From: Phycisphaerales bacterium
GTDB taxonomy: Bacteria > Planctomycetota > Phycisphaerae > Phycisphaerales > SM1A02
Reading direction: 5' to 3'
DNA length: 64,000 nucleotides
Assembly: GCA_029260575.1 (NCBI GenBank)
Contig: JAJDDB010000027.1
Span: 374,501-438,500 of the forward strand
This document shows positions 1 to 64,000 of the stretch, piece after piece. Under the pieces are notes generated by a model. The model had not been told where the DNA came from, did not search any database, and saw nothing but the letters and a program-made list of their open reading frames with translations. The translations under genes were made by a program, and so were the position numbers. The stretch's first letter is position 1. Each line of letters begins with the position of its first letter.

Positions 1-1156
1 CCGCATCGGTCAGCGCGATTGCGCCGCCGGAATCCCCGCGAATCAACCCGCGCTGTCTGGCCCACCATACGATGACGCTGCCCAGCCACGCCGGCCAGGC
101 CCGACGTCTTGCCACCGCGCGCAGTATATCGCGCTGCAGCGCCGCATCATGTTCCAGTTCATACTCATACGCTGCTTCCACAAGGTGTTCACCCGCAATG
201 CGCAGCCTCACACGCAGTTGACGGATCGACATTGCAATAACGCCCCGCTGCGGTGCGCATACCATCGACACCGCAAACAACACGCCACTGGTCAGCACAA
301 TCACCGACCCTGCGGGCTTGCGAGGCAAGAGCGCGGACATCACCGACCCGCAATATCCACTTGCACCGCCGATCAGTGCCGCAAGAACAACAAGCACCCA
401 CAGACGCTGCGTCCAGAACCGCGCGCTCACCGCAGGAATGATCAACATCGCCACAACAAGAATCAAACCAACTGCCTGCAAGCCCGCCACCGTTACCAGC
501 ACCACCAGTGCCATCATCAGCAGGTCAATGAACGACACCGGCCAACCATCGACCGTCGCAAACGCGTCATTGAAACACACCAGCGCGAATTCCTTGAGCA
601 GCGCAACTGTCGCAGCAACCGCAAGCATCGCAATTGCACCCATAAGCACCGCATCACTCATGCTCATCGCTGCGGTCTGGCCGTAGATGAACCGGTTCAA
701 ACCCGCTGCAGTGCCCGTCTGCATCGATTGAATGACGCTCAACAGCACAATGCCCACGCCGAAAAATACGCTGAGGACAATGCCGATTGATGCGTCTTCG
801 CGCAGTCGTGTGTGCCGAAGCAGCAGTTGAATACACACCACACCGAGCACGCCGGTAATCGTTGCGCCCGTTAACAACACAGGCAGACTCCGCGCCGAGC
901 CGCCGAGCGCCGTCACAGTTAAATACGCCAATCCGATGCCCGGCAGCGTCGCATGACTGAGCGCATCACTCATCAGAGCACGCTTGCGCAGCAGCGCAAA
1001 CACGCCGACAATCCCGGCAGCAATTCCCAACAGCGACGTGCCAACTATGACAAGATTCGTATTGAAGCCGGCCTGGAAGGTCAGCGTTTCAAAGATCTGC
1101 GACCAGCCCGGCCATTCATCGGTGACGTTCGTGATGGACGATGGAGCGCTGCTCAC
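1..1156 (-). CDS. Metal ABC transporter permease (Mn/Zn/Fe family), 3' end outside window
   Basis: Membrane subunit of a TroC/MntB/ZnuB-type importer in the inner membrane. Reading leftward from a GTG at 1156, three bases after the ATPase stop, the frame gives MSSAPSSITNVTDEWPGW followed by several hydrophobic helices. It contains the family-typical stretches ALLRKRALMSDALSHATLPG (about residues 45-65) and FIYGQTAAMS. No stop appears before the window edge, so the C-terminus is missing. The start is inferred: there is no ATG near by, and the GTG gives tight coupling to the upstream ATPase. Substrate is Mn, Zn or Fe; the sequence does not decide. Confidence 0.85.
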   Translation of the reverse strand, partial: MSSAPSSITNVTDEWPGWSQIFETLTFQAGFNTNLVIVGTSLLGIAAGIVGVFALLRKRALMSDALSHATLPGIGLAYLTVTALGGSARSLPVLLTGATITGVLGVVCIQLLLRHTRLREDASIGIVLSVFFGVGIVLLSVIQSMQTGTAAGLNRFIYGQTAAMSMSDAVLMGAIAMLAVAATVALLKEFALVCFNDAFATVDGWPVSFIDLLMMALVVLVTVAGLQAVGLILVVAMLIIPAVSARFWTQRLWVLVVLAALIGGASGYCGSVMSALLPRKPAGSVIVLTSGVLFAVSMVCAPQRGVIAMSIRQLRVRLRIAGEHLVEAAYEYELEHDAALQRDILRAVARRRAWPAWLGSVIVWWARQRGLIRGDSGGAIALTDA

Positions 1157-1159
1157 CCA

Positions 1160-1987
1160 TCACCGCCCGTCACCAGCGCGAGCAACAGCTTCCGCTGCTT
1201 CAGCCAGAAGCGTCAACCGCCCACCATATGTCTTGTGCAGATTCGCGTTGGTAACAACGTCATCGACCGGCCCGGCTGCGACCACGCGCATATTCAAAAG
1301 CAGTGCGTGATCAAAATACTCCCGCACCGTCTGCACATCATGATGGACGCAGATCACCGTGCCGCCGCTGGATTTCAATTCGCGCAGCACATCGACAATC
1401 GCACGTTCAGTTGCAGCATCAACGCCGGCAAACGGCTCGTCCATAAAGTACAAATCCGCCTCCTGCGCCAGCGCCCGCGCGAGAAAGACGCGCTGCTGCT
1501 GCCCGCCGGACAGTTGACTGATCTGCCGATCGGCATATTCGCGCATGCCGACGCGATCCAGACACTGCAGCGCTGCGTGCTTATGCTTCTTTGTCACCGG
1601 CCGGCACCACCCAACCATGCGATAGCGACCCATGCACACGACATCCAGTGCCGACACGGGAAAATCCCAATCAACCGATTCGCGCTGCGGGACATAACCG
1701 ATGCGCGCGCGCATCTGCTTATATGGCCGACCCCAGAACTCCACCTGCCCCGACGCCCGTGGTACAAGACCCAGGCACGCCTTGATCAGCGTGCTCTTGC
1801 CCGCACCGTTCGGGCCGACGATCGCAATGAGTTTGTTGTTCGGCGCGTCATAGTCAACATCCCACAACACCGGCTTACGGTGGTACGCAACGGTCATTGC
1901 GTGTACCGACACCGGACTGTCAGCGGAATGCTCCGGCCGGGCGTCCAGTACGCTTCGTGGTACTGCTGTCAACATCTCCGTTGACAT
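1160..1987 (-). CDS. Metal ABC transporter ATP-binding protein (Mn/Zn type)
   Basis: Cytoplasmic ATPase that powers the adjacent permease. It shows a Walker A GPNGAGKST, the Q-loop segment VPQRESVDWDFPVSALDVV (a pattern usual in Mn/Zn/Fe importers), the ABC signature LSGGQQQR, Walker B LYFMDEP and the switch histidine in CVHHDV. About 275 residues, normal for the family. ATG at 1987 lies two bases after the stop of the preceding gene; an in-frame ATG at 2005 would overlap that gene and cannot be excluded. Second-to-last visible gene of a leftward operon (binding protein, small membrane protein, ATPase, permease). Confidence 0.92.
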   Translation of the reverse strand: MSTEMLTAVPRSVLDARPEHSADSPVSVHAMTVAYHRKPVLWDVDYDAPNNKLIAIVGPNGAGKSTLIKACLGLVPRASGQVEFWGRPYKQMRARIGYVPQRESVDWDFPVSALDVVCMGRYRMVGWCRPVTKKHKHAALQCLDRVGMREYADRQISQLSGGQQQRVFLARALAQEADLYFMDEPFAGVDAATERAIVDVLRELKSSGGTVICVHHDVQTVREYFDHALLLNMRVVAAGPVDDVVTNANLHKTYGGRLTLLAEAAEAVARAGDGR

Positions 1988-1989
1988 CG

Positions 1990-2379
1990 TCACAACAGAC
2001 CCCATGCCGTCAGCAACAATGCTGCGACAAGAAACACCCCGATAAGCCCGCCGGCTCGCCACGCTGCGTCACTCTTTGCTGTCATCCGCAGCAGATACGC
2101 CGAGCACCGATCCGCTAGGACAATGAGAACCGTTCCTTTTATTGTGAGAATCAATCCGAGTACGAGAACAATGATCTCCGCAGTGCCTTCCACCGGCAGA
2201 ACGAGCGCGATCATCAACGCACCGGGCAGTGCATGCAGCGTGCCATAAAGCACCACGCCGGGCGCGCCCTGCTGCGCCCAACCAGAAATGGCCAACCGCC
2301 ACACCTGAGGCCGGACAAGATGCGTCACGCCCATAAGACCCATAAGCGTGATGGCAAAGACGACCGCCGAGTTGGTCAT
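1990..2379 (-). CDS. Small multi-span membrane protein inside the metal ABC operon
   Basis: A 129-residue hydrophobic protein with about four predicted membrane segments (residues 5-22, 37-60, 62-85, 108-128). Its ATG overlaps the stop of the binding-protein gene in an ATGA arrangement, so the two are translationally coupled, and it ends two bases before the ATPase start. I do not recognise a family. Position inside the operon suggests an accessory role in metal transport or an unrelated co-regulated function; the sequence alone does not say which. Confidence 0.75.
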   Translation of the reverse strand: MTNSAVVFAITLMGLMGVTHLVRPQVWRLAISGWAQQGAPGVVLYGTLHALPGALMIALVLPVEGTAEIIVLVLGLILTIKGTVLIVLADRCSAYLLRMTAKSDAAWRAGGLIGVFLVAALLLTAWGLL

Positions 2380-3383
2380 TGCGCCAGCTCCCCGTTCATC
2401 CCGCCGTGTGGCGCATCGCCACCCAGCGCCCGCGCGATCGTGGTTACATTGTGATCAATCATGCCGAGATACGTACCTTCATACATACCCGGCGTTCCCA
2501 TCGCATCGCTGAACAACTCACCGCCAATGACGACGTCATGCCCGCGCGCTTTTGCCCCGGCAAGCAGCGCTTTGATGTTACGCTGCGAAACCGTTGACTC
2601 CACAAACACAGCCTTGATTTGCCGCTGCACCAACAGATCAACCAGCTGCTCGATGTCCTGCACGCCTGCTTCTGATTCGGTGGAAATACCCTGAATGCCG
2701 ACGACTTCGTATCCGAACCGCCTGCCGAAGTAGTTGAACGCGTCGTGCGCTGTCACCAGCACGCGCTGCGATTGTGGTACGGATTCCAGAACCTGCTTTG
2801 CATACGTATCGAGTTTCAGCACGTCCGCAGCATACGCTGCGGCATTGGCTTCATATTCCTCGCGGCCGTCGGGATCATGTTCGATCAACTTGTCACGCAC
2901 GACATCGACTGTCTTTGCCCATGCTGCGGGATCCATCCAGACGTGCGGATCGTACAGGCCTGCGAATTCCTCAGGCTCCAGCAGGTATTGTTCATCAAGC
3001 AGTTCCGTCACCGCATGCACCTTCCGGCCGGCTGTTGCAGCACGGATCAGCGCATCGGTCATCTTGCCTTCCAGAAGTAAACCGTTGTAAAAAATCACAT
3101 CCGCGCCGAGCAGCCGATCAATATCACTGCGCGTCGGTTTGTAGAGATGCGGATCAACACCAGAGCCCATCAGCCCAATAACTTCCGCCCTATCGCCTGC
3201 AACATGTCGCGCGACATCCGCCACCATGCCGGTCGTCGCCACGATCGTGTACTGCCCCTGCATCTGCGACGGTGCGCTGCACGATTGCAACGATGCCACG
3301 GCCAGGCACACCATCAGCGCAATCGCAAATGCTGACAGATTCGCGCATCGCCAAAAATTTTGACTAATCAAAATATTTCTCAT
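2376..3383 (-). CDS. Metal-binding lipoprotein of ABC importer (TroA/ZnuA family)
   Basis: Solute-binding protein that captures a divalent metal outside the inner membrane and hands it to the permease. It begins with a signal peptide ending in a lipobox-like LQSC (Cys35). Likely metal ligands by family alignment are His79 (DPHLYKP), His147 (DPHVWMD), His213 (TAHDAFNYF) and Asp293 (FSDAMG). That is the TroA-like His3-Asp set. The His-rich loop of dedicated zinc proteins such as ZnuA is absent, so Mn or mixed Mn/Zn is favoured but not proved. First gene of the leftward operon. A palindrome overlaps its first codons. Confidence 0.9.
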   Translation of the reverse strand: MRNILISQNFWRCANLSAFAIALMVCLAVASLQSCSAPSQMQGQYTIVATTGMVADVARHVAGDRAEVIGLMGSGVDPHLYKPTRSDIDRLLGADVIFYNGLLLEGKMTDALIRAATAGRKVHAVTELLDEQYLLEPEEFAGLYDPHVWMDPAAWAKTVDVVRDKLIEHDPDGREEYEANAAAYAADVLKLDTYAKQVLESVPQSQRVLVTAHDAFNYFGRRFGYEVVGIQGISTESEAGVQDIEQLVDLLVQRQIKAVFVESTVSQRNIKALLAGAKARGHDVVIGGELFSDAMGTPGMYEGTYLGMIDHNVTTIARALGGDAPHGGMNGELAQ

Positions 3384-3417
3384 GACAATACGATACCCCC
3401 TTCGCTTGCCTAGTCAA
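3357..3417 (-). promoter_or_regulatory. Candidate metalloregulator boxes at the ABC operon promoter
   Basis: ATTTTGACTAATCAAAAT at 3357-3374 is an inverted repeat with 7-bp arms and a CTAA centre. A second related site, TTGCCTAGTCAA, lies at 3406-3417, so the shared core is TTGnCTArTCAA. One copy overlaps the first codons of the binding-protein gene and the other lies just upstream, between it and the divergent methyltransferase. A DtxR/MntR- or Fur-type repressor is the obvious guess for a metal-import operon, but no regulator gene is adjacent and the box does not match a consensus I can name. Confidence 0.5.
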
Positions 3418-3467
3418 GCAGGCCCTCCACCAGCCGACAATTGCGATCTAAACTCTTGTGAATATGG

Positions 3468-4286
3468 ATGTTCCAACCGGAGACCATACGGTACAATGAC
3501 CTCCGCACACCGTATTCGGAGGCAATGGTGAACCAGGTTCTCGAGCGCGTTTTGTCAACTGGCAAGGTCACCGGCGACGACGGTGCCGAGCTTGACCTGC
3601 ATTCGCATGTCGCCCCGGAACAAGGCGAATTCATCCAGGGCCTCATCCGCGAAATCAATGCTGTCACCACGCTGGAAGTCGGCGTCGGCTACGGCATCAG
3701 CGGTCTGTTCATCTGTGATGCGCTTTCTGACACGCCTGGCACCAGGCATTTTCTCATCGACCCCAAACAGCACAGCGAGTGGTGGCATGGCGCCGGGCTG
3801 AAGAACATTCGCGATGCTGGCTTCGGCGAGATGATCGACTTCCGCGAACTGCCATCACACATCGCGCTGCCGCAACTTGAGCTCGAAGGTGTGCAGCTCG
3901 ACTTTGCGTTCATTGACGGTTGGCACACGTTCGACAATACACTGCTGGATTTTTTTCTGGTTGACCGGCTGCTCCGCCCTGGCGGGATTGTCGCTATTGA
4001 TGACAGTGAATGGCCGAGCGTGCGCAAGACCTGTCGTTACATCGCCACCAACCGCAAGTACCGGGTGCTGCGCTGTCTCGGCCCCGGCAAGCGCCTGAGC
4101 TTTCCTGCGGTGCGCAAACTCATGAGCAAAGCTGCCCGCAGCTCGGAACTTGTCAGCAAACTCCTTCGGGCTGAACTGGCCATTCCCGATGCGGAGCTTG
4201 GCTTGCTGCCGAACAGTCGCTGCGTCGCGTTTCAGAAACTCGAAGACGACGACGGCCGCGAATGCTTCGGACATGAAGAGTTCTGA
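3468..4286 (+). CDS. Class I SAM-dependent methyltransferase (Methyltransf_24-like)
   Basis: 272 residues. Glycine motif I is LEVGVGYGISGLF (about residues 70-82). An acidic strand FAFIDGWHTFDNTLLDF follows, then RLLRPGGIVAIDD, the usual post-motif pattern of Rossmann methyltransferases acting on sugars or small molecules. Substrate unknown. No signal peptide. Divergent from the metal ABC operon, with only 84 bp between them. A hairpin with T-rich tail follows at 4324-4357, so it is probably monocistronic. ATG at 3468 chosen as the first in frame; a later Met (residue 20) is possible. Confidence 0.8.
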   Translation: MFQPETIRYNDLRTPYSEAMVNQVLERVLSTGKVTGDDGAELDLHSHVAPEQGEFIQGLIREINAVTTLEVGVGYGISGLFICDALSDTPGTRHFLIDPKQHSEWWHGAGLKNIRDAGFGEMIDFRELPSHIALPQLELEGVQLDFAFIDGWHTFDNTLLDFFLVDRLLRPGGIVAIDDSEWPSVRKTCRYIATNRKYRVLRCLGPGKRLSFPAVRKLMSKAARSSELVSKLLRAELAIPDAELGLLPNSRCVAFQKLEDDDGRECFGHEEF

Positions 4287-4323
4287 CCATCGGCATTGGA
4301 GAGCAGCTTGGATATCTGTAACC

Positions 4324-4357
4324 AAAGCCCAGGAAATGCTTTCCCCGGGGCTTTATT
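4324..4357 (+). terminator. Candidate Rho-independent terminator
   Basis: AAAGCCC at 4324-4330 pairs with GGGCTTT at 4348-4354, followed by ATT. It lies 38 bp after the methyltransferase stop and just before the convergent DUF1294 gene, so it may serve both directions. Confidence 0.5.
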
Positions 4358-4377
4358 CATAAATGTTCATTCATCCA

Positions 4378-4659
4378 TCACTGCATCAACCGCCACCACA
4401 CCCATACAACCCACCCCCCGGCATGCAGCGCTGCGATCAATACCGTCACAACCATAAACCAGAACTTCCGACGTTTGTGACGAACGAGTTGCTGCGCGAT
4501 CAATGCCCCGACGATCCCCCCGAATAGCGCCAGAAGGTGCAGCGTGCGCTCGGGTACTCTTCGCCGGCCGCCGCCGAGCACCGCGGCGCGCTTGTCCCGC
4601 CAATACACAAAAATCGTCACAAGACTCATCACCACATAGATGACTGCGATGTACACCAT
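4378..4659 (-). CDS. DUF1294 family small membrane protein
   Basis: 93 residues from the ATG at 4659, which has GGAG upstream. The signature is YWRDKRAAVLGGGRRRVPE followed by RTLHLLALFGGIVGALIAQQ and RHKRRKFWF, a close match to the DUF1294 pattern (first helix, YxxDKxxA, RxPExxLHxxallGG, HKtxKxxF). Two to three membrane helices. The frame extends upstream but that part is not DUF1294-like. Function of the family is unknown. Confidence 0.85.
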   Translation of the reverse strand: MVYIAVIYVVMSLVTIFVYWRDKRAAVLGGGRRRVPERTLHLLALFGGIVGALIAQQLVRHKRRKFWFMVVTVLIAALHAGGWVVWVWWRLMQ

Positions 4660-4788
4660 GCCTACGCTTCGCTCCGAATCAACTGCACGCGCTGAATGTT
4701 GACCAACGTTTGACCAACCGCACGCGCCACGCACATCCAGCCGACCGAACATTCCACTGTACTCACACAAGAAAGTCTGCTCCCGCAT

Positions 4789-4821
4789 AAAGCCCGCCAT
4801 CGCCAAATGGTGGGACCAACC
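4789..4821. repeat. Degenerate copy of the RAYT-associated hairpin repeat
   Basis: AAAG at 4789-4792 is followed by CCCGCCAT (4793-4800), a six-base loop, and ATGGTGGG (4807-4814), then ACCAACC. It has the same layout as the copies near 6.6 and 7.4 kb but with one G.T mismatch in the stem. It lies in the short intergenic space just before the STAS gene. Confidence 0.6.
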
Positions 4822-4833
4822 GAGAATTCACGG

Positions 4834-5310
4834 ATGAACGCTCAGACACTGCTTCAGCAACTCTTCGCTCGCCTCGATGCCGACGACCCGCAGGGTATCC
4901 TCGACCTGCTCCGCCGTGCCCGCCCCGACGCAGCCCTCCTTACCGCTGCCCGTCGTGGTAATCCGTCCGTCGTCGAAGTCACACCCAACGGTGATGAAGT
5001 CAACGTCCGCCTCGTCGGCCCGACCATCGGCGAGCGCGAAGCGCTCATCATCCGCACCGAAGTGAACCGCGCGCTGATGCGCCACATCGGCCCCATCCGC
5101 CGAATCGTCATTGATTTCACCGACATTACAATCTACTCCACCGCTACCATCGCGCTGTTCAGCGATCTGCGCCGCAATGCCCGCATCTTCCATGCTGAAG
5201 CGGTCTCGCTCGGCGTTCCGCAGGATATGGACCGGGCCATAACTCGCCTTGATGTCATCCCCCGCCGGCGAAGCAACCCGCTGCGCCGACTCATCGGCCG
5301 GGCGGGTTAA
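4834..5310 (+). CDS. STAS-domain protein (anti-sigma-factor antagonist-like)
   Basis: 158 residues. The C-terminal half has IVIDFTDITIYSTATIALFSDLRRNAR, the STAS pattern in which a serine (ISTATIA-like loop) would be the phosphorylation site in SpoIIAA-type proteins. The N-terminal 60 residues are an acidic helical extension with LDADDPQGILDLLRRARPD. No kinase or phosphatase partner gene is adjacent. Start placed at the second in-frame ATG because the earlier one lies inside the upstream hairpin repeat. Function inferred only from the fold pattern. Confidence 0.55.
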   Translation: MNAQTLLQQLFARLDADDPQGILDLLRRARPDAALLTAARRGNPSVVEVTPNGDEVNVRLVGPTIGEREALIIRTEVNRALMRHIGPIRRIVIDFTDITIYSTATIALFSDLRRNARIFHAEAVSLGVPQDMDRAITRLDVIPRRRSNPLRRLIGRAG

Positions 5311-5322
5311 CATTCGTACGCA

Positions 5323-5505
5323 TCACGTTTTCTGCCTCGTCGCAAAGTGATCCATCGCGATCATCGCAGCCCCCAACACAATCAAGGTGATGTGCAGCGG
5401 GTTGAACTTCAACTCCAGCAAACACGACACAAGCGTCGCCGCAATCACCGCCGGGCCAGCTCGCCCCGCCAGATCGATGAGAAAACTCGGATGTCGAGAT
5501 GCCAT
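5323..5505 (-). CDS. Small membrane protein, unknown function
   Basis: 60 residues starting MASRHPSFLIDLAGRAG, with two hydrophobic segments (about 15-28 and 34-50) and a charged C-terminus. The ATG at 5505 is preceded by AAGGAG at eight bases, a very good ribosome binding site, which is the main reason to believe it and to reject the longer frame. Convergent with the STAS gene, 12 bp apart. Confidence 0.65.
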   Translation of the reverse strand: MASRHPSFLIDLAGRAGPAVIAATLVSCLLELKFNPLHITLIVLGAAMIAMDHFATRQKT

Positions 5506-5867
5506 AGCGCTATCTCCTTTTTGACACCAGCCGGTCATGATTGGTGTATGAACCGATCCGGAGGCCATCCGCCGTGTCAAAGTAGGCAAAACATTGCCTC
5601 TTCGACTCATTCAGTGATCCTACACAGCCCGACTTTAAGCGCTTTCTTGCCCTGTAAACGCAATCTGATTCATTTTTATTGGCATCTGGACCGGACCTTG
5701 GTGTACATTGTCAGCAGCGGGATTGAGAGCCCGCTGGCTTTGGCCACATGTCTGATGTGACTTGTGACTAGGGAGCAGTGAGAAGAAAGAGAAGCTGGGC
5801 CGCAAAGGGTTCGCTACCCGCAGCCTAGCACGACGAATCGAGAAGAGAAGAGAGGAGTTCAGCAGTA
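5506..5867 (+). promoter_or_regulatory. Promoter/leader region with three stacked hairpins before PEP-CTERM gene
   Basis: No coding signal in this 362-bp gap. Three local hairpins precede the PEP-CTERM gene: CAGCGGG/CCCGCTG around 5714-5736, CACAT/ATGTG at 5745-5759, and GCTGGGC (5794-5800) with GCCTAGC (5823-5829). The last one encloses GGGT/ACCC and an AAA bulge. This resembles a structured 5' untranslated leader. It does not match a riboswitch class I can name; I looked specifically for the GEMM c-di-GMP core. Confidence 0.35.
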
Positions 5868-6512
5868 ATGAAATTCCAACTACGCGCTTCTGCGTGCGCG
5901 GTGCTGTGCGCTGCTACCACGCCTGTTGTCGCCGCTGAAGATGTCTGGAACGAGGTCGGCGATGCCGGCCAGACCATGTCCGATGCACAAACGATCACCG
6001 GTGCGCCCGGCCTGCTCGATCGCATCAACGGCACACTCGGCGACAACGGCGATGTCGACCTGTATGAAATCTGTCTCGACTTCCCCGCCGACTTTTCCGC
6101 CATTGCCACAAGCACCGTCGGCGGGCCGTCGCCGTTGCTGTTCCTGTTCAACGATGCGGGCATGGGTGTGAAATTCGCCGGCTCTTCTGATTCGTTTGCG
6201 CCGACATGGTTTGACAACCTCTTTATCGGCGCAGCCGGGCACTACTTCTTGGCAGTGGCAAGCCGCGATGCGCTCGCGTTGAACCTCACCGGCCAGCAGA
6301 TCTGGACACAGAACACCGGCGGCCAGTTCGCGCCCAACGGTCCCGGCGCAAACGAACACCTTGACGAGTGGAACTTCACCGAGGGGAGCAATCAAGGGCA
6401 ATACACTGTCGAGATTCGCGGTGTGGATTTCTTCCCGCCGGTCCCCTCGCCGGGCGCGCTTGCGCTGCTCGGCATCGCAGGCCTGCTCTTCACACGCAGA
6501 CGCAGAAGCTGA
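5868..6512 (+). CDS. Exported protein with PEP-CTERM-like sorting signal
   Basis: 214 residues. Short signal peptide MKFQLRASACAVLCAATTPVVAAED. The middle is acidic and beta-rich, resembling a bacterial pre-peptidase (PPC-like) domain (residues 45-125, DVDLYEICLDFPADFSAI). The C-terminus VPSPGALALLGIAGLLFTRRRRS is a proline-containing motif, one hydrophobic helix and a basic tail, the layout of PEP-CTERM signals cut by an exosortase. It is probably displayed on or released from the cell surface. Start at 5868 has GAGAGGAG upstream. Confidence 0.8.
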   Translation: MKFQLRASACAVLCAATTPVVAAEDVWNEVGDAGQTMSDAQTITGAPGLLDRINGTLGDNGDVDLYEICLDFPADFSAIATSTVGGPSPLLFLFNDAGMGVKFAGSSDSFAPTWFDNLFIGAAGHYFLAVASRDALALNLTGQQIWTQNTGGQFAPNGPGANEHLDEWNFTEGSNQGQYTVEIRGVDFFPPVPSPGALALLGIAGLLFTRRRRS

Positions 6513-6540
6513 ACAGCTCAAACCTCCTCAGCATCTTCCA

Positions 6541-6605
6541 AATCCCACCATTTCCAATAGGTGGGACCAACTCCCCAAAGCCCACCATCTCCAGATGGTG
6601 GGATC
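6541..6605. repeat. Two hairpin repeats upstream of RAYT-like gene
   Basis: First copy: CCCACC (6544-6549) with GGTGGG after a short loop. Second copy: AAAG (6577-6580), CCCACCATC (6581-6589), loop TCCA, GATGGTGGG (6594-6602), a perfect 9-bp stem. Both have runs of C outside. Same unit as at 7104-7165 and 7385-7414. Confidence 0.8.
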
Positions 6606-6655
6606 GCCCCCCAATAAACCCCAAAATCATAAACCTACTCGTTACACTCCCATTC

Positions 6656-7330
6656 ATGCCACCACCATGGCGCAACTCCTACAACTGCACAATCACAACT
6701 CACAACGCATGGCTCCCCGGCGACTCGCGCGGTTGGCGCAGCCGACACCATCGCGAACACGTCGAATGCGACTACCACAACCCGCCACCCACTGATCGCG
6801 ACAGCGCACTGCTCCGAAGCGCGCTGCAATCATCAGCACAACCTGCCATAGTCATTCCAGTCGAATTGCGCGCGTTCGTCCTGGACACATTTCTGGGGGC
6901 GTTACTGCATCATCACGCGCACGTCGAAGCGCTCTGCGTCGGCGGGCAACATCTGCATGTCCTGGCTCAGTTCCCAGCAACAGGAGTTGCTGGGCTTTCC
7001 GCAGAACACCAGCGCGCGGACGGTCTCAACCCCATTCCGCGCTATATCCTCGGCAAAGCCATGAGCTGGACCACACGCACCCTCAAGAAACACCTCCGCG
7101 CGCAAAGCCCACCATCCCAAAGCCCACCCACTCCCCAAAGCCCACCATCTCCAGATGGTGGGACCACACCCCCAGCCTACCCCGCAGGCCTCCAACCCCT
7201 CCACACCGCCACCCTCTGGGCCGCGCGACCCTCTATCAAACCCATCGCAGATGAATCACACTTCCACAACGCGCGCAACTACATCCTCGCGCACAAAACC
7301 CAGCGCGCCGCAATCTGGCCCCAAAAGTAA
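6656..7330 (+). CDS. RAYT-like HUH (Y1) transposase, divergent
   Basis: 224 residues. The N-terminus has TITTHNAWLPGDSRGWRSR, a motif I associate with planctomycete IS200-like/REP-associated proteins. An HUH motif, HLH at 99-101 in VGGQHLHVLAQFP, would bind the metal. Tyr130 in PRYILGKAMSWTTRTLKKH is the best candidate for the nicking tyrosine. The C-terminal block ATLWAARPSIKPIADESHF...YILAHKTQRAAIW resembles the RAYT end region. Residues 148-175 are a Ser/Pro-rich insert produced by hairpin-repeat DNA within the gene. No ribosome site is obvious; ATG at 6656 follows the repeats directly. Flanked on both sides by the same repeats, as expected for a RAYT acting on REP-like elements. Confidence 0.65.
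   Translation: MPPPWRNSYNCTITTHNAWLPGDSRGWRSRHHREHVECDYHNPPPTDRDSALLRSALQSSAQPAIVIPVELRAFVLDTFLGALLHHHAHVEALCVGGQHLHVLAQFPATGVAGLSAEHQRADGLNPIPRYILGKAMSWTTRTLKKHLRAQSPPSQSPPTPQSPPSPDGGTTPPAYPAGLQPLHTATLWAARPSIKPIADESHFHNARNYILAHKTQRAAIWPQK
7104..7165. repeat. Hairpin-repeat cluster inside the RAYT-like gene
   Basis: Three AAAG-CCCACC left halves in a row (7104, 7119, 7137), the last completed to a full hairpin: CCCACCATC at 7141-7149, TCCA, GATGGTGGG at 7154-7162. It lies in frame in the coding sequence and adds a Ser/Pro-rich linker instead of breaking the gene. Confidence 0.8.
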
Positions 7331-7342
7331 ATCGCACCCCCC

Positions 7343-7414
7343 AAAGCCCACCCACTACCGTAAGTGGAACCCCCCGCACCCCCCAAAGCCCACCCTCTCC
7401 TGAGGGTGGGACCG
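7343..7414. repeat. Two hairpin repeats just after RAYT-like gene
   Basis: AAAG at 7343-7346 with a variant stem CCACT/AGTGG (7352-7367); then AAAG at 7385-7388, CCCACCCTC (7389-7397), loop TCCT, GAGGGTGGG (7402-7410). In the second copy both arms differ from the 6581 copy in a compensating way (AT to CT on the left, AT to AG on the right), so the stem is kept while the sequence drifts. C-rich runs lie on both sides. Confidence 0.8.
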
Positions 7415-7425
7415 CCCCCCAACTC

Positions 7426-7752
7426 TCACCCCCACATACGCCACACCACCCACGCGCACGATGCTGCCGTCAAAACCCCCGCGCCAATCAGCAACACAAT
7501 CAATCGCCGTTTGCGTTGTTCCACGCGCGCAATATTCACGTAGTACCGGCCGTCACCCATATCGACGAGTGTGCCGCGTCGCGCTGCACCTTTCACAAAA
7601 TCCGGGTGCAGCTTGCCGATGCTCGCCGGCTTGCGGGCCGTGGTTTCAGACACAGCCCCGGCACTGATGAACGTGGCCACGACACCACTCTTGCGCGAGT
7701 TCCACGCCATCAATATCAACGCCACCGGCATGAGGAAGATCATGAATTCCAT
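7426..7752 (-). CDS. Hypothetical membrane protein, two helices
   Basis: 108 residues: an N-terminal helix MIFLMPVALILMAW, a soluble middle with GRYYVNIARVEQRKRR, and a second helix VLLIGAGVLTAASCAWVVW at the end. No family recognised. It follows the protease gene on the same strand with two bases between stop and start, so the two are probably co-transcribed. Confidence 0.6.
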   Translation of the reverse strand: MEFMIFLMPVALILMAWNSRKSGVVATFISAGAVSETTARKPASIGKLHPDFVKGAARRGTLVDMGDGRYYVNIARVEQRKRRLIVLLIGAGVLTAASCAWVVWRMWG

Positions 7753-7754
7753 AA

Positions 7755-8654
7755 TTACTCAGCGGTTGCTGGTGGCCCGAATATTTCTGCTAAGCCATGT
7801 CTTAGCAGTCCGTCAATAGTGTCAATTCGAGTCGCCTTTGCAATCCTAGAATCCGGCAACCAACTGCTCTGCAGAGCAAACAGATGGCACCTTACTCCGT
7901 TTCCTTCGCGCCGAACTGAAAATATAGGGCCCCCGCTCATGCCCTTGATGTCTTGGATGTTCGCAGGTGTGGGCGAAGGCTCAAGAACGCGACCATAAAA
8001 CGCGGTTTTATGTCCCCAAAAGGACTGATCGTAGCTGTTTGCATCTTCGCCCAGATCTTCAACCAGCTCAATTGGAAGAGCAACCGGTGTGAACGTCGTC
8101 GTGCTCGAAAGACCACCATTTGTCTCGGCCCAGTTAGTGTGAACGAGACTTCGCGGAAACCCCATCATCATGTAACCCTCTGTGAACTCTGAATCACAAC
8201 CACGCCAACGTGATTCCGTCATAGGTTCAACAGCTATCGAGTTGAGCAAAGGGCGAGCAACTGCAGCCGGTATGACAATGAACCCGAAATCGACCCCAGG
8301 GTTGTTCACCTTTCCGCCCGTCAATTCGTGCATCGGAGTCGGAACGCAACTGAATGGTGTATCGGTAGCTTTATCCAACCATGCTCCACGTAGATGATGT
8401 ACGTCTGCATCCTCTCGGATCATCGACAATTCATCTATTAGGTGACCGGCAGTTATCCAAACGCAATATTTGTCGTGAAGAACCAACACGCCTGAATAGA
8501 CAATGTCGTAGTTCTTGCCATCCTTCTCGTACAAGACGTGCAAGCCCACAAGCGACTTAGACATCTTGTCAGCGAACAGTCGGCATATTCCTGATTGTGA
8601 CCACCAGTCATCTGGATGTGATGTCAGGGTCTGAGATACTCGTTGCTGAGTCAT
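7755..8654 (-). CDS. Trypsin-like serine peptidase (S1-like fold)
   Basis: 299 residues with a full-looking catalytic triad: His71 in VWITAGH, Asp122 in VDFGFIVIP, and Ser240 in KGMSGGPIF. The order and spacing are those of chymotrypsin-fold peptidases. No signal peptide is visible, so it may act inside the cell. Base composition is visibly less GC-rich than neighbouring genes, which hints at later arrival. Downstream of groEL on the same strand but separated by a terminator hairpin. Paired with the 7426-7752 membrane protein. Substrate unknown. Confidence 0.7.
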   Translation of the reverse strand: MTQQRVSQTLTSHPDDWWSQSGICRLFADKMSKSLVGLHVLYEKDGKNYDIVYSGVLVLHDKYCVWITAGHLIDELSMIREDADVHHLRGAWLDKATDTPFSCVPTPMHELTGGKVNNPGVDFGFIVIPAAVARPLLNSIAVEPMTESRWRGCDSEFTEGYMMMGFPRSLVHTNWAETNGGLSSTTTFTPVALPIELVEDLGEDANSYDQSFWGHKTAFYGRVLEPSPTPANIQDIKGMSGGPIFSVRREGNGVRCHLFALQSSWLPDSRIAKATRIDTIDGLLRHGLAEIFGPPATAE

Positions 8655-8675
8655 TCCATTGACTCCGTCCGTAGT

Positions 8676-8715
8676 AAGAAATAGGAGCGACGGCCTTCAG
8701 ACCGCCGCTCCTCAA
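8676..8715 (-). terminator. Rho-independent terminator after groEL
   Basis: AGGAGCG (8683-8689) pairs with CGCTCCT (8706-8712), extended by CGG/CCG; read leftward the stem is followed by ATTTCTT. It ends the chaperonin operon before the protease gene. Confidence 0.75.
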
Positions 8716-8720
8716 TTCAA

Positions 8721-10355
8721 TCAATAGTCGTAGTCATCCATCCCGCCGCCGGCCGGGGCTTTTTCCTTCTTTTCCTTGAGCTCGACGATCGCCGCGTCCG
8801 TCGTCAGCAGCAAGCCACTGATTGACGCTGCGTTCTGCAGGGCGATGCGCTCCACCTTGGTGGGCACGATCACGCCGGCTTTGACCAGGTCGGTGTACTC
8901 GTTCGTCAGCGCGTTGTACCCAAAGTTGATGTCCTTGGATTCTTCAACCTTCATTGCGACGATCGAACCGTCCAGGCCGGTATTGACCGCAATCTGCTTG
9001 ACCGGCGCGAGCACAGCCCGGTGGACAATATCCACGCCGAACTTCTCATCGCCCTTGGCCTTCTTGCGGGTTGCATCAAGCGCTTTACGTGCGCGAAGCA
9101 CCGCCACGCCGCCGCCGGGAAGAATGCCCTCTTCGACTGCAGCACGACAGGCGTGCAGCGCGTCTTCAACGCGGGCCTTCTTTTCCTTCATTTCAACTTC
9201 GGTCGCAGCACCGACGTTGATCTGCGCGACGCCGCCGGCCAGCTTGGCCAGACGTTCCTGCAGTTTCTCAGCGTCATAATCACTGCTCGATGCATCAATC
9301 TGCGCGCGAATCTGATCAATGCGACCCTTGATGTCAGTCGTTTTGCCCGCGCCTTCGACGATGGTGGTCGTGTCCTTTTCGATCGTGATCTTCTTGGCAC
9401 GGCCGAGATCGTTGAGCGTGATGGATTCGAGATCCATGCCCAGCTCTTCCATGACCGGCTTGCCGCCGGTGAGGATCGCAATGTCCTGCAGCATTTCCTT
9501 GCGACGATCACCAAAGCCCGGTGCCTTGACCGCAGCAACCTTCAGCACACCACGAAGACGGTTCACAACCAGCGTCGCAAGTGCTTCGCCTTCGATGTCT
9601 TCAGCAATGATGAGCAGGCTCTTGCCGGCTTCTGCGATCTTGCCGAGGATCGGCAGAAGGTCCTTTGCGCTGCCGACCTTCTTCTCATGCACAAGCACGT
9701 AGCAGTCTTCGAGCACAGCTTCCATGTTGGCCGGGTCAGTCACGAAATGCGGGCTGAGGTAGCCCTTATCGAACTGCATACCTTCAACGAGATCGACATA
9801 GGTGTCGAGGCTTTTGCCTTCTTCGACGGTGATAACGCCGTCCTTACCAACCTTGTCCATCGCTTCGGAAATGATTTTGCCGATCTGCGAATCCTGGTTG
9901 GCAGCACATGTGCCGACCTGTGCGATTTCGTTGCTGGAAGAAATCTTCTTTGACATCTTCTGCAGTTCATCAACGATCGAAGTCACAGCCATGTCAATAC
10001 CGCGCTTGACTTCGTTGGCGTTGGCGCCGGCTGTGATGTTCTTCAAACCTTCTGCGAAGATCGACTCTGCGTAGATGGTTGCGGTGGTTGTGCCGTCGCC
10101 TGCGTCTTTGGACGACTTGCTGGCAACTTCCTTGACCATCTGCGCGCCCATGTTTTCATACGGGTCTTCGAGTTCGATTTCTTTGGCAACGGTGACGCCG
10201 TCTTTGGTGACGGTCGGGGCGCCGAAGGATTTTTCAATGACCGCAACGCGGCCTGTCGGGCCAAGGGTGATCTTCACCGCCTTGGCAAGTTTCTGAATGC
10301 CGCGGAGCATGCGCTCCCGGGCATCAACGTCATAGGCAATCTGTTTAGCTGCCAT
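8721..10355 (-). CDS. groEL: 60 kDa chaperonin GroEL
   Basis: 544 residues from [17 protein letters not shown]. Folds client proteins in an ATP-driven double ring with GroES. Clear GroEL landmarks: [29 protein letters not shown] (ATP-binding DGTTT), [13 protein letters not shown], and a Gly/Met-type tail shortened to GGGMDDYDY, so the classic GGM repeat is reduced. ATG at 10355 has AAAGGA upstream; the frame continues a further ten codons upstream but that part is not GroEL. Last gene of groES-x-y-groEL. Confidence 0.98.
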
Positions 10356-10412
10356 TGTTTTCGTGTCCTTTCGAGTGTGGTTCAATACGCACAGCCGAAG
10401 CTGCGTAAGTTG

Positions 10413-10622
10413 TTATCCGATTTCGACCCATGCCACGCGTTCCGCATCGATCAGGAACTCGCGCGTGCCGTCGGTAAGTTTGACGATGTTGTCCGCCTCA
10501 GCCGGGACAAGCAGCGCGTTGGCAATGATGCACGTCTTTGCGTGATCACATTCCACGCGCACATCCCGCTTGCCGTTGAGGTCAGCCAGCGCGGTTCGAA
10601 GTTGATCGGGCGTCATGGTCAT
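10413..10622 (-). CDS. Small conserved-looking protein in chaperonin operon (y)
   Basis: 69 residues, MTMTPDQLRTALADLNGKRD and ending IVKLTDGTREFLIDAERVAWVEIG. Located between groES and groEL on the same strand. Its C-terminal half resembles the end of the neighbouring 74-residue protein (both have a hydrophobic strand, then DA-x-x-V-x-x-V), so the two may be small beta-rich paralogues. No known family recognised. Confidence 0.65.
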   Translation of the reverse strand: MTMTPDQLRTALADLNGKRDVRVECDHAKTCIIANALLVPAEADNIVKLTDGTREFLIDAERVAWVEIG

Positions 10623-10654
10623 GGTTCGAGTGTGTCTTTCAAGCGTTCGTTGGT

Positions 10655-10879
10655 TCAGATGTCGGTGCGAGCCTGGTACGCAACGGAAACATGCGATGCG
10701 TCCACCCAGATGTAATTCTGCCTGGTCGTGATCTTCATGCCGTGCGTGCTTTGCAGCGATTCGACATCAACGACATTGCGAATCTCAACTGGTTCAGCAT
10801 CGCCGAGCACGATGAGATCAAGCTCCTTTTCGGTGCCCTTCATGTCATCGAGCAGGCGCAGCAGCGGTCCGCGTTCCAT
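10655..10879 (-). CDS. Small protein in chaperonin operon (x)
   Basis: 74 residues, MERGPLLRLLDDMKGTEKEL then a beta-rich end MKITTRQNYIWVDASHVSVAYQ. Follows groES by 31 bp and precedes the 69-residue gene by 32 bp on the same strand. Function unknown; the position suggests heat-shock co-expression. Confidence 0.6.
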   Translation of the reverse strand: MERGPLLRLLDDMKGTEKELDLIVLGDAEPVEIRNVVDVESLQSTHGMKITTRQNYIWVDASHVSVAYQARTDI

Positions 10880-10910
10880 TATTGTGGTTCCGTTTCGTAT
10901 TGCCTCGGCG

Positions 10911-11201
10911 TTATTCGATAACGCCGAGGATGTCCGCTTCGGTCATGATCAGCATCTCTTCGCCATCGATCTTGATTTCGGTGCCGCCGTAGCTTGTGAA
11001 GAGGACGCGATCACCTTTCTTGACGGTGAACGGCAGGTACTCGCCGGTGTCCTTGTTGAGGTTGCCGCTGCCGAGCGCAACGATCTTGCCTTCGCGCGGC
11101 TTATCTTTGGCGGACTCGGGAATGTAAATGCCAGCGTCAGTTTTGGTTTCGGGCTGCGCCCGTTTGACGATCAACTTGTCGCCGAGTGGTTTGACCTTCA
11201 T
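10911..11201 (-). CDS. groES: 10 kDa co-chaperonin GroES
   Basis: 96 residues from MKVKPLGDKLIVKRAQPE. GroES features: KTDAGIYIPESAKDKPREGKI (mobile loop region), VKKGDRVLFTSYGGTEIKIDGEE and a C-terminal EADILGVIE. ATG at 11201 has AGGAG nine bases upstream; longer in-frame starts are not GroES-like. First gene of the chaperonin operon. No CIRCE inverted repeat (TTAGCACTC-N9-GAGTGCTAA) is visible upstream. Confidence 0.97.
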   Translation of the reverse strand: MKVKPLGDKLIVKRAQPETKTDAGIYIPESAKDKPREGKIVALGSGNLNKDTGEYLPFTVKKGDRVLFTSYGGTEIKIDGEEMLIMTEADILGVIE

Positions 11202-11253
11202 CTTGTGAATCTCCTGGGAAGGTGGTTGTTGGTTCGTGGTTGTTGGTCTTGAA

Positions 11254-11754
11254 TCAGTTCGAACATGGACCGCCGGGCCAATTGTCTGCATAATGTTTGC
11301 ACAAGACGCGGCGCATTGTTTCCAGCATGGTTTCTATCCGCAGCGGCATGTCGAGCACAGCAAATGCGCCTTCGCGCAAGGCTTCACGCAGGGTGCGCTG
11401 ACTTTCGCGTTGTGACGGTTGCGGTGGTCGAATCACGACCGTTGGCGGTGGTTGATCGAGTCGGCGAAGCAGTTGCAGAATCCGCGGGCCGCCTGCCGGT
11501 CCGGCGTGCTGCTGGCGCTGCAGGGGAATACCCAGATCGACGACTGCAATGTGAATCGGTATCTCGCGAATAAGGTCCGCAGCTTCATCGCCACTGGTGA
11601 CGACGTAGCTCTCGATGCCCATCGGGGCGAGCAATTGCGGCAGTTGCCCAACAGGGTTGGCATCCTTATTCCAGCCGCTGTAGGACAGCATGAGATTCAG
11701 CCTGGGATTGGCTGAACGGCCGGCGGACGGGTTGTTGGGATCGCGCAGCGACAT
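11254..11754 (-). CDS. Response-regulator-like receiver domain protein
   Basis: About 166 residues. The pattern VVTSGDEAADLIREIPIHIAVVDLGIP, then GGPRILQLLRRLDQPPPTVVI and EALREGAFAVLDMPLRIETML resembles a CheY-like receiver: an Asp in VVDLG as possible phospho-acceptor and a late strand/turn corresponding to the usual xKP site but without the Lys. It is therefore probably a degenerate receiver without output domain. It lies 52 bp upstream of groES on the same strand and may be co-transcribed. Start taken at the second Met. Confidence 0.6.
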   Translation of the reverse strand: MSLRDPNNPSAGRSANPRLNLMLSYSGWNKDANPVGQLPQLLAPMGIESYVVTSGDEAADLIREIPIHIAVVDLGIPLQRQQHAGPAGGPRILQLLRRLDQPPPTVVIRPPQPSQRESQRTLREALREGAFAVLDMPLRIETMLETMRRVLCKHYADNWPGGPCSN

Positions 11755-12053
11755 CGTTGTGCCCAACAACAACGCAACCGCTGTGCCGAATGGATGGAAG
11801 CCCTCAATGGCATAAATCCTTGCAGAACAGCGTATTAGGAGTCGTACATGCGCTTTGATACGACCTTGACGCTGTCAGTGTGTTCTCACAGCAGTTCACT
11901 ATCTGCCAATTTGGCGGCCACGCGAACACGGTTGAAGTCACTCCCCACACAAGCCGGGTTCTGTGAACCTGCGTCGGACGGTGTGTTTTCGAGATCGCGC
12001 ATCTATGGTCACAGACGCCGATTCGCGCAGGCTCACGAATCTCGCAATTCAGA
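11755..12053. other. Intergenic stretch, no gene seen
   Basis: About 300 bp between the receiver-like gene and cytochrome P460, both reading leftward. Short open frames here have no protein-like composition. It presumably holds the promoter of the receiver/chaperonin unit. I found no CIRCE or other named operator. Confidence 0.4.
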
Positions 12054-12815
12054 TCACTCGGAAAAATTGATCGGAACTCCATCCGGATCACCTGCTGCGT
12101 TATTGACTTCATGCGACATCGCGCGCCCGAACAGATACGAGCGGAAGACGAAGTCCGACTCCGGTTTGCGCGTGTGGCACTTCATGCATGAGGCGTGGCG
12201 ACCTTGCGATGTCTGCGTCAAACCATCGCCTTCAAACGTTGCGAATTCCCAATCGCCGCATTCGGGGTTGAAGCCCGATTCGCGCTTGCGCATAACAGTC
12301 ATGAGTTCCGGTTGCGCGTCACTGTTCGGATTGAACCATTTTTCTTTGACGATGATCGAACCGACCGGAAATTGCGGATCGTGTTCGGTCACCATTTCGT
12401 CGCGGCCGATCTCATTGATGTACACGAGCAGCAAGGTTGCGGTTGCCCGAATTCGGTGAGCTGCCTCCGTCATGAATGTCTTCGCGGCACCTTCGCACTT
12501 GGTCGGCAGTGGCATGCGACAATCAACCATCACGCCCGGATTCGCGTCATATGGCTCCTCGTTTACCAGGAACCAGTCTTTGTACCCTTCAATCGACAGC
12601 GGCAGAATCGATTCATCACCGAGGTCGTAGACAACTTGCTTGTCGGCTGCATCAATCTGTTCCAACGATGCCGAATTCGAAACCGCAGCGAGATCGTCAG
12701 TCGCAACCTTCTCCTGTGTCGGTTCACCACCCCGATCCGCCGGCCAGATCACAAACGCGCCCACCGCAATCGCAGCAGCGCTGACCATCAAACCACTGAG
12801 CGCAATCGTCTTCAT
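12054..12815 (-). CDS. Cytochrome P460 family c-type haem protein
   Basis: 253 residues from MKTIALSGLMVSAAAIAVGA, a signal peptide or N-terminal anchor, so periplasmic. The P460 pattern is clear: FPVGSIIVKEKW (150-160), VMRKRESGFNPECGDWEFA (175-193) and a haem site CMKCH at 210-214. P460 proteins of ammonia oxidisers convert hydroxylamine; homologues elsewhere have uncertain substrates, and no hydroxylamine pathway gene is near. ATG at 12815 has GGGAGG upstream. Divergent from asnS. Confidence 0.85.
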   Translation of the reverse strand: MKTIALSGLMVSAAAIAVGAFVIWPADRGGEPTQEKVATDDLAAVSNSASLEQIDAADKQVVYDLGDESILPLSIEGYKDWFLVNEEPYDANPGVMVDCRMPLPTKCEGAAKTFMTEAAHRIRATATLLLVYINEIGRDEMVTEHDPQFPVGSIIVKEKWFNPNSDAQPELMTVMRKRESGFNPECGDWEFATFEGDGLTQTSQGRHASCMKCHTRKPESDFVFRSYLFGRAMSHEVNNAAGDPDGVPINFSE

Positions 12816-12973
12816 GATGTCGACCTCCCGGGTCGTTGGGCAAGCAGCCGATAGTCGCAGTCGAGCCAGCCGCCGCGCCATCCATTGTACGCAGCGCCAG
12901 CGGTCAACTTGCCCCGCTGGCGTCCATCACCAATACTCATCGCTCCAAACCCCTGTTCATGATGAGGTTCCTG

Positions 12974-14413
12974 ATGGACGCTGTTACCACCGCACCTGCT
13001 GAAACTCTGTCCGTGGCGTTGATTCTGGCCGGCAAAGCCAATGTCGGCTCGACCGTAACCATTGCCGGCTGGGTCCGCACCCGCCGCGATTCCAAGGCCG
13101 GGCTTTCCTTTATTCACGTCTCCGACGGCTCGTGCTTCGACCCGCTGCAGGTCGTCGCGCCGGCCAAACTTGCCAATTATGAAGCTGAAATCGCCAAGCT
13201 CACTGCGGGCTGCTCGATCATCGCCACCGGCGAGCTTGTCGAGAGCCAGGGCAAGGGTCAAAGCTACGAAATCCAGGCAAGCAGCATCACCGTCGTCGGC
13301 TGGGTTGATGATCCGGACACCTATCCCGTCGCTGCCAAGCGCCACACCTTTGAATACCTGCGCGAAATCGCACATCTGCGCGTGCGGACAAACACTTTCG
13401 GAGCAATCGCGCGCGTGCGCAATTGTCTCGCCCAGGCAATGCACCGTTATCTCAATGACAACGGGTACATGTGGGTCCATACGCCGATCGTCACTGCAAG
13501 CGATTGCGAAGGTGCGGGCGAGATGTTCCGCGTGTCCACGCTGGATATGGTCAACCTGCCGCGCAATGAAGAAGGCGGCATTAACTATGCAGAAGATTTC
13601 TTCGGCGCCGAAGCATTCCTCACGGTTTCCGGCCAGCTCAATGTCGAAACATATTGCAGCGCGCTGAGCAAGGTCTATACGTTTGGTCCGACATTCCGCG
13701 CAGAAAACTCCAACACGTCGCGGCACCTTGCCGAGTTCTGGATGATCGAACCGGAGATCGCATTCGCTGATCTCAATGACAATGCAGACCTTGCGGAAAA
13801 CTTCCTCAAGAGCATTTTCAAGACACTCTTGGATGAACGGCCGGATGACATGGCGTTCTTTGCCCAGCGCATCGACAAAGAAGCAATCACCCGTCTTGAA
13901 CATCTCATCGAGTCTAGTTTCGAGCGCATGGACTACGGGGATGCGATTACCGAGCTTCAAAAAGCCGCAACCGATGGTCGCGCCAAATTCGAATTCCCCG
14001 TCGAATGGGGCAGCGATCTGCAGTCCGAACACGAACGCTACCTGACCGAGAAACTCGTCAAGCGGCCTGTCATCGTGCTGAACTATCCGAAAGAGATCAA
14101 AGCCTTTTATATGCGCAGCAACGATGATGGAAAGACCGTCGCTGCGATGGATGTTCTCGCGCCCGGCATTGGTGAAATCATCGGCGGATCACAGCGCGAA
14201 GAACGTCTGGATGTACTCGATGCACGCATTGATGAACAACCGGGGCTGAATAAAGATGCATACTGGTGGTATCGCGATTTGCGCCGCTACGGCACGGTCC
14301 CGCATGCAGGATTCGGCCTCGGCTTTGAGCGCACGATCCAGTACGCCACGGGCATGGCGAACATCCGTGATGTCATTCCGTTCCCCAGAACGCCGGGCAA
14401 CGCGGAGTTTTGA
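12974..14413 (+). CDS. asnS: Asparaginyl-tRNA synthetase
   Basis: 479 residues. Charges tRNA-Asn. N-terminal OB-fold: [20 protein letters not shown]. Class II motif 2 region: [22 protein letters not shown]. Motif 3: [21 protein letters not shown], ending [13 protein letters not shown], all typical of AsnS and not AspS. The ATG at 12974 has GAGG six bases upstream; earlier in-frame ATGs give a non-conserved extension. Convergent with the DUF2934 gene, five bases apart. Confidence 0.97.
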
Positions 14414-14418
14414 GGGCC

Positions 14419-14820
14419 TTATGCCGCGTTGTGCAATTCCGCACCGGCCAACTCGGCCTCGGAGACCGACGGCGCACCCGTCCCATCCTTCGGCTCGATC
14501 GTCATCCGCGCACGCTGTGCTGTCGCTTCTGCGATGGCGAACGCAGTATCAGCTGGCGAACCGACAGCAGCGTCGTTTCCGCTGAATCGCCTCAGCATTT
14601 CCTGCACCAACCGTTCCGCCTCGAGCCAGTTCAGTGCATCGTTGCCGCCGACCTGCTCCCAAAGACAGTGGGCGATCGCCCGCGTCATCGCCTCAGTCGC
14701 ATCGATGCTTCGTTTCGGCTGGGCTATCGGACGTACCAGCAATCGATGCACATTTGATGGGGCATGCGGTTGATCCCGCTGCACATGCGACACCACTTTG
14801 TGCACTTCGATTGCGCCCAT
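14419..14820 (-). CDS. DUF2934-like protein
   Basis: 133 residues from MGAIEVHKVVSHVQRDQ. The stretch MTRAIAHCLWEQVGGNDALNWLEAERLV fits the DUF2934 pattern (IxxxAYxLWExxGxxxGxDxxHWLxAExEL). The rest is Ala/Glu-rich and probably disordered. Start chosen at the first Met after an improbable Arg-rich extension. Function of DUF2934 is unknown. Confidence 0.7.
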   Translation of the reverse strand: MGAIEVHKVVSHVQRDQPHAPSNVHRLLVRPIAQPKRSIDATEAMTRAIAHCLWEQVGGNDALNWLEAERLVQEMLRRFSGNDAAVGSPADTAFAIAEATAQRARMTIEPKDGTGAPSVSEAELAGAELHNAA

Positions 14821-14977
14821 CGTGCGAGTAATCCTGCTCTCCGCGCCGCCCCGATGCTGGAACACTGTTCCGGTTCATTGCATATCGGTCGGCGCAGCGA
14901 CAGCATTCATCGACGTCTGGAAATTCCTCGATTCCAAGGCAAATGTGTGTGCAGCACTGCACGGCGTCGCCATCAGC

Positions 14978-16072
14978 TTACGGAGGGCACGCACCCCATA
15001 CGCTGAGCAATTCGAGCAGGTCAAATACATCAACAACACCGTCCGGGGCTCCGCCGGCACTATTGGTGATGTCGCCCGGACATGACGGCTCGCCGCCCTG
15101 GCACGGAACCTGAAACTCGTACGCACCCATATCAACGACGAGGCCGAAGACCTGCTTGCCTGTGTCATTCGTTGCTGGATCATCGACACCACGCTGCGCA
15201 TCATCCAGATCCATGGACACTTCACCTGCAATGGCAGTTGAATCGCCGGCATCAATACACGGCGAGTTGCTCGCCAGTGAAAGATCGCCACCGGCAAGAT
15301 TCGCAAACTGCGGATTGATATTGATATTGCCTTCACCGGCAAAGCCTGTCTGGATATTGCTGTAGGTGACAATCGCGCTGCCTGCGATAGCATCGTCATT
15401 GTTGAACCACGAGATGCAGCTGATCAAACGCGGCGTGCTGGAAGTGCTGAAAATGCCAGCCCCCTGCAATGCGGTGTTGTCAGCAAACGTGGTGTTGATG
15501 AAGATCGGCGCGCTGCCGCCTTCATTAAAGACTGCGCCTCCTGAGACTTGCGCCTGATTATCAAAATACAAGCAATTCACGACGCGAGGGCTTGCAAAGA
15601 AACAGCTCATGCCGCCGCCGCCGCCACCCGAGCCGAGTGCTGTATTTGAAGTCACGATGCAACTGCGAATCGTCGGGCTTGCAATAAAGACATACAACCC
15701 GCCGCCTTCGAAACCGCCGATGCCGTTGGAGGTGCCGGTGCCGCCGATAATTGTAAAGCCTTCGAGAACTGAATCGACGTCCTCATCGTCATTAAAGGTG
15801 ACAGTCGAGCCGGCACCGTTGCCATCGATCGTCGTCGCATTCGGCCCACCGCTGCTGCGCACGGTGATCGCCTTGCCCATGAAGTCGATCTGCTCGACAT
15901 ACGTCCCGGGCGCCACAACAACCTCGTCAAAAATGGTCGGACCCGCCTGCGCGGCGTTAATTGCGGCCTGGATCGTGGCCTGATCTGCAGGCACATTAAT
16001 AGTCGCGCCTGGAGCCGAAGCAGCCAGACAAAGCGACAGGACAGCGGATGCGGCGATAGCCGTTTGATACAT
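14978..16072 (-). CDS. Secreted right-handed beta-helix protein with dockerin-like tail
   Basis: 364 residues. Signal peptide MYQTAIAASAVLSLCLAASAPGA. The start of the mature protein, INVPADQATIQAAINAAQ, is the usual opening of planctomycete parallel beta-helix (choice-of-anchor/pectate-lyase-like) proteins. Repeating short strands follow (DGNGAGSTVTF, SNGIGGFEGGGLYVF, SGGAVFNEGGSAP). The tail is CPGDITNSAGGAPDG then VVDVFDLLELLSVWGACP, a dockerin-like half-site shared with the 24.0 and 16.5 kb proteins. ATG at 16072 has AGGAGGAG upstream. Substrate or binding partner unknown. Confidence 0.82.
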   Translation of the reverse strand: MYQTAIAASAVLSLCLAASAPGATINVPADQATIQAAINAAQAGPTIFDEVVVAPGTYVEQIDFMGKAITVRSSGGPNATTIDGNGAGSTVTFNDDEDVDSVLEGFTIIGGTGTSNGIGGFEGGGLYVFIASPTIRSCIVTSNTALGSGGGGGGMSCFFASPRVVNCLYFDNQAQVSGGAVFNEGGSAPIFINTTFADNTALQGAGIFSTSSTPRLISCISWFNNDDAIAGSAIVTYSNIQTGFAGEGNININPQFANLAGGDLSLASNSPCIDAGDSTAIAGEVSMDLDDAQRGVDDPATNDTGKQVFGLVVDMGAYEFQVPCQGGEPSCPGDITNSAGGAPDGVVDVFDLLELLSVWGACPP

Positions 16073-16366
16073 CGATCTCCTCCTGGGGACAATGGGGGTA
16101 CCTCCCCCGCGTTCCTCCAACCCACTAGTGGATCGTAGAACTGTCAGTTCTGCAAGTGAAATCCCTTCTCTAACGATACTTACCGGTCTGCTGCCGGCCC
16201 CATAACCAAGCCCTGTACCCACCAAAATCTGCGACACCGCCATTTACGGCCGATCGAGGGCCGTCCGATATCCAAATGTCTCATAAGTACATATTTTACA
16301 GTAGGTTATGTTGCACAACGCTGGTCCTTGTGGCAGAGTTGTTTCGACGGTTCCGGCTCGCAGACC

Positions 16367-16480
16367 CGTCGGGGTCGTGCCGGCGGCAGGGAACGTCACC
16401 TGCGTCCCCGCATCGTGCAGGAGGCCTATGCCGGCCAATGCAGTAGACCCCGACAGGAAGGGAGCCTAACCGAGGCAAGA
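16367..16480 (+). ncRNA. Candidate structured leader RNA upstream of giant exported protein
   Basis: GTCGGGGTC (from about 16367) can pair perfectly with GACCCCGAC (about 16448-16456). Inside are GCCGGC/GCCGGC and a GCAGG/CCTGC hairpin; just after is GCCT/AGGC. No protein-like reading frame before the ATG at 16544. It may be a leader, riboswitch-like element or independent RNA. I compared it by eye with SRP RNA, cobalamin and GEMM cores and it does not fit. Confidence 0.3.
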
Positions 16481-16543
16481 ACAGTGAGAGAGACAACGCA
16501 AGATCAGAATCGCGCGACGCAAACCTGGGGGTCCAACGCGCCA

Positions 16544-19500
16544 ATGTTGCATCGCAATCCAAATTCAGTTCATCAGGCGCCAAAGAGGCGTCATGCTATC
16601 GTTGCGCTACTCGCAGCACTCTGCGCTAGTGCATTGACGGCACATGCATCTGCGGAACCGGATGACATTTTTGTCAGCACGTATGTTCACGACAGTGTCA
16701 CTACCTTTGACGGCGTCGAACATTCGCATCCCTACGGAAGCTTCGAACAGTTCATCTGGGCAATGTCGAGCGCGCTATGGACTGTCGACATGTGGTCCGG
16801 CCCGGCATCCTCGCCGATCTGGGAGCACTCCTTCACGATTGACTATTCAGACTTCGGCCTGCCTTCGTTCATCAGTTTCCCGTATCTCGATCTCAACCTC
16901 GATGTCAAGGAACCTGACACCACGCAGCCGATTACTGAATTCACTGTCGTCAACGGAGCCGGCGTCACAATCCCGCTGAAGTTCGCTGCCATCGTCGATG
17001 GCGGCCGCATTGAATGCATGATCGATCGAAATGCATTCTGGGCCCAGTGGGACAACGAAGTCACGATTCTGTTCAATCAGGGTCCACCGCCTGCACAATT
17101 GATCGACATCACTGTCGCTCCGCCCAACGTTACGCTGACGACAGCAGCGCCAAGTGCCGCGCTCACAGTCACCGGCCACTTTGATGACAACAGCCAGCAG
17201 GATCTCACACCGGGTATTGCCGGCACGAGCTATGCGTCCAACGATAGTCTCGTTGTTGCTGTCAGCACCGACGGCGTCATTTTCGCCATCTGGCAGGGCT
17301 CGACAACTGTCGAAGCAAGCAACAGCAATATCACCAGGTTCGTAAACGTAACCGTGCAGCCGGGCGATTACCCTGTTGATGGCAACGACGACGGCGTCAT
17401 CGATGAGGCTGACCTGTGCATCTGGCTGGCCAACCCGTTTGACATCAATCAGGATGGCGTGATCAACCAGGTTGACTGGGACATTCTCGTGTCGCTGCTC
17501 GATGAACCCTTTGACGATTGCAACGACAACGACATTCCCGATTCCTGCGAAATTGCATCCGGTGACAGCGACGACTGCAACGCCGATGGCGTTCCCGATG
17601 AGTGTGAAGCCGATTGCAACAACAACGGTGTTGCGGATTCGTGCGATATTTCGGGCGCAACCAGCGGTGACTGCAATGCCAACGGCGTGCCGGATGACTG
17701 TGAAATCGCTGCCGGTAATGAACTCGACGTCAATGGCAACGGCGTGCCCGACTCCTGCGAGCCGGACTGCAATAACAACAACATTCCCGATGAATGGGAC
17801 ATCAACTTCGGGTCGAGCAACGACTGCGACAACGATACCGTTCCCGATGAATGTGGAGCAGACTGCAACAATAACGGTGTTGCGGACTCATGCGACATCA
17901 ACGACGGCGTAAGCAGCGACTGTAACGGCAATGGTGTGCCCGATGAATGCGACATTGCCGGCGGCACCAGTACTGATGCGGATATCAATGGCATTCCCGA
18001 TGAATGTGAAGCTGACTGCAACAACAACGGTGTCCCGGATGCATTCGACATCTCCTCTGGGTTCAGCGCTGACTGCAACACCAACGGTGTGCCGGACGAG
18101 TGTGAAGACGATTGCAACAACAACGGTGTGCCGGATGATTGTGACATCACCGGCGGAGTCAGCAATGACTGCAACAGCAACGGCATTCCGGATATCTGCG
18201 ACATTGCAGGCGGCGGCAATGACGCCAACGGCAATGAGATTCCCGATGAATGTGAACTTGACTGCAACTCCAACGGCACGCCTGATGATTTCGACATCTT
18301 CAGCGGCGCAAGCGCCGACTGCGATGGCAATGCCGTTCCCGATGAATGTGATCCGGACTGCAACGACAACAATGTTCCCGATGCCTGCGAAGGTGTTGAG
18401 GAACTGACCTCGCTGTTTCCCAAGGACGGACCGCCCGGCAGTAGTGACGATCGCGTTGCGCTGTCCGGTGATATCGCAGTGCTCGGTTCGTATCTCGACG
18501 ATACGCGTGGCGAAAATGCTGGTGCTGCGTATATCTTTGAGCGAGATGGCTCGGTGTGGTTGCCTGTCGCAAAGGTATTCGCAACAGATGGCGCAGCAGG
18601 CGATCAATTTGGTCGCGCGATTGCAGTGGAAGATGATGTAGTAGTGATCGGCGCACGTTTGCACGATGCCGGTGGAACATCCGCTGGTGCGGCGTATGTC
18701 TTCGAACGACTCGGCGGCACCTGGCAACAGGTCGCCAAATTGCAGCCCGATGATCTGGCAGCGGGTGATCGCTTCGGCGTCTCCGTAGGTGTCAGCGGCA
18801 GCACGATCGTCATTGGCGCGTCACGGAACGATCAGATGGCACTGAACGCGGGCGCTGTCTACGTCTATAGAAGGATTGGCAATCAGTGGAGCGAGCACAG
18901 CAGTTTCTTCGCAGCTGATCCTGCCATTGATGATTATTTCGGCACATCTGTCGCAATCGACGGCGGTCGCATCATCATTGGTGCCCGTGGACGCGACAGT
19001 GCCGGCGACGAAAGTGGAGCTGTCTATATCTTCCATCCGACTGTCGATTCGTGGGCGCAGCAATCCAAGATCGTCCCACCGAGTCTCGACAACGGCGATG
19101 AACTCGGTCGATCTGTCGCAATCGAAGGCGACTGGGCCATCATGGGCGCCTGGCGTGATGATGATGCTGCACCTGATGCTGGGGCTGCGTACATCTATCG
19201 ATTCAACGGCGTCAACTGGAATCAAAGCGCAAAGATCACCGCATCCGACGGACAGGCACTCGATGGATACGGCTGGGCGGTCGACATTACCGATGGCACC
19301 GCACTCGTCGGTGCGTTCGGCAACGATGACATGGGGAACTCTGCAGGGTCGGCGTATATCTATCGCTTCGATGGCGTCAACTGGAACGAAGAACTCGTGG
19401 CATTCGCGCAAACACCAGAACCCAACGACAACTTCGGAAACTCTGTCGCAATTGACGGACCCATTGCACTCATCGGTTCTCCGGGCGGCTCGGCTGTCAA

Positions 19501-19819
19501 CGCACGAATGTTCTCCATCACCACGTTCGCAGATTGCAACAACAACGGCGTGCCGGATGAATGTGACATCGCAAACGGTGACTCGATCGACGTCAACGCC
19601 AACGGTGTACCCGACGAATGCGAAGTCAAAGTCGGCGATGGCAATGGTGACGGCATCATCGATGTAGTGGATCTGCTTGCACTGCTGGATGCATGGGGAC
19701 CGTGCCCCGGCTCATGCGAACTTCCGTGCGCGTTCGATTTGACAGGTCCGGCGGGCGAGACTGATTGTGTGGTCGATATCTTCGACCTGCTCGAATTGCT
19801 CGCGAACTGGGGTGCATGA
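16544..19819 (+). CDS. Giant secreted protein: acidic CNxNGVPDEC repeats, FG-GAP-like propeller, dockerin-like tail
   Basis: 1091 residues. Signal peptide in RRHAIVALLAALCASALTAHASA. Next come a beta-rich N-terminal domain and a Big-2/Ig-like segment (about 185-275, VTLTTAAPSAALTVTGHF). An EF-hand/dockerin-like pair follows (DGNDDGVIDEADLCIWL, DINQDGVINQVDWDIL). Then come 18 tandem acidic units of the DCNNNGVPDECDI type (about 322-620), expected to bind Ca. Residues about 626-990 hold FG-GAP-like beta-propeller repeats (GDQFGRAIAVEDDVVVIGA repeated about seven times). Two more acidic units and the tail VVDIFDLLELLANWGA end the protein. Start at 16544 is the first ATG before the signal peptide. 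Probably a surface adhesin or structural protein. Confidence 0.85.
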   Translation: MLHRNPNSVHQAPKRRHAIVALLAALCASALTAHASAEPDDIFVSTYVHDSVTTFDGVEHSHPYGSFEQFIWAMSSALWTVDMWSGPASSPIWEHSFTIDYSDFGLPSFISFPYLDLNLDVKEPDTTQPITEFTVVNGAGVTIPLKFAAIVDGGRIECMIDRNAFWAQWDNEVTILFNQGPPPAQLIDITVAPPNVTLTTAAPSAALTVTGHFDDNSQQDLTPGIAGTSYASNDSLVVAVSTDGVIFAIWQGSTTVEASNSNITRFVNVTVQPGDYPVDGNDDGVIDEADLCIWLANPFDINQDGVINQVDWDILVSLLDEPFDDCNDNDIPDSCEIASGDSDDCNADGVPDECEADCNNNGVADSCDISGATSGDCNANGVPDDCEIAAGNELDVNGNGVPDSCEPDCNNNNIPDEWDINFGSSNDCDNDTVPDECGADCNNNGVADSCDINDGVSSDCNGNGVPDECDIAGGTSTDADINGIPDECEADCNNNGVPDAFDISSGFSADCNTNGVPDECEDDCNNNGVPDDCDITGGVSNDCNSNGIPDICDIAGGGNDANGNEIPDECELDCNSNGTPDDFDIFSGASADCDGNAVPDECDPDCNDNNVPDACEGVEELTSLFPKDGPPGSSDDRVALSGDIAVLGSYLDDTRGENAGAAYIFERDGSVWLPVAKVFATDGAAGDQFGRAIAVEDDVVVIGARLHDAGGTSAGAAYVFERLGGTWQQVAKLQPDDLAAGDRFGVSVGVSGSTIVIGASRNDQMALNAGAVYVYRRIGNQWSEHSSFFAADPAIDDYFGTSVAIDGGRIIIGARGRDSAGDESGAVYIFHPTVDSWAQQSKIVPPSLDNGDELGRSVAIEGDWAIMGAWRDDDAAPDAGAAYIYRFNGVNWNQSAKITASDGQALDGYGWAVDITDGTALVGAFGNDDMGNSAGSAYIYRFDGVNWNEELVAFAQTPEPNDNFGNSVAIDGPIALIGSPGGSAVNARMFSITTFADCNNNGVPDECDIANGDSIDVNANGVPDECEVKVGDGNGDGIIDVVDLLALLDAWGPCPGSCELPCAFDLTGPAGETDCVVDIFDLLELLANWGA

Positions 19820-19852
19820 CGCAAGACAGCCGCACATCGTAACGATTCATAT

Positions 19853-19895
19853 GACAGGGCCAGCGCAGGGAGGACGCTGGTCTTGTCGCGTTTTG
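19853..19895 (+). terminator. Rho-independent terminator after giant exported protein
   Basis: A 13-bp imperfect stem, 19853-19865 with 19875-19887 (two G.T pairs), followed by GCGTTTT. Confidence 0.65.
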
Positions 19896-20040
19896 GATGC
19901 ATCATATTTCGCAGTGAATCGCAGATTCCTGCACCGCCTGCAAACTTGAACAGGTTCGTTCGACTCACCCCCCGCCCCTGTGCTATCCTGCCGTGCTGCG
20001 CTGTCGCGCAATCCGACGTCGGCGCGAATGGGAGCCAAAC

Positions 20041-20511
20041 ATGGACTACATCACCCCAAAGGACAAGCTGAAACTCCAGGAAGAGCTGAACGCCTGCATC
20101 CGCAATCGCAAAGTGCTTTCCGAGCGCATCGGCACAGCCCGCGAATTGGGTGACCTCAAGGAGAACGCGGAGTACCACGCAGCCCGAGAAGATCAGGGCC
20201 ACAATGAACGCCGCATTAGAGATCTTGAAGAACGACTGTCGAGCGCCATCGTCACCGATGCGGACAATGTGCCAAAGGACATGGTTTTCATAGGCGCGCG
20301 CGTCAAACTTCGCAACCTTGCCACCGAAGAAGAAGAATTGTATTCACTCGTCGGCCAATCAAACAACAACTTCGACAGCGACTACATCGAAGTCACGCCG
20401 ACATCCCCAATGGGTGAAGCGCTCATGAAATCCCGCATCGGCGAAACCGTGCGCGTCGATCTTCCCCGCGGTGAAAAACGATTTGAAATCGTCGAAATCG
20501 TAACCGACTGA
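20041..20511 (+). CDS. greA: Transcription elongation factor GreA
   Basis: 156 residues, MDYITPKDKLKLQEELNACI. Rescues backtracked RNA polymerase by stimulating transcript cleavage. The N-terminal coiled coil carries the acidic tip region ARELGDLKENAEYHAARE, diagnostic of Gre factors. The C-terminal FKBP-like half has ARVKLRNLATEEEELYSLVG and SPMGEALMKSRIGETVRVDLPRG. ATG at 20041 has GGGAG upstream. Followed eight bases later by the YtoQ-like gene, so likely an operon. Confidence 0.97.
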   Translation: MDYITPKDKLKLQEELNACIRNRKVLSERIGTARELGDLKENAEYHAAREDQGHNERRIRDLEERLSSAIVTDADNVPKDMVFIGARVKLRNLATEEEELYSLVGQSNNNFDSDYIEVTPTSPMGEALMKSRIGETVRVDLPRGEKRFEIVEIVTD

Positions 20512-20518
20512 TTTGCCC

Positions 20519-21007
20519 ATGCCCACAAACAGTGATATGCATTGGACCGTCTATCTCGCTGGCGAAATACACAGCGATTGGCGGCAGCAGATTGAAAGCC
20601 GCATCGCACAGCGCAAGCTCCCTGTCACGCTTGTCAGCCCCGTCATCGATCACGATGCAAGTGACAACTGCGGCGTGAGCATACTCGGCGGAGAAACTGA
20701 CACCTTTTGGAAAGACCATAAGAGTGCAGGCATCAACTCCATCCGCACACGCACGCACCTGCAGCACTGTGACATCATCGTCGCCCGGTTCGGCCCGAAG
20801 TATCGTCAGTGGAACGCAGCGTTTGATGCGGGGTTTGCTGTCGCGCTGGGCAAGCCGCTGATCACCCTGCACGATGAAGACCTCGACCACGCAATGAAGG
20901 AAGTTGACGCAGCTGCAAGTGCTGTCGCCCGCACTCCGGATCAGGTCGTACAAGTGCTCGACTACATCATTACTGGAACCCTCCACACTGGAGCGGTTTC
21001 GACATAA
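20519..21007 (+). CDS. YtoQ family protein
   Basis: 162 residues. Matches the YtoQ family by WTVYLAGEIHSDWRQQI, SDNCGVSILGGE, FRT/IRTRTHLQHCDIIVARFG, KYRQWNAAFDAGFAVALGKPLI and DHAMKEVDAAASAVARTPDQVV. The fold is related to nucleoside 2-deoxyribosyltransferases, but the activity of YtoQ proteins is not established as far as I know. Met at 20519 is used; Met at 20537 gives the length usual in the family and is equally possible. No good ribosome site for either, suggesting coupling to greA. Confidence 0.85.
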   Translation: MPTNSDMHWTVYLAGEIHSDWRQQIESRIAQRKLPVTLVSPVIDHDASDNCGVSILGGETDTFWKDHKSAGINSIRTRTHLQHCDIIVARFGPKYRQWNAAFDAGFAVALGKPLITLHDEDLDHAMKEVDAAASAVARTPDQVVQVLDYIITGTLHTGAVST

Positions 21008-21171
21008 GCCGTCCCGGAACGGACAATTGCGGACATGCCAGCGTCGCGTGGGTGTTGTATGGTTTCTGGTGCAGCATTGCCGACCTATTGATGCCTTGAA
21101 AGTTCAGCACCGGGAATCGCCGATTGTGTTGTGCAGACAATGCTGCTGGCCGTTTTACTAAGGACACTTCC

Positions 21172-21732
21172 ATGCAATGGATTCTTCTGCTCATCGCCAT
21201 CGTCATCCTTGTCGGACTCGCGCTGTTCGTCATCGGTATCTTCAACTCCCTGAAGCGCAAACAGGTCCGGGCCCGTACTGCTTGGTCCGACATTGATGTG
21301 CAGCTCAAACGCAGGTACGACCTGATCCCCAACCTCGTCAGCACCGTCAAGGGGTACGCAACGCACGAACAGGAAACGTTCGAACGCGTCACCAAAGCCC
21401 GCCAGCAGGCGATCGATGCTTCTTCCATTAAGGATCAGATCGGCGCGGAGAACATGCTCACGCAGGCGCTCGGCAAACTGCTTGCAGTCTCAGAAGCCTA
21501 TCCCGAACTCAAAGCCAATCAGAACTTCCTCAACCTGCAGGAAGAACTGACCACAACGGAAAACAAAATCGGCTTTGCGCGGCAACATTACAACCGAAGC
21601 GTCAGCCAACTCAATGAGTCCGTCGTAACGTTTCCTAGTAATGTTATCGCAGGTATGTTCAACATCCGCGAGATGGAGTTCTTCGAAATCGAAGAGCACG
21701 CCCAGCGCGAAGCACCGAAAGTCGAATTCTGA
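21172..21732 (+). CDS. lemA: LemA family protein
   Basis: 186 residues. One N-terminal membrane helix (QWILLLIAIVILVGLALFVIGIF) and the LemA core NSLKRKQVRARTAWSDIDVQLKRRYDLIPNLV, KGYATHEQETFERVTKAR, ELKANQNFLNLQEELTTTENKIGFARQHYN. Anchored in the membrane with a helical bundle outside or inside; role in envelope maintenance is inferred from frequent pairing with HtpX-type peptidases, as here. ATG at 21172 has AAGGA upstream. Confidence 0.95.
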   Translation: MQWILLLIAIVILVGLALFVIGIFNSLKRKQVRARTAWSDIDVQLKRRYDLIPNLVSTVKGYATHEQETFERVTKARQQAIDASSIKDQIGAENMLTQALGKLLAVSEAYPELKANQNFLNLQEELTTTENKIGFARQHYNRSVSQLNESVVTFPSNVIAGMFNIREMEFFEIEEHAQREAPKVEF

Positions 21733-21734
21733 AG

Positions 21735-21903
21735 AAAGTCCACCGCAGAGAGGCCCAAAGTACACAAGAGTACCACCGATACGAGTCGCTACGAATGTGA
21801 AGACAGCGGTTTTACGCATTCGCTGAATCAAAGTGTTTGACGGCATGAATCTGTAATTCTTTGGATCTACTCTGCGTCCTCTGCGCCTCAGCGGTTATTA
21901 AAG
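21735..21903. repeat. MITE-like element between lemA and htpX-like genes
   Basis: The left edge begins CACCGCAGAGAGGC and the right edge, read on the other strand, begins AACCGCTGAGGCGCAGAG with a following GACGCAGAG. These are imperfect inverted ends of the CCGCAGAGGCGCAGAG type that recur across many unrelated genomes. No coding capacity. It has inserted into the spacer of the lemA-htpX pair. Confidence 0.5.
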
Positions 21904-21907
21904 CGAG

Positions 21908-22933
21908 ATGAACGAAACACACGCCATACATTCCGAACGTGAACCCATCCGGGCGTTACCTTCAAACGTCACGTTTCATGATCTCATCGCAGCCAACAAG
22001 CGCAAGAGCGCCATGCTCATGGTGTTGATGGTGCTGCTGCTGATGTTGATCGGCGCGTTCGCTGTGGCTGGCATTGTTGCCTACGGCGGCGCGAGCTCCG
22101 AAATTCTTATACCCAGCGCCATTACCGGCGCTCTAGCAGCGCTTGGCGTCAGCATCATCGGCGCGCTGTGGAGTTTCTACGGCGGCAGCAAAGCCATCCT
22201 TGCAATGTCCGGCGCAAAGGAACTACCTCGCGCAGCCGATCCGCAGCTGCACAACATTGTCGAAGAACTCGCCATAGCAGCGGGTATTCCGAAACCGAAA
22301 GTTTTTCTGATTCCCGATGATGCGCTCAACGCGTTCGCCACCGGAAGAGACCCGGAACATTCGGCAGTGGCGATCACAACGGCGCTGCGGCACACACTTT
22401 CTCGCGAAGAACTCGCCGGCGTCATGGCCCACGAACTCAGCCACGTTCGCCACTACGACATCCGCTTTGCGATGCTCATGGCCACGATGGTCGGCCTCAT
22501 CGTCTTCGTCTCCGATGCGTTCCGGCGGATGCTCTGGCACGGCGGCATGTTCAGCGGCGGCTCACGGCGCAGCTCCGGCGGCAAGGGTGGTGGAAATCCC
22601 CTCGCGCTCATCCTGATCGTCGTCGCGCTACTTCTCTCGATTCTCGCGCCGTTTCTCGCACTGATGATTCGCTTTGCAGTCAGTCGTCAGCGTGAATTTC
22701 TCGCAGATGCAGGTGCGGTGGAGCTGACGCGCAATCCCGAAGGCATGATTGGCGCGCTGGAAAAACTCGGCGCATCCAAAGCTGTACTCGACCGCGGCAA
22801 CCGCGCCACCGCGCATCTCTACATCGTGAACCCGCTCAAGGCTGCCAAAGACCGCCACGAACTCAACAGCGCGTTCCGCACACATCCCCCGTTACACGAC
22901 CGCATCAAACGCCTGCAGGCGTTGATTACGTGA
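21908..22933 (+). CDS. HtpX-like M48 family zinc metallopeptidase
   Basis: 341 residues, membrane-bound. Two N-terminal helices (about 34-60, 65-92), zinc site HELSHVRHYDIRFAM (HEXXH, about 177-181), a further hydrophobic pair at about 185-260 and the third ligand region SRQREFLADAGAVELTRNPEGM with E in REFLAD. Removes damaged membrane proteins in the HtpX model; paired with LemA. The Gly/Ser-rich loop GGSRRSSGGKGGGN between helices is a local oddity. ATG at 21908 has AAGCGAG just upstream. Confidence 0.93.
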   Translation: MNETHAIHSEREPIRALPSNVTFHDLIAANKRKSAMLMVLMVLLLMLIGAFAVAGIVAYGGASSEILIPSAITGALAALGVSIIGALWSFYGGSKAILAMSGAKELPRAADPQLHNIVEELAIAAGIPKPKVFLIPDDALNAFATGRDPEHSAVAITTALRHTLSREELAGVMAHELSHVRHYDIRFAMLMATMVGLIVFVSDAFRRMLWHGGMFSGGSRRSSGGKGGGNPLALILIVVALLLSILAPFLALMIRFAVSRQREFLADAGAVELTRNPEGMIGALEKLGASKAVLDRGNRATAHLYIVNPLKAAKDRHELNSAFRTHPPLHDRIKRLQALIT

Positions 22934-22969
22934 TGCTCCCCCAAAGCCGGGCAACTCCCGTTGCCAGGA

Positions 22970-23794
22970 TCACACGCGAGTATCACTGCCATCCTTTGGC
23001 CGGCGCTTGATGAAATAGCTCAATAACTCACCGCGACTCGACACATCAAAGTGCTTGTGCAGCTTTACGATGTAATCGTGTACCGTCGCTGGGCTCAATC
23101 CCAACTCCGCTGCAACTTGTTTCTCGCTCAGCCCGTCAAGCAGCAACTCCAATGTTTGGCGTTGCCTCGGTGTCAGACCGGCTTTGCTGACTTGGCCGCG
23201 TAAACTGAGTTTCGTGCCGAGCAATGGCGTAATCTCTTCGCCGAGTATTCCCAACAGTTTGATTTTTCGACCGGCAATTGGCTCGTCACCATGAGCTCTG
23301 TTGCCACCCACCATGACAACCGAGCCGAGCGTCGGTGAGACGCGAAATGAACTCACCCATTCATCAAGCCCGATCGGCTCTACATAGTCTCGATAGAAAT
23401 CACTTGGATACCACACATCGTCAGGAACAACCATCGGCCGTGAGAATGAAACCGATCCCTCAGCAATCGCCGGCCCGAGCGCTTTGTCAATATTCACGAG
23501 CGGTGGACGATCATCGCCGTCGATTGATTGCAGATACAAACGCTCTGCTTCCTTGGTCTTCCATCCTTTCGATGCGATCGGAAGAATCTGCGGCAGATGT
23601 TCGTGCGTGCCCGGCATGACGAACTGCAGCACAGATGCGCCCAGCTCAAGCAATTCGATAACACCGTCCAGCAAAACCACCTGCCATTCGTCGGGATGAT
23701 CCCACTTATCACAGCATGCGTTAACGAGGCGAAACACCTCACGAATCTCGTTCACAGTTGGGTCTTCACTCTTCAAGACACTCCCCAATACCAC
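22970..23794 (-). CDS. LuxR-type transcriptional regulator
   Basis: 274 residues from a GTG at 23794. The C-terminus (about 207-252) LTPRQRQTLELLLDGLSEKQVAAELGLSPATVHDYIVKLHKHFDV is a classic LuxR/FixJ helix-turn-helix. The N-terminal 200 residues have no receiver signature and resemble a ligand- or light-independent sensor (PAS/GAF-like possible) with many Trp/Pro-rich loops. Monocistronic. Divergent from the exported protein at 24.0 kb, which it could control, by location only. Confidence 0.8.
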   Translation of the reverse strand: MVLGSVLKSEDPTVNEIREVFRLVNACCDKWDHPDEWQVVLLDGVIELLELGASVLQFVMPGTHEHLPQILPIASKGWKTKEAERLYLQSIDGDDRPPLVNIDKALGPAIAEGSVSFSRPMVVPDDVWYPSDFYRDYVEPIGLDEWVSSFRVSPTLGSVVMVGGNRAHGDEPIAGRKIKLLGILGEEITPLLGTKLSLRGQVSKAGLTPRQRQTLELLLDGLSEKQVAAELGLSPATVHDYIVKLHKHFDVSSRGELLSYFIKRRPKDGSDTRV

Positions 23795-24036
23795 TGTTTA
23801 GTCGTGTTGTGATCGGACACCCCGACTCGTATTCTCGCGCTACTGACTTTGTCAGTCTATGAGCGTGCAGAATCAAACAAAGTACCAAGTCAAATCCGCT
23901 TCGCATAACTCCCGAACAAAGTTCGAATAACCCAGAAAGTGCGTAGTGACTAGCACTGCGAGTCTTGAATTGCAATTGGCAATGTTCAGTCAACTCACCT
24001 GCAAGACTATGCACACTCCATACAAAGGAATACAAC

Positions 24037-25137
24037 ATGACCCGCCTTCACACATTCTTGTTTGCAATGGTCTTCGCGGCCATCAGTTGCCCATTCAATA
24101 GCGCGGTGGCACAAGAAGGAATGTTGTACGCGGCGACACCCACAGGGTCGGCCGTTTCAGTGGAGGTTCGAATCTTCCTGGGCGGTTCATGGTCCACACT
24201 TTTCACACATGATTACGGTTGCGGCGTGTGTCAGGGTGAGACGCCGAGTCTGGCTGTTGATGAAATCAACAAACGTGTGTACTGGGTGAACTTCAACCAA
24301 CTTGTCTACTGGGACATCGATGCAGGCACTGATGTTTTTTCGCATAACAATATGGGCGTAGGACGCATGGATACGCTTGCATTCAATCCCGATACCGCTT
24401 TGCTCTATGGCATCAATCATCTGCATGAAATGCGGTGGATCGACCCCGCCGATGGCAGCACAGGAGTGCTATTCACGCTGGTCAGCACGCATGCATTCAA
24501 GACGATGGACTACAACCGGGCTGACAACACGTTCTATGCGTATCGCGCGGGTACCGGCGCCGGTGATGGCCTATTCCGCATTGACGTTCTGGGTGATCAA
24601 AGTATTACTTCTGCTGCAAGTGATCCGTGGGGCGGATTCGTCGCTGTCGCAGCGACCATTCAAAACGACAATATCTTCGTTGTCCGTTCGCCCGGCTCAC
24701 CGTTCCCTTCACAAAGAGGAACACTCAGCACAAGCGGACCTCCGTGGGTAGATTTTACGACTCCTCCAAATCAGACCGGCACAAATCATGCATCAGCGTT
24801 TGCATACTGGCTGTTTCCGCCCGACGATCCGGAAGGTGCGTGTTGTCTTGCAGGAGGTTCATGCAAACTGCGCACTGAAGATGATTGCACCACCGCCGAC
24901 GGAACATATCAGGGGGATGGAATTGCATGCACCGCAGGATTGTGCGCAACCCCCTGTCCCGCCGACATCATCAACTCGATGGGCGGCGCACCGGACGGCG
25001 CGGTCAATGTTTTCGACCTGCTCGAACTCCTCAACAACTGGGGTACGAACGGTCCAGGCGCTGCCATTGCGCCGCCGACCAACATCGTCGATGTCTTTGA
25101 TCTGCTCGATCTGCTCGCAGCATGGGGTGATTGCTGA
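24037..25137 (+). CDS. Exported protein with double dockerin-like tail
   Basis: 366 residues. Signal peptide MTRLHTFLFAMVFAAISCPFNSAVAQ. The body is a WD/YVTN-like beta-rich region with no family I can fix (TLAFNPDTALLYGINHLHEM, NRADNTFYAYRAG). A Cys-rich segment GACCLAGGSCKLRTEDDC is a common planctomycete connector. Two tail half-sites follow, AVNVFDLLELLNNWG and IVDVFDLLDLLAAWGDC. ATG at 24037 has AAAGGAA upstream. Confidence 0.8.
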   Translation: MTRLHTFLFAMVFAAISCPFNSAVAQEGMLYAATPTGSAVSVEVRIFLGGSWSTLFTHDYGCGVCQGETPSLAVDEINKRVYWVNFNQLVYWDIDAGTDVFSHNNMGVGRMDTLAFNPDTALLYGINHLHEMRWIDPADGSTGVLFTLVSTHAFKTMDYNRADNTFYAYRAGTGAGDGLFRIDVLGDQSITSAASDPWGGFVAVAATIQNDNIFVVRSPGSPFPSQRGTLSTSGPPWVDFTTPPNQTGTNHASAFAYWLFPPDDPEGACCLAGGSCKLRTEDDCTTADGTYQGDGIACTAGLCATPCPADIINSMGGAPDGAVNVFDLLELLNNWGTNGPGAAIAPPTNIVDVFDLLDLLAAWGDC

Positions 25138-25740
25138 ATCACGCAACGCCTTTATGTTCCGGAACAGTCTGGCCGGGGCCGAGCCTGCGCGAATGTGCGC
25201 GCGACATGGAATGTGTAGTCGTGCACGATTGCAACAAAATATCCAACTTGATGCGCACTAAAGACAACACGAAACTATTTTGCGCGCGCTCGACGATGTG
25301 CCCGTCTATATGCAGTGAGACATAATTCCAGACCCACATGCCGAGCGTTTCTCTTTGCTGCTCGCTCTGACTCCCTTCTCCCCAAGAGAGACGGGCTGGG
25401 GGTGAGGGGATCATCGACGAGCGCGCGTTCGCGCGCACAAGACCGAGTCGCGCCGATGCGCGCGCCGCGCGCGCGAACCTGTGGCCGTGCACACTATTTC
25501 GCAGTGATGTCCGCTCGTAACCGCCGATTTCAGTCCGTCAGCATCAGGTGCGTGATCGCGCGCACGCAAGTAACCACCCCTCGCGGCAGCTGCGCGCGCC
25601 ACAGAGAACGCTCCATCACGCTTTTCAACCACTTCCCACCAGCACAACCTGTGTCCACAGCCGGTTTTCCAGTCACCCGCCCGCTCCGGCCGAAGACACT
25701 GGTGCATTCGACTACTCAAAGCCTGCGAAAGAATGACTGT
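25138..25740. other. 600-bp intergenic region with GC palindromes and a dispersed repeat
   Basis: No convincing gene. At 25365-25415 there is CTCCCTTCTCCCC ... GGGGGTGAGGGGA, a type of dispersed inverted repeat that turns up as junk in many genomes. From about 25420 to 25485 is a run of CG-rich palindromes (GCGCGCGTTCGCGCGC). The part before ruvB must hold its promoter. Confidence 0.45.
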
Positions 25741-26772
25741 ATGACACGACAGCGACTTGTCAGCCCAACCACCCAACCGCCCGATGAAAAGCCGGCCATC
25801 ACCAGCCTGCGACCGGCCCGGCTCAGTGAATACGTCGGCCAGCGCGAGCTCGTTGAACGATTAACGATTGCTGTCGAAGCAGGTCGGCAGCGTGGCGAAC
25901 CGCTCGATCATGTTCTGCTGCACGGCCCGCCCGGGCTTGGCAAGACGACAATCGCGCATGTCATCGCGCACGAAATGGGAAGTAGGCTGCACGTGACATC
26001 GGGGCCGGCGCTGACCAAGGCTGGCGATCTCGTCGGCACGCTCACCAAAATGGAACCGGGCGATGTCCTGTTCATCGATGAAATTCATCGCCTGCCGGCA
26101 ACGGTCGAGGAGTACATTTACCCGGCGATGGAAGATTACCGCATCGACTTCACACTCGACAGCGGGCTGCACGCCAAGGTCATCACTTATCAGCTCAAGC
26201 CGTTCACGCTGATCGGCGCGACCACTCGGGCGGGTTTGCTGACCGGCGCGATGCGCAGCAGGTTCGGCCTTGCACATCATCTACGTTTCTATCCGCATGA
26301 TGATCTGCTGCTGGTTCTGCGGCGAGCTGCGGGTCTGCTGGAGATCAGCACGATCGGCGATGACGCTCTTTCGATGATTGCAGATCGTTCGCGCGGGACG
26401 CCACGCATCGCCAACCGATTGCTCAAGCGCGTGCGCGATTATGCACAGGTTCGCGCGGCTGGTGTGATTCACCTGGATGCTGTCAATGAGGCTCTGCAAC
26501 TGGAGGGCATCGACACGCGCGGGCTCGATCATCTGGATCGTATGTATCTGCGGACGATCGCGGAGGTGTATGACGGTGGTCCGGTCGGACTGGAAGCGGT
26601 TGCTGCGACGCTTGGCGAAGATGCGGGCACGCTTGAAGATGTGGTCGAGCCGTACCTGCTTCAATGCGGCCTGGTGGCCCGAACCCGCCAGGGACGCAAA
26701 CTCACCGCTGCTGGCAGCAGTTGCATCACTGCAGCAACTGATTCGAACCGTTCACGGCTGTTGTTCGGATAA
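25741..26772 (+). CDS. ruvB: Holliday junction branch migration ATPase RuvB
   Basis: 343 residues. Drives branch migration with RuvA during recombination. Conserved RuvB features: LRPARLSEYVGQRELVERL, Walker A GPPGLGKTT, Walker B LFIDEIHRLPATVEEYIYPAMEDYRIDF, sensor GATTRAGLLTGAMRSRF, and C-terminal winged helix RGTPRIANRLLKRVRDYAQ and GGPVGLEAVAATLGED. It is slightly unusual in lacking the long C-terminal KGRxxT block end. No ruvA or ruvC is adjacent. The frame upstream of the ATG is not RuvB-like. Confidence 0.96.
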   Translation: MTRQRLVSPTTQPPDEKPAITSLRPARLSEYVGQRELVERLTIAVEAGRQRGEPLDHVLLHGPPGLGKTTIAHVIAHEMGSRLHVTSGPALTKAGDLVGTLTKMEPGDVLFIDEIHRLPATVEEYIYPAMEDYRIDFTLDSGLHAKVITYQLKPFTLIGATTRAGLLTGAMRSRFGLAHHLRFYPHDDLLLVLRRAAGLLEISTIGDDALSMIADRSRGTPRIANRLLKRVRDYAQVRAAGVIHLDAVNEALQLEGIDTRGLDHLDRMYLRTIAEVYDGGPVGLEAVAATLGEDAGTLEDVVEPYLLQCGLVARTRQGRKLTAAGSSCITAATDSNRSRLLFG

Positions 26773-26984
26773 CACACGGGTGCGAAGGACCGAGCTTTCG
26801 GACATTTGTGCTCGCCAGAATAAGGTTTGTGATGACTCGAATCGATTGATCAGTTATGATGAGTTCACGCTCAAGGGCGGTTTGCCCTTGGAGGCGATGG
26901 TCAGGATCCCCCATTTCTTCGCCTGCATCGCTTTAAAGCTGCGTTGGTACAACCAGCTTCAAACACCGAAAGGCTCCGTTCATT

Positions 26985-28070
26985 ATGCGACATCAGTCCA
27001 GACACTGTAAACAACACGCGTTCACGATCATCGAGCTGCTGGTTGTTGTTTCCATTATCGCGCTGCTGATCGGCATTCTCCTGCCGGCTATTGGCAAGGC
27101 GCGGGGCAACGCCAGACTCGTCCAGAGTCAGGCGAATCTGCGCAACCTGGCGACAGCTCATGCAAGCTATGCCGCGGAGTGGCAGGACAAACAGTTCACA
27201 ATTATTGCCGACACCATTTCGGCTTACGGTACGAGTGAGGCGTCAGCCTTTGACTTTTATCGCCGCAACTCCGGCAACCCACCGGTCGTCATCCTCGGCA
27301 CAGATCAGAGCCTGGCCGCCGGTGGTGACACCACTTGGATTCTCACGCGAACCTACTACGCATCGTTTCAACCAATCGCATTTCCCGGGTCGATCGATCC
27401 ATACTGGGGTTCGTTCCGATTAATCAGCGTGAACAACTTCAATTCATACATCAACGGTCGGTTCTACGATCCGGTCTTCTTCGCGCCCAAGGACAACATC
27501 GTACTGGACTTTTCGGAGATGGCTCTGGACAGCCCGTACACGTTCCCCGCGGGCATGCTCGGACTCAATGGAACCGGCTGGTCGAGCTACATCCTTTCAC
27601 CAGCGGGCATGTTCAATTCCCAAGTATTGTCCAAGAATCCCAGCACCGGCGACTACTTCACCGATCCGTGGTCGGTTCCTGCATCTTTTGCGACTCCTTC
27701 GTACAGCGCAGCGCTGTTTTCTGATCAGAAGACGCACATGCTCGAACACCACTGGCTGCAGAATGCTGAGGTCGATTGCAACCCCGGGTTTGGTGCAGCA
27801 GGAACCTACGACGGCTGCGAGCCGTTCTACTTCAACCACGCCTGGGCGTCGGTCCCAATGACGTTGTTCTACGACGGCCATATCCAGGGCCTCGGCGTTC
27901 GAGAAGCAGAACAGGCAGATAATCGAAGCTTGGCCCAGTCCGGCGTCGGCCTCTGGAGCCGCGATACGCCGTTCGGAACGGAGGGGTATCAATCCGATAT
28001 CGGCTTTGATTTTGCCAATACCAGCTACCACATATTTACGATCGATGGCATCCGAGGACGAGACAAATAA
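26985..28070 (+). CDS. Pseudopilin-like (DUF1559-style) exported protein, copy 1
   Basis: 361 residues. The N-terminus HAFTIIELLVVVSIIALLIG is a type IV prepilin-type cleavage/methylation signal followed by the single long helix (LLPAIGKARGNARL). The rest is a globular domain ending with PMTLFYDGHIQGLGVREAEQAD, the H-x-DG-type signature of planctomycete DUF1559-like pseudopilins. Nearly collinear with the two genes that follow. Role in a type II secretion or pilus-like assembly is inferred from family. Confidence 0.88.
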   Translation: MRHQSRHCKQHAFTIIELLVVVSIIALLIGILLPAIGKARGNARLVQSQANLRNLATAHASYAAEWQDKQFTIIADTISAYGTSEASAFDFYRRNSGNPPVVILGTDQSLAAGGDTTWILTRTYYASFQPIAFPGSIDPYWGSFRLISVNNFNSYINGRFYDPVFFAPKDNIVLDFSEMALDSPYTFPAGMLGLNGTGWSSYILSPAGMFNSQVLSKNPSTGDYFTDPWSVPASFATPSYSAALFSDQKTHMLEHHWLQNAEVDCNPGFGAAGTYDGCEPFYFNHAWASVPMTLFYDGHIQGLGVREAEQADNRSLAQSGVGLWSRDTPFGTEGYQSDIGFDFANTSYHIFTIDGIRGRDK

Positions 28071-28198
28071 GGGCAGCGTTGCTCATGGTGGCATAGACGA
28101 GCCCAGAAGCGGTATAGTGCCGAACAAGTGCCTTATCATCGTGCAAAAAGGGCATTTTTGGGGTCCAAATCCGGCCCAACAGCGTATACTTCATATGT

Positions 28199-28217
28199 GG
28201 TGTCAAGTCCTGACACC
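28199..28217. promoter_or_regulatory. Candidate operator inverted repeat upstream of copy 2
   Basis: GGTGTCA (28199-28205), spacer AGTCC, TGACACC (28211-28217). It sits just after a TATACT (28185-28190) that could be a -10 element, so it may lie near the transcription start. Not seen before copies 1 or 3. Confidence 0.35.
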
Positions 28218-28379
28218 CGATTCAATACGGATAGAAAGCGGCGGCAACACATCAAATCTTCGTGTCGCCGGAGTTGTTAGAAAGCGTGAATTCAAGAACG
28301 GTCGCCGCACGGCGCGGCGCATTTTCGCATATCGTTGCGGTCTGAGTACCGCAGACAATTTCCAAGCCCTCAACGCCCT

Positions 28380-28413
28380 GCTGCCTCACATGGTTTGCGC
28401 TCACCGGGGCAGC
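28380..28413 (+). ncRNA. Leader hairpin of copy 2, conserved in copy 3
   Basis: GCTGCCTC (28380-28387) pairs with GGGGCAGC (28406-28413) around an 18-nt loop. The copy-3 counterpart is at 29890-29923. The stem differs between the two at compensating positions while the loop (ACATGG...GCGCTCACC) is conserved. Confidence 0.55.
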
Positions 28414-28452
28414 TCATTTCTTCAGAGCGTTCCTTGTAACAGGAGTCTCATC

Positions 28453-29520
28453 ATGAACATGTCTCGGAGACAACACGGTTTCACCATCATCGAATTGCTG
28501 GTTGTGGTGTCGATCATCGCATTGTTGATCGGTATTCTGCTGCCAGCCATCGGCAAAGCGCGTGATAACGCACGGCTCACACAAAGCCAGGCGAATCTGC
28601 GCAACCTCGCCACCGCACATGCTGAATACGGCGCGGAGTGGGGCGACAAGCAGCTTTCGTTCATCCCAGACAACGTGTCGGCATATGGAAACAATGAGCA
28701 GTCAGCGTTTCAGAATTATTCCGCACAAGTCGGATCGCCCAACGAAATCATTCTCGGCTGGTACAACAATCAGCTATGGATCCTCACACCTGCGTATTAT
28801 TCATCTTTCCAGCCGATTTCTTTCCCCGGCTCCGTTGAGGAATACTGGGGCGCGTTCCGTCTGATCAACGCGGGCAACTTCAACTCATATATCAATGGCC
28901 GTTTCTACGACGATATCTTCTACGCACCCAAGGACACGATTGTGCAGAACGTTGTAGAGTCTGCCGTTGACAGTCCGAATCCATATACGCCTTCGTCGGT
29001 TATGGGTGGCAACATCGGCCTGTCGTCCTACATCCTCTCGCCTGCAGGCATGTTCAACGCGCAGATTCTCTCAGAGAATCCGAACACCGGTAACTTCTTC
29101 ACAGACCCGTGGTCAGTCCCCGCCGGCTTCAGGACGCCCTCGTACAGCGCCCCGCTGTTCCCCGATCAGAAAACGCACATGCTTGAGCACCACTGGTTGC
29201 AGAACGCCGAAGTCGACTGCAACCCCGCATTCGGCGCACAAGGCACCTATGACGGTTGCGAACCGTTCTACTTCAACCACGCGTGGGCATCCATTCCGAT
29301 GACGCTGTTCTACGACGGCCACATCGAAGGCTTCGGTGTGCGTCAGTCCGAACAGGCTGACAACCGCAGCCTCTCGCAGACTGGTACAGGTCTGTGGAGC
29401 CGCGACACGCCGTTCGGCTCAGAGGGCTACTATTCCGATATCGGCTTTGACTTTGCCAACACGAGCTATCACATCTTTACGATCGGTGGCATCCGTGGCC
29501 GCGACAAGGCTTCCGGCTGA
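28453..29520 (+). CDS. Pseudopilin-like exported protein, copy 2
   Basis: 355 residues from ATG 28453, which has AGGAG seven bases upstream; the frame upstream is not part of the protein. Same layout as copy 1: GFTIIELLVVVSIIALLIG signal and helix, then KARDNARLTQSQANLRNLATAHAEYGAEWGD and PMTLFYDGHIEGFGVRQSEQAD, ending RDKASG. Closer to copy 3 than to copy 1. Has a structured leader (see separate entry) and an inverted repeat upstream, and a perfect terminator downstream, so it is probably transcribed alone. Confidence 0.9.
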   Translation: MNMSRRQHGFTIIELLVVVSIIALLIGILLPAIGKARDNARLTQSQANLRNLATAHAEYGAEWGDKQLSFIPDNVSAYGNNEQSAFQNYSAQVGSPNEIILGWYNNQLWILTPAYYSSFQPISFPGSVEEYWGAFRLINAGNFNSYINGRFYDDIFYAPKDTIVQNVVESAVDSPNPYTPSSVMGGNIGLSSYILSPAGMFNAQILSENPNTGNFFTDPWSVPAGFRTPSYSAPLFPDQKTHMLEHHWLQNAEVDCNPAFGAQGTYDGCEPFYFNHAWASIPMTLFYDGHIEGFGVRQSEQADNRSLSQTGTGLWSRDTPFGSEGYYSDIGFDFANTSYHIFTIGGIRGRDKASG

Positions 29521-29543
29521 TTTCAAGCCGCAGTGTAAACATC

Positions 29544-29575
29544 AAGGGGTTGTGCCGGTCGGCACAACCCCTTTT
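29544..29575 (+). terminator. Rho-independent terminator after copy 2
   Basis: Perfect 13-bp stem AAGGGGTTGTGCC (29544-29556), loop GGTC, GGCACAACCCCTT (29561-29573), then TT. Confidence 0.9.
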
Positions 29576-29889
29576 CACGTTTTGTTCGGATGATATGCGG
29601 CACATGTCGCTGCGCAGCACAAATACCTGCTGCACGATTCATTGCCGACCGCCAGGGTTCGTGAAATCCACGCCTTCCCGCTCCGAAAAACACTACAAAT
29701 GTGAATTGAAACAGAAAGATATGGCCGTCCGTAACGTCTATTAGGAGTAGACCCGTTCGCATATCAAGCGTGACCACGCTCGCTGAACCGCACATTCTTA
29801 TCGCGAGTCGTCACTGCCTGCACTTTGCAACAAACATTTCACGAGCACGTTGCTCAGACATAATAGAAGACCCGTGTCCCCACACGCCC

Positions 29890-29923
29890 GCTGCTTCACA
29901 TGGCACGCGCTCACCGAAGCAGT
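29890..29923 (+). ncRNA. Leader hairpin of copy 3
   Basis: GCTGCTTC (29890-29897) pairs with GAAGCAGT (29916-29923), with the first pair G.T. Same loop motif as the copy-2 leader. Located 33 bp before the ATG of copy 3, ahead of the ribosome site. Confidence 0.55.
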
Positions 29924-29955
29924 CATTTCTGGAGCGCTATACGAGGAGTCATCTC

Positions 29956-31020
29956 ATGAGCCCATTGCGACTACCGCGAGGATTCACCATTATCGAATTG
30001 CTGGTTGTGGTGTCGATAATCGCATTGCTGATCGGTATTTTGCTGCCAGCCATCGGCAAAGCACGTGACAACGCACGGCTGACACAAAGCCAGGCGAATC
30101 TGCGCAACCTTGCCACCGCCCACGCTGAATACGGCGCGGAGTGGGGCGACAAACAACTTTCGTTCATTCCCGACAGCATCTCGGCCTACGGCACGAATGA
30201 AGCATCCGCGTTTCAAAATTACAGCGCGCAGGTCGGCACACCCGCTGAGATCATTCTCGGCTGGGAAGACGGCACGCTTTGGTTCCTGACACTGGACTAT
30301 TACTCATCTTTCCTGCCGATTGCTTTTCCCGGTTCCATCGAGGAATACTGGGGCGCCTTCCGCCTCATCAATGCAGGCAATTTCAACACGTATTTGAACG
30401 GCCGATTCTACGACGAGATTTTCTACTCGCCCAAAGACACCATTGTGTTGAATCTGATCGAACCGGCACTCGATAGTCCGAATCAGTTCTCGGTGGGTTT
30501 GCTCGGCGGCCAATCCGGCTTCTCCACGTATATTCTCTCTCCGGCTGCGATGTTCAACGCGCAGGTACTTGCACGGAATCCGAATACCGGCAACAACTTC
30601 ACCGATCCATGGTCGGTGCCTGCCGGCTACAAGACCCCGTCGTACAGCGCGCCGCTGTTCCCGGATCAGAAAACACATATGCTCGAACACCACTGGCTGC
30701 AGAACGCCGAAGTGGATTGCAACCCGGCGTTCGGCGCGCAGGGGTCGTACGACGGTTGCGAACCGTTTTATTTCAACCACGCGTGGGCATCCATTCCGAT
30801 GACGCTTTTCTATGACGGCCACATCGAAGGCCTTGGTGTTCGTCAAGCTGAGCAAGCGGATAATCGCAATCTCGCCCAGACCGGCCAAGGTCTGTGGAGC
30901 CGCGATACACCGTTCGGTTCAGAGGGCTATCAATCCGACATCGGCTTTGATTTTGCTAATACCAGCTATCACATCTTCACGATCGATGGCATCCGTGGCC
31001 GCGACAAGGCATCCGGCTGA
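29956..31020 (+). CDS. Pseudopilin-like exported protein, copy 3
   Basis: 354 residues from ATG 29956 with AGGAG nine bases upstream. MSPLRLPRGFTIIELLVVV, then the same helix and globular domain as copy 2, with differences concentrated in the middle (about 80-190). PMTLFYDGHIEGLGVRQAEQAD and RDKASG at the end. Followed by its own terminator. The three copies look like successive tandem duplications, copies 2 and 3 the more recent pair. Confidence 0.9.
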   Translation: MSPLRLPRGFTIIELLVVVSIIALLIGILLPAIGKARDNARLTQSQANLRNLATAHAEYGAEWGDKQLSFIPDSISAYGTNEASAFQNYSAQVGTPAEIILGWEDGTLWFLTLDYYSSFLPIAFPGSIEEYWGAFRLINAGNFNTYLNGRFYDEIFYSPKDTIVLNLIEPALDSPNQFSVGLLGGQSGFSTYILSPAAMFNAQVLARNPNTGNNFTDPWSVPAGYKTPSYSAPLFPDQKTHMLEHHWLQNAEVDCNPAFGAQGSYDGCEPFYFNHAWASIPMTLFYDGHIEGLGVRQAEQADNRNLAQTGQGLWSRDTPFGSEGYQSDIGFDFANTSYHIFTIDGIRGRDKASG

Positions 31021-31049
31021 TAACTGCAATTCAATACTTCTGAATTCGA

Positions 31050-31080
31050 GGGGGTGTGTCGAGGGGCACACCCCCCTTTT
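31050..31080 (+). terminator. Rho-independent terminator after copy 3
   Basis: GGGGGTGTG (31050-31058) pairs with CACACCCCC (31067-31075) around TCGAGGGG, followed by CTTTT. Confidence 0.88.
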
Positions 31081-31172
31081 GCATGCGCACTGCCGATATG
31101 TTTCGGTTGCTGTGCTTGCCAATCGCATTGCATCTCTCGTATCGTAGACAGACTGTTCAGGAGACATGCGAG

Positions 31173-31757
31173 ATGACAACAACCCAGACGCCACAGAAGA
31201 TGCTGCCGCCGATCAACGTCTTGCAGTGGGTGCAGGAGCATCGCGAAGAACTCAAGCCGCCGGTCAGCAACAAGTATCTGTACGATGGCAAGGATTTCTT
31301 CGTGATGGTCATTGCTGGCCCAAACGCTCGAAATGATTTTCACCTGACTGATTCGGAAGAATATTTCTTCCAACTGAAGGGCGATATCATTGTCCGCATC
31401 ATTGAAGACGGCAGAATCAAAGATGTTCCCGTTCGCGAAGGGGGAACAGTATTCATTCCCGGCGGAGTGCCGCATTCGCCGACGCGACCGCCGGACACCA
31501 TAGGCATTGTCGTTGAGCGGGTTCGACCGGCTGGTGAATCAGAACACCTGCAGTTCTATTGCGACAACTGCTGCGAGCTTGTTCACGATGTGGAATTTGA
31601 TTGCAAAGACATTGTCGAGCACTTCGCTCAGGCAATGAAAGACTTCTGGGCAGATGAAAATTTGTCCACGTGCAAGAACTGCGGCACCCGCGTGCCGGTC
31701 GGCACGCCGATCAAGAAGATCATCTATGAGCCGGAAGTCCAGATCATCCGCGAGTGA
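31173..31757 (+). CDS. nbaC: 3-hydroxyanthranilate 3,4-dioxygenase
   Basis: 194 residues. Opens 3-hydroxyanthranilate to 2-amino-3-carboxymuconate semialdehyde (ACMS), using a cupin iron site: His57, Glu63 (ARNDFHLTDSEEYFFQ) and His101 (FIPGGVPHSPTRP). The C-terminal tail has two Cys pairs (YCDNCC and CKNC), the rubredoxin-like iron site typical of the bacterial enzyme. ATG at 31173 has AGGAG upstream. Transcribed on its own, just 3 kb before the main kynurenine operon that holds the other steps, on the same strand. Confidence 0.95.
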   Translation: MTTTQTPQKMLPPINVLQWVQEHREELKPPVSNKYLYDGKDFFVMVIAGPNARNDFHLTDSEEYFFQLKGDIIVRIIEDGRIKDVPVREGGTVFIPGGVPHSPTRPPDTIGIVVERVRPAGESEHLQFYCDNCCELVHDVEFDCKDIVEHFAQAMKDFWADENLSTCKNCGTRVPVGTPIKKIIYEPEVQIIRE

Positions 31758-31766
31758 CGAATTCAA

Positions 31767-33353
31767 TCATTGGATTGACAACTCGACCGGTGCACTCGTG
31801 CCGTCGGCTGGTGTTGCACTAACGGAAACTTCAATGATCGGCATTGAGCGCTGCTCCTGATTGTTCGCATGATCTGATGTCGAAAGCCACTCGCGCAACT
31901 GTCTCGGCTGGGCTGCGAATCGGACTGCTCGCAGGCACTCCCAAATCTCAGCCACCCAGACGCCGCCAATATGCAGCGCTGTCCACCAGAGTTGGACGCG
32001 CATGCGTGAGTCGGGCTCGGCAAGCAAACGCAGCAGCCGGCTCGGCCGGGCGTGAAACGTGAATTCCATCCACTTGACTGCAGCAAAGAGTTGCCACGGT
32101 TTCATCGCGGTCGATTGCAGGATTTGATGTCGATAGTCCCACCACCGCTGGTCGTTCTGCATGATGCGATGATCAGCCCGCTGCTGGGCAAATGCTGTCC
32201 ATGTATGCGGAGTTGCGTACATGACGTTCAGCAGATCACCCTTATATGTGGCTAATGCCCGGCGAGTCTGTTTCAGGCTCGATGGCGTCTCATCTCCGAG
32301 TCCGACGATTTGCGCGATGATTGATCGTATGCGGTGGGCTCGCAGCAATTCGCATGCGCGCTGATCGGTCGTCACGGCGGATCGTTTTTGCACTGCGTAC
32401 ATAATTCGTGGATTGGTTGTGTCAATACCGAGCAGTACGTAAAGAACGCCGGCTCGGCGATAGAGATCGAGTATGTCTGCATCGCGCACGATGTCATCTG
32501 CGCGAATCGTCGCAAAGAACTGCACATCAACATTGCGTGCTGCAACAGCCTGGAGAAACTGTCGCCACAGCTTCGGCGATGTCGTCGGATTCTCATCAGC
32601 AAGCGTGATGAAACGGATATCGTGTTCACGATGCAACCAGGCGATTTCATCCGCCAACTCTTCGGGATCGCGATGTCGCCACCTGTTCCAGAATCCATGT
32701 TGACCGCAATAGCTGCATCGGTGCGGGCAACCGCGTGAGAATTGCACGATTGCTGCGCGCCCGAGGCCGAAACACTGATAACGATCCCAGTCGTCAATCA
32801 ACTCCCAGCCCACGCGAAAGTCATCAAGACAGCGAATCGGCGCTCGGTCTGCGGTGCGAACGATTGCACCATCATCAGTGCGAAAAGAAATGCCGAGCAC
32901 ATGCCTCAGTGACCGCTGCGTGTTTGGATCACCAGTCGCAAGCGCATCAGCAACGTCAACTGCGGCCGCTTCGCCTTCGCCATGTACGATAATATCAACA
33001 GCCGGGTTGGTTTGAAGAATGTGTCTGCTGTGGTACGTCGGATACACGCCGCCATAAACAGAAATGATGTCTGGGCGCATGGCTGCAATAGTTTTGAGCA
33101 TGCGCATACACGTCGGATGTGCGGGAGTCGAACCCGCATGGCCGGTCATGACGACGTCGGGATCGACATCGTGTATGCGCGCAATGATGTCATCGTCCGA
33201 AAGATGCTTCACTTCAGCATCGAGCAGCGTCATATCGTGACCGCCGTCCAGCAGTGCGCCGCCGATTGCCAAGAGTCCAAGCGGAATCTGATGGCCGACA
33301 CCGACACGACTTGTGATCGTGACATACGGTGGATTGATGAGCATGATGCGCAT
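31767..33353 (-). CDS. B12-domain radical SAM protein, BchE-like
   Basis: 528 residues. An N-terminal Rossmann-like cobalamin-type domain (1-140, MRIMLINPPY, YGGVYPTYHSRHIL, DIIVHGEGEAA) precedes a radical SAM core with the 4Fe-4S site C209-x3-C213-x2-C216 (SRGCPHRCSYCGQHGFW). Downstream IRFITLADENPTTSPKLW and VGLGDETPSSLKQT are very close to the anaerobic Mg-protoporphyrin IX monomethyl ester cyclase BchE. No other photosynthesis gene is in view, so a different substrate (porphyrin-related or unrelated) is likely. Read leftward in a unit with a small membrane protein and a GbsR/MarR-type regulator. Confidence 0.8.
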   Translation of the reverse strand: MRIMLINPPYVTITSRVGVGHQIPLGLLAIGGALLDGGHDMTLLDAEVKHLSDDDIIARIHDVDPDVVMTGHAGSTPAHPTCMRMLKTIAAMRPDIISVYGGVYPTYHSRHILQTNPAVDIIVHGEGEAAAVDVADALATGDPNTQRSLRHVLGISFRTDDGAIVRTADRAPIRCLDDFRVGWELIDDWDRYQCFGLGRAAIVQFSRGCPHRCSYCGQHGFWNRWRHRDPEELADEIAWLHREHDIRFITLADENPTTSPKLWRQFLQAVAARNVDVQFFATIRADDIVRDADILDLYRRAGVLYVLLGIDTTNPRIMYAVQKRSAVTTDQRACELLRAHRIRSIIAQIVGLGDETPSSLKQTRRALATYKGDLLNVMYATPHTWTAFAQQRADHRIMQNDQRWWDYRHQILQSTAMKPWQLFAAVKWMEFTFHARPSRLLRLLAEPDSRMRVQLWWTALHIGGVWVAEIWECLRAVRFAAQPRQLREWLSTSDHANNQEQRSMPIIEVSVSATPADGTSAPVELSIQ

Positions 33354-33392
33354 TGCAGACTCCTGATTAGCGCGGTGCGGGTGCGCTATCGG

Positions 33393-33806
33393 TTATTGCG
33401 GCGCAATTGGCGGCGCTGCGGGCATCGGTGCTGTGTATGCGGAATGGTCGTAGCTGTAGCTGCTGAGCCGGGTGTTGTGCCGCATACGTGAGAAGACTGT
33501 GAGATTGAAGAAATGCATCGCACCGAGCACAACCAGCACAAGGCCGATCTTCCAACTCAGAAATTCAATGGACTCCTGCACGGAATGTGGTTTGGTGCCG
33601 TACTGCAGAGCTAGTGTGACGTACCCAATGTTGATCAGGTAGAATCCGACGACCAGCAGGTGGTTGACGGAATCTGCGAGTTCAGCACGGCCGTGGAAAG
33701 CATCAACGAGGAAGACTCGGCCGTTTCGATGCAGTGTTCGTGCGACCCAGATGGTCAGCGCAATACTTACCAGCAGATAGATGCCGTAGGTGATTTCGGT
33801 GTACAT
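33393..33806 (-). CDS. Membrane protein coupled to the radical SAM gene
   Basis: 137 residues from MYTEITYGIYLLVSIALTIW. Three to four membrane helices (9-24, 48-71, 88-107), with conserved-looking RTLHRNGRVFLVDAF and ELADSVNHLLVVGFYLINIGY between them. The tail is Tyr/Pro-rich and likely disordered. I recall this pattern as a stand-alone membrane protein in several bacteria but cannot name a function. Lies 39 bp before the radical SAM gene on the same strand. Confidence 0.75.
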   Translation of the reverse strand: MYTEITYGIYLLVSIALTIWVARTLHRNGRVFLVDAFHGRAELADSVNHLLVVGFYLINIGYVTLALQYGTKPHSVQESIEFLSWKIGLVLVVLGAMHFFNLTVFSRMRHNTRLSSYSYDHSAYTAPMPAAPPIAPQ

Positions 33807-33864
33807 GGTTGAAGTTCCTTTCGAGGCCGGCCCGCCTTGCCGGCTTCGCCAGTGTGTTCTGTTA

Positions 33865-33883
33865 TTTCTGTTGTTAGAGAAAT
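33865..33883. promoter_or_regulatory. Candidate operator, copy 1 (GbsR/MarR-type regulator)
   Basis: TTTCTGT-TGTT-AGAGAAAT. It shares the pattern TTTCTGTNNNNASAGAAAT with the site at 34593-34611. Located in the gap between the regulator gene and the membrane-protein gene, where the membrane/radical SAM promoter should be. Confidence 0.5.
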
Positions 33884-33912
33884 ATACATGCAAAATAAAA
33901 AGGGTTGTGCGG

Positions 33913-34446
33913 TTATGCCGAACCACTCAGCAACCGCTTCACTTTCTGGCTCATCTTGAAGAATTTGACCAGACCCTGGCGCGGCAATCTGCTGAACTGG
34001 TCGTACCAGCCGGTCATCGTGTTGAGAAACGACAGCATGGCAGTGAGCCGCTGCTTGACAACCGGCCCAGCTTTGCGATCACGCTTGAGTTCCGCAAGAC
34101 ATTCTTCAATGACCACTCTGGTCGGATCGATCTCTCGCTTCTTGCGTTCATCCATGACCACACGGAACATCTCCCAGACGTCAGTCAGCGATTCGAAGTG
34201 ATCCCGCCGATCACCCATGACGTGAACGATCTTCACGACCCGCCAGCCCTGCAGTTCCTTGAGACTGTTGCTGACATTGGAACGGGCCAGACTGAGCGTT
34301 TCGGAAATTTCTTCCGCATGCAGCGGGTGATCCATCAGAAACAGCAACGCATGGATTTGCGCCACGGACCGATTGACCCCCCACCGCTGGCCCATTTCGC
34401 CCCAGTGGAGAATGAACTTCTGCATGACTGGCGAAAGTGTGATCAT
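33913..34446 (-). CDS. GbsR/MarR family transcriptional regulator
   Basis: 177 residues. The winged helix is HAEEISETLSLARSNVSNSLKELQGWRVVKIVHVMGDRRDHFES, the GbsR-family pattern (an N-terminal helix, then HTH and a wing with GDRRDHF). The C-terminal half is helical and could dimerise. Gene order: regulator, membrane protein, radical SAM enzyme, all leftward. The kynurenine operon starts 380 bp away in the other direction, so this regulator could act on both sides. Confidence 0.85.
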   Translation of the reverse strand: MITLSPVMQKFILHWGEMGQRWGVNRSVAQIHALLFLMDHPLHAEEISETLSLARSNVSNSLKELQGWRVVKIVHVMGDRRDHFESLTDVWEMFRVVMDERKKREIDPTRVVIEECLAELKRDRKAGPVVKQRLTAMLSFLNTMTGWYDQFSRLPRQGLVKFFKMSQKVKRLLSGSA

Positions 34447-34592
34447 GTGAGGCTTGGCTGAAGCTTGGGGATCGAGACTGGGAGCGAGATCAGGGCTGAG
34501 AATGCCGCAAAGAGTATGACACGTCGTGGCGCTTCAAGGTAAAAGCAGTGCCGTTTCATCATTCAATGCGCCAGCGCACTTCATATTCTTAT

Positions 34593-34611
34593 TTTCTGTC
34601 ACAACAGAAAT
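34593..34611. promoter_or_regulatory. Candidate operator, copy 2 (GbsR/MarR-type regulator)
   Basis: TTTCTGT-CACA-ACAGAAAT, with 7-bp arms. About 150 bp before the regulator start and 215 bp before the ACMSD start. Confidence 0.5.
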
Positions 34612-34780
34612 TACAGATGTTACAGGCGGCTGTCAAGCGGGTTCTGAGAGAATTCTGTGAAGATTTTGGCAGCAATGGAACCCGATGACAGGTATCTGGC
34701 GGGCTGATGGGCGATCTTCAGAGGCGGAAGCTGGACGGGGATGTTGGCGTGCTTCACTGCGGTGCTTGTCCGGTATGCGG

Positions 34781-34796
34781 TGTCGTAACTACGACA
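34781..34796. promoter_or_regulatory. Palindrome upstream of kynurenine operon
   Basis: TGTCGTAACTACGACA, 7-bp arms around AC, 31 bp before the ACMSD ATG; a TATGAT follows at 34810-34815. It is a good candidate operator for a catabolic regulator, of unknown type. The rest of 34447-34826 shows no gene. Confidence 0.45.
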
Positions 34797-34826
34797 ACTG
34801 CGCACGCGGTATGATGGAGTTCAGCC

Positions 34827-35882
34827 ATGTTCAAAATTGACATTCACACGCACATTCTTCCCGACAATTGGCCGGACTTATGCGCGAAGTACGGCTGCGA
34901 TGGCTGGCTGCAGATGGAGCACACTTGTCCCGGCTGCGCAAAAATGCACATCGACGGCACGCATTTTCGTGATGTGAATCAAAACTGCTGGGATACTGCA
35001 GTTCGCCTGGAAGAGTGCGATCAACACGGCGTGAACGTGCAGGTACTGTCGACGGTACCGGTGCTGTTCAACTATGACAAACCGGCAGAGCACGCTGCAG
35101 ATTTTGCAAGCCTGCAGAATGACTACATCGCAGAAGCCTGTCGAGCACATCCGACGCGGTTCATCGGGTTGGGTACAGTCGCAATGCAGGAACCGTCGCT
35201 TGCGATCAGCGAACTTGAACGCTGCGTCAATGATCTTGGCATGTCGGGCATCGAGATCGGTTCGCATATCAACGCATCGCATGAATGTCTGAACCTCAGT
35301 GATGACTGTGTGTTTCCAATTTTCGAAGCGGCAGCGGAACTCGGCGCTGCGGTGTTCGTGCATCCGTGGGACATGATGGGTGCTTCGGACATGCCCAAGT
35401 ACTGGTTGCCGTGGCTGGTCGGTATGCCAGCGGAGACGTCGCGCGCCATTTGCTCGATGATCTTCGGAGGCGTGTTCGAGCGGCTGCCAAACTTGCGCGT
35501 GGCGTTTGCACACGGCGGCGGAAGTTTTCCGTTTACCATCGGCCGCGTTGAGCATGGCTTTGACGTTCGCCCCGACTTGTGCGCTGTGGATAATGACATG
35601 AACCCGCGCGATTACCTCGGCAGGTTCTGGCTGGATTCACTTGTGCATGATGCGGATGCGCTGCGCTACCTGATCAACTTGGTCGGCCCAACGCGCATTG
35701 CCCTGGGCAGTGATTATCCGTTCCCACTTGGTGAGCACGTGCCGGGTTCACTGATCGCATCAATGGACGACCTGCCTGACGAGACCAAGCTGCTCCTGCT
35801 GGCGGACTCGGCAATCGAATTCCTCGGCGTGAAGCGCAACCGGTTTGATGTGCCGGCCGCAGCGCGAGAATCTGTGCAGTGA
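34827..35882 (+). CDS. ACMS decarboxylase (aminocarboxymuconate-semialdehyde decarboxylase)
   Basis: 351 residues. Decarboxylates ACMS to 2-aminomuconate semialdehyde, diverting flux from quinolinate. Amidohydrolase fold with zinc ligands His7, His9 (DIHTHILP), His179 (VFVHPWDMMG) and Asp296 (GSDYPFPLGEHVPG), and catalytic His229 (AFAHGGGSFPFTIGRVEHGF). Cys-rich loop HTCPGCAKMHIDGTHFRDV is as in ACMSD enzymes. First gene of the operon. ATG at 34827 has TGGAG seven bases upstream. Confidence 0.94.
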   Translation: MFKIDIHTHILPDNWPDLCAKYGCDGWLQMEHTCPGCAKMHIDGTHFRDVNQNCWDTAVRLEECDQHGVNVQVLSTVPVLFNYDKPAEHAADFASLQNDYIAEACRAHPTRFIGLGTVAMQEPSLAISELERCVNDLGMSGIEIGSHINASHECLNLSDDCVFPIFEAAAELGAAVFVHPWDMMGASDMPKYWLPWLVGMPAETSRAICSMIFGGVFERLPNLRVAFAHGGGSFPFTIGRVEHGFDVRPDLCAVDNDMNPRDYLGRFWLDSLVHDADALRYLINLVGPTRIALGSDYPFPLGEHVPGSLIASMDDLPDETKLLLLADSAIEFLGVKRNRFDVPAAARESVQ

Positions 35883-35951
35883 AGATCACGTCAGGAGATT
35901 TCAGGTCGCCCGTGATGCACAACTGCGGCGTGGTCCAGTACCATCCGTGCC

Positions 35952-37241
35952 ATGAGTTCAACGCCGCAGCAGGCTGAATTGTTGTCTCTTGAACATGCGC
36001 GAGCGCAGGATGCGGCTGATCCACTGCGCCGGTTTCGCGAGCAGTTCGAGTTTCCGCAGGATCATGCGGGGAACCCCCTGCTGTACTTTGCGGGCAATTC
36101 ACTTGGGCTGCAGCCGAAGACGACACGCGGGTTGATTGAACAGGAACTTGATGACTGGGCCAGACTTGCAGTTGAAGGGCATTTCGATGCGGTTCGGCCG
36201 TGGTATTCGTATCACGAGTTGTTTCGGGAATCGGGCCCGCGATTAGTCGGCGCGAACGTCGGCGAAGTTGTGATGATGAATTCGCTGACGGTGAATCTGC
36301 ACCTGATGATGATGTCGTTCTATAGGCCAACCGATTCGCGATTCAAAGTGCTGATGGAGTATCCCGCATTCCCGTCGGACTTGTACGCGATCCAGTCACA
36401 CCTGCACGCACGCGGGATCAATCCTGCCGAGGCGATAGTGACCGTGCGGCCGGCGGAGGATGCACACACGATCGAGACGGCACAGATTGAAGAAATACTG
36501 CAGCGTGAAGGCGATTCTATTGCGCTTGTGCTGTTTGGGGGGGTGAATTACTTCACCGGGCAGGTGCTGGATATGGCAGCGATTACCGAACTCGGTCATC
36601 GCAACGGCTGCGTTGTCGGATTTGATCTGGCCCATGCCGCGGGCAATATTCCGATGGAGCTGCACGACTGGAATGTCGACTTTGCAGCCTGGTGTACGTA
36701 CAAGTATCTCAACAGTGGACCGGGCGCGGTTGCGGGGTGTTTCGTGCATGAAAAGCACGCGCGCAACGTAGAGTTGCCGCGTTTTGCCGGTTGGTGGGGC
36801 AATGATCCGGACACGCGATTTCGCATGCAGTTGGAAGCGTCATTCGCTGCCAAAGCGGATGTCGACGGCTGGCAGATAAGCAACCCACCGATCCTCAGCC
36901 TCGCGCCGGTGAAGGCATCGCTTGATCTATTTGATGAAGCAACAATACCGGCGCTACGGGCGAAGTCTGTGAAATTGACGGGTTATATGCGCGAATTGCT
37001 GGAGCAATGGACGGATGGCACGTTCACAATCATCACGCCAAACGTTGAAAGGCAATGCGGTTGTCAGCTGTCGCTGCTCGTGCATGAAGATGCAAAGCAG
37101 CGTCTGGATGCACTGCGAGAAGCAGGAATTGTCTGCGACTTCCGTCAGCCGAATGTGATTCGAATTGCACCGACGCCAATGTACAACAGTTTTGAAGATG
37201 TCCGGCAGTTTGTGCGCAGTTTCACCGGCAGGACCGACTGA
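35952..37241 (+). CDS. kynU: Kynureninase
   Basis: 429 residues. PLP enzyme that cleaves 3-hydroxykynurenine (or kynurenine) to 3-hydroxyanthranilate and alanine. PLP-binding features: Asp225 (VVGFDLAHAAGN) and Lys251 (WCTYKYLNSGPGAVAG), with the typical FAGNSLGLQPK start and WWGNDPDTRFRM. Slightly long N-terminus, but the ATG at 35952 is the only reasonable one. Nearly intergenic-free from the next gene (12 bp). Confidence 0.96.
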   Translation: MSSTPQQAELLSLEHARAQDAADPLRRFREQFEFPQDHAGNPLLYFAGNSLGLQPKTTRGLIEQELDDWARLAVEGHFDAVRPWYSYHELFRESGPRLVGANVGEVVMMNSLTVNLHLMMMSFYRPTDSRFKVLMEYPAFPSDLYAIQSHLHARGINPAEAIVTVRPAEDAHTIETAQIEEILQREGDSIALVLFGGVNYFTGQVLDMAAITELGHRNGCVVGFDLAHAAGNIPMELHDWNVDFAAWCTYKYLNSGPGAVAGCFVHEKHARNVELPRFAGWWGNDPDTRFRMQLEASFAAKADVDGWQISNPPILSLAPVKASLDLFDEATIPALRAKSVKLTGYMRELLEQWTDGTFTIITPNVERQCGCQLSLLVHEDAKQRLDALREAGIVCDFRQPNVIRIAPTPMYNSFEDVRQFVRSFTGRTD

Positions 37242-37253
37242 TCAGGATTTTCC

Positions 37254-38177
37254 ATGGCATCGACCAAGACCGCAATTTTCGCCGCCATCATAGGAAATAT
37301 GGCAATTGCAGTTACAAAGTTCTTCGCAGCATCAATCAGCGGCAGCGCGGCGATGCTCGCTGAGGGGATTCACTCAGCGGTAGACAGCGGCAATGGGGTT
37401 CTGTTGCTGCTCGGGATTTCACGAAGTCAAAAACCCGCTGATGCGAATCACCCGTTCGGATACGGCAAAGAGTTGTATTTCTGGACGCTGATCGTTGCGA
37501 TCATCATTTTCGCACTCGGCGGTGGCGTGTCGATTTATGAGGGTATTCTTCATCTGATCGAGCCGAAGGAGTTGAGCAACCCAACGCTGAACTACATCGT
37601 GCTTACGATTGCTATGGTGATCGAAGGTATTGCGTGGTATATCGCGCTCAAAGGTTTTCTTGCACTGAAGGGACAGCGCAGCATCTGGCGGGCGATCCGC
37701 ACAAGCAAAGATCCGACGACGTTTGCAGTGTTGTTTGAAGACACTGCAGCACTGGCTGGATTGCTCGTCGCGATGGCCGGCATCTGGATCGGCCACACGT
37801 TTGACAATCCATACTTCGACGGCGGCGCATCGGTCGTCATCGGACTGATTCTCAGCGTGATCGCGGTCGTGCTCGCATATGAAAGTAAGGGGTTGCTGAT
37901 TGGCGAGAGCGTACAACCAAGGGTTCTTTCAAGCATTGAAGCGATCGTCGCAAATGAAGATGCGGTGGAGACGGCGCAGCGGCCGTTGACAATGCACCTC
38001 GCGCCCCAGGAGATTCTCGTCAACCTGAATATTCGTTTTCGCAGGGATTTGAATGCGGAGGCTATTGAGCAGGCTGTCGATCGGATTGAATCTGCCATCC
38101 GCACGGCGCACCCGGATGTGAAGCGCATTTTCATTGAAGCGGATGCGCTTCGGCGAACGGAGCGGCCTGCCGATTGA
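37254..38177 (+). CDS. Cation diffusion facilitator (CDF) family metal transporter
   Basis: 307 residues, inner membrane, about six helices. First metal motif in helix 2: GIHSAVDSGNGVLLLLG (HxxxD). In helix 5 the usual HxxxD is replaced by EDTAALAGLL (Glu in place of His), as in the SLC30A9-like branch of CDF proteins. The C-terminal cytoplasmic domain QEILVNLNIRFRRDLNAEAIEQAVDRIE is the usual one. Its place in the kynurenine operon is unexpected; it may manage Fe, Mn or Zn for the iron and zinc enzymes, an inference only. Confidence 0.92.
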   Translation: MASTKTAIFAAIIGNMAIAVTKFFAASISGSAAMLAEGIHSAVDSGNGVLLLLGISRSQKPADANHPFGYGKELYFWTLIVAIIIFALGGGVSIYEGILHLIEPKELSNPTLNYIVLTIAMVIEGIAWYIALKGFLALKGQRSIWRAIRTSKDPTTFAVLFEDTAALAGLLVAMAGIWIGHTFDNPYFDGGASVVIGLILSVIAVVLAYESKGLLIGESVQPRVLSSIEAIVANEDAVETAQRPLTMHLAPQEILVNLNIRFRRDLNAEAIEQAVDRIESAIRTAHPDVKRIFIEADALRRTERPAD

Positions 38178-38214
38178 CAGGACGGATTCGCTGCGATGTA
38201 TACACTGACGATCA

Positions 38215-39594
38215 ATGGAAGAGGCCTCTGCACATAAACCGGCTGCAAGTGGCAGCAGCCGATCGATTTTGATCGCCGGCGCCGGCCTTGCGGGATCGCT
38301 GGTTGCGTGTTTTCTAGCAAAGCGCGGATATGCCGTGTCGGTGTATGAACGCCGGCCGGACCCGAGGGGTGCTGGGTTCATCGGCGGGCGATCGATTAAC
38401 CTGGCGCTGTCGACGCGCGGCATTTATGCGCTGCAGCAGGTTGGTCTGGCTGAGCGTGTATTGGCTGATGCAGTGCCGATGCGTGGTCGCATAATGCACG
38501 CAGCAGATGGTGACCTGACGTTTCAGCCATACTCGAAGAATCCTGATGAAGCGATCAATTCGGTGTCGCGCGGTGGGTTGAATATTACGTTGCTCGAGGC
38601 GGCGGACTCCTATGAGAACGTCTCGCTGCATTTCAATCAACGTTGCGTTGATGTCGATCCGGATGCGCCGACTGCGACGTTTGCGGATGACACGGCAGGC
38701 TCTTCACAGACCGTCAAATCTGACGTGATCATCGGCGCAGATGGCGCGTTTTCTGCTGTGCGTGATCGATTGATGCGCACGGATCGTTTCAACTTCAGCC
38801 AGTCGTATCTCGAACATGGGTATAAGGAACTGTTGATCCCGCCGACGGAGGCCGGTGATTTTGCGATGGATCCGAATGCGCTGCACATCTGGCCGCGCGG
38901 CGGATACATGATGATCGCCCTGCCGAATGCGGATCGATCGTTTACGTGTACGTGCTTCTGGCCGTTCAGCGGGCCTAATGGGTTTGAGCACCTTCAGACC
39001 GATGTTGAGATTCTGAATTACTTCAAGATGCAATTTGCCGATGCGGTGCCGGTGATGCCCACGCTGGTCGAGGATTTTCAGCGCAATCCGACGAGTTCGC
39101 TGGTGACGATACGTTGTCGGCCGTGGCACTTGGGCGGGTCGATCGCGCTGATTGGTGATGCGTGTCATGCGGTTGTGCCGTTTTATGGACAAGGAATGAA
39201 CGCAGCGTTCGAGGATTGCACGATTCTTGATGCATGCATCGAGAAGTTTGCGCCAAACTGGTCGGCGGTGCTGGATGAATTCACGAGAGTGCGGCAACCG
39301 AGCACTGATGCTCTGGCTGATCTCGCGCTAGACAATTTCATCGAGATGCGCGACAAAGTGAAATCGAAGCGATTCCTTGTTCGCAAGAAGATCGAACAGA
39401 CGCTGCACCGCTTTCTGCCAAGGTTGTACACGCCGCTGTACAATCTTGTGACGTTTTCGCGCGTTCCGTATGACGTTGCCCAGCGGCGGGCGCGACGACA
39501 GGAACGAATCGTGTTCCGCATTGTGCCGATTGCAGCCATCATGTTGCTAATCGCCGTGATGGTTTTTGCCTTGCTTAGATTCCGAGGTTCTTGA
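38215..39594 (+). CDS. kmo: Kynurenine 3-monooxygenase
   Basis: 459 residues. FAD enzyme that hydroxylates kynurenine with NADPH and oxygen. FAD motifs: ILIAGAGLAGSLVACFLAKRG, GGRSINLALSTRGIYAL, IIGADGAFSAVRD and IALIGDACHAVVPFYGQGMNAAFEDC. The final helix IVPIAAIMLLIAVMVFALLRF could anchor it in the membrane, as in the mitochondrial enzyme. One base (TGA-A-ATG) separates it from the TDO gene. Confidence 0.96.
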   Translation: MEEASAHKPAASGSSRSILIAGAGLAGSLVACFLAKRGYAVSVYERRPDPRGAGFIGGRSINLALSTRGIYALQQVGLAERVLADAVPMRGRIMHAADGDLTFQPYSKNPDEAINSVSRGGLNITLLEAADSYENVSLHFNQRCVDVDPDAPTATFADDTAGSSQTVKSDVIIGADGAFSAVRDRLMRTDRFNFSQSYLEHGYKELLIPPTEAGDFAMDPNALHIWPRGGYMMIALPNADRSFTCTCFWPFSGPNGFEHLQTDVEILNYFKMQFADAVPVMPTLVEDFQRNPTSSLVTIRCRPWHLGGSIALIGDACHAVVPFYGQGMNAAFEDCTILDACIEKFAPNWSAVLDEFTRVRQPSTDALADLALDNFIEMRDKVKSKRFLVRKKIEQTLHRFLPRLYTPLYNLVTFSRVPYDVAQRRARRQERIVFRIVPIAAIMLLIAVMVFALLRFRGS

Positions 39595-39595
39595 A

Positions 39596-40417
39596 ATGTC
39601 CGATAAGATGATTTCCATGCCTGAATCACCACGCGACGACCTGACGTATTCGTCGTATCTGAAGCTGCCGGAGTTGCTGAGTTTGCAAAAGCCGCAGTCT
39701 GATCCGGAGGAGCATGATGAACTTCTGTTTATCATCATTCACCAGTCGTATGAGATCTGGTTTAAGCTCATGCTGCATGAGTTGGATCGGATAAAACGAG
39801 ACTTCTCAGGAAACGATCTGTACGGAACAATCGCGACATTCAAGCGCATGCGTACGGTGATGAAAACCCTGGTTGGGCAACTGGACATTCTTGAAACGAT
39901 GACACCAATGTCGTTCTCGAGCTTTCGCGATCGACTGGACACATCATCAGGGTTTCAATCATCACAGTTTCGCGAATTCGAGTTTGTTCTGGGCATGAAA
40001 CGGCCGGAGGTTCTGAAGTATCACCCCGAGGGCAGCCCGGGATATAAACAGATTCAGCAGCGGCTCACGGATCGGTCGGTCATGGATCACTTTTATGATT
40101 TCCTGGAGCAGAATGGTGTTGATATTCCCACAGAGTTGCGTGACAAAGTTCCAGCAGCACCAAACACGGCCAACGAATCGCTGCAGGATCAACTCCTCGC
40201 GTTGTATGAAACCCGGCCGGACCTGACGATACTCTTTGAACTCATGGCCGATTTCGATGAAGGTTTGCAGGAGTGGCGGTACCGACATGTGAAGATTGTC
40301 GAGCGAACGATCGGCGCCAAACACGGCACGGGCGGTTCGCCGGGCGTGGATTTTCTGAAGCGCACGCTGTTTATCCCAGTGTTTCCCGATCTCTGGGCGA
40401 TCCGGCATCGCATGTAG
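39596..40417 (+). CDS. kynA: Tryptophan 2,3-dioxygenase
   Basis: 273 residues. First enzyme of the pathway: opens the tryptophan ring with oxygen at a haem. Substrate-site His49 in HQSYEIWFKLMLHELD; haem-ligand His231 in RYRHVKIVERTIGAKHGTGGSPG; ending VDFLKRTLFIPVFPDLW. Normal length for the bacterial enzyme. Start at 39596, immediately after the KMO stop; an upstream in-frame ATG would overlap KMO and adds no conserved sequence. Confidence 0.96.
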   Translation: MSDKMISMPESPRDDLTYSSYLKLPELLSLQKPQSDPEEHDELLFIIIHQSYEIWFKLMLHELDRIKRDFSGNDLYGTIATFKRMRTVMKTLVGQLDILETMTPMSFSSFRDRLDTSSGFQSSQFREFEFVLGMKRPEVLKYHPEGSPGYKQIQQRLTDRSVMDHFYDFLEQNGVDIPTELRDKVPAAPNTANESLQDQLLALYETRPDLTILFELMADFDEGLQEWRYRHVKIVERTIGAKHGTGGSPGVDFLKRTLFIPVFPDLWAIRHRM

Positions 40418-40465
40418 TTGATCCGCAGATTCTTGTTCTACATCCAACCTGTTTGAAACAACACT

Positions 40466-41209
40466 ATGGAACACAATCAATCCACTCCGAAGCTCGGCGA
40501 GCCATATTGCAGCAACTGCGGACATCGACTCACCGGCTTGATTGAGTCGTCGAAGTGTCCGGAGTGCGGCAAACCGCTTGTGGAAGTGCTGACACGCCGA
40601 TCTTCACAGGGCAAGCGATATCAATCCGAGACAACGATGTTCGGATTGCCGCTGGTGTCGATCGCAACCGGACCGACGGATACGGAAACAATTGGCAAAG
40701 CACGGGGCGTTTTCGCAATCGGTGACAAAGCCACGGGTTTCGTTGCGATCGGCGGGACAGCGTTCGGCATAGTCGCCATCGGCGGAAGGGCGTTCGGGCT
40801 GTTTTCATGCGGCGGAATCTCGATTGGATTAATCAGCGCATGGGGCGGCATCGCAATCGGCGCGATGGCAAGCGGCGGCATTGCAATCGGATTACTTGCA
40901 TTCGGAGGTGCGGCGCTGGGAGTTATGGCAAGCGGCGGTGTGTGCTTCGGCATCTATGGATTGGGCGGTGCGCCGTTTGCGCTGCATCGACTTGGACCTG
41001 GAGCATCGGATCAACAAGCAATTGATGCGTTTCGAATGTTCCGGTGGTATTTCGGGCCGGCAAACTTCGGACTCTGGAACTTCATACAACCGTTGATCAC
41101 TGTGTTCGGCCTGCTGTTCGCAGCTGCCGGCGGCATAGGTTTGCTTGCAATATTCCGCCACATGCGCGCTTCATCGGAAGCAGTGCGCGATTCATTGCGG
41201 CCGAGGTGA
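40466..41209 (+). CDS. Zinc-ribbon membrane protein with glycine-rich decapeptide repeats
   Basis: 247 residues, unrecognised family. Cys15/Cys18 and Cys31/Cys34 (CSNCGH, CPECGK) form a zinc ribbon. Residues about 77-170 are nine units of about ten residues with the pattern G-[VIL]-x-[AS]-x-G-G-x-A-[FI] (for example GFVAIGGTAF, GIVAIGGRAF); one unit has eleven. A final helix pair (about 206-236) follows. Such regular Gly/Ala/Ile periodicity suggests a solenoid, either an unusual beta-helix or a glycine-zipper membrane stack. Lies between the TDO and formamidase genes. Confidence 0.75.
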   Translation: MEHNQSTPKLGEPYCSNCGHRLTGLIESSKCPECGKPLVEVLTRRSSQGKRYQSETTMFGLPLVSIATGPTDTETIGKARGVFAIGDKATGFVAIGGTAFGIVAIGGRAFGLFSCGGISIGLISAWGGIAIGAMASGGIAIGLLAFGGAALGVMASGGVCFGIYGLGGAPFALHRLGPGASDQQAIDAFRMFRWYFGPANFGLWNFIQPLITVFGLLFAAAGGIGLLAIFRHMRASSEAVRDSLRPR

Positions 41210-41222
41210 TCGCTCTTATCAA

Positions 41223-41852
41223 ATGACTGCGCGCATCATTGACATCACGCCACCGATCTCGCCGGCACTTGCGGTGTTCCCCGGCGACACGCCTCCGACG
41301 CGCGACATTCTGCTGGACATGAAGCGCGGTGATCATCTCACGCTGTCAACGCTGCACACAACGGTGCATCTCGGGGCGCATGTGGATGCGCCCAGTCACT
41401 ATGGAGTTGATTCTGCGACAATAGAAGCCGTCGCGCTGGATCGGTGCATCGGGCCGTGCCAGGTCATACATGTTTCAGTAGCGCGCGGCGCGCGTGTGAC
41501 TGCTGCGGATATTACTGACGACATCACTGAATCGCGGGTGCTGATTCGGACCGGTACGTTTCCGGATCCGCAACTGTGGAACGGTGATTTTGCCGGCCTC
41601 GATCCGAACCTGGTCAATCACTTGCATGGGCGTGGCGTTCAACTTGTGGGCATCGACACCCCAAGCGTTGATGTTTCAACTTCCAGGGATCTGCCTGCCC
41701 ATAGACGATTTCTTGCCAACGACATGTTGATCCTCGAAGGCATCGTGCTCGAACAAGTACTGCCCGGCAGGTACGAACTGATCGCGCTGCCGCTGCCGCT
41801 GGTTGGTTTCGACGCCAGTCCGGTTCGCGCGATTCTTCGAGAGATTGTCTAA
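41223..41852 (+). CDS. kynB: Kynurenine formamidase (cyclase family)
   Basis: 209 residues. Hydrolyses N-formylkynurenine to kynurenine. Bacterial KynB-type metal motif HxGxHxDxPxH is present as His49, His53, Asp55, His59 (TTVHLGAHVDAPSHYG), followed by GIDTPSVDVSTSRDLPAH and ILEGIVLEQVLPGRYELIALPLPL. ATG at 41223, 13 bases after the decapeptide gene stop. Last gene of the operon; followed by a convergent PilZ gene. Confidence 0.95.
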   Translation: MTARIIDITPPISPALAVFPGDTPPTRDILLDMKRGDHLTLSTLHTTVHLGAHVDAPSHYGVDSATIEAVALDRCIGPCQVIHVSVARGARVTAADITDDITESRVLIRTGTFPDPQLWNGDFAGLDPNLVNHLHGRGVQLVGIDTPSVDVSTSRDLPAHRRFLANDMLILEGIVLEQVLPGRYELIALPLPLVGFDASPVRAILREIV

Positions 41853-41873
41853 CTGCCGACCTGCTGTCGCTGC

Positions 41874-42611
41874 TCACGCGCCCTTCATGCGACGAATCTG
41901 TTCGCGCTGAATGGTCGTGCCGACTTCGCGCAACCCTTTGAACAAAGAGCCGTTGGTCTTCTCATCGCCGGCGCAGTACAGGCCGTATCGGAAGCGGCCG
42001 TCATCGAGTTGCTTGGTACTTTGCACAACAGCCGAGCCGTCATAGTCGTTGCGGTCATGTTGAATGCTGACACGCACAACCTGTCCTTCGCGCAATTTGT
42101 TTTCCGACAGAATTGAGAAGCCGGTCGCGCTGACATCGAGCACCGGGCACTTGATCTTTGAATCGATCATTGCGTTGACATTGCTCGAGATACTGGTCAG
42201 TGTTCGATAGCACTGCCGCGACTCTGCTGAGACAGGTTCACCAGTCGTCTGGAAGCCGATCAGAATCCGCGGTTCGGTGTCGTCCACTGTTTCCACACTT
42301 GCATCAAGTTGCAGGGACGAGTCTGAATCACCGTCGTGTTGCGCAGCATCTTCGCAACAGCCGCCGATCGGGACATCAAAGTCTGACTGGGTCAGTACAG
42401 CATCAATGCGAATCGGCTGCTGCATGAATTCGCGTTTTTGCTCGAAATACACAAAGGCTTCGGAACCTGCAGTTGCCCGCAGATTCGAATCATCCATGAC
42501 AGCCATGTATCCGCCGCCCTGATCTTCTGTGATCAGACCGGGATTCAGCGTCTTTGATGTAGAGTTCTCATTCGGGAAATGCAGAAAGATTCGGCTGCCT
42601 TCAGTAAACAT
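41874..42611 (-). CDS. PilZ domain protein (c-di-GMP binding)
   Basis: 245 residues. The C-terminal PilZ domain has RxxxR (Arg132, Arg136 in SRQCYR) and DxSxxG (DVSATG, Asp159-Gly164), the two c-di-GMP contact motifs, plus LDDGRFRYGLYC. The N-terminal 120 residues resemble a YcgR-like flanking domain with FLHFPNENST. Probably a c-di-GMP receptor linked to motility or surface behaviour. No flagellar gene adjacent. Convergent with the kynurenine operon. Confidence 0.85.
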   Translation of the reverse strand: MFTEGSRIFLHFPNENSTSKTLNPGLITEDQGGGYMAVMDDSNLRATAGSEAFVYFEQKREFMQQPIRIDAVLTQSDFDVPIGGCCEDAAQHDGDSDSSLQLDASVETVDDTEPRILIGFQTTGEPVSAESRQCYRTLTSISSNVNAMIDSKIKCPVLDVSATGFSILSENKLREGQVVRVSIQHDRNDYDGSAVVQSTKQLDDGRFRYGLYCAGDEKTNGSLFKGLREVGTTIQREQIRRMKGA

Positions 42612-42987
42612 AAGTCCGGCTCCAATGGAGACTTTGAATACGCGCGATCAACGATGAGATCATCGACCCGAATAACCGGGCAAATCAGCACCGTTAGTCT
42701 GGATTCAGGCTAATTTTCCGCCTCTGAGAGTCCACAAAACGAACGTCGCAGAAGATCGCCTTCCGCGCAGCATAAGTGCGGTATGTCCGAGAAGTACGAT
42801 GGTGTCTGTTCAGCCACGATCAGCAGAATCGAATTCGCTTGGGGACCTTGCAGAACACAATCCGGACTATGGTCTGACCGCAAGCAGGTACTTGCATTAT
42901 TGAATCAATCGCTGGTGGCGGTCGCCCAATGCAGCAAATGGCACATGGGCAACGCTGTTGAGCGTTCTCGAGGCCGGACCGGCCGAA
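42612..42987. other. Intergenic stretch before tRNA-Arg, no gene seen
   Basis: About 375 bp between the PilZ start and tRNA-Arg. Only short open frames with no protein-like content. Presumably contains the PilZ promoter. Confidence 0.4.
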
Positions 42988-43061
42988 CGCGGATGGCAGG
43001 GCTCGAACCTGCAACCTTCGGTTTCGTAGACCGACGCTCTATCCAGTTGAGCTACACCCGC
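42988..43061 (-). tRNA. tRNA-Arg (anticodon ACG)
   Basis: Cloverleaf on the reverse strand: acceptor GCGGGTG/CATCCGC with one G.T, D-stem GCTC/GAGC, anticodon stem TCGGT/ACCGA with loop CTACGAA (anticodon ACG), T-stem GCAGG/CCTGC with TTCGAGC. CCA is not encoded. ACG decodes CGU and, after inosine editing, CGC and CGA. Confidence 0.95.
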
Positions 43062-43201
43062 AAATTTCCCGAAGCTGTAAGTCAGCCTGACAGGATAAGC
43101 GGCGTACGGTAGCACGGTCCAATTCGCCGCTCAAGGCGAACAGCCGAGCTTGCTGAAATATGCCCGGGACCGCTTGGGGCTGCAGCATGGGCGGACCGGG
43201 C

Positions 43202-43229
43202 TTGATTTGTGGGCCGATCGTGACATAAT
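43202..43229 (+). promoter_or_regulatory. Sigma70-type promoter of rpsT
   Basis: TTGATT (43202-43207), 16-bp spacer, CATAAT (43224-43229), about 40 bp before the rpsT start. Confidence 0.6.
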
Positions 43230-43270
43230 GCCCAGCTCATTTTAGTTCACTCTTACTGGATCCATCAGCC

Positions 43271-43546
43271 GTGCCCAATACCGAATCAGCCAAGAAAAGC
43301 GTCCGACAGACTGCCACCCGCCGTGCCCGAAATCGCTGGCGCAAGCGACAGGTCCGTGAACAGGTCACGGAGTTCATGAACGCGATTCATGCTGACAACG
43401 TTGAAACAGCGGAAACCGAATTCCGCAAGACGTGCAGCCTGTTGGACAAAGTCGCCACGACAAGCACATTGCACCGAAATGCTGCTGCGAGGCGAAAGAG
43501 CCGGTTGTCTGCTCGCCTTCGTGATCTCAAGGCCAAAGCCGGCTGA
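43271..43546 (+). CDS. rpsT: 30S ribosomal protein S20
   Basis: 91 residues from a GTG start at 43271 (MPNTESAKKSVRQTATRRARN). Basic three-helix 16S rRNA-binding protein, with SAKKxxRQxxxRRxRN at the front and STLHRNAAARRKSRLSARLRDLKAK at the end, the usual S20 pattern. GTG start is uncommon but S20 is often poorly started (translation feedback in E. coli uses UUG). Confidence 0.95.
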   Translation: MPNTESAKKSVRQTATRRARNRWRKRQVREQVTEFMNAIHADNVETAETEFRKTCSLLDKVATTSTLHRNAAARRKSRLSARLRDLKAKAG

Positions 43547-43600
43547 TTGACTGCTACCGCCTGCGAGCTGAGCGCGCACCACAACAGTTGAAGACAATCC

Positions 43601-44407
43601 ATGGCCCGGTCCGCCCGTCCACAGCCTCCGAATCCAGACCCTACGGAGCAGTTGTCGTATTGGGATGTCTCACGTCGGCCGCTGCAGATGCTCATTTTCC
43701 TGCTGCCGCTGATTCTCTTTTACGAACTCGCACTTGCCCGCTTGCTGCAAAGTGATGGCAAAGTTTTGACCAACGAAGCGCATAAGACGCTGCTGCAATT
43801 CTTTGATGCGGTCGGCTTCAGCCACAGCAGCACACTGGTGCTCGGCGGAATCGTCATCGGTGTCGTGCTGCTTCTGTGGCATCTGCTTCTGCGTGATCCG
43901 TGGACAATCGACTGGCCGGCGATCGGGTTGATGGCTGTGGAAGTTCTCATACTGACAATTCCGCTGCTGGTGCTCAGTCGCATAATTGTTGAAACTCCAG
44001 CTGTACACTCGGGTTGGCTTGCCATGCTCAGAGGCAGCAATGGGGATATTGCTCAACTCGGTTTTCTGTCGGGGGTAGCGATCAGCGTCGGTGCAGGGCT
44101 GTATGAAGAACTCGTCTTTCGCATGCTGCTGATTGCGGCGCTGCACACGCTGCTGGTTGACGTCGGGAAGCTGCCGCACCTTCTTGGCGCGGGGATCGCC
44201 ATCATCGTTTCCGCAGCAGCATTCACCTGGTATCACCCGCTGGAAGCAGCCGGCGGAGGCATTTCGACCTACAGGCTGACATTCTTCTTCGTTGCCGGCC
44301 TGTATTTCGGGTTGATTTATGTGCTGCGTGGGTTCGGAATCGTGGTCGGAGTTCACGCAATGTATGACATCATCACCGTCCTGCCGCAACTGGCTGAAGA
44401 CGGTTAA
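43601..44407 (+). CDS. CPBP family intramembrane metallopeptidase
   Basis: 268 residues, about seven membrane helices. CPBP/ABI motifs: YEELVFRMLLIAAL (EExxxR, glutamate pair), FTWYHPLEAAG (motif with His) and VVGVHAMYDIITVL (final His). Cuts or matures membrane-linked substrates in the CAAX-protease family; target here unknown. 54 bp after rpsT, so possibly co-transcribed. Confidence 0.9.
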   Translation: MARSARPQPPNPDPTEQLSYWDVSRRPLQMLIFLLPLILFYELALARLLQSDGKVLTNEAHKTLLQFFDAVGFSHSSTLVLGGIVIGVVLLLWHLLLRDPWTIDWPAIGLMAVEVLILTIPLLVLSRIIVETPAVHSGWLAMLRGSNGDIAQLGFLSGVAISVGAGLYEELVFRMLLIAALHTLLVDVGKLPHLLGAGIAIIVSAAAFTWYHPLEAAGGGISTYRLTFFFVAGLYFGLIYVLRGFGIVVGVHAMYDIITVLPQLAEDG

Positions 44408-44622
44408 GGCTGGCGAACAGGCCCCTATCGGTTGTGCACTTCATGGGTGTATCTCGAAGAACTGCTCTGTTCGGAGCAACAAGAGACGGTACAATATCGG
44501 ACGGCGGCTCCTTCGCACGCTCCAGCCGCCAATGCCCGCCGGCCGTTCTTACATCGAGCCGGCGTTGTGGCAGAATTATGGAATCCCCCATCCCCCCTCT
44601 TCCAGGCAAGGAGATACAGATC

Positions 44623-45723
44623 ATGCATCGATTACGATTGGCTACCGTTGGCATCGCCGCAGCAGCACTTGGCTTAGCCGGTGTCTGCGCCGCGCAACAA
44701 GCCGGCACGATGGCCCAGGAAAAGAAAGACAACGTCAAACCGTTGAAAATCGGTGACCCGGCACGTGACATCGACATCGCACATTGGGTCAAGCCCGGCG
44801 TGCTGCAGGAAAACAGCACGTTCGAACCGATCACCACATTCGAAGAAGGCAAGGTCTATGTGCTCGAATTCTGGGCAACGTGGTGTGGTCCCTGCATCGC
44901 ATCCATGCCACATCTTTCAGAGATGCAGAAGCAGTACAAGGATTATGACGTCACATTCATCGGCGTCAGCGACGAGCCGCTTCCGACCGTCGTTTCATTC
45001 CTGTTCAAGGAATACAAGGGCGACAACAAAATCCACAACGATCGCATCGGCTACACGCTGACTGCTGATCCGGATCGTTCGGTCTACAACGATTACTTCA
45101 AAGCAGCAGGTCAGAAAGGCATTCCGTGCGCGTTCATCATCGGCAAGGACAGCCGCGTTGAATGGATCGGCCACCCGATGACCATGGACAAGCCGCTTGA
45201 GAAGATCGTCCGCGATGAGTGGGATCGTGATGCATTCATCGCTGAGCGCGAAATGATGGACAAGCTGCAGAAGCACATGCAGAAGGGCGAGTTCGAAAAG
45301 GCGCTTACGATTCTTGACAGCCTGCTTGAAAGCGATTCTGAGAACACTGATTATCAGATGCAGAAATTCTACATCCTGGCTGCGCAGTTGGACAAGCCGA
45401 AGCAAGCATATCCGATCGCTCGCACGATGGTGAAGCAGAACTGGGACGACGCAGCATTCCTGAATCAGATTGCATGGATGATTGCTGATTCACCACAGAT
45501 CAAGACACGTGACCTTGATGTGGCAATGAAAGCCGCAAAGCGGGCAAGCGATTTGACTGACGATGAAGATCCAGCAATTCTCGACACTCTTGCGCGCGTG
45601 TACTACGAAAAAGGTGATCTCAAGAACGCCATCAAGTGGCAACGCAAAGCCGTCGAAAATGCCGGCACCGATGCCATGGGCGAACAGCTTCGCGAGGCAC
45701 TTGAAAAGTACGAAAGCGAATAA
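44623..45723 (+). CDS. Exported TlpA/ResA-like thioredoxin with TPR-like C-terminus
   Basis: 366 residues. Signal peptide MHRLRLATVGIAAAALGLAGVCAAQ. Thioredoxin fold with FWATWCGPC (Cys88, Cys91) and GIPCAFIIGKDSRVEWIGHP (cis-Pro region replaced by IPCAF, an extra Cys). The C-terminal half is helical, tetratricopeptide-like (FEKALTILDSLLESDSEN, AYPIARTMVKQNWDD, DPAILDTLARVYYEKGDLKNAIKWQRKAVE). Works in the periplasm on disulfide reduction, perhaps in cytochrome or redox maturation. ATG at 44623 has AAGGAG upstream. Leader (44408-44622) has a GGCGGCT/AGCCGCC hairpin. Confidence 0.9.
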   Translation: MHRLRLATVGIAAAALGLAGVCAAQQAGTMAQEKKDNVKPLKIGDPARDIDIAHWVKPGVLQENSTFEPITTFEEGKVYVLEFWATWCGPCIASMPHLSEMQKQYKDYDVTFIGVSDEPLPTVVSFLFKEYKGDNKIHNDRIGYTLTADPDRSVYNDYFKAAGQKGIPCAFIIGKDSRVEWIGHPMTMDKPLEKIVRDEWDRDAFIAEREMMDKLQKHMQKGEFEKALTILDSLLESDSENTDYQMQKFYILAAQLDKPKQAYPIARTMVKQNWDDAAFLNQIAWMIADSPQIKTRDLDVAMKAAKRASDLTDDEDPAILDTLARVYYEKGDLKNAIKWQRKAVENAGTDAMGEQLREALEKYESE

Positions 45724-45782
45724 GTCGTTCGCGACTTAACGATGCACAGTAGCTGACGGGCTCGGCACCATGCCGGGCCCGT
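45721..45782. terminator. Two overlapping terminator hairpins between convergent genes
   Basis: TAAGTCG-TTCG-CGACTTA (45721-45738) holds both stop codons in its arms. ACGGGC (45756-45761)/GCCCGT (45777-45782), with TCGGCA/TGCCG inside and TTTT outside, lies in the last codons of the leftward gene. Confidence 0.65.
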
Positions 45783-46899
45783 TTTCAATGCGCGATTGCA
45801 CCGCTGTTGTCTTTGTGAAGTTGTCGATGTTGATTTCGACTTCGCGCTGAAGTCGCGCTGACTCGTACCACGCCTCGACAACAGCCTGCGCGATGAGTCC
45901 ATCGAAGACCCCAGCCGGGGGAGCGGTGCGGTTGGAAACTGCTTCAGCAAACAGGTCGTGCTGGCGTGTCCATGCAGCATCCCATGCGCTGCCGGGCGCG
46001 ACATCGGGTGTGAAGTCCCCGAGCACGCCGTCGGTTTCGCTGGTCAATGTGATGCGTCCATCCCACAGGTGCAGGAACAGACCGCCGCGATCGCCGAGGA
46101 TCGTAATGCCCTCGTTCACAGCCTGCGCCGGGATGTTAGCAGCCCAGGAAACCGCAATGTCGAACGTGAGATCACCATCGCCGCGGAGCAATGCAGTTGC
46201 ATGATCATCGACATCGAACACGCCGTTCAAGTTCGGCGGACCGGCCCACATGTCGGTGTACCGGTATTGATCAATCGGCGAGCCGAACAGTGACGCAGCC
46301 TGCCCTGCAATGCGCTGCGGCGGCGGCGAATCTGTCAGATGCAACAGCAGGTCAATCAGATGCACGCCGATGTCGATGAGCACACCGCCGCCGGACGACT
46401 GCTTCGTTGTGAACCACCGCCCGAGTCCGGGGATGCCGCGCCGACGGAACAATGAAGCGCGGCAATGATAAATGCGCCCGAGCCGACCAGATGCGATAAA
46501 CGATCGCGCCAGTCGCGCCGTTGGCGATTGTCTGCACACAAAGCCAAGCTGCACGATTCGGTTCGCAGCCTCTGCTGCGGCGATGATCTGTTGACATTGA
46601 CTGACGCTCAGGGCCATCGGCTTCTCAAGCAGTATGTCTTTGCCTGCTTTGAGCGCGCTAATCGCCAGTTCACAGTGCGTATCGTTGGGGGTCGCAATAA
46701 CGACGGCCTGCACACCGGGGTTACTCAGAAGCTGTTCGAGCGATTGGGAATTGTCACAGCCGAACCGCGCAGCGAATTCGCCAGCCTTTGCAGCATCACA
46801 ATCAAAACAGGCGAGGCGATGCTGCCCGGATCGACCTGACGCTTCGGCGTGTACCGCTCCGATGATCCCGCAACCTACAAATCCGAGTCCTATTGACAT
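45736..46899 (-). CDS. Gfo/Idh/MocA family oxidoreductase
   Basis: 387 residues. NAD(P)-binding Rossmann start GLGFVGCGIIGAVHAEA, then IATPNDTHCELAISALKAGKDILLEKPMALS with the family EKP motif, and a C-terminal catalytic alpha/beta domain (YHCRASLFRRRGIPGLGRWF, GGGVLIDIGVHLIDLLLHL with DxxxH). Sugar or inositol dehydrogenase family; substrate not predictable. ATG at 46899 has AGGAGG upstream. Shares the terminator region with the convergent thioredoxin-like gene. Confidence 0.92.
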   Translation of the reverse strand: MSIGLGFVGCGIIGAVHAEASGRSGQHRLACFDCDAAKAGEFAARFGCDNSQSLEQLLSNPGVQAVVIATPNDTHCELAISALKAGKDILLEKPMALSVSQCQQIIAAAEAANRIVQLGFVCRQSPTARLARSFIASGRLGRIYHCRASLFRRRGIPGLGRWFTTKQSSGGGVLIDIGVHLIDLLLHLTDSPPPQRIAGQAASLFGSPIDQYRYTDMWAGPPNLNGVFDVDDHATALLRGDGDLTFDIAVSWAANIPAQAVNEGITILGDRGGLFLHLWDGRITLTSETDGVLGDFTPDVAPGSAWDAAWTRQHDLFAEAVSNRTAPPAGVFDGLIAQAVVEAWYESARLQREVEINIDNFTKTTAVQSRIENGPGMVPSPSATVHR

Positions 46900-47128
46900 C
46901 ACAACCTCCTGCAAAACCGGAGTTTCCGCACCGCATGAAGCATATTGCCTGGTGGCTGAACCCTCCATCGATCGGCAGATCATGCACGCCTGTGAGCAGC
47001 ACGAAGCTTGTCGGTGACCAAAATGTCATTTTCAAGCTGCGGACAATTCGAGGCTGACGAGTGAAATCGGTTCCGCCTTGTTTCGAATCGTAGTTTGTAC
47101 GATGTTGGAAGCCTTGAAGGGCTGCGCC

Positions 47129-49906
47129 ATGTCCGATGAGCCCAACAATCTGGAATACCGGCTGCGTGAATTGCACAAGCGGCTCGATCGCATCGAGCGC
47201 TCGCTAGGTCTGCAAGAAACATCCTCGCCACCCAAGACGCAGGAACAGCCTCCTCGGCCTGCGCCGCCGGTTGCCTCACCGCCGCCGGCCCCGCGAGCTC
47301 ATGCGACAATCGAACCCCCGCCACTTCTCGAGGAAGCCGCAGACGAACCGAGCCGGTTGAAATCGATCCAGCAGAATATTCGCAAAACATCGCAGCATCT
47401 CCCGGCTGCTGAAGGAACTGATTCAGATCGCGGGCCGTTGGAAATTCTCATTGCAGCGAAATGGTTTGCATGGATCGGCGCGATCATTGTCGTGCTTGGT
47501 GCTGCGTTCGCGCTGCGCGAATTCGGCGCGGATCTGTGGTATCGACTGACGCCGATCACACAATCTCTGATCGTGGCAGCGTTCGGCGGTGTGCTACTGA
47601 TCAGTGGCGAGTTGACGCTGCGGCGCTTTGGACGGTTGGCGTCTGTGGGTTTATTCAGCGCCGGGCTTGGCGTGCTCTACCTCGATGCCTATGCGACGTT
47701 TCAATTCTTCAATCCTCCAATTGTGTCGCGCGAATGGAGCTTCGCACTCATGGCTGTTGTCGCGCTGGTCGGTTTCGGGCTGACGCTGCGAACCGCATTC
47801 CGGACCATCGGCATCCTGTCACTGATCGCTGGGTACGCCACGCCTGTGCTGCTTTCATCAATCGGCGGGCACGAACTTGAACTGCTGACATTTTTCACTG
47901 TGCTGCTGGGCATCGCGCTGGCGCTGTCTGCTGCGGTGCCGAGGCAATACCGGGTCCTGCGCTATGTCGCGCTGGCGCTGCACATTGTTGTTGCAGGCGG
48001 CTGGATTCTCGTCAATGGACGAAACCACTGGTTGTTGTCGCTGCTGTTCATGAACATCTGGTGGTTCATGGTGTTAACTGAAGCGACGCTGGCAGCAATG
48101 CGCAGACAATCCGGGTTGGGCAATCCGACAGCTGTATTGCTCGCGACGGCGTGCCATGTCACAGCAGGCACGTTTATTTTGAACGGCGCTGTGCCAGGCG
48201 GTGTGGATTGGCTCGGACTCTTTACCGCAGGTATCGGCATCATCAGCGCAGCAACGGCCCTGCAGTTCGGACCAGGCATTGATGGACTTCGACAACGTCC
48301 GCAGTTCGCGATCGACAAACTCGCAATGGCGCTGTGGACACAGGCCGGTGTCTTGATAATCGTTGCGGTTGCGATGCAATTCGATGGCTACGGCAGGTCG
48401 GTTGCGTGGCTGGCGATGGCGGCAGCGGCAATCGAATTGGGTAATCGGCTGCGAAGTCGGGGTCTGGATATATTCGGCATTGTTGTTGGGTCGCTCGCGA
48501 TTGTGATGGTGGCGACGATTGACGCATTCTTCTCGCCAACGCTGGGCAAAGACATCTGGACGTTCAGCGCACTGCGCTTTGATGTGCGCGTTGATCGGTG
48601 GTCGCTGCTGTGCCTGGGCGCGATTGTTGTAACACAGTACGCAGCCCAGCGACTGCGCGCATCAGCGGCCGACGGCTGGACTGCCATGCCGGTGCTGATC
48701 GCTGTGGTCGGAACTGTCTACTGGATCGGATTGTGTATCGCGCGAGCAGATGGCTTGGCGGTGACCGTCGGCGTGGTGATTGGTGCAGTGTTTCTGCTGC
48801 TTCTTGATCCGATCAATCGAAACGTTCGCGCGAACAGTATTGCAACGGGCGCTGTGCTCCTGGCCGCAGCATGGTGGATCGGTGGCGATGTCATTGCATA
48901 TCGAGGCGAGTGGACGCACAACTGGCCGGGCATTGATTCCACGCCGATCCTGAACGCGCAGTGTGCGATCGGCGTGTTGATTGCAGGTGTGCTGCTGGTT
49001 GCATATATCCTGCGCGCACGCCGAAAAGCCGCGCCGTCAACGACCAACGCACCGATCGATCTTCCGGAATACCAGCCGGCAGTCTCAAGAACTGCATTCC
49101 TGCCGGTCGCTGCGATGCTCGTGTTACTGGTGGATGGTGCTGCGGAAATCGAACGCGGATTGTCAATTGCGCAGCGATCAATGACGGCAGAGCTACTGTG
49201 GCCGGATGTGCTGTGGCGCATTTTCTGGATCACGATGTTCTTCGCCCCGGCAGCATTGGTGATGGTAATCATCGGCATTCGGCGCAACCTCCGGCTGATG
49301 ATGACCACCGGAGTCACACTCCTATGGAGTGCATCGCTGCTGTGGTTGAGCTATGGAACGCTCGGCCAACTCGGCGCACACGGCATTGCCGATGTCACGG
49401 TCTTTGTCAACGAACAGTTCGGAGCAGGAGTTGCTTGTCTCGCAGCGTCGGTCATTGCAGGGCTTTTCATGCTCGGCGCCTCACAATTGTCACGAAATGA
49501 TCTGGAGACCGCACAACACCGCAGTGATCGGCGAAGCGCAGCAGCAACGATTGCCCTGGCGGGTGCGATCGGCCTGTGGTTGGGCAGCTTCGAAATCGCC
49601 CGTGTGTTCCACCCGGATCGCATGGCAACGCAGATGGGCTTGAGCGTGTACTGGGGCGTCTTTGCAGTTGCACTGGTCATTTTCGGTTTCCTGCGGCACG
49701 TGCCGGTTGCGCGATATGTCGGCCTCGCGTTGCTTGGTGTTACTGCGGTCAAAGTGTTGACGATCGACCTTGCAACTGTTGAAAAAATCTGGCGCGTTGT
49801 ATCGCTGCTCGTGACAGGACTGCTCGCCATTGGCGTTTCGATCGGATACGCGCGCGTCGCTCCGAAGTTGGATACATCGCGTACAAAAAACCGGCCACAG
49901 GTGTGA
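47129..49906 (+). CDS. DUF2339 family large membrane protein
   Basis: 925 residues. N-terminal coiled coil (YRLRELHKRLDRIERSLGLQ), a Pro-rich linker, the conserved LEILIAAKWFAWIGAIIVVLGAAFALREF, and more than twenty hydrophobic segments to the end. This fits DUF2339, predicted membrane proteins of unknown role. ATG at 47129 has AAGGG upstream; Met codons 47078 and 47102 would add a non-conserved extension. Upstream 47020-47032 has AAAATG-T-CATTTT, a small palindrome. Confidence 0.85.
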   Translation: MSDEPNNLEYRLRELHKRLDRIERSLGLQETSSPPKTQEQPPRPAPPVASPPPAPRAHATIEPPPLLEEAADEPSRLKSIQQNIRKTSQHLPAAEGTDSDRGPLEILIAAKWFAWIGAIIVVLGAAFALREFGADLWYRLTPITQSLIVAAFGGVLLISGELTLRRFGRLASVGLFSAGLGVLYLDAYATFQFFNPPIVSREWSFALMAVVALVGFGLTLRTAFRTIGILSLIAGYATPVLLSSIGGHELELLTFFTVLLGIALALSAAVPRQYRVLRYVALALHIVVAGGWILVNGRNHWLLSLLFMNIWWFMVLTEATLAAMRRQSGLGNPTAVLLATACHVTAGTFILNGAVPGGVDWLGLFTAGIGIISAATALQFGPGIDGLRQRPQFAIDKLAMALWTQAGVLIIVAVAMQFDGYGRSVAWLAMAAAAIELGNRLRSRGLDIFGIVVGSLAIVMVATIDAFFSPTLGKDIWTFSALRFDVRVDRWSLLCLGAIVVTQYAAQRLRASAADGWTAMPVLIAVVGTVYWIGLCIARADGLAVTVGVVIGAVFLLLLDPINRNVRANSIATGAVLLAAAWWIGGDVIAYRGEWTHNWPGIDSTPILNAQCAIGVLIAGVLLVAYILRARRKAAPSTTNAPIDLPEYQPAVSRTAFLPVAAMLVLLVDGAAEIERGLSIAQRSMTAELLWPDVLWRIFWITMFFAPAALVMVIIGIRRNLRLMMTTGVTLLWSASLLWLSYGTLGQLGAHGIADVTVFVNEQFGAGVACLAASVIAGLFMLGASQLSRNDLETAQHRSDRRSAAATIALAGAIGLWLGSFEIARVFHPDRMATQMGLSVYWGVFAVALVIFGFLRHVPVARYVGLALLGVTAVKVLTIDLATVEKIWRVVSLLVTGLLAIGVSIGYARVAPKLDTSRTKNRPQV

Positions 49907-49939
49907 CCGGTAGGAGAAACGGAGAATTGAATCGACTTC

Positions 49940-52207
49940 TTACGGCGTAACCTCAGTGATGTTGTACACCGTACTGCCGAGCTGCATCTGCATGTTGTCG
50001 CCAAGCGCCAGCCACGCTGCGACATCCGGATGTTGATCGATCAATTCGAAATATTCATCAGAAAACGGTTTGATGTTGACGCGTTTGGTTTGCTCGTCAT
50101 CGGTGATGGTTGAATCAATCCACTGACTACCGTTGTAGTAGAACGACCGCCCGCGGACGAATTGCACCGGCTCCTTCCGTGCGATTGATTGTGGTTTCTG
50201 CACGCCGAGCCAGACGCTTTGATCTGCAGCTGAATCTGGCGCCGCTCCTACAAGACCACGAGCATCCTGCATATTTCGCTGGCGCGAGGCAGTTTCGACT
50301 GCCCCCTGGCCGGATTCTTCGCTCTTCATCTCGCCGTATCGTTTGCCGGCTTCGCGTCGCGCTTTGGGTGCAGCCCGACCGGGTGCATCACGGAAAGCCA
50401 TCGGCATCGAATCATCTTCGAGAATCAGATATGACGTGTATGGCGTAACGATGCCGAACTGCTTTGCGAGCAGCGTCGCTTCGTCGCGCAGTTCTGCGCT
50501 GTCGCCGTGTAGACGAATCTGATCAAGCAGCCAGCCCACGCGACGTGTTGCCCACAATTGTGCGATGAATTCACTGTTCGGTTCATGCGGCGCAAATGCT
50601 GATTCATAGACAAGCGTGCGCTGCGCGCCCGCAAGATTGCCGTCAATTGAAATCGCAGCATCGCCTGATCCGCTATACCGACCGAAGACCACGACTTGCT
50701 CGCCCTTAAAGACATCTGGAAGCTCGCGCGGCTGCATTGCAGTAAACGTCACTGCGCCCTGCACAGTCATCTTCGGCAGGGCAAGCACTGGCGAATCTAC
50801 CTTGGTGTAGAAGTTGGATACCTTCACTTCGATATCTTCATCAGGCAGGACATACGCGGTGGTCGCGTGGGTCTTCTCAGCGACCTTATCCAACAAGTGT
50901 GTGTTGATGTCGTGGCCGATGCCGAAACAGAAGATTCTGCTGGTGCGCTCGCCAAGTTTTTTCGTCGTAACATCGACGATCGCCTGCGCATCAGTGGTGC
51001 CGACGGTCGGGCGACCGTCGGTGAGAAATATCACCATAAACGGCCGCTCGGAATCGGTGCGTGCTGTCTGCGCATCAATTGCAGCGGCCAGTGCCGAGGC
51101 AATATCCGTGCCGCCGCGAGCTTTGAAACTGTCGACGAATTCCGTGGCGGCGTCGATACGCGCATCGGAAACGCTGGTCAATTCGCCGAATAGTGATTCG
51201 GCTTCAGTGGAAAAGCGGACAATATCGAAGCGATCTGTGTCGTTAAGATTAGCGAGGCAAAATCGCAGTGCGTTCTGGGCTTGCTTCAGTTTCTTGCCGG
51301 CCATTGAACCGGAGGTGTCGAGCACAAAGATAATGTCTTTGGCGAGCACCTGTTGTTCCTGCAGATGCAGCGACGGGGCCGCAAGAAGCATGAAATATCC
51401 GGGTTCGCCGGTTTCCGGCCGGTGGGTCAGCACGCTGAATCCGAGGCCGGAGGTCTTGCTATCGTCAATACCGTAGAAGAATTCGAAGTCGTGTTTCGGT
51501 CGAACGTTTGATTGTTCGAAACTAATCGTTGCGTGATTTGCATCCGGCTGGTTGATGTCGACTTCATGCGACGGGCAATAGAGCGTTGCAAGCGGAGCAG
51601 CGGAGTTCAACTGCACCTTCATGGACAGGGATTTGATCGGCGCTGCGGAATATTTTTCGGTGCTGAGGCCGTAGCGGTAACCGGTCATTGCGGAATCGCG
51701 CTTGAGCAATTCAGTATAGCGCAGATTAATGCGTTTTTCGCTTCGGCCTTCGATCGGAAAGATGCGCACCTTGAAGAGTTCCTGGCCTACGTATTCCATA
51801 AGCGCGGGGTCGCGCATTTTGCGCACAATGTCGGTGTAGATCTTTCGCGCTTTATCCGCATCGAGCAGCTCTGCTTCGATCATCTCACCGTTGATATCCA
51901 TCGAGAACTTGTCGATCTGCACGCCTTTGGGAACCGGAAAGAGATACATTCCTTCGAGTTGTTGTTGATACGGGTTGTAGAACGTCTGATTGACTTGCGT
52001 GACCGCAATCTGATCGTCAATAGTGACGTTGACGTGATGTTCGCGCACTTCAAGCGGCGCGAATCGATGATGTCTGTGCTGCGGTTGCGGATGATCCGGC
52101 GGATCCCAGATCACAATCAGACCGTCGGCGGCAACGGGTGCCGTCAGAATAGTCGCGAGCAGCACAGCAACAACTATGGAGATTCGTTTGAGCATGTGAG
52201 TGGTCAT
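49940..52207 (-). CDS. VIT and von Willebrand factor A domain protein
   Basis: 755 residues, exported: signal MLKRISIVVAVLLATILTAPVAADG. VIT domain about 45-180 (LEVREHHVNVTIDDQIAVTQVNQTFYNP, EGMYLFPVPKGVQIDKFSM, ELLDADKARKIY). vWA domain about 285-465 with the MIDAS motif DTSGSM (IIFVLDTSGSMAGKK), T in GGTDIAS and D in LTDGRPTV. C-terminal region of unknown fold with QFVRGRSFYYNGSQWIDST. Inter-alpha-trypsin-like architecture, common in planctomycetes, role unknown. Either of two ATGs (52207, 52192) fits; AAGGA is before the first. Confidence 0.9.
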   Translation of the reverse strand: MTTHMLKRISIVVAVLLATILTAPVAADGLIVIWDPPDHPQPQHRHHRFAPLEVREHHVNVTIDDQIAVTQVNQTFYNPYQQQLEGMYLFPVPKGVQIDKFSMDINGEMIEAELLDADKARKIYTDIVRKMRDPALMEYVGQELFKVRIFPIEGRSEKRINLRYTELLKRDSAMTGYRYGLSTEKYSAAPIKSLSMKVQLNSAAPLATLYCPSHEVDINQPDANHATISFEQSNVRPKHDFEFFYGIDDSKTSGLGFSVLTHRPETGEPGYFMLLAAPSLHLQEQQVLAKDIIFVLDTSGSMAGKKLKQAQNALRFCLANLNDTDRFDIVRFSTEAESLFGELTSVSDARIDAATEFVDSFKARGGTDIASALAAAIDAQTARTDSERPFMVIFLTDGRPTVGTTDAQAIVDVTTKKLGERTSRIFCFGIGHDINTHLLDKVAEKTHATTAYVLPDEDIEVKVSNFYTKVDSPVLALPKMTVQGAVTFTAMQPRELPDVFKGEQVVVFGRYSGSGDAAISIDGNLAGAQRTLVYESAFAPHEPNSEFIAQLWATRRVGWLLDQIRLHGDSAELRDEATLLAKQFGIVTPYTSYLILEDDSMPMAFRDAPGRAAPKARREAGKRYGEMKSEESGQGAVETASRQRNMQDARGLVGAAPDSAADQSVWLGVQKPQSIARKEPVQFVRGRSFYYNGSQWIDSTITDDEQTKRVNIKPFSDEYFELIDQHPDVAAWLALGDNMQMQLGSTVYNITEVTP

Positions 52208-52385
52208 GGCGCATTCCTTCGCAGGGAGAATTCAGGGTGTCGCATCGTTGGGCATGCATCCGTATAACGGAGCTTCAGCGATCTTCTTACGAACCAATCC
52301 TTGCCGACGGTGTGCTCAAACTCCGATAGAATCGCAATTCAGGCAGTAGTAACTGCTGTATTACCCTCGGCAGGCGGAATCTGCG

Positions 52386-53675
52386 ATGGCGAAAGACCAA
52401 CGAACAATAATTGTCGGCGGAGGAATCGTCGGCGTGTGCGCAGCGTATGAACTGGCACGGCGCGGCAGAGATGTCCTACTGCTGGAACAGAACGCGATCG
52501 GAAGCGGCGCATCATTTGGCAATGCGGGCATCATCGCCATCGGACACCCACCGTTGCCGCGGCCGGGCCTTGCAATCAAGGTGCTACGGTGGATGATCGA
52601 TGGCTCAAGTCCGCTGTACATCCCACCACGGTTTGACCCGGAGATGATCCGCTGGTTCTGGATTTTTCACAGATCATGCACAGCTGAGCGATTTCAATTG
52701 TGCATGAAGGTGCTGGCTGATCTTGGCCGGTTGTCACAAGATTGCTTCGAACGCATTCTTGCGGATGAATCAATTGATTGTGAATACCATCGCGATGGGT
52801 GGATGGAAGTCTTCCGAACAGAAGCCGGCTTTGAAACGGGCAGGCACGAAGCGGGCATTGTTCGCAACAACGGTTTTGAAGCGACGGAATTGTCACGAGC
52901 GGAATTGCTGGATCGCGAGCCGGCATTTCAGGATGATGTCGTCGGCGCGGTGCTGTACAACGATAGCGCGTTTACAGATCCGATGCGCTTGCTCAGTGAG
53001 ATTGCATCGGCAGCGCAGCGGCATGGCGCGTCCATGCGCGAGCAATGTTCCGTCGATGAGATTGTCGTGCGAGGCAATACATGCGTCGGTGTGCGCACAG
53101 TGGGTGGTGAATTCATCGGTGGTGGCACGCTCGTTCTGGCTGCGGGAATCTGGTCGACGAAACTTGCGAAACTCATCGGTATCGACGTTCCGATGCAGGC
53201 GGGCAAGGGGTATCACCGCAACGTGCGCCGGCCGAAGGTATGCCTCGGCGTGGCGTCGGTGTTTGCTGAAGAACACGTCGCGGCGACGCCGATGGCGGAT
53301 ATGCTGCGATTGGCAGGAACGGTGGAGTTTTCCGGCATCAACAACAAGATGGTGCAGCGCAGGCTTGACATGATGAGTCAATCGGCTCGAACGTACCTGC
53401 GTGGTATGGAGCAGCAGGAAGTGATTTCTGAGTGGTGCGGACTTCGGCCTTGTACTGCTGATGGGCTGCCGGTCATTGGGTGGGCACCGAATGTCGGCGG
53501 TGTGTACATCGCAACAGGCCACGCGCGCATGGGGCTGTCACTTGCGCCGGGTACCGGTGAAATCATTGCCAAGCAATTATGTGGCGAAGAAGCGCCGATG
53601 GATATCAGTTCGATGTGCGTCGCCCGCTTCAGTCGACGGAAACGGAAAACGCGAGATCAACTCGTCGCAATGTGA
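52386..53675 (+). CDS. FAD-dependent amino-acid dehydrogenase/oxidase (DadA-like)
   Basis: 429 residues. Rossmann start TIIVGGGIVGVCAAYELARRG, then NAIGSGASFGNAGIIAIGHP, the SxxNAG pattern of DadA-type D-amino-acid dehydrogenases, and C-terminal GLRPCTADGLPVIGWAPNVGGVYIATGHARMGLSLAPGTGEIIA. Probably oxidises a D-amino acid or similar imino-forming substrate; D-hydroxyproline is one possibility. Its last 19 bp overlap the end of the convergent saccharopine-dehydrogenase-like gene. Confidence 0.85.
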   Translation: MAKDQRTIIVGGGIVGVCAAYELARRGRDVLLLEQNAIGSGASFGNAGIIAIGHPPLPRPGLAIKVLRWMIDGSSPLYIPPRFDPEMIRWFWIFHRSCTAERFQLCMKVLADLGRLSQDCFERILADESIDCEYHRDGWMEVFRTEAGFETGRHEAGIVRNNGFEATELSRAELLDREPAFQDDVVGAVLYNDSAFTDPMRLLSEIASAAQRHGASMREQCSVDEIVVRGNTCVGVRTVGGEFIGGGTLVLAAGIWSTKLAKLIGIDVPMQAGKGYHRNVRRPKVCLGVASVFAEEHVAATPMADMLRLAGTVEFSGINNKMVQRRLDMMSQSARTYLRGMEQQEVISEWCGLRPCTADGLPVIGWAPNVGGVYIATGHARMGLSLAPGTGEIIAKQLCGEEAPMDISSMCVARFSRRKRKTRDQLVAM

Positions 53676-54814
53676 TGCGTGAATTGAACACCGCGAGTTT
53701 CCAGTTCGTTCAGTACATGATCGAGCAGACTCGGGATCGCGCCGATGCGCTCCGGCGCGTGCACGCCGGGCTCGTTGAAATCGCCATTGAGAATCATGCG
53801 CGCGACTGCTGCGCACGGCAATGCTGTTGTCCGGCTCATGCTTGTGCAGCCTGAAGCTGTATGAAAGCGATCCATAAGATCCCACGACAGTGTGCACTTG
53901 GAGTTGCCGTTGGTTCCATGCACAGCCACGCGCATGACGGTCATGTCCTGCTCGCCGGGGCTGTACTGCCATTTCGGAAAGAGCATCGCTGTTGTCACAT
54001 CAATCGGCCGGATCATCTGCCCGGCGACGTTGACCGGTGCGTGGTCGAACAATCCAAGATGCCGAAGCACGCGCATCAGGTCAGCATGCCCCGGATAGCG
54101 CATGGTTTTTTCCTTCATGAACGGCACATCGAGCGTGTCGATCAGACTGCGCAGCCCGTCGGTATTAAATGCTTCAAGCGTGCCGAGGCCGGGGAACTCC
54201 AGATGTTCGATCTCGGTGAGGGCATCGCGCGTCACGATCTCGCCTTGCTGCACCAGGCGCGATGGGCGCGTGTATTCTTCGATCACATCGTACGGCGAGA
54301 AACCAGCTTTGTATTCGAACGGCCAGGTGCGTTCGACCGGAATTCCGCCGACGTAGATTTCGATTGAGTCGCATTGCTCGAGTTGTGCGTGGCCAAAGCC
54401 TGCGAACATATTGCTCATGCCAGGAGCCACTCCGCAATCGACAACTGCGGTGACGTTGTGCTGCTTTGCCAGCGCATCTAGTTGCAGTGCATTCTCGGGC
54501 ATGAAGCAAATGTCGCTGAAATTCTTGCCTGCTTCAATAACCGCGCGCAAAGTCTGCAGACCGATCGTGCTGGCGAGCGCGCCAAGGACGATGTCGAATG
54601 GCGCGATTGTCTGCTTCACAACAGCAGCGTCATTGAGATCAGCCTCGATGGTGTTGATTGTTCGATTGTGCAGGCGCTGCGCGAGTGCGGCAGCTCGCTG
54701 CAGCGCATCCGGCCGAACATCGGCGATGCTGACATCGATCGCTGGATCGCCAGCCAGATCCGCAGCCATGACTGAGCCGACCATTCCCGCGCCAAGTACG
54801 ATTGCCCGTGGCAT
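53657..54814 (-). CDS. Saccharopine dehydrogenase-like / lysine 6-dehydrogenase-like protein
   Basis: 385 residues. Rossmann start RAIVLGAGMVGSVMAADLAG, then FSDICFMPENALQLDALAKQHNVTAVVDCGVAPGMSNM, a close match to the saccharopine-dehydrogenase fold and to lysine 6-dehydrogenase type proteins (CGxxPG). C-terminus KWQYSPGEQDMTVMRVAVHG. Reaction probably lysine or a related amino acid to a semialdehyde with NAD; not certain. ATG at 54814 has GGAG eight bases upstream; a GTG at 54820 is closer than usual to that site. Confidence 0.85.
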   Translation of the reverse strand: MPRAIVLGAGMVGSVMAADLAGDPAIDVSIADVRPDALQRAAALAQRLHNRTINTIEADLNDAAVVKQTIAPFDIVLGALASTIGLQTLRAVIEAGKNFSDICFMPENALQLDALAKQHNVTAVVDCGVAPGMSNMFAGFGHAQLEQCDSIEIYVGGIPVERTWPFEYKAGFSPYDVIEEYTRPSRLVQQGEIVTRDALTEIEHLEFPGLGTLEAFNTDGLRSLIDTLDVPFMKEKTMRYPGHADLMRVLRHLGLFDHAPVNVAGQMIRPIDVTTAMLFPKWQYSPGEQDMTVMRVAVHGTNGNSKCTLSWDLMDRFHTASGCTSMSRTTALPCAAVARMILNGDFNEPGVHAPERIGAIPSLLDHVLNELETRGVQFTHHIATS

Positions 54815-55310
54815 ATGCACCGCTCCTGTAATTGTCCGACGTCAGTGTCAGGATCGGCGAACGTAGTGATGGCCCTCGCTATGGTCAAGCGAGCTCGTTC
54901 ATAGGCTATCAAGCACCTTGAGAGTTCTAACTGTATGACCTGGCGTGACTAACACAAATATGACGGATTGGGTGATTTGACCGGCTTTGAGCACCGATAA
55001 AGCTGCTGGAAGGGCTTTGCCCCCCGATGGGAAAGCTTCTCTCCGTGGCCCACGAAGTGCTGGTTGCCATTCCGAACGGCAGTCGGTGGACAAGAAACGG
55101 GTTGGATCAATCTCCCCTCCATGATCCAGCCCATTTCTTTGCGCCCAGATCACATATTCTCGGACGTTGCATCAGCGCAATCGACCCGTGCGAATCGCGA
55201 ACATCTGCAATTTCAACCAGTTATGGGAATGAAGTGCTGCTGCGTGCGTCATACACTGAGGATGGCGATACGTAGTTGTGCGCGCTGATTCTGAATCCAG
55301 GAGGTGCTTT
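54815..55310. other. 500-bp intergenic region, unexplained
   Basis: Short frames in several directions, none recognised. Leftward between 54899 and 55153, overlapping frames have ordinary amino acid content but no family match, so a small or decayed gene cannot be ruled out. Contains the promoter of the 55.3 kb gene, whose ribosome site AGGAGG is at its right edge. Confidence 0.35.
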
Positions 55311-56315
55311 ATGCTCCATCGACTCACCGTTTCTGCCCTGCTGCTTGCCGGGTCAACCGCTTTGTGTGGTTTCACTTCCGACGCCAGTGCTGACAACCGT
55401 TGCTCAACGCTGTACGTCTGGGGGCATCAGTCGTACTTCGGCGATCGATTCGTGTACAGCCACAGGCACGCATATCCCCGGCACTCGTATCGTTCATCAC
55501 GCCATTACATTTACTATCGGCGAGTACCGCACTTCTATTCTTCGTCATACAGCAACGTGCATACATCAAATTACTACGCGTCGCCGGAGTATCGCGCCTA
55601 TTTCAACAAGGGGCCGTATTTCGAGCCGTCTGAATATTCAGATGAGCAGCGATATCAATCGCCGAACACGCGGCCGTACACACCGAACTGTGAACCGAAC
55701 AGTGCTGATGTATATAGCGATGAGCAGGTGTATGACGCTCCGAACATCGAGCGACAACCAATTGCACAGCCGACGCTTGATGAGCAGCGTGCAAGGCAGC
55801 GCCACCTGCTGAGCGCAACCGAAGGATCAACATTGATTGAGCGCGGTTGGTCATTGCTCGAAACGGGTGATGCTGCAACTGCGATGCCCGTGTTTGCGAA
55901 AGCCGCAATGTTGCGCAGCGATGATGTACAGCCGCGCATCGGCTATGCGCTGGCGGCAACGCTGGAAGGTCACGAGATGATTGCAGCGTGGGCGTTTCGC
56001 ACAGGTGTATTGACTGACGCTGCGGCATTGTCCGAGGTGACACTGGATAACAGTGTTGCAGAAGCGCTGGACAGCGAACTCACGCGTTTGCAGGAAGCGA
56101 AATTCAGTGATGATGATGGCAAGCGAGATGCGGTTGTGATCGTGTCGGTGCTTGCGATACTGCTGGACCGGGAGATGGTTCTCGATAATGCGCTCGAACA
56201 GCTTGCAGCACTCGACGAGCCAACGACGATGCAGGCTCTGATCAAGGCGTCGAAGGCACGATCCAATGCTGATGCAGAAGACGCCCCCGCGGAAACTGTG
56301 GCTACGGCAAACTGA
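55311..56315 (+). CDS. Exported Tyr/Ser/His-rich protein with helical repeat C-terminus
   Basis: 334 residues. Signal peptide MLHRLTVSALLLAGSTALCGFTSDASA. Residues about 30-160 are low complexity, rich in Tyr, Ser, His, Arg, Pro (SHRHAYPRHSYRSSRHYIYY). The rest is alanine-rich and helical, TPR-like (LIERGWSLLETGDAATAMPVFAKAAMLRSDD). AGGAGG precedes the ATG. Family not recognised. A similar Tyr-rich/TPR layout is seen in planctomycete exported proteins. Confidence 0.7.
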   Translation: MLHRLTVSALLLAGSTALCGFTSDASADNRCSTLYVWGHQSYFGDRFVYSHRHAYPRHSYRSSRHYIYYRRVPHFYSSSYSNVHTSNYYASPEYRAYFNKGPYFEPSEYSDEQRYQSPNTRPYTPNCEPNSADVYSDEQVYDAPNIERQPIAQPTLDEQRARQRHLLSATEGSTLIERGWSLLETGDAATAMPVFAKAAMLRSDDVQPRIGYALAATLEGHEMIAAWAFRTGVLTDAAALSEVTLDNSVAEALDSELTRLQEAKFSDDDGKRDAVVIVSVLAILLDREMVLDNALEQLAALDEPTTMQALIKASKARSNADAEDAPAETVATAN

Positions 56316-56378
56316 GCGACAACGTCAACTGAATCTTCTTTTGCGCGATCCGGGCGCAGTTGGTATCTTCAACACAAC

Positions 56379-57437
56379 GTGGGTCAAACCATAGATGAAC
56401 TGAGTCGCGGATTTCGTTTTTTCGCAGATATGTGTAGCGAGCGCTCGCTGCTGTATGCGCATCTGTCTGCGTGTGTGGCTGGCGATCCGCAGATTCTGAA
56501 GATAGCAGCGCCAGCACGCCCCGGTCACTCGCCGGTGAATCTGTTGTTTGCAGCAGTGAACTATCTGCTGTTGAACGGTCTTGAGCATCCGCTGCGTGAT
56601 TTCTATCCGATGCTTGACGGAACCGGGGATCCGGCACATTCGTTTCAGCCGTTTGCTGATTTCTGTCAGACCTTTAGCGATGAAATCACTGACCTTGTCG
56701 CAACGCGTTCCGTGCAGACCAACGATGTAGGGCGTTCGGCGCTTCTCCTGCCGGGGTTTTATCATGCTTCTCGTGCATTCGGCCAACAACAACTGCATCT
56801 GATCGAAGTCGGGTGCAGCGCCGGTTTGCATCTGCTGTTTGATCACTACAGCTACCAATACATCAATCCGGATAGTTCGGTGCAGCACGTTGGCAGTGAG
56901 AGCAGTGTTGCATTGCAGACAACCATTACGAGCGAAGACAACCTGCCGAATCTTGGCTCGATGCCGGTGATTGCAGGCCGCACTGGCATCGATGTGGAGC
57001 CGGTTGATGTGAATGATGAAGACGCTGTGCGGTGGGTTGAATCACTAATCTGGGCCGATGATGTGCAGCGCATCGAACGATTTCGCAGTGCAATTGCGTA
57101 TGCACAGCAACATCCGCCGATGCTCATCACAGGCGATGGAATTGCTGCACTTCCGGATGCACTCAGTAGCGTCGGAGTTGGCGCATTACCGTGCGTGTTT
57201 CACAGCCACGCGATCTACATCATGGATGATGCCTGGCGGAAACAGTTTCACGAGACGATCGCAGCCCTCGGCAGGCAACGTGATCTTGCGCATCTCTCAC
57301 TGGAATGGCTTGGCGACGATTCCGGTCCGCAGCTTGTTTTGTCGCTGCATCGTGATGGCACCATCGAACGACTGCACCTGGCGGACTGCCAGCAGCACGG
57401 GCGCTGGCTGCGATGGATGGGCAGCGACTCCAATTGA
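56379..57437 (+). CDS. DUF2332 family protein
   Basis: 352 residues from a GTG at 56379. DUF2332 signatures: APARPGHSPVNLLFAAVNYLLL, LHLIEVGCSAGLHLLFDHYSY (methyltransferase-like EVGxSAGL), and GIDVEPVDVNDEDAVRWVESLIW. Fold resembles a SAM-dependent methyltransferase but activity is unknown. Soluble, no signal. Confidence 0.85.
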   Translation: MGQTIDELSRGFRFFADMCSERSLLYAHLSACVAGDPQILKIAAPARPGHSPVNLLFAAVNYLLLNGLEHPLRDFYPMLDGTGDPAHSFQPFADFCQTFSDEITDLVATRSVQTNDVGRSALLLPGFYHASRAFGQQQLHLIEVGCSAGLHLLFDHYSYQYINPDSSVQHVGSESSVALQTTITSEDNLPNLGSMPVIAGRTGIDVEPVDVNDEDAVRWVESLIWADDVQRIERFRSAIAYAQQHPPMLITGDGIAALPDALSSVGVGALPCVFHSHAIYIMDDAWRKQFHETIAALGRQRDLAHLSLEWLGDDSGPQLVLSLHRDGTIERLHLADCQQHGRWLRWMGSDSN

Positions 57438-57444
57438 TGCCTAT

Positions 57445-57762
57445 TCATATGTCGAGTCTGGACCATGTAACGTGCGCATCCCAATCAACTCTCCGATCAC
57501 GATACGCGGCGAAGACCGTGACGATTTCTTCGAGTGTGTAGTTAGTGCGTTCAGCTCGGAAGTGTGCATCGGTGTCGCCGAGTTGATACTCAAGATCGAA
57601 TCCAACCTGCATATCGCCGCTGCACTGCAAATATGACATCTCGGTCTGTTCGAGGATTGCAAACGCATCTCCATCATCGACGCGCAATTGCGAAAGCGTC
57701 TCGCGAATCTCCCGTGTGGTCGGGTCTATGAATTCATGGCCTGTGCCTGTGATGAGTCGCAT
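57445..57762 (-). CDS. Hypothetical protein, 105 residues
   Basis: MRLITGTGHEFIDPTTREI, then ETLSQLRVDDGDAFAILEQTEMSYLQCSG and GFDLEYQLGDTDAHFRAERTNYTLEEIVTVFAAY. Looks like a real globular alpha/beta protein, acidic, possibly an immunity-type or regulatory fold, but no family recognised. Convergent with the DUF2332 gene, seven bases apart. Confidence 0.6.
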   Translation of the reverse strand: MRLITGTGHEFIDPTTREIRETLSQLRVDDGDAFAILEQTEMSYLQCSGDMQVGFDLEYQLGDTDAHFRAERTNYTLEEIVTVFAAYRDRRVDWDAHVTWSRLDI

Positions 57763-57900
57763 CGGCGGTGCTCCCGATCAACTGTACGGGAACAGATCGC
57801 TGCACATCGGCATTCGGGCGATCACGCGTTCCCATAAACCACCGACATGCACCGGCTCAGGGTCGCCGGATCGAATTCAGCGGTCCGTTCGGAGCGATCA

Positions 57901-57937
57901 AGAAAAAAGACGAGCCCGGTTCAAAGAACCGGGCTCA
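57901..57937 (-). terminator. Rho-independent terminator of the tRNA cluster
   Basis: Perfect 11-bp stem GAGCCCGGTTC/GAACCGGGCTC (57913-57923, 57927-57937) with AAA loop; leftward it is followed by GTCTTTTTTCTT. Confidence 0.92.
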
Positions 57938-57939
57938 AT

Positions 57940-58012
57940 CGGGGTGACAGGATTTGAACCTGCGGCCTCGTCGTCCCGAACGACGCGCTCTACCAAGCTG
58001 AGCTACACCCCG
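57940..58012 (-). tRNA. tRNA-Pro (anticodon CGG)
   Basis: Acceptor CGGGGTG/CACCCCG, anticodon stem CGTCG/CGACG with loop TTCGGGA (anticodon CGG), T-arm GCAGG/CCTGT. No encoded CCA. Last of three leftward tRNAs. Confidence 0.95.
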
Positions 58013-58038
58013 CGAGAAAACTCGCGATACAGCCGAAG

Positions 58039-58121
58039 TGGGCGGAGCAGGATTCGAACCTGCGAAGGCGTACGCCAACGGGTTTACAGCCCGTCCCCTT
58101 TGGCCACTTAGGTATCCGCCC
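58039..58121 (-). tRNA. tRNA-Tyr (anticodon GTA)
   Basis: 83 nt, class II with long variable arm. Acceptor GGGCGGA/TCCGCCC, anticodon stem ACGGG/CCCGT, loop CTGTAAA (GTA), T-arm GCAGG/CCTGC. No encoded CCA. Confidence 0.95.
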
Positions 58122-58223
58122 TGAAAAAACCACCGGCGGGCTGCCGCTGGCAAGTCCGGGAGTCTACCCCCCCATCAATCGGCGATCAAGGCATCCGACA
58201 TGTGACGATAAATTGGCCTGGAA

Positions 58224-58296
58224 AGCCACCGGTGGGACTCGAACCCGCAACCTGCGGTTTACAAAACCGCTGCTCTGCCAATTGAGCTACGGTGGC
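58224..58296 (-). tRNA. tRNA-Thr (anticodon TGT)
   Basis: Acceptor GCCACCG/CGGTGGC, anticodon stem GCGGT/ACCGC with loop TTTGTAA (TGT). No encoded CCA. First of the leftward Thr-Tyr-Pro cluster. Confidence 0.95.
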
Positions 58297-58358
58297 GAAG
58301 TGCTGGAGCATAGCGTCAGCAGTGACTACGGACCAGCGAGCACATATGCCAGCCGGCA

Positions 58359-59549
58359 TTACGGCAAGTCATCAGAGCCGGGCGGCGAGTCGTCGGCTTC
58401 GGCAGCGGCGGCGGCTTCCTCCGCTTCGACTTCCATCAGAATCTCAGCCGCGCGCATTGCAGATTGATTTGCCAGATCAACCTGTCCTTGCGCTCGAAGC
58501 ACAGTAGCCCGCATCTCGTACAGCGACGCAAGATCCCGGCCACGGGCATACGGAAGCAACTCGGCAACGAAGTTCATCAATATGTCGAATTCCTGATTCT
58601 GCGCAGCAATTACAATTGCCCGAAGCGTGACAGCAAGATGCAATTCTATCATTTCAGACTGCGTAAACTGCGCGCGAATAGCTGCGGCTTGCGCCACATG
58701 TTTTTCACCCAAGTCCTGCTGCCCAAATTCGATGAGAGCATTACCAAGCGCTTCATGGGCAAGTGAATGTTCCGGCACATGCGATAAGGCTCTTCGAAGC
58801 TGCTCCACACCCTGTTCATGTTCACCGGCATCAAGATGTGATACGCCTCGCAAGTAGTAAATGTCATACCAACGTGCAGCGACAAGCTCATCCCAATGCC
58901 TGTCGAGAATATCCGCGGCATCTGCAAATCGTTCAGCATACACGTAGGCCGTTGCAGCAATGCGCACTGCGTCAAGATTCGACGGCGTCTTCACAATCGC
59001 CGCTTCGATAGCGTCAGCGGCTTCGTCATAGCGTTCCAGATGGAGCAATGCGCTGGCCAACTTCATCGACTCTGCTGAGATGAGTTCGCCCTCGGGCCGA
59101 TCGCGCAGCAGCAACACGAGTTGCTCCCACAGGTGCATCTGCTCAAGACCGCGCGCATACAACTCTCGAGTTGGTTCATGCCAGGGATACCGTGCATACA
59201 GTCGTGAAAGGCCGTCAATTGCTTCGTCGTCGAATCCGCCGGATTCAACCACCAACTGACGAGCCATGGTGATTCCCCGCTGGGCCTTCGCCACCGACGC
59301 CGGGTTAAAATCCTCGACCAAATCGTCACCCGGAGCGGGCGGCGCATTGTTCGTCGTTGTACTCGGTGCCGACTGTTTGGTCTCCGAAACATTCGCATCG
59401 GCAGTGCTCTCAGCGACAGCATCGGAACCGTTCTCGTTCGTGCGGTCGACCCGGTCATCGTCAGCGGTGTTGGAACAACCCGCGCCGCCGATCACCATCA
59501 CTGTCATAAGCCACATTCCATACACACACTCAAGGAATGGTTTGCTCAT
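58359..59549 (-). CDS. Lipoprotein with TPR repeats
   Basis: 396 residues. Lipoprotein signal MSKPFLECVYGMWLMTVMVIGGAGC with lipobox Cys25, so tethered to a membrane. Thr/Ser/Asp-rich linker to about 75, then helical TPR-like repeats to about 370 (ALLHLERYDEAADAIEAAIVKTPSNLDAV, LRGVSHLDAGEHEQGVEQLRRALSHVPEHSLAHEALGNALIEFGQ). Tail of Ala/Glu. Probably a scaffold. ATG at 59549 has TAGGA eight bases upstream; 59555 is an alternative. Leftward, downstream of mnmG. Confidence 0.85.
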   Translation of the reverse strand: MSKPFLECVYGMWLMTVMVIGGAGCSNTADDDRVDRTNENGSDAVAESTADANVSETKQSAPSTTTNNAPPAPGDDLVEDFNPASVAKAQRGITMARQLVVESGGFDDEAIDGLSRLYARYPWHEPTRELYARGLEQMHLWEQLVLLLRDRPEGELISAESMKLASALLHLERYDEAADAIEAAIVKTPSNLDAVRIAATAYVYAERFADAADILDRHWDELVAARWYDIYYLRGVSHLDAGEHEQGVEQLRRALSHVPEHSLAHEALGNALIEFGQQDLGEKHVAQAAAIRAQFTQSEMIELHLAVTLRAIVIAAQNQEFDILMNFVAELLPYARGRDLASLYEMRATVLRAQGQVDLANQSAMRAAEILMEVEAEEAAAAAEADDSPPGSDDLP

Positions 59550-59718
59550 TTGCATATTCCTACCACGGCTTGTCATTGATACCGATTCCACTGTTCAGGA
59601 TGTGGGTTGAAGTCCTTAAACGCATACTTGATCCGTACAGAATATCACCGCACGAGAAATGCGTCGAAGGAACTCCTGCGCGAACGCTCGATGTATTCCT
59701 GCGATTCAACGATGCAAC

Positions 59719-61701
59719 TTATGGCCCAACTGGGACCGCACCGGGATTGCCGTGCCGCGCGCGCCTGCGTTTTTCGATGGCAATCGACAACAATGTCAGA
59801 TCAGCAGGGCTGATTCCTGCCAGTCGCGCTGCCTGCCCCATTGTTGTCGGCTGAAACCGCGTGAGTACATCCACAGCTTCACTTCGCAAGCCGGGAACCG
59901 ATGCGGGATCGAGCCAACCGGGAATGCAACGGTGCGCGCCGCCCGTCTGCCGCTTCACTTCCGCTCGCTGGCGATTGATGTAACCTTCGTATCGCGCTTC
60001 TGTCAGGACGCGCTGCACATTCGACAGATCAAACGAACCATCAAGAGCAGCGAGGATTTCTTCTGCTGTACATTCAGGACGCCGTGCGATCTGCCGAAGC
60101 GCCTTTCCATCAACAAGAACAGTATTGAATTGATTGCGAATAACATCCAATGTCTGCTGGGTTCGCTCAAAAACTCGCCAACGACAATCATCAACTAGAC
60201 CCAACTCGCGCCCAAGAGGCGTGAGTCGTTCATCGGAGTTTTCTGCTCGAAGCAACAGCCGATACTCCGCCCGGCTGGTGAACATGCGGTACGGCTCACG
60301 CGGCGTCTTGGTCACCAGATCATCGAGCATCACGCCGATGTATGCCTGATCGCGCTGCAAACGAACAAGCTCTTCATCGCGCGCCATTCGCGCAGCATTC
60401 ACGCCTGCTACGAGTCCTTGCGCCCCCGCTTCCTCATACCCCGTTGTGCAGTTGATCTGCCCAGCGAAAAACAGACCATGCACAGCCTTGGTCATGCACG
60501 TCGAATCAATTTGATGCGGCCACACCATGTCGTATTCAACCGCATATCCCCACTTCTGAACGTGCGCATTCGCACAACCCGGCATCAATTGCACGATCTG
60601 TTGCTGCACATCGATCGGCAGCGATGTGCTGATACCGTTGCAATACACTTCGTTGGTGAACAATGATTCCGGCTCGAGAAATACATGATGCGAATCGCGA
60701 CTGCCGAAGCGCACGACCTTGTCTTCGATGGATGGGCAATACCTCGGGCCGCATTCCGCTTCCATTTGGCCGCTGTACATCGGCGCCCGATCAAGATTCG
60801 CGCGGATGACATCATGCGCTGCTGCAGTCGTGTGTGTAATTCGACACTCTGATTGGGCCAGGTGCGGGAACCGACCCGCTGGAAGCACACTCGGCGTCAT
60901 GTCGGAAAACGGCACCGGCACTGCATCGCCAACTTGTACTTCCAGACTCTCCCACTCGATTGATTCGCGAGCAAGGCGCGGCGGTGTGCCGGTCTTCAAT
61001 CTGCCGAGTTCAAAGCCGAGTTCCTGCAACGTGGTGGAAATTCCCGTTGCCGCTGCTTCGCCGATTCTGCCGCCGGTTGTACGTGTTTCGCCGGTGTGCA
61101 TCAGGCCGCGCATGAACGTGCCGGTTGTCAACACAACCGCGCAGCTCCGCAGCATCATCGCTTCTGTTGTTGGCTCGCTCGACTGCGATGGATACACAGC
61201 CGTGGCTCGACAGTCCGCACGAATGTTGGATTCGATAGCGCCTTTATGTGCTGTCACGACACCCGCGCCAGCCGGGATGCGCACACCAATGACCTGTCCC
61301 TGTTCAACAACAATGTCATCAATCGTGCCCGCAATGACATCGATGTTCGGCCGCGTGCTGAGAATGCGCTGCACCTCCGCAGCGTAGGCATACTTGTCCG
61401 CCTGTGCCCGTGGGCCGCGCACTGCAGCGCCTTTGGATGTGTTGAGCATCTTGAACATGATGCCCGTTGCGTCGATGGCTCTGCCCATGATGCCGCCGAG
61501 CGCATCGATCTCGCGGACGATCTGCCCCTTGCCGAGTCCGCCGATCGCCGGGTTGCAGGACATTTGCCCGATCCGAGCCGGGTCCATGGTGATCAGCGCA
61601 ACACGACCGCCGGCAGATTCCAGCGCAGCAGCAGCAGCCCACGCTGCTTCGGTGCCCGCGTGTCCGCCGCCGATCACGATGATGTCGTAGTGGTCCCGCA
61701 T
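59719..61701 (-). CDS. mnmG: tRNA uridine 5-carboxymethylaminomethyl modification enzyme MnmG
   Basis: 660 residues. FAD protein that, with MnmE, modifies U34 of several tRNAs. FAD motif IIVIGGGHAGTEAAWAAAAALESAG (one or two extra residues in the helix), then MSCNPAIGGLGKGQIVREIDALGG and LNTSKGAAVRGPRAQADK, both MnmG signatures; RAEYRLLLRAENSDERLTPLGRELGL and FQPTTMGQAARLAGISPADLTLL at the C-terminus. Normal length with a short extra tail. No mnmE in window. Confidence 0.96.
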   Translation of the reverse strand: MRDHYDIIVIGGGHAGTEAAWAAAAALESAGGRVALITMDPARIGQMSCNPAIGGLGKGQIVREIDALGGIMGRAIDATGIMFKMLNTSKGAAVRGPRAQADKYAYAAEVQRILSTRPNIDVIAGTIDDIVVEQGQVIGVRIPAGAGVVTAHKGAIESNIRADCRATAVYPSQSSEPTTEAMMLRSCAVVLTTGTFMRGLMHTGETRTTGGRIGEAAATGISTTLQELGFELGRLKTGTPPRLARESIEWESLEVQVGDAVPVPFSDMTPSVLPAGRFPHLAQSECRITHTTAAAHDVIRANLDRAPMYSGQMEAECGPRYCPSIEDKVVRFGSRDSHHVFLEPESLFTNEVYCNGISTSLPIDVQQQIVQLMPGCANAHVQKWGYAVEYDMVWPHQIDSTCMTKAVHGLFFAGQINCTTGYEEAGAQGLVAGVNAARMARDEELVRLQRDQAYIGVMLDDLVTKTPREPYRMFTSRAEYRLLLRAENSDERLTPLGRELGLVDDCRWRVFERTQQTLDVIRNQFNTVLVDGKALRQIARRPECTAEEILAALDGSFDLSNVQRVLTEARYEGYINRQRAEVKRQTGGAHRCIPGWLDPASVPGLRSEAVDVLTRFQPTTMGQAARLAGISPADLTLLSIAIEKRRRARHGNPGAVPVGP

Positions 61702-61741
61702 ACGCCATCAGGATAGGAAGATGACCGGTGACAGGACAGTC

Positions 61742-61775
61742 CGCAGAGTATTCACCACGGAGAGCACGGAGGACG
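61742..61775. repeat. Fragment of the CACGGAGAGCACGGAG-type dispersed repeat
   Basis: TTCACCACGGAGAGCACGGA. Related in style to the ends of the MITE-like element at 21.7 kb. Only one end visible. Confidence 0.35.
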
Positions 61776-61882
61776 CGAGCAGATGCCGACGGTCGAGAGC
61801 GCGGTCGCCGACTTCAACACGCTGGGCATCCAGATGCGCGGCTACCAGAACTTGACTCCGATGGCGCGGTATCATTCGCAGC

Positions 61883-62404
61883 ATGGCAGAGTCACTCATT
61901 CCAGGTCTGAATGCCCTGTATGGGATTCTCAAGCGCCACATCGAGCGGGGCAATGATGAACTGAAGCAGCGGAAAGAACTTGCCCAAGAGGTTCGGGATA
62001 GTTGTCACCATTGGTCGAAGCTGCTGGTGAAAATGATTGACGACGTCGTCGAGCAATGGGAGCGCAACAACCGTTCGGGGGCGATCGATTCCATCATGCG
62101 GTTGACGAATGACTTTCACGAAATTGACTACTGGTCGCTCGATGAGAGCAGTCCGATCTTGAAGTTCTTGAAGAAAGACCCGCGGTTTCGGGATTTTGCA
62201 ATCAAGTGCGCGGGATTCTACAAGTCTGCCCTTGACCTAAAACGACTCGCCTATGGCGAAATCAAAGATCGACACGGTATGCTCCACAATGCTGCAACCG
62301 TGGGATTGCCAACAATGGCGCATATCTGGCGCGAAGAGGTGCGCGAACGGTTGCGTTGCGTCACCACTGCACACAACTACGTCAAAACGATCGTGCCCGC
62401 CTAG
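61883..62404 (+). CDS. Hypothetical protein, 173 residues
   Basis: MAESLIPGLNALYGILKRHIERGNDELKQRKELAQEV, with mostly helical composition, and HHWSKLLVKMIDDVVEQWERNN, DPRFRDFAIKCAGFYKSALDLKRLAYGE. Composition less GC-rich than its neighbours. No family recognised. Convergent with the GNAT-type gene, nine bases apart. Confidence 0.55.
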   Translation: MAESLIPGLNALYGILKRHIERGNDELKQRKELAQEVRDSCHHWSKLLVKMIDDVVEQWERNNRSGAIDSIMRLTNDFHEIDYWSLDESSPILKFLKKDPRFRDFAIKCAGFYKSALDLKRLAYGEIKDRHGMLHNAATVGLPTMAHIWREEVRERLRCVTTAHNYVKTIVPA

Positions 62405-62413
62405 GGACCCGCA

Positions 62414-63670
62414 TCACGCCGCATCGAGTAAGCGCACTTCAGCATCCGCTGACGCTGCACCATCTCCGATCGCGCGAAGCAACATATGCTCCGACAAACC
62501 GCTCGCCGCCATCGCTGATTCCAGACTCCGCGAACACTCATACGTACCTGCGGATGCGCCCGACCCCGGCAGCGCATTCGGCCCCGCCGCGTGCAACTGG
62601 TCCAGCCACATCGCACACAACGCCCGCGCCCCTTCAAGATACTTTTCGCTGTACTCCCGCTTCGCACCCCCGGACTTTCGCGGACCCCCGGAATTACGGG
62701 AGTTTCCCGTTGACTTCTTCTTCGCGCTGTTCTTCCTTCGTTTCGCCTGCAACAACGAATATTCTTCCTGCGCTGTCGCCTGCTCAGCAGTCAACTGCCA
62801 TGCCCGCCCTGCCTTGCTCGCAGCTTCCTGCTCCGGCGACAACTTCATCACCTCGCGCAGCTCCTTCGCCTTCTCCTTCCACGCATCCTTTTCATCCTGC
62901 GCATCGCAGCGCGCTTCCGCATCCGCTGCACTCTCGCCCGGCAACGCCTTGTACATCGAAACGCCCGGAATCTCAGGCAACACCATCGGCTTTGTATCAC
63001 GCCAATCCATGCCCGCCAGCAAAGGCAGCACCAGCCGCCCTTCACCAATCGCCCCGCCGGATGTTAACGATGGATACCAATGAGGCGTCTCAGTGTCCCC
63101 TTCCCGAATGCGCTTCTCCCAGAAGATATGTATCCGTTCCTTCTTCTCAGACCCCGTGCGATACGCCAGCGGCACAAAGCCCAGCGACTGCCAGAAATAA
63201 CCCGCATCCAAATCCTGCGCGCACCAGCAGCAACATAACTTCACGCCATACGGCATACGCTCGAACGCATCTTTCACCAACGCCGCCCCGATCAACCCAC
63301 GCTGGCGAATCGAATGCACACACACTGCATAAATACACGCAACATCTTCGCGCTTGGAATACTTGTCGGTGTAGATAAGAAAGCCGAGCATCGAGCCGCG
63401 GATTCCATCCATCGGCTTGCCATCGGGGCAACAAGGCGGAATCGTCTCCGCAATCAACACCCGCTTCTGCTCAATACATCCCTTGATCCGCCCCAGCGGC
63501 CAGTACCCGAGATTGTCGGTGTTGGCCTTGTGCAGCGCATCAATGTTCTTAATATCATACTCATCGCGCATTGAAGCGAGACGAATGTTGATGGCCAACT
63601 TTGGTTCAATCGGCAGGGCTGCGCCGAGGGGGTGAGAGGATGAAGAGTTGGCGGGGTCAGTGTTGGTCAT
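62414..63670 (-). CDS. GNAT-like acetyltransferase with long basic C-terminal extension
   Basis: 418 residues from ATG 63670 with AGGA upstream. GNAT fold at about 25-200: RLASMRDEYDIKNIDALHK, GFLIYTDKYSKREDVACIYAVCVHS and RQRGLIGAALVKDAFER (acetyl-CoA loop pattern), ending GYFWQSLGFVPLAYRTG. It carries an unusual Cys run KLCCCWCAQDL. After about 200 there is a Pro/Gly linker, a Lys/Arg-rich stretch (LQAKRRKNSAKKKSTGNSRNSGG) and a helical end. The substrate and the role of the basic tail are unknown; the gene looks phage- or plasmid-like. Confidence 0.6.
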   Translation of the reverse strand: MTNTDPANSSSSHPLGAALPIEPKLAINIRLASMRDEYDIKNIDALHKANTDNLGYWPLGRIKGCIEQKRVLIAETIPPCCPDGKPMDGIRGSMLGFLIYTDKYSKREDVACIYAVCVHSIRQRGLIGAALVKDAFERMPYGVKLCCCWCAQDLDAGYFWQSLGFVPLAYRTGSEKKERIHIFWEKRIREGDTETPHWYPSLTSGGAIGEGRLVLPLLAGMDWRDTKPMVLPEIPGVSMYKALPGESAADAEARCDAQDEKDAWKEKAKELREVMKLSPEQEAASKAGRAWQLTAEQATAQEEYSLLQAKRRKNSAKKKSTGNSRNSGGPRKSGGAKREYSEKYLEGARALCAMWLDQLHAAGPNALPGSGASAGTYECSRSLESAMAASGLSEHMLLRAIGDGAASADAEVRLLDAA

Positions 63671-63687
63671 AGCACACATTCCTAGTA

Positions 63688-64000
63688 TCAAACGGTCGGT
63701 CGCTCGGTAATCCAGTCTGTATTCACAGGACTGTAGAGAACTGCGGTCACCCATTCGCATCTCTCCGGTGCGCCCAAGAAGTAACCATTCCAGCCCTCTT
63801 CCGGAGTCAACATATCTCCAGCGTATTGTTTCAGTTGGCAGTCGATGAACTGGTCCTGTCGATCTTGTCTTTTCGGATGCTGATGGACAGCTTCCCTGCG
63901 CCACTCGCGCCAAGTCTCGATGCTCGGACATGGGTGATTCCGAATGAGTCTCTCTGCCAACCATTCATCGACGAAGCAGGCAATCTCGCTCAGCGGCACT
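63688..64000 (-). CDS. Hypothetical protein, 5' end probably outside window
   Basis: At least 103 residues visible, PLSEIACFVDEWLAERLIRNHPC, then ETWREWRREAVHQHPKRQDRQDQFIDCQLKQYAGDMLTPEEGW and ending WITERPTV. Composition is normal for a real protein. No family recognised. 17 bp before the GNAT-like gene on the same strand, so likely the same unit. A Met at 63999 could be the start or an internal one. Confidence 0.45.
   Translation of the reverse strand, partial: VPLSEIACFVDEWLAERLIRNHPCPSIETWREWRREAVHQHPKRQDRQDQFIDCQLKQYAGDMLTPEEGWNGYFLGAPERCEWVTAVLYSPVNTDWITERPTV

Follow-up and report, generated by a model that had tools for sequence, protein, structure and literature searches.

A probable AAAG-tagged REP/RAYT system in a planctomycete

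RAYT transposases are thought to choose their cutting site depending on the tag located 5' of their REP hairpins. In the class 2 systems (TnpA-REP, Quentin 2018), a HUH-Y1 gene present in one copy is accompanied by a hairpin family of its own, which flanks the gene, is dispersed in the genome, and bears the 5' tetranucleotide GT[AG]G. The REPs with described biochemistry carry GTAG according to PMC8266576, and for the TnpA-REP of Marinomonas it is proposed there that the dinucleotide CT is chosen via A3 and G4 of this tag. In RAYT genes of subclass 2.4, REPs have already been described in frame between the HUH motif and the catalytic tyrosine (PMC6006769). The same source gives the residue four positions after this tyrosine (Tyr+4) as Asn in the Escherichia coli RAYT and as Gln in IS608. 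Class 3 (TnpA-Y1; Quentin 2018, PMC6006769) occurs mainly in planctomycetes and acidobacteria and is described with the foot CnGA and the motif Y----Q. IS200/IS605 insertion sequences are mobile multicopy units. Two of them, IS608 and ISDra2, spread on single-stranded DNA at replication forks (PMC6006769); IS608 uses the left guide AAAG and the cleavage site TTAC (PMC5934647). Short palindromes tagged GTAG or CGTC are, moreover, dispersed in genomes, those of planctomycetes included, and the CGTC repeats are described as having no transposase of their own (PMC3733652).

The locus described here lies in a window of 64,000 nucleotides—the whole stretch of DNA that was analyzed—from a Phycisphaerales bacterium, whose genome assembly comprises 4.11 Mb in 41 contigs and is 95.3% complete. 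It shares its arrangement with class 2 REP/RAYT systems—one copy of a HUH-Y1 gene, with dispersed hairpins on its flanks that have a 5' tetranucleotide—but the tag is AAAG instead of GT[AG]G, and Tyr+4 in the aligned proteins is nearly always His instead of the Asn of E. coli. Inverted hairpin pairs of the BIME or REPIN type are rare in this genome—there is one within 200 bp, both members of which are intragenic—and present at five relatives (L070, L081, L091, L097, and L125). The fold of the predicted protein model resembles that of the IS200/IS605 transposases, and AAAG is likewise the left guide of IS608; in contrast to these multicopy elements, no mobile IS unit was found here and the gene is present in one copy. 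Class 3 is alike in its richness in planctomycetes, its conserved N-terminal block, and its atypical gene-flanking hairpins, and is set apart, going by its published description, by CnGA and Y----Q as opposed to AAAG and Y-x3-H. The GTAG/CGTC palindromes are similar as short, tagged, and dispersed elements and differ in the tag. The system looks like a member of the REP/RAYT group with an apparently new tag, AAAG. Words starting with AAAG do not occur in the main texts of PMC3733652 and PMC6006769, both of which treat planctomycete REPs, and a literature search found no description of AAAG-tagged REPs among the titles and abstract openings listed.

The hairpin unit and its copies

The transposase gene spans 6656–7330 on the forward strand and encodes 224 residues. 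The initial annotation had described a unit of AAAG followed by CCCACC..GGTGGG in its vicinity, and this unit is real: the exact word AAAGCCCACC occurs six times in the window, always within 6577–7394, compared with an average of 0.05 in dinucleotide shuffles. The complete hairpin AAAGCCCACC..GGTGGG occurs three times (6577, 7137, and 7385) and never in the shuffles. These three copies were among five named by the initial annotation and stand as full hairpins, whereas of the other two the one at 6544 follows AAAT (6540–6543) and the one at 7343 is degenerate and folds with 5 bp only. A covariance model of the hairpin, R1, was built on an alignment (A4) of 30 copies, 29 of them distinct. It recovers eight full-length copies in the window at more than 30 bits—a matter of bookkeeping rather than an independent test, as all eight are among the 30 rows of A4.

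On the 5' flank of the gene, the AAAT-tagged variant, aligned in A4, covers 6540–6569 (+, 35.6 bits), and an AAAG-tagged REP hairpin covers 6577–6606 (+, 50.2 bits), with a DNA folding energy of −9.4 kcal/mol and a z score of −4.1. On the 3' flank, the degenerate AAAG copy at 7343–7372 (+, 32.4 bits, weak fold) is followed by an AAAG hairpin at 7385–7414 (+, 45.8 bits, −11 kcal/mol). Within the gene, an AAAG hairpin lies at 7137–7166 (+, 49.6 bits). Several features add to those named before: an inverted AAAG hairpin within the gene at 6969–6998 (−, 46 bits), two intragenic half-copies that match AAAGCCCACC exactly at 7104 and 7119 (7104–7136, +), and two dispersed copies at 4789–4818 (+, 37.9 bits) and 22943–22972 (+, 43.3 bits). 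As side observations, the gene upstream of the transposase (5868–6512, +) has a PEP-CTERM-like end and a weak, below cut-off similarity to the DVUA0089 family, and the Rfam matches in the window comprise four tRNA genes only, at 57939–58296 and 42988–43061 (−).

The unit can be written as AAAG-CCC-N6-TCCN-N6'-GGG-A. In A4, 93.5% of the cells of its nine-pair stem are paired, and six of the nine pairs show changes on both sides in some copy. Such double-sided changes amount to 28 cells—shuffles give 7.0 ± 1.9, with 0 of 500 as high—and the covariation score of 0.323 exceeds that of shuffles (0.096 ± 0.018) and of slid versions of the alignment (at most 0.063). The compensatory change from CATC/GATG to CCTC/GAGG, on which the initial annotation had built, is borne out by A4. 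Across 54 genomic copies, AAAG, the CCC/GGG base of the stem, the TCCN loop, and the A after the stem are constant and the middle of the stem is variable; each base of the AAAG foot is kept in 93–98% of these copies, the model that found them being itself built from such copies. A by-eye look at the flanks for a TTAC or CT site beside the copies revealed no constant one; the recurrent features are a C preceding AAAG and an A-[TA]-C that follows the stem. Two pairs of copies (C27:218515 with C27:303696 and C16:1032 with C9:401997) are followed by about 40 nearly identical bases, which indicates that some hairpins belong to longer duplicated units.

Genome-wide, R1 identifies at least 55 copies at E < 1e-5, with 150 of 1638 first-look candidates scored; the strict pattern is found six times, its reversed control not at all. 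The initial annotation had let its case depend on whether the genome holds further copies, and it evidently does. Six of the at least 55 copies lie within 900 bp around and inside the transposase gene, 13 lie within 55 kb on contig C3, and the remainder is scattered. According to a crude gene caller, 40 of 54 copies are intergenic, a figure that includes the two inside the transposase gene, which the caller missed. The transposase gene itself is present in a single copy.

Both copies within the gene (6969–6998 and 7137–7166) are in frame and lie between the HUH motif and the tyrosine. The spacing between these motifs is 110 residues in the window protein, compared with a median of 59 (55–126) in 68 relatives in which both were found, and the surplus is largely REP-encoded. 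The copy at 7137 is read as QSPPSPDGG, and the same nine residues are encoded by a REP of the relative L070 elsewhere between HUH and Tyr. The relatives L060 and L061 contain a counterpart of the inverted copy at the corresponding position; copy and counterpart alike encode PATGVAGL, and the four differing codons are all synonymous. On the AAAG strand, this counterpart keeps eight of nine pairs, with one double-sided change from A-T to C-G; the remaining pair is broken as A-C, which corresponds to a G-T wobble on the opposite strand. The comparison suggests that the in-gene hairpin may have been maintained between the window gene and L060/L061, to which one double-sided change lends modest support. 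In 6 of the 68 relatives, the interval from HUH to Tyr contains strictly paired AAAG hairpins. As in-frame REPs are known from subclass 2.4, the in-gene REPs described here are a recurrence under another tag.

The transposase, its relatives, and their tags

The proposed HLH motif and catalytic tyrosine of the transposase are located at residues 99–101 and at Tyr209 in an alignment (A5) of 71 proteins. This alignment and the tree derived from it comprise the window protein and 70 of 80 related loci, 10 short, broken, or doubtful frames having been dropped. G26, R28, H35, D39, H101, and Y209 are invariant, and H99 and H213—the latter at Tyr+4—are kept in more than 90%; a motif search limited to His, Gln, and Asn at Tyr+4 gave 67 His, 2 Gln, and 1 Asn. 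The window protein deviates at the near-invariant positions H10 (Asn) and G38 (Cys).

The similarity to Y1/RAYT profiles that the initial annotation had predicted is seen in the relatives and not in the window protein alone, which has no family match in Pfam or NCBIfam and just one match in PHROGs, at E 0.11. In a set of 22 aligned members, the window protein included, the NCBIfam family REP_Tyr_transpos matches 14 (best E 1e-5) and Pfam Y1_Tnp matches five (best E 5.8e-4), both at E ≤ 1, and a PDB search with a profile of these 22 recovers Y1 transposases, with E values of 0.004 or higher. The AlphaFold model (pLDDT 85.4, pTM 0.82) positions Tyr209 in a helix of residues 200–216. Its best Foldseek match is 4er8—the E. 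coli REP transposase in complex with its hairpin substrate, a REP—at E 1.4e-3 and probability 1.00, and none falls below 1e-3. In VIA-align, ISDra2 is nearest (Z 12.6 over 110 residues) and 4er8 reaches Z 10.3 over 125 residues, with the first unrelated fold at Z 8.6; the IS608 transposase is likewise near to the model. The motifs and the predicted fold, shared with solved members, place the window protein in the Y1 HUH superfamily. In five close gene pairs of the family, dN (0.02–0.05) is lower than dS (0.08–0.54) throughout.

Relatives are present in 12 of 151 genomes of the same family, its own genome counted. When GTDB contigs were searched with an alignment as query, 167 stretches were confirmed, and the best 80 loci were retained, nearly all of them from Planctomycetota judging by record titles; a single-sequence query confirmed none. 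Around these 80 loci, a model-free census collected hairpins with perfect stems of at least 7 bp and loops of 3–8, near (inside the gene or up to 300 nt from it) or far (more than 800 nt away); it thereby misses the longer-loop AAAGCCC hairpins of L113 and L119. The tag AAAGCC sits on 65 of the 188 near hairpins, compared with 10 of the 215 far ones, and is present at 32 of these best 80 of the 167 stretches, with a near/far odds ratio of 10.8 over hairpins and near-identical genomes that are not independent. Any AAAG tag is found on 69 of 188 near and 15 of 215 far hairpins and at 38 of 80 loci; requiring CC after AAAG loses seven of these 38 and gains L120. If the foot is defined more strictly, as the tetranucleotide directly preceding the stem at its full extension, AAAG is found on 35 of the 158 near hairpins, compared with 7 of the 128 far ones, and at 19 of 80 loci. 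GTAG, by comparison, is found on 1 of 188 near hairpins and GTGG on none.

AAAG is the commonest hairpin tag by loci at the related genes, and over half of the 80 loci are without an AAAG hairpin in the census. GAAGCC is found at 19 loci and CAAGCC at 11, from which it follows that part of the clade bears a variant first base. Stems and loops differ between related genes; the AAAG foot, usually with the first CCC, recurs. One clade of 15 rows shows no AAAG in the census, yet its members L113 and L119 carry the longer-loop hairpins mentioned above. Mapped on the protein tree, the AAAG label requires 13 changes, compared with 24.1 for shuffled labels (0 of 500 as low). The nearest relatives of the window gene—L060, L061, and L070—carry the same tag; one of the comparisons behind this took in 100 of 107 related loci, all but L133–L139. 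R1 itself finds matches at E ≤ 1e-4 in 10 of 31 related genomes, namely in 7 of the 11 that encode a relative of the window protein and in 3 of the other 20; the two genomes whose gene is the nearest contain 10 and 8 matches.

In the genus of the genomes G065, G087, and G036, a search for insertion polymorphism found the alignable hairpin sites to be shared by descent, with no clean empty site. One slot in this genus is occupied by two different genes of the RAYT clade, L243 (G036:C82) and L244 (G087:C293), in opposite orientation and accompanied by different hairpins, suggesting that genes at this site have turned over.

Strand orientation and the origin of the copies

Judged by local GC skew, the strand that carries AAAG is the C-rich one for 52 of 54 copies and in 30 of 31 regions, regions that share a contig not being independent; these counts cover 54 of the at least 55 copies, C4:354064 being left out. 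The two exceptions are the inverted in-gene copy and one copy on C32. Where the stretch skew is at least 0.05 in size, all 38 of 38 copies follow it, and after masking of the copies, 50 of 54 are in line with the skew of intergenic DNA and likewise 50 of 54 with third-position skew. This skew-linked orientation fits a spread on single-stranded DNA at replication forks, by analogy to IS608 and ISDra2. It is possible, if rather unlikely, that the bias is instead a by-product—either of insertion 3' of C-rich tracts or of selection on the hairpin strand—without any coupling to replication. The base before AAAG is indeed C in 81% of the copies, with about 60% C at the three preceding positions, and GC skew is unrelated to gene orientation (r 0.05), which leaves the leading strand uncertain. 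However, under a null model in which strands are drawn from the CCC tracts found in that same intergenic DNA, 36.2 of 54 copies should agree with the skew, where 50 are seen (0 of 20,000 simulations as high), and for CCCC tracts 37.5 are expected and 49 observed (P 1.5e-4). The orientation bias thus exceeds what C-tract targeting explains, and selection is compatible with these numbers. The markers of the leading strand conflict: a partial 16S rRNA gene on the minus strand of C3, with negative skew nearby, points to a G-rich leading strand, and rpoB on the plus strand of C27, with negative neighboring stretches, gives the opposite sign. If the leading strand is G-rich, the AAAG strand would be the leading-strand template, a polarity opposite to that of IS608.

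The copies might also have been spread by another or a lost Y1 transposase, the window gene being merely an old host of insertions, which we consider improbable. At E ≤ 1, Y1_Tnp does match five other places in the genome, three of them over the cut-off, hairpin clusters on C3 and C28 lie within tens of kilobases of Y1 matches, and the window protein has lost H10 and G38. Against this, four of the five further matches and a paralogue on C6 have different flanking repeats of their own, and R1 finds a single match in these six loci, more than 800 bases from the gene match. The AAAG tag is, in addition, shared with L060, L061, and L070, which are closest to the window gene, and the HUH motif and tyrosine of the window protein are intact, with dN 0.44 and dS 1.84 (near saturation) between the window gene and L061. 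The Y1 locus on C20 has a 14-nt two-copy repeat only.

Two of the other loci are described here for themselves. The Y1 gene on C3 (L248, 1372–2076) is flanked by AAAGCCGCGACC..GGTCGCG repeats, which likewise have an AAAG foot. On C6, a second gene of the RAYT clade that lacks the Tyr region (L002, 1351–1812, −) lies between 102-nt direct repeats with inverted arms and looks like a broken element with terminal repeats.

It is highly improbable that the hairpins are bidirectional intrinsic terminators that start with AAAGCCC and end with GGGCTTT by chance: such symmetric hairpins do occur in some relatives—a few with longer T runs (L082 and L101)—and several own-genome copies lie just beyond gene ends, but CTTT stands on the 3' side in only 2 of 54 own-genome copies and a terminator scan of 6300–7700 gave two sites where 1.4 are expected, neither at a hairpin copy, on which grounds the reading is rejected for the own-genome hairpins, and T follows CTTT in just 6% of the copies read in reverse (equivalent to A before AAAG), with the constant TCC loop, the two in-gene copies, and the skew-linked orientation left unexplained. 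Some of the symmetric AAAGCCC..GGGCTTT hairpins of the relatives could be terminators.

A proposed guide model for the AAAG tag

The initial annotation had proposed a REP/RAYT pair in a planctomycete, which proves largely right in view of the at least 55 copies, the profile matches of the relatives, and 4er8 as best Foldseek match. We consider it quite likely that the locus forms a REPtron, i.e., a single-copy RAYT-like transposase with its own dispersed REPs, in which AAAG acts as guide, Tyr209 cuts, and the hairpins spread on one strand. Its observed basis is the covarying hairpin, the copy number of at least 55, the siting of copies around and in the gene, the tag at the relatives, and the skew-linked orientation; the predicted HUH/Y1 fold with its conserved catalytic residues supports it as well.

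In this REPtron, the protein would most likely bind the hairpin on single-stranded DNA, with the 5' AAAG serving as guide and Tyr209 cutting beside the hairpin. The hairpins would then be copied or moved elsewhere on one strand of the replicating chromosome. We infer the role of AAAG from three points: it is the commonest tag by loci at the related genes, it is constant while the stems vary, and the left guide of IS608 is AAAG as well (PMC5934647). As AAAG retains A3 and G4 of GTAG, the cleavage site might be CT, following the A3G4 rule put forward for systems tagged GTAG, or else TTAC as in IS608.

A wider reading, to which we give an even chance, is that AAAG marks a third superfamily of bacterial REP tags. 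It would belong to a phylum-wide RAYT clade of its own with the motif Y-x3-H, use the guide of the left end of IS608, and spread on one replication strand only, with REPs lodged repeatedly and in frame in the transposase gene, in which the coding sequence and the hairpin would be maintained jointly.

A natural AAAG system—with AG kept at positions 3 and 4 and the guide of IS608—makes the guide model testable by comparison of tags, and may link the IS200/IS605 elements to the RAYTs. Copies that follow the skew make the coupling of REP spread to replication testable on a genome. Finally, the REPs within the transposase gene raise a testable question, namely whether they reflect self-targeting or self-regulation.
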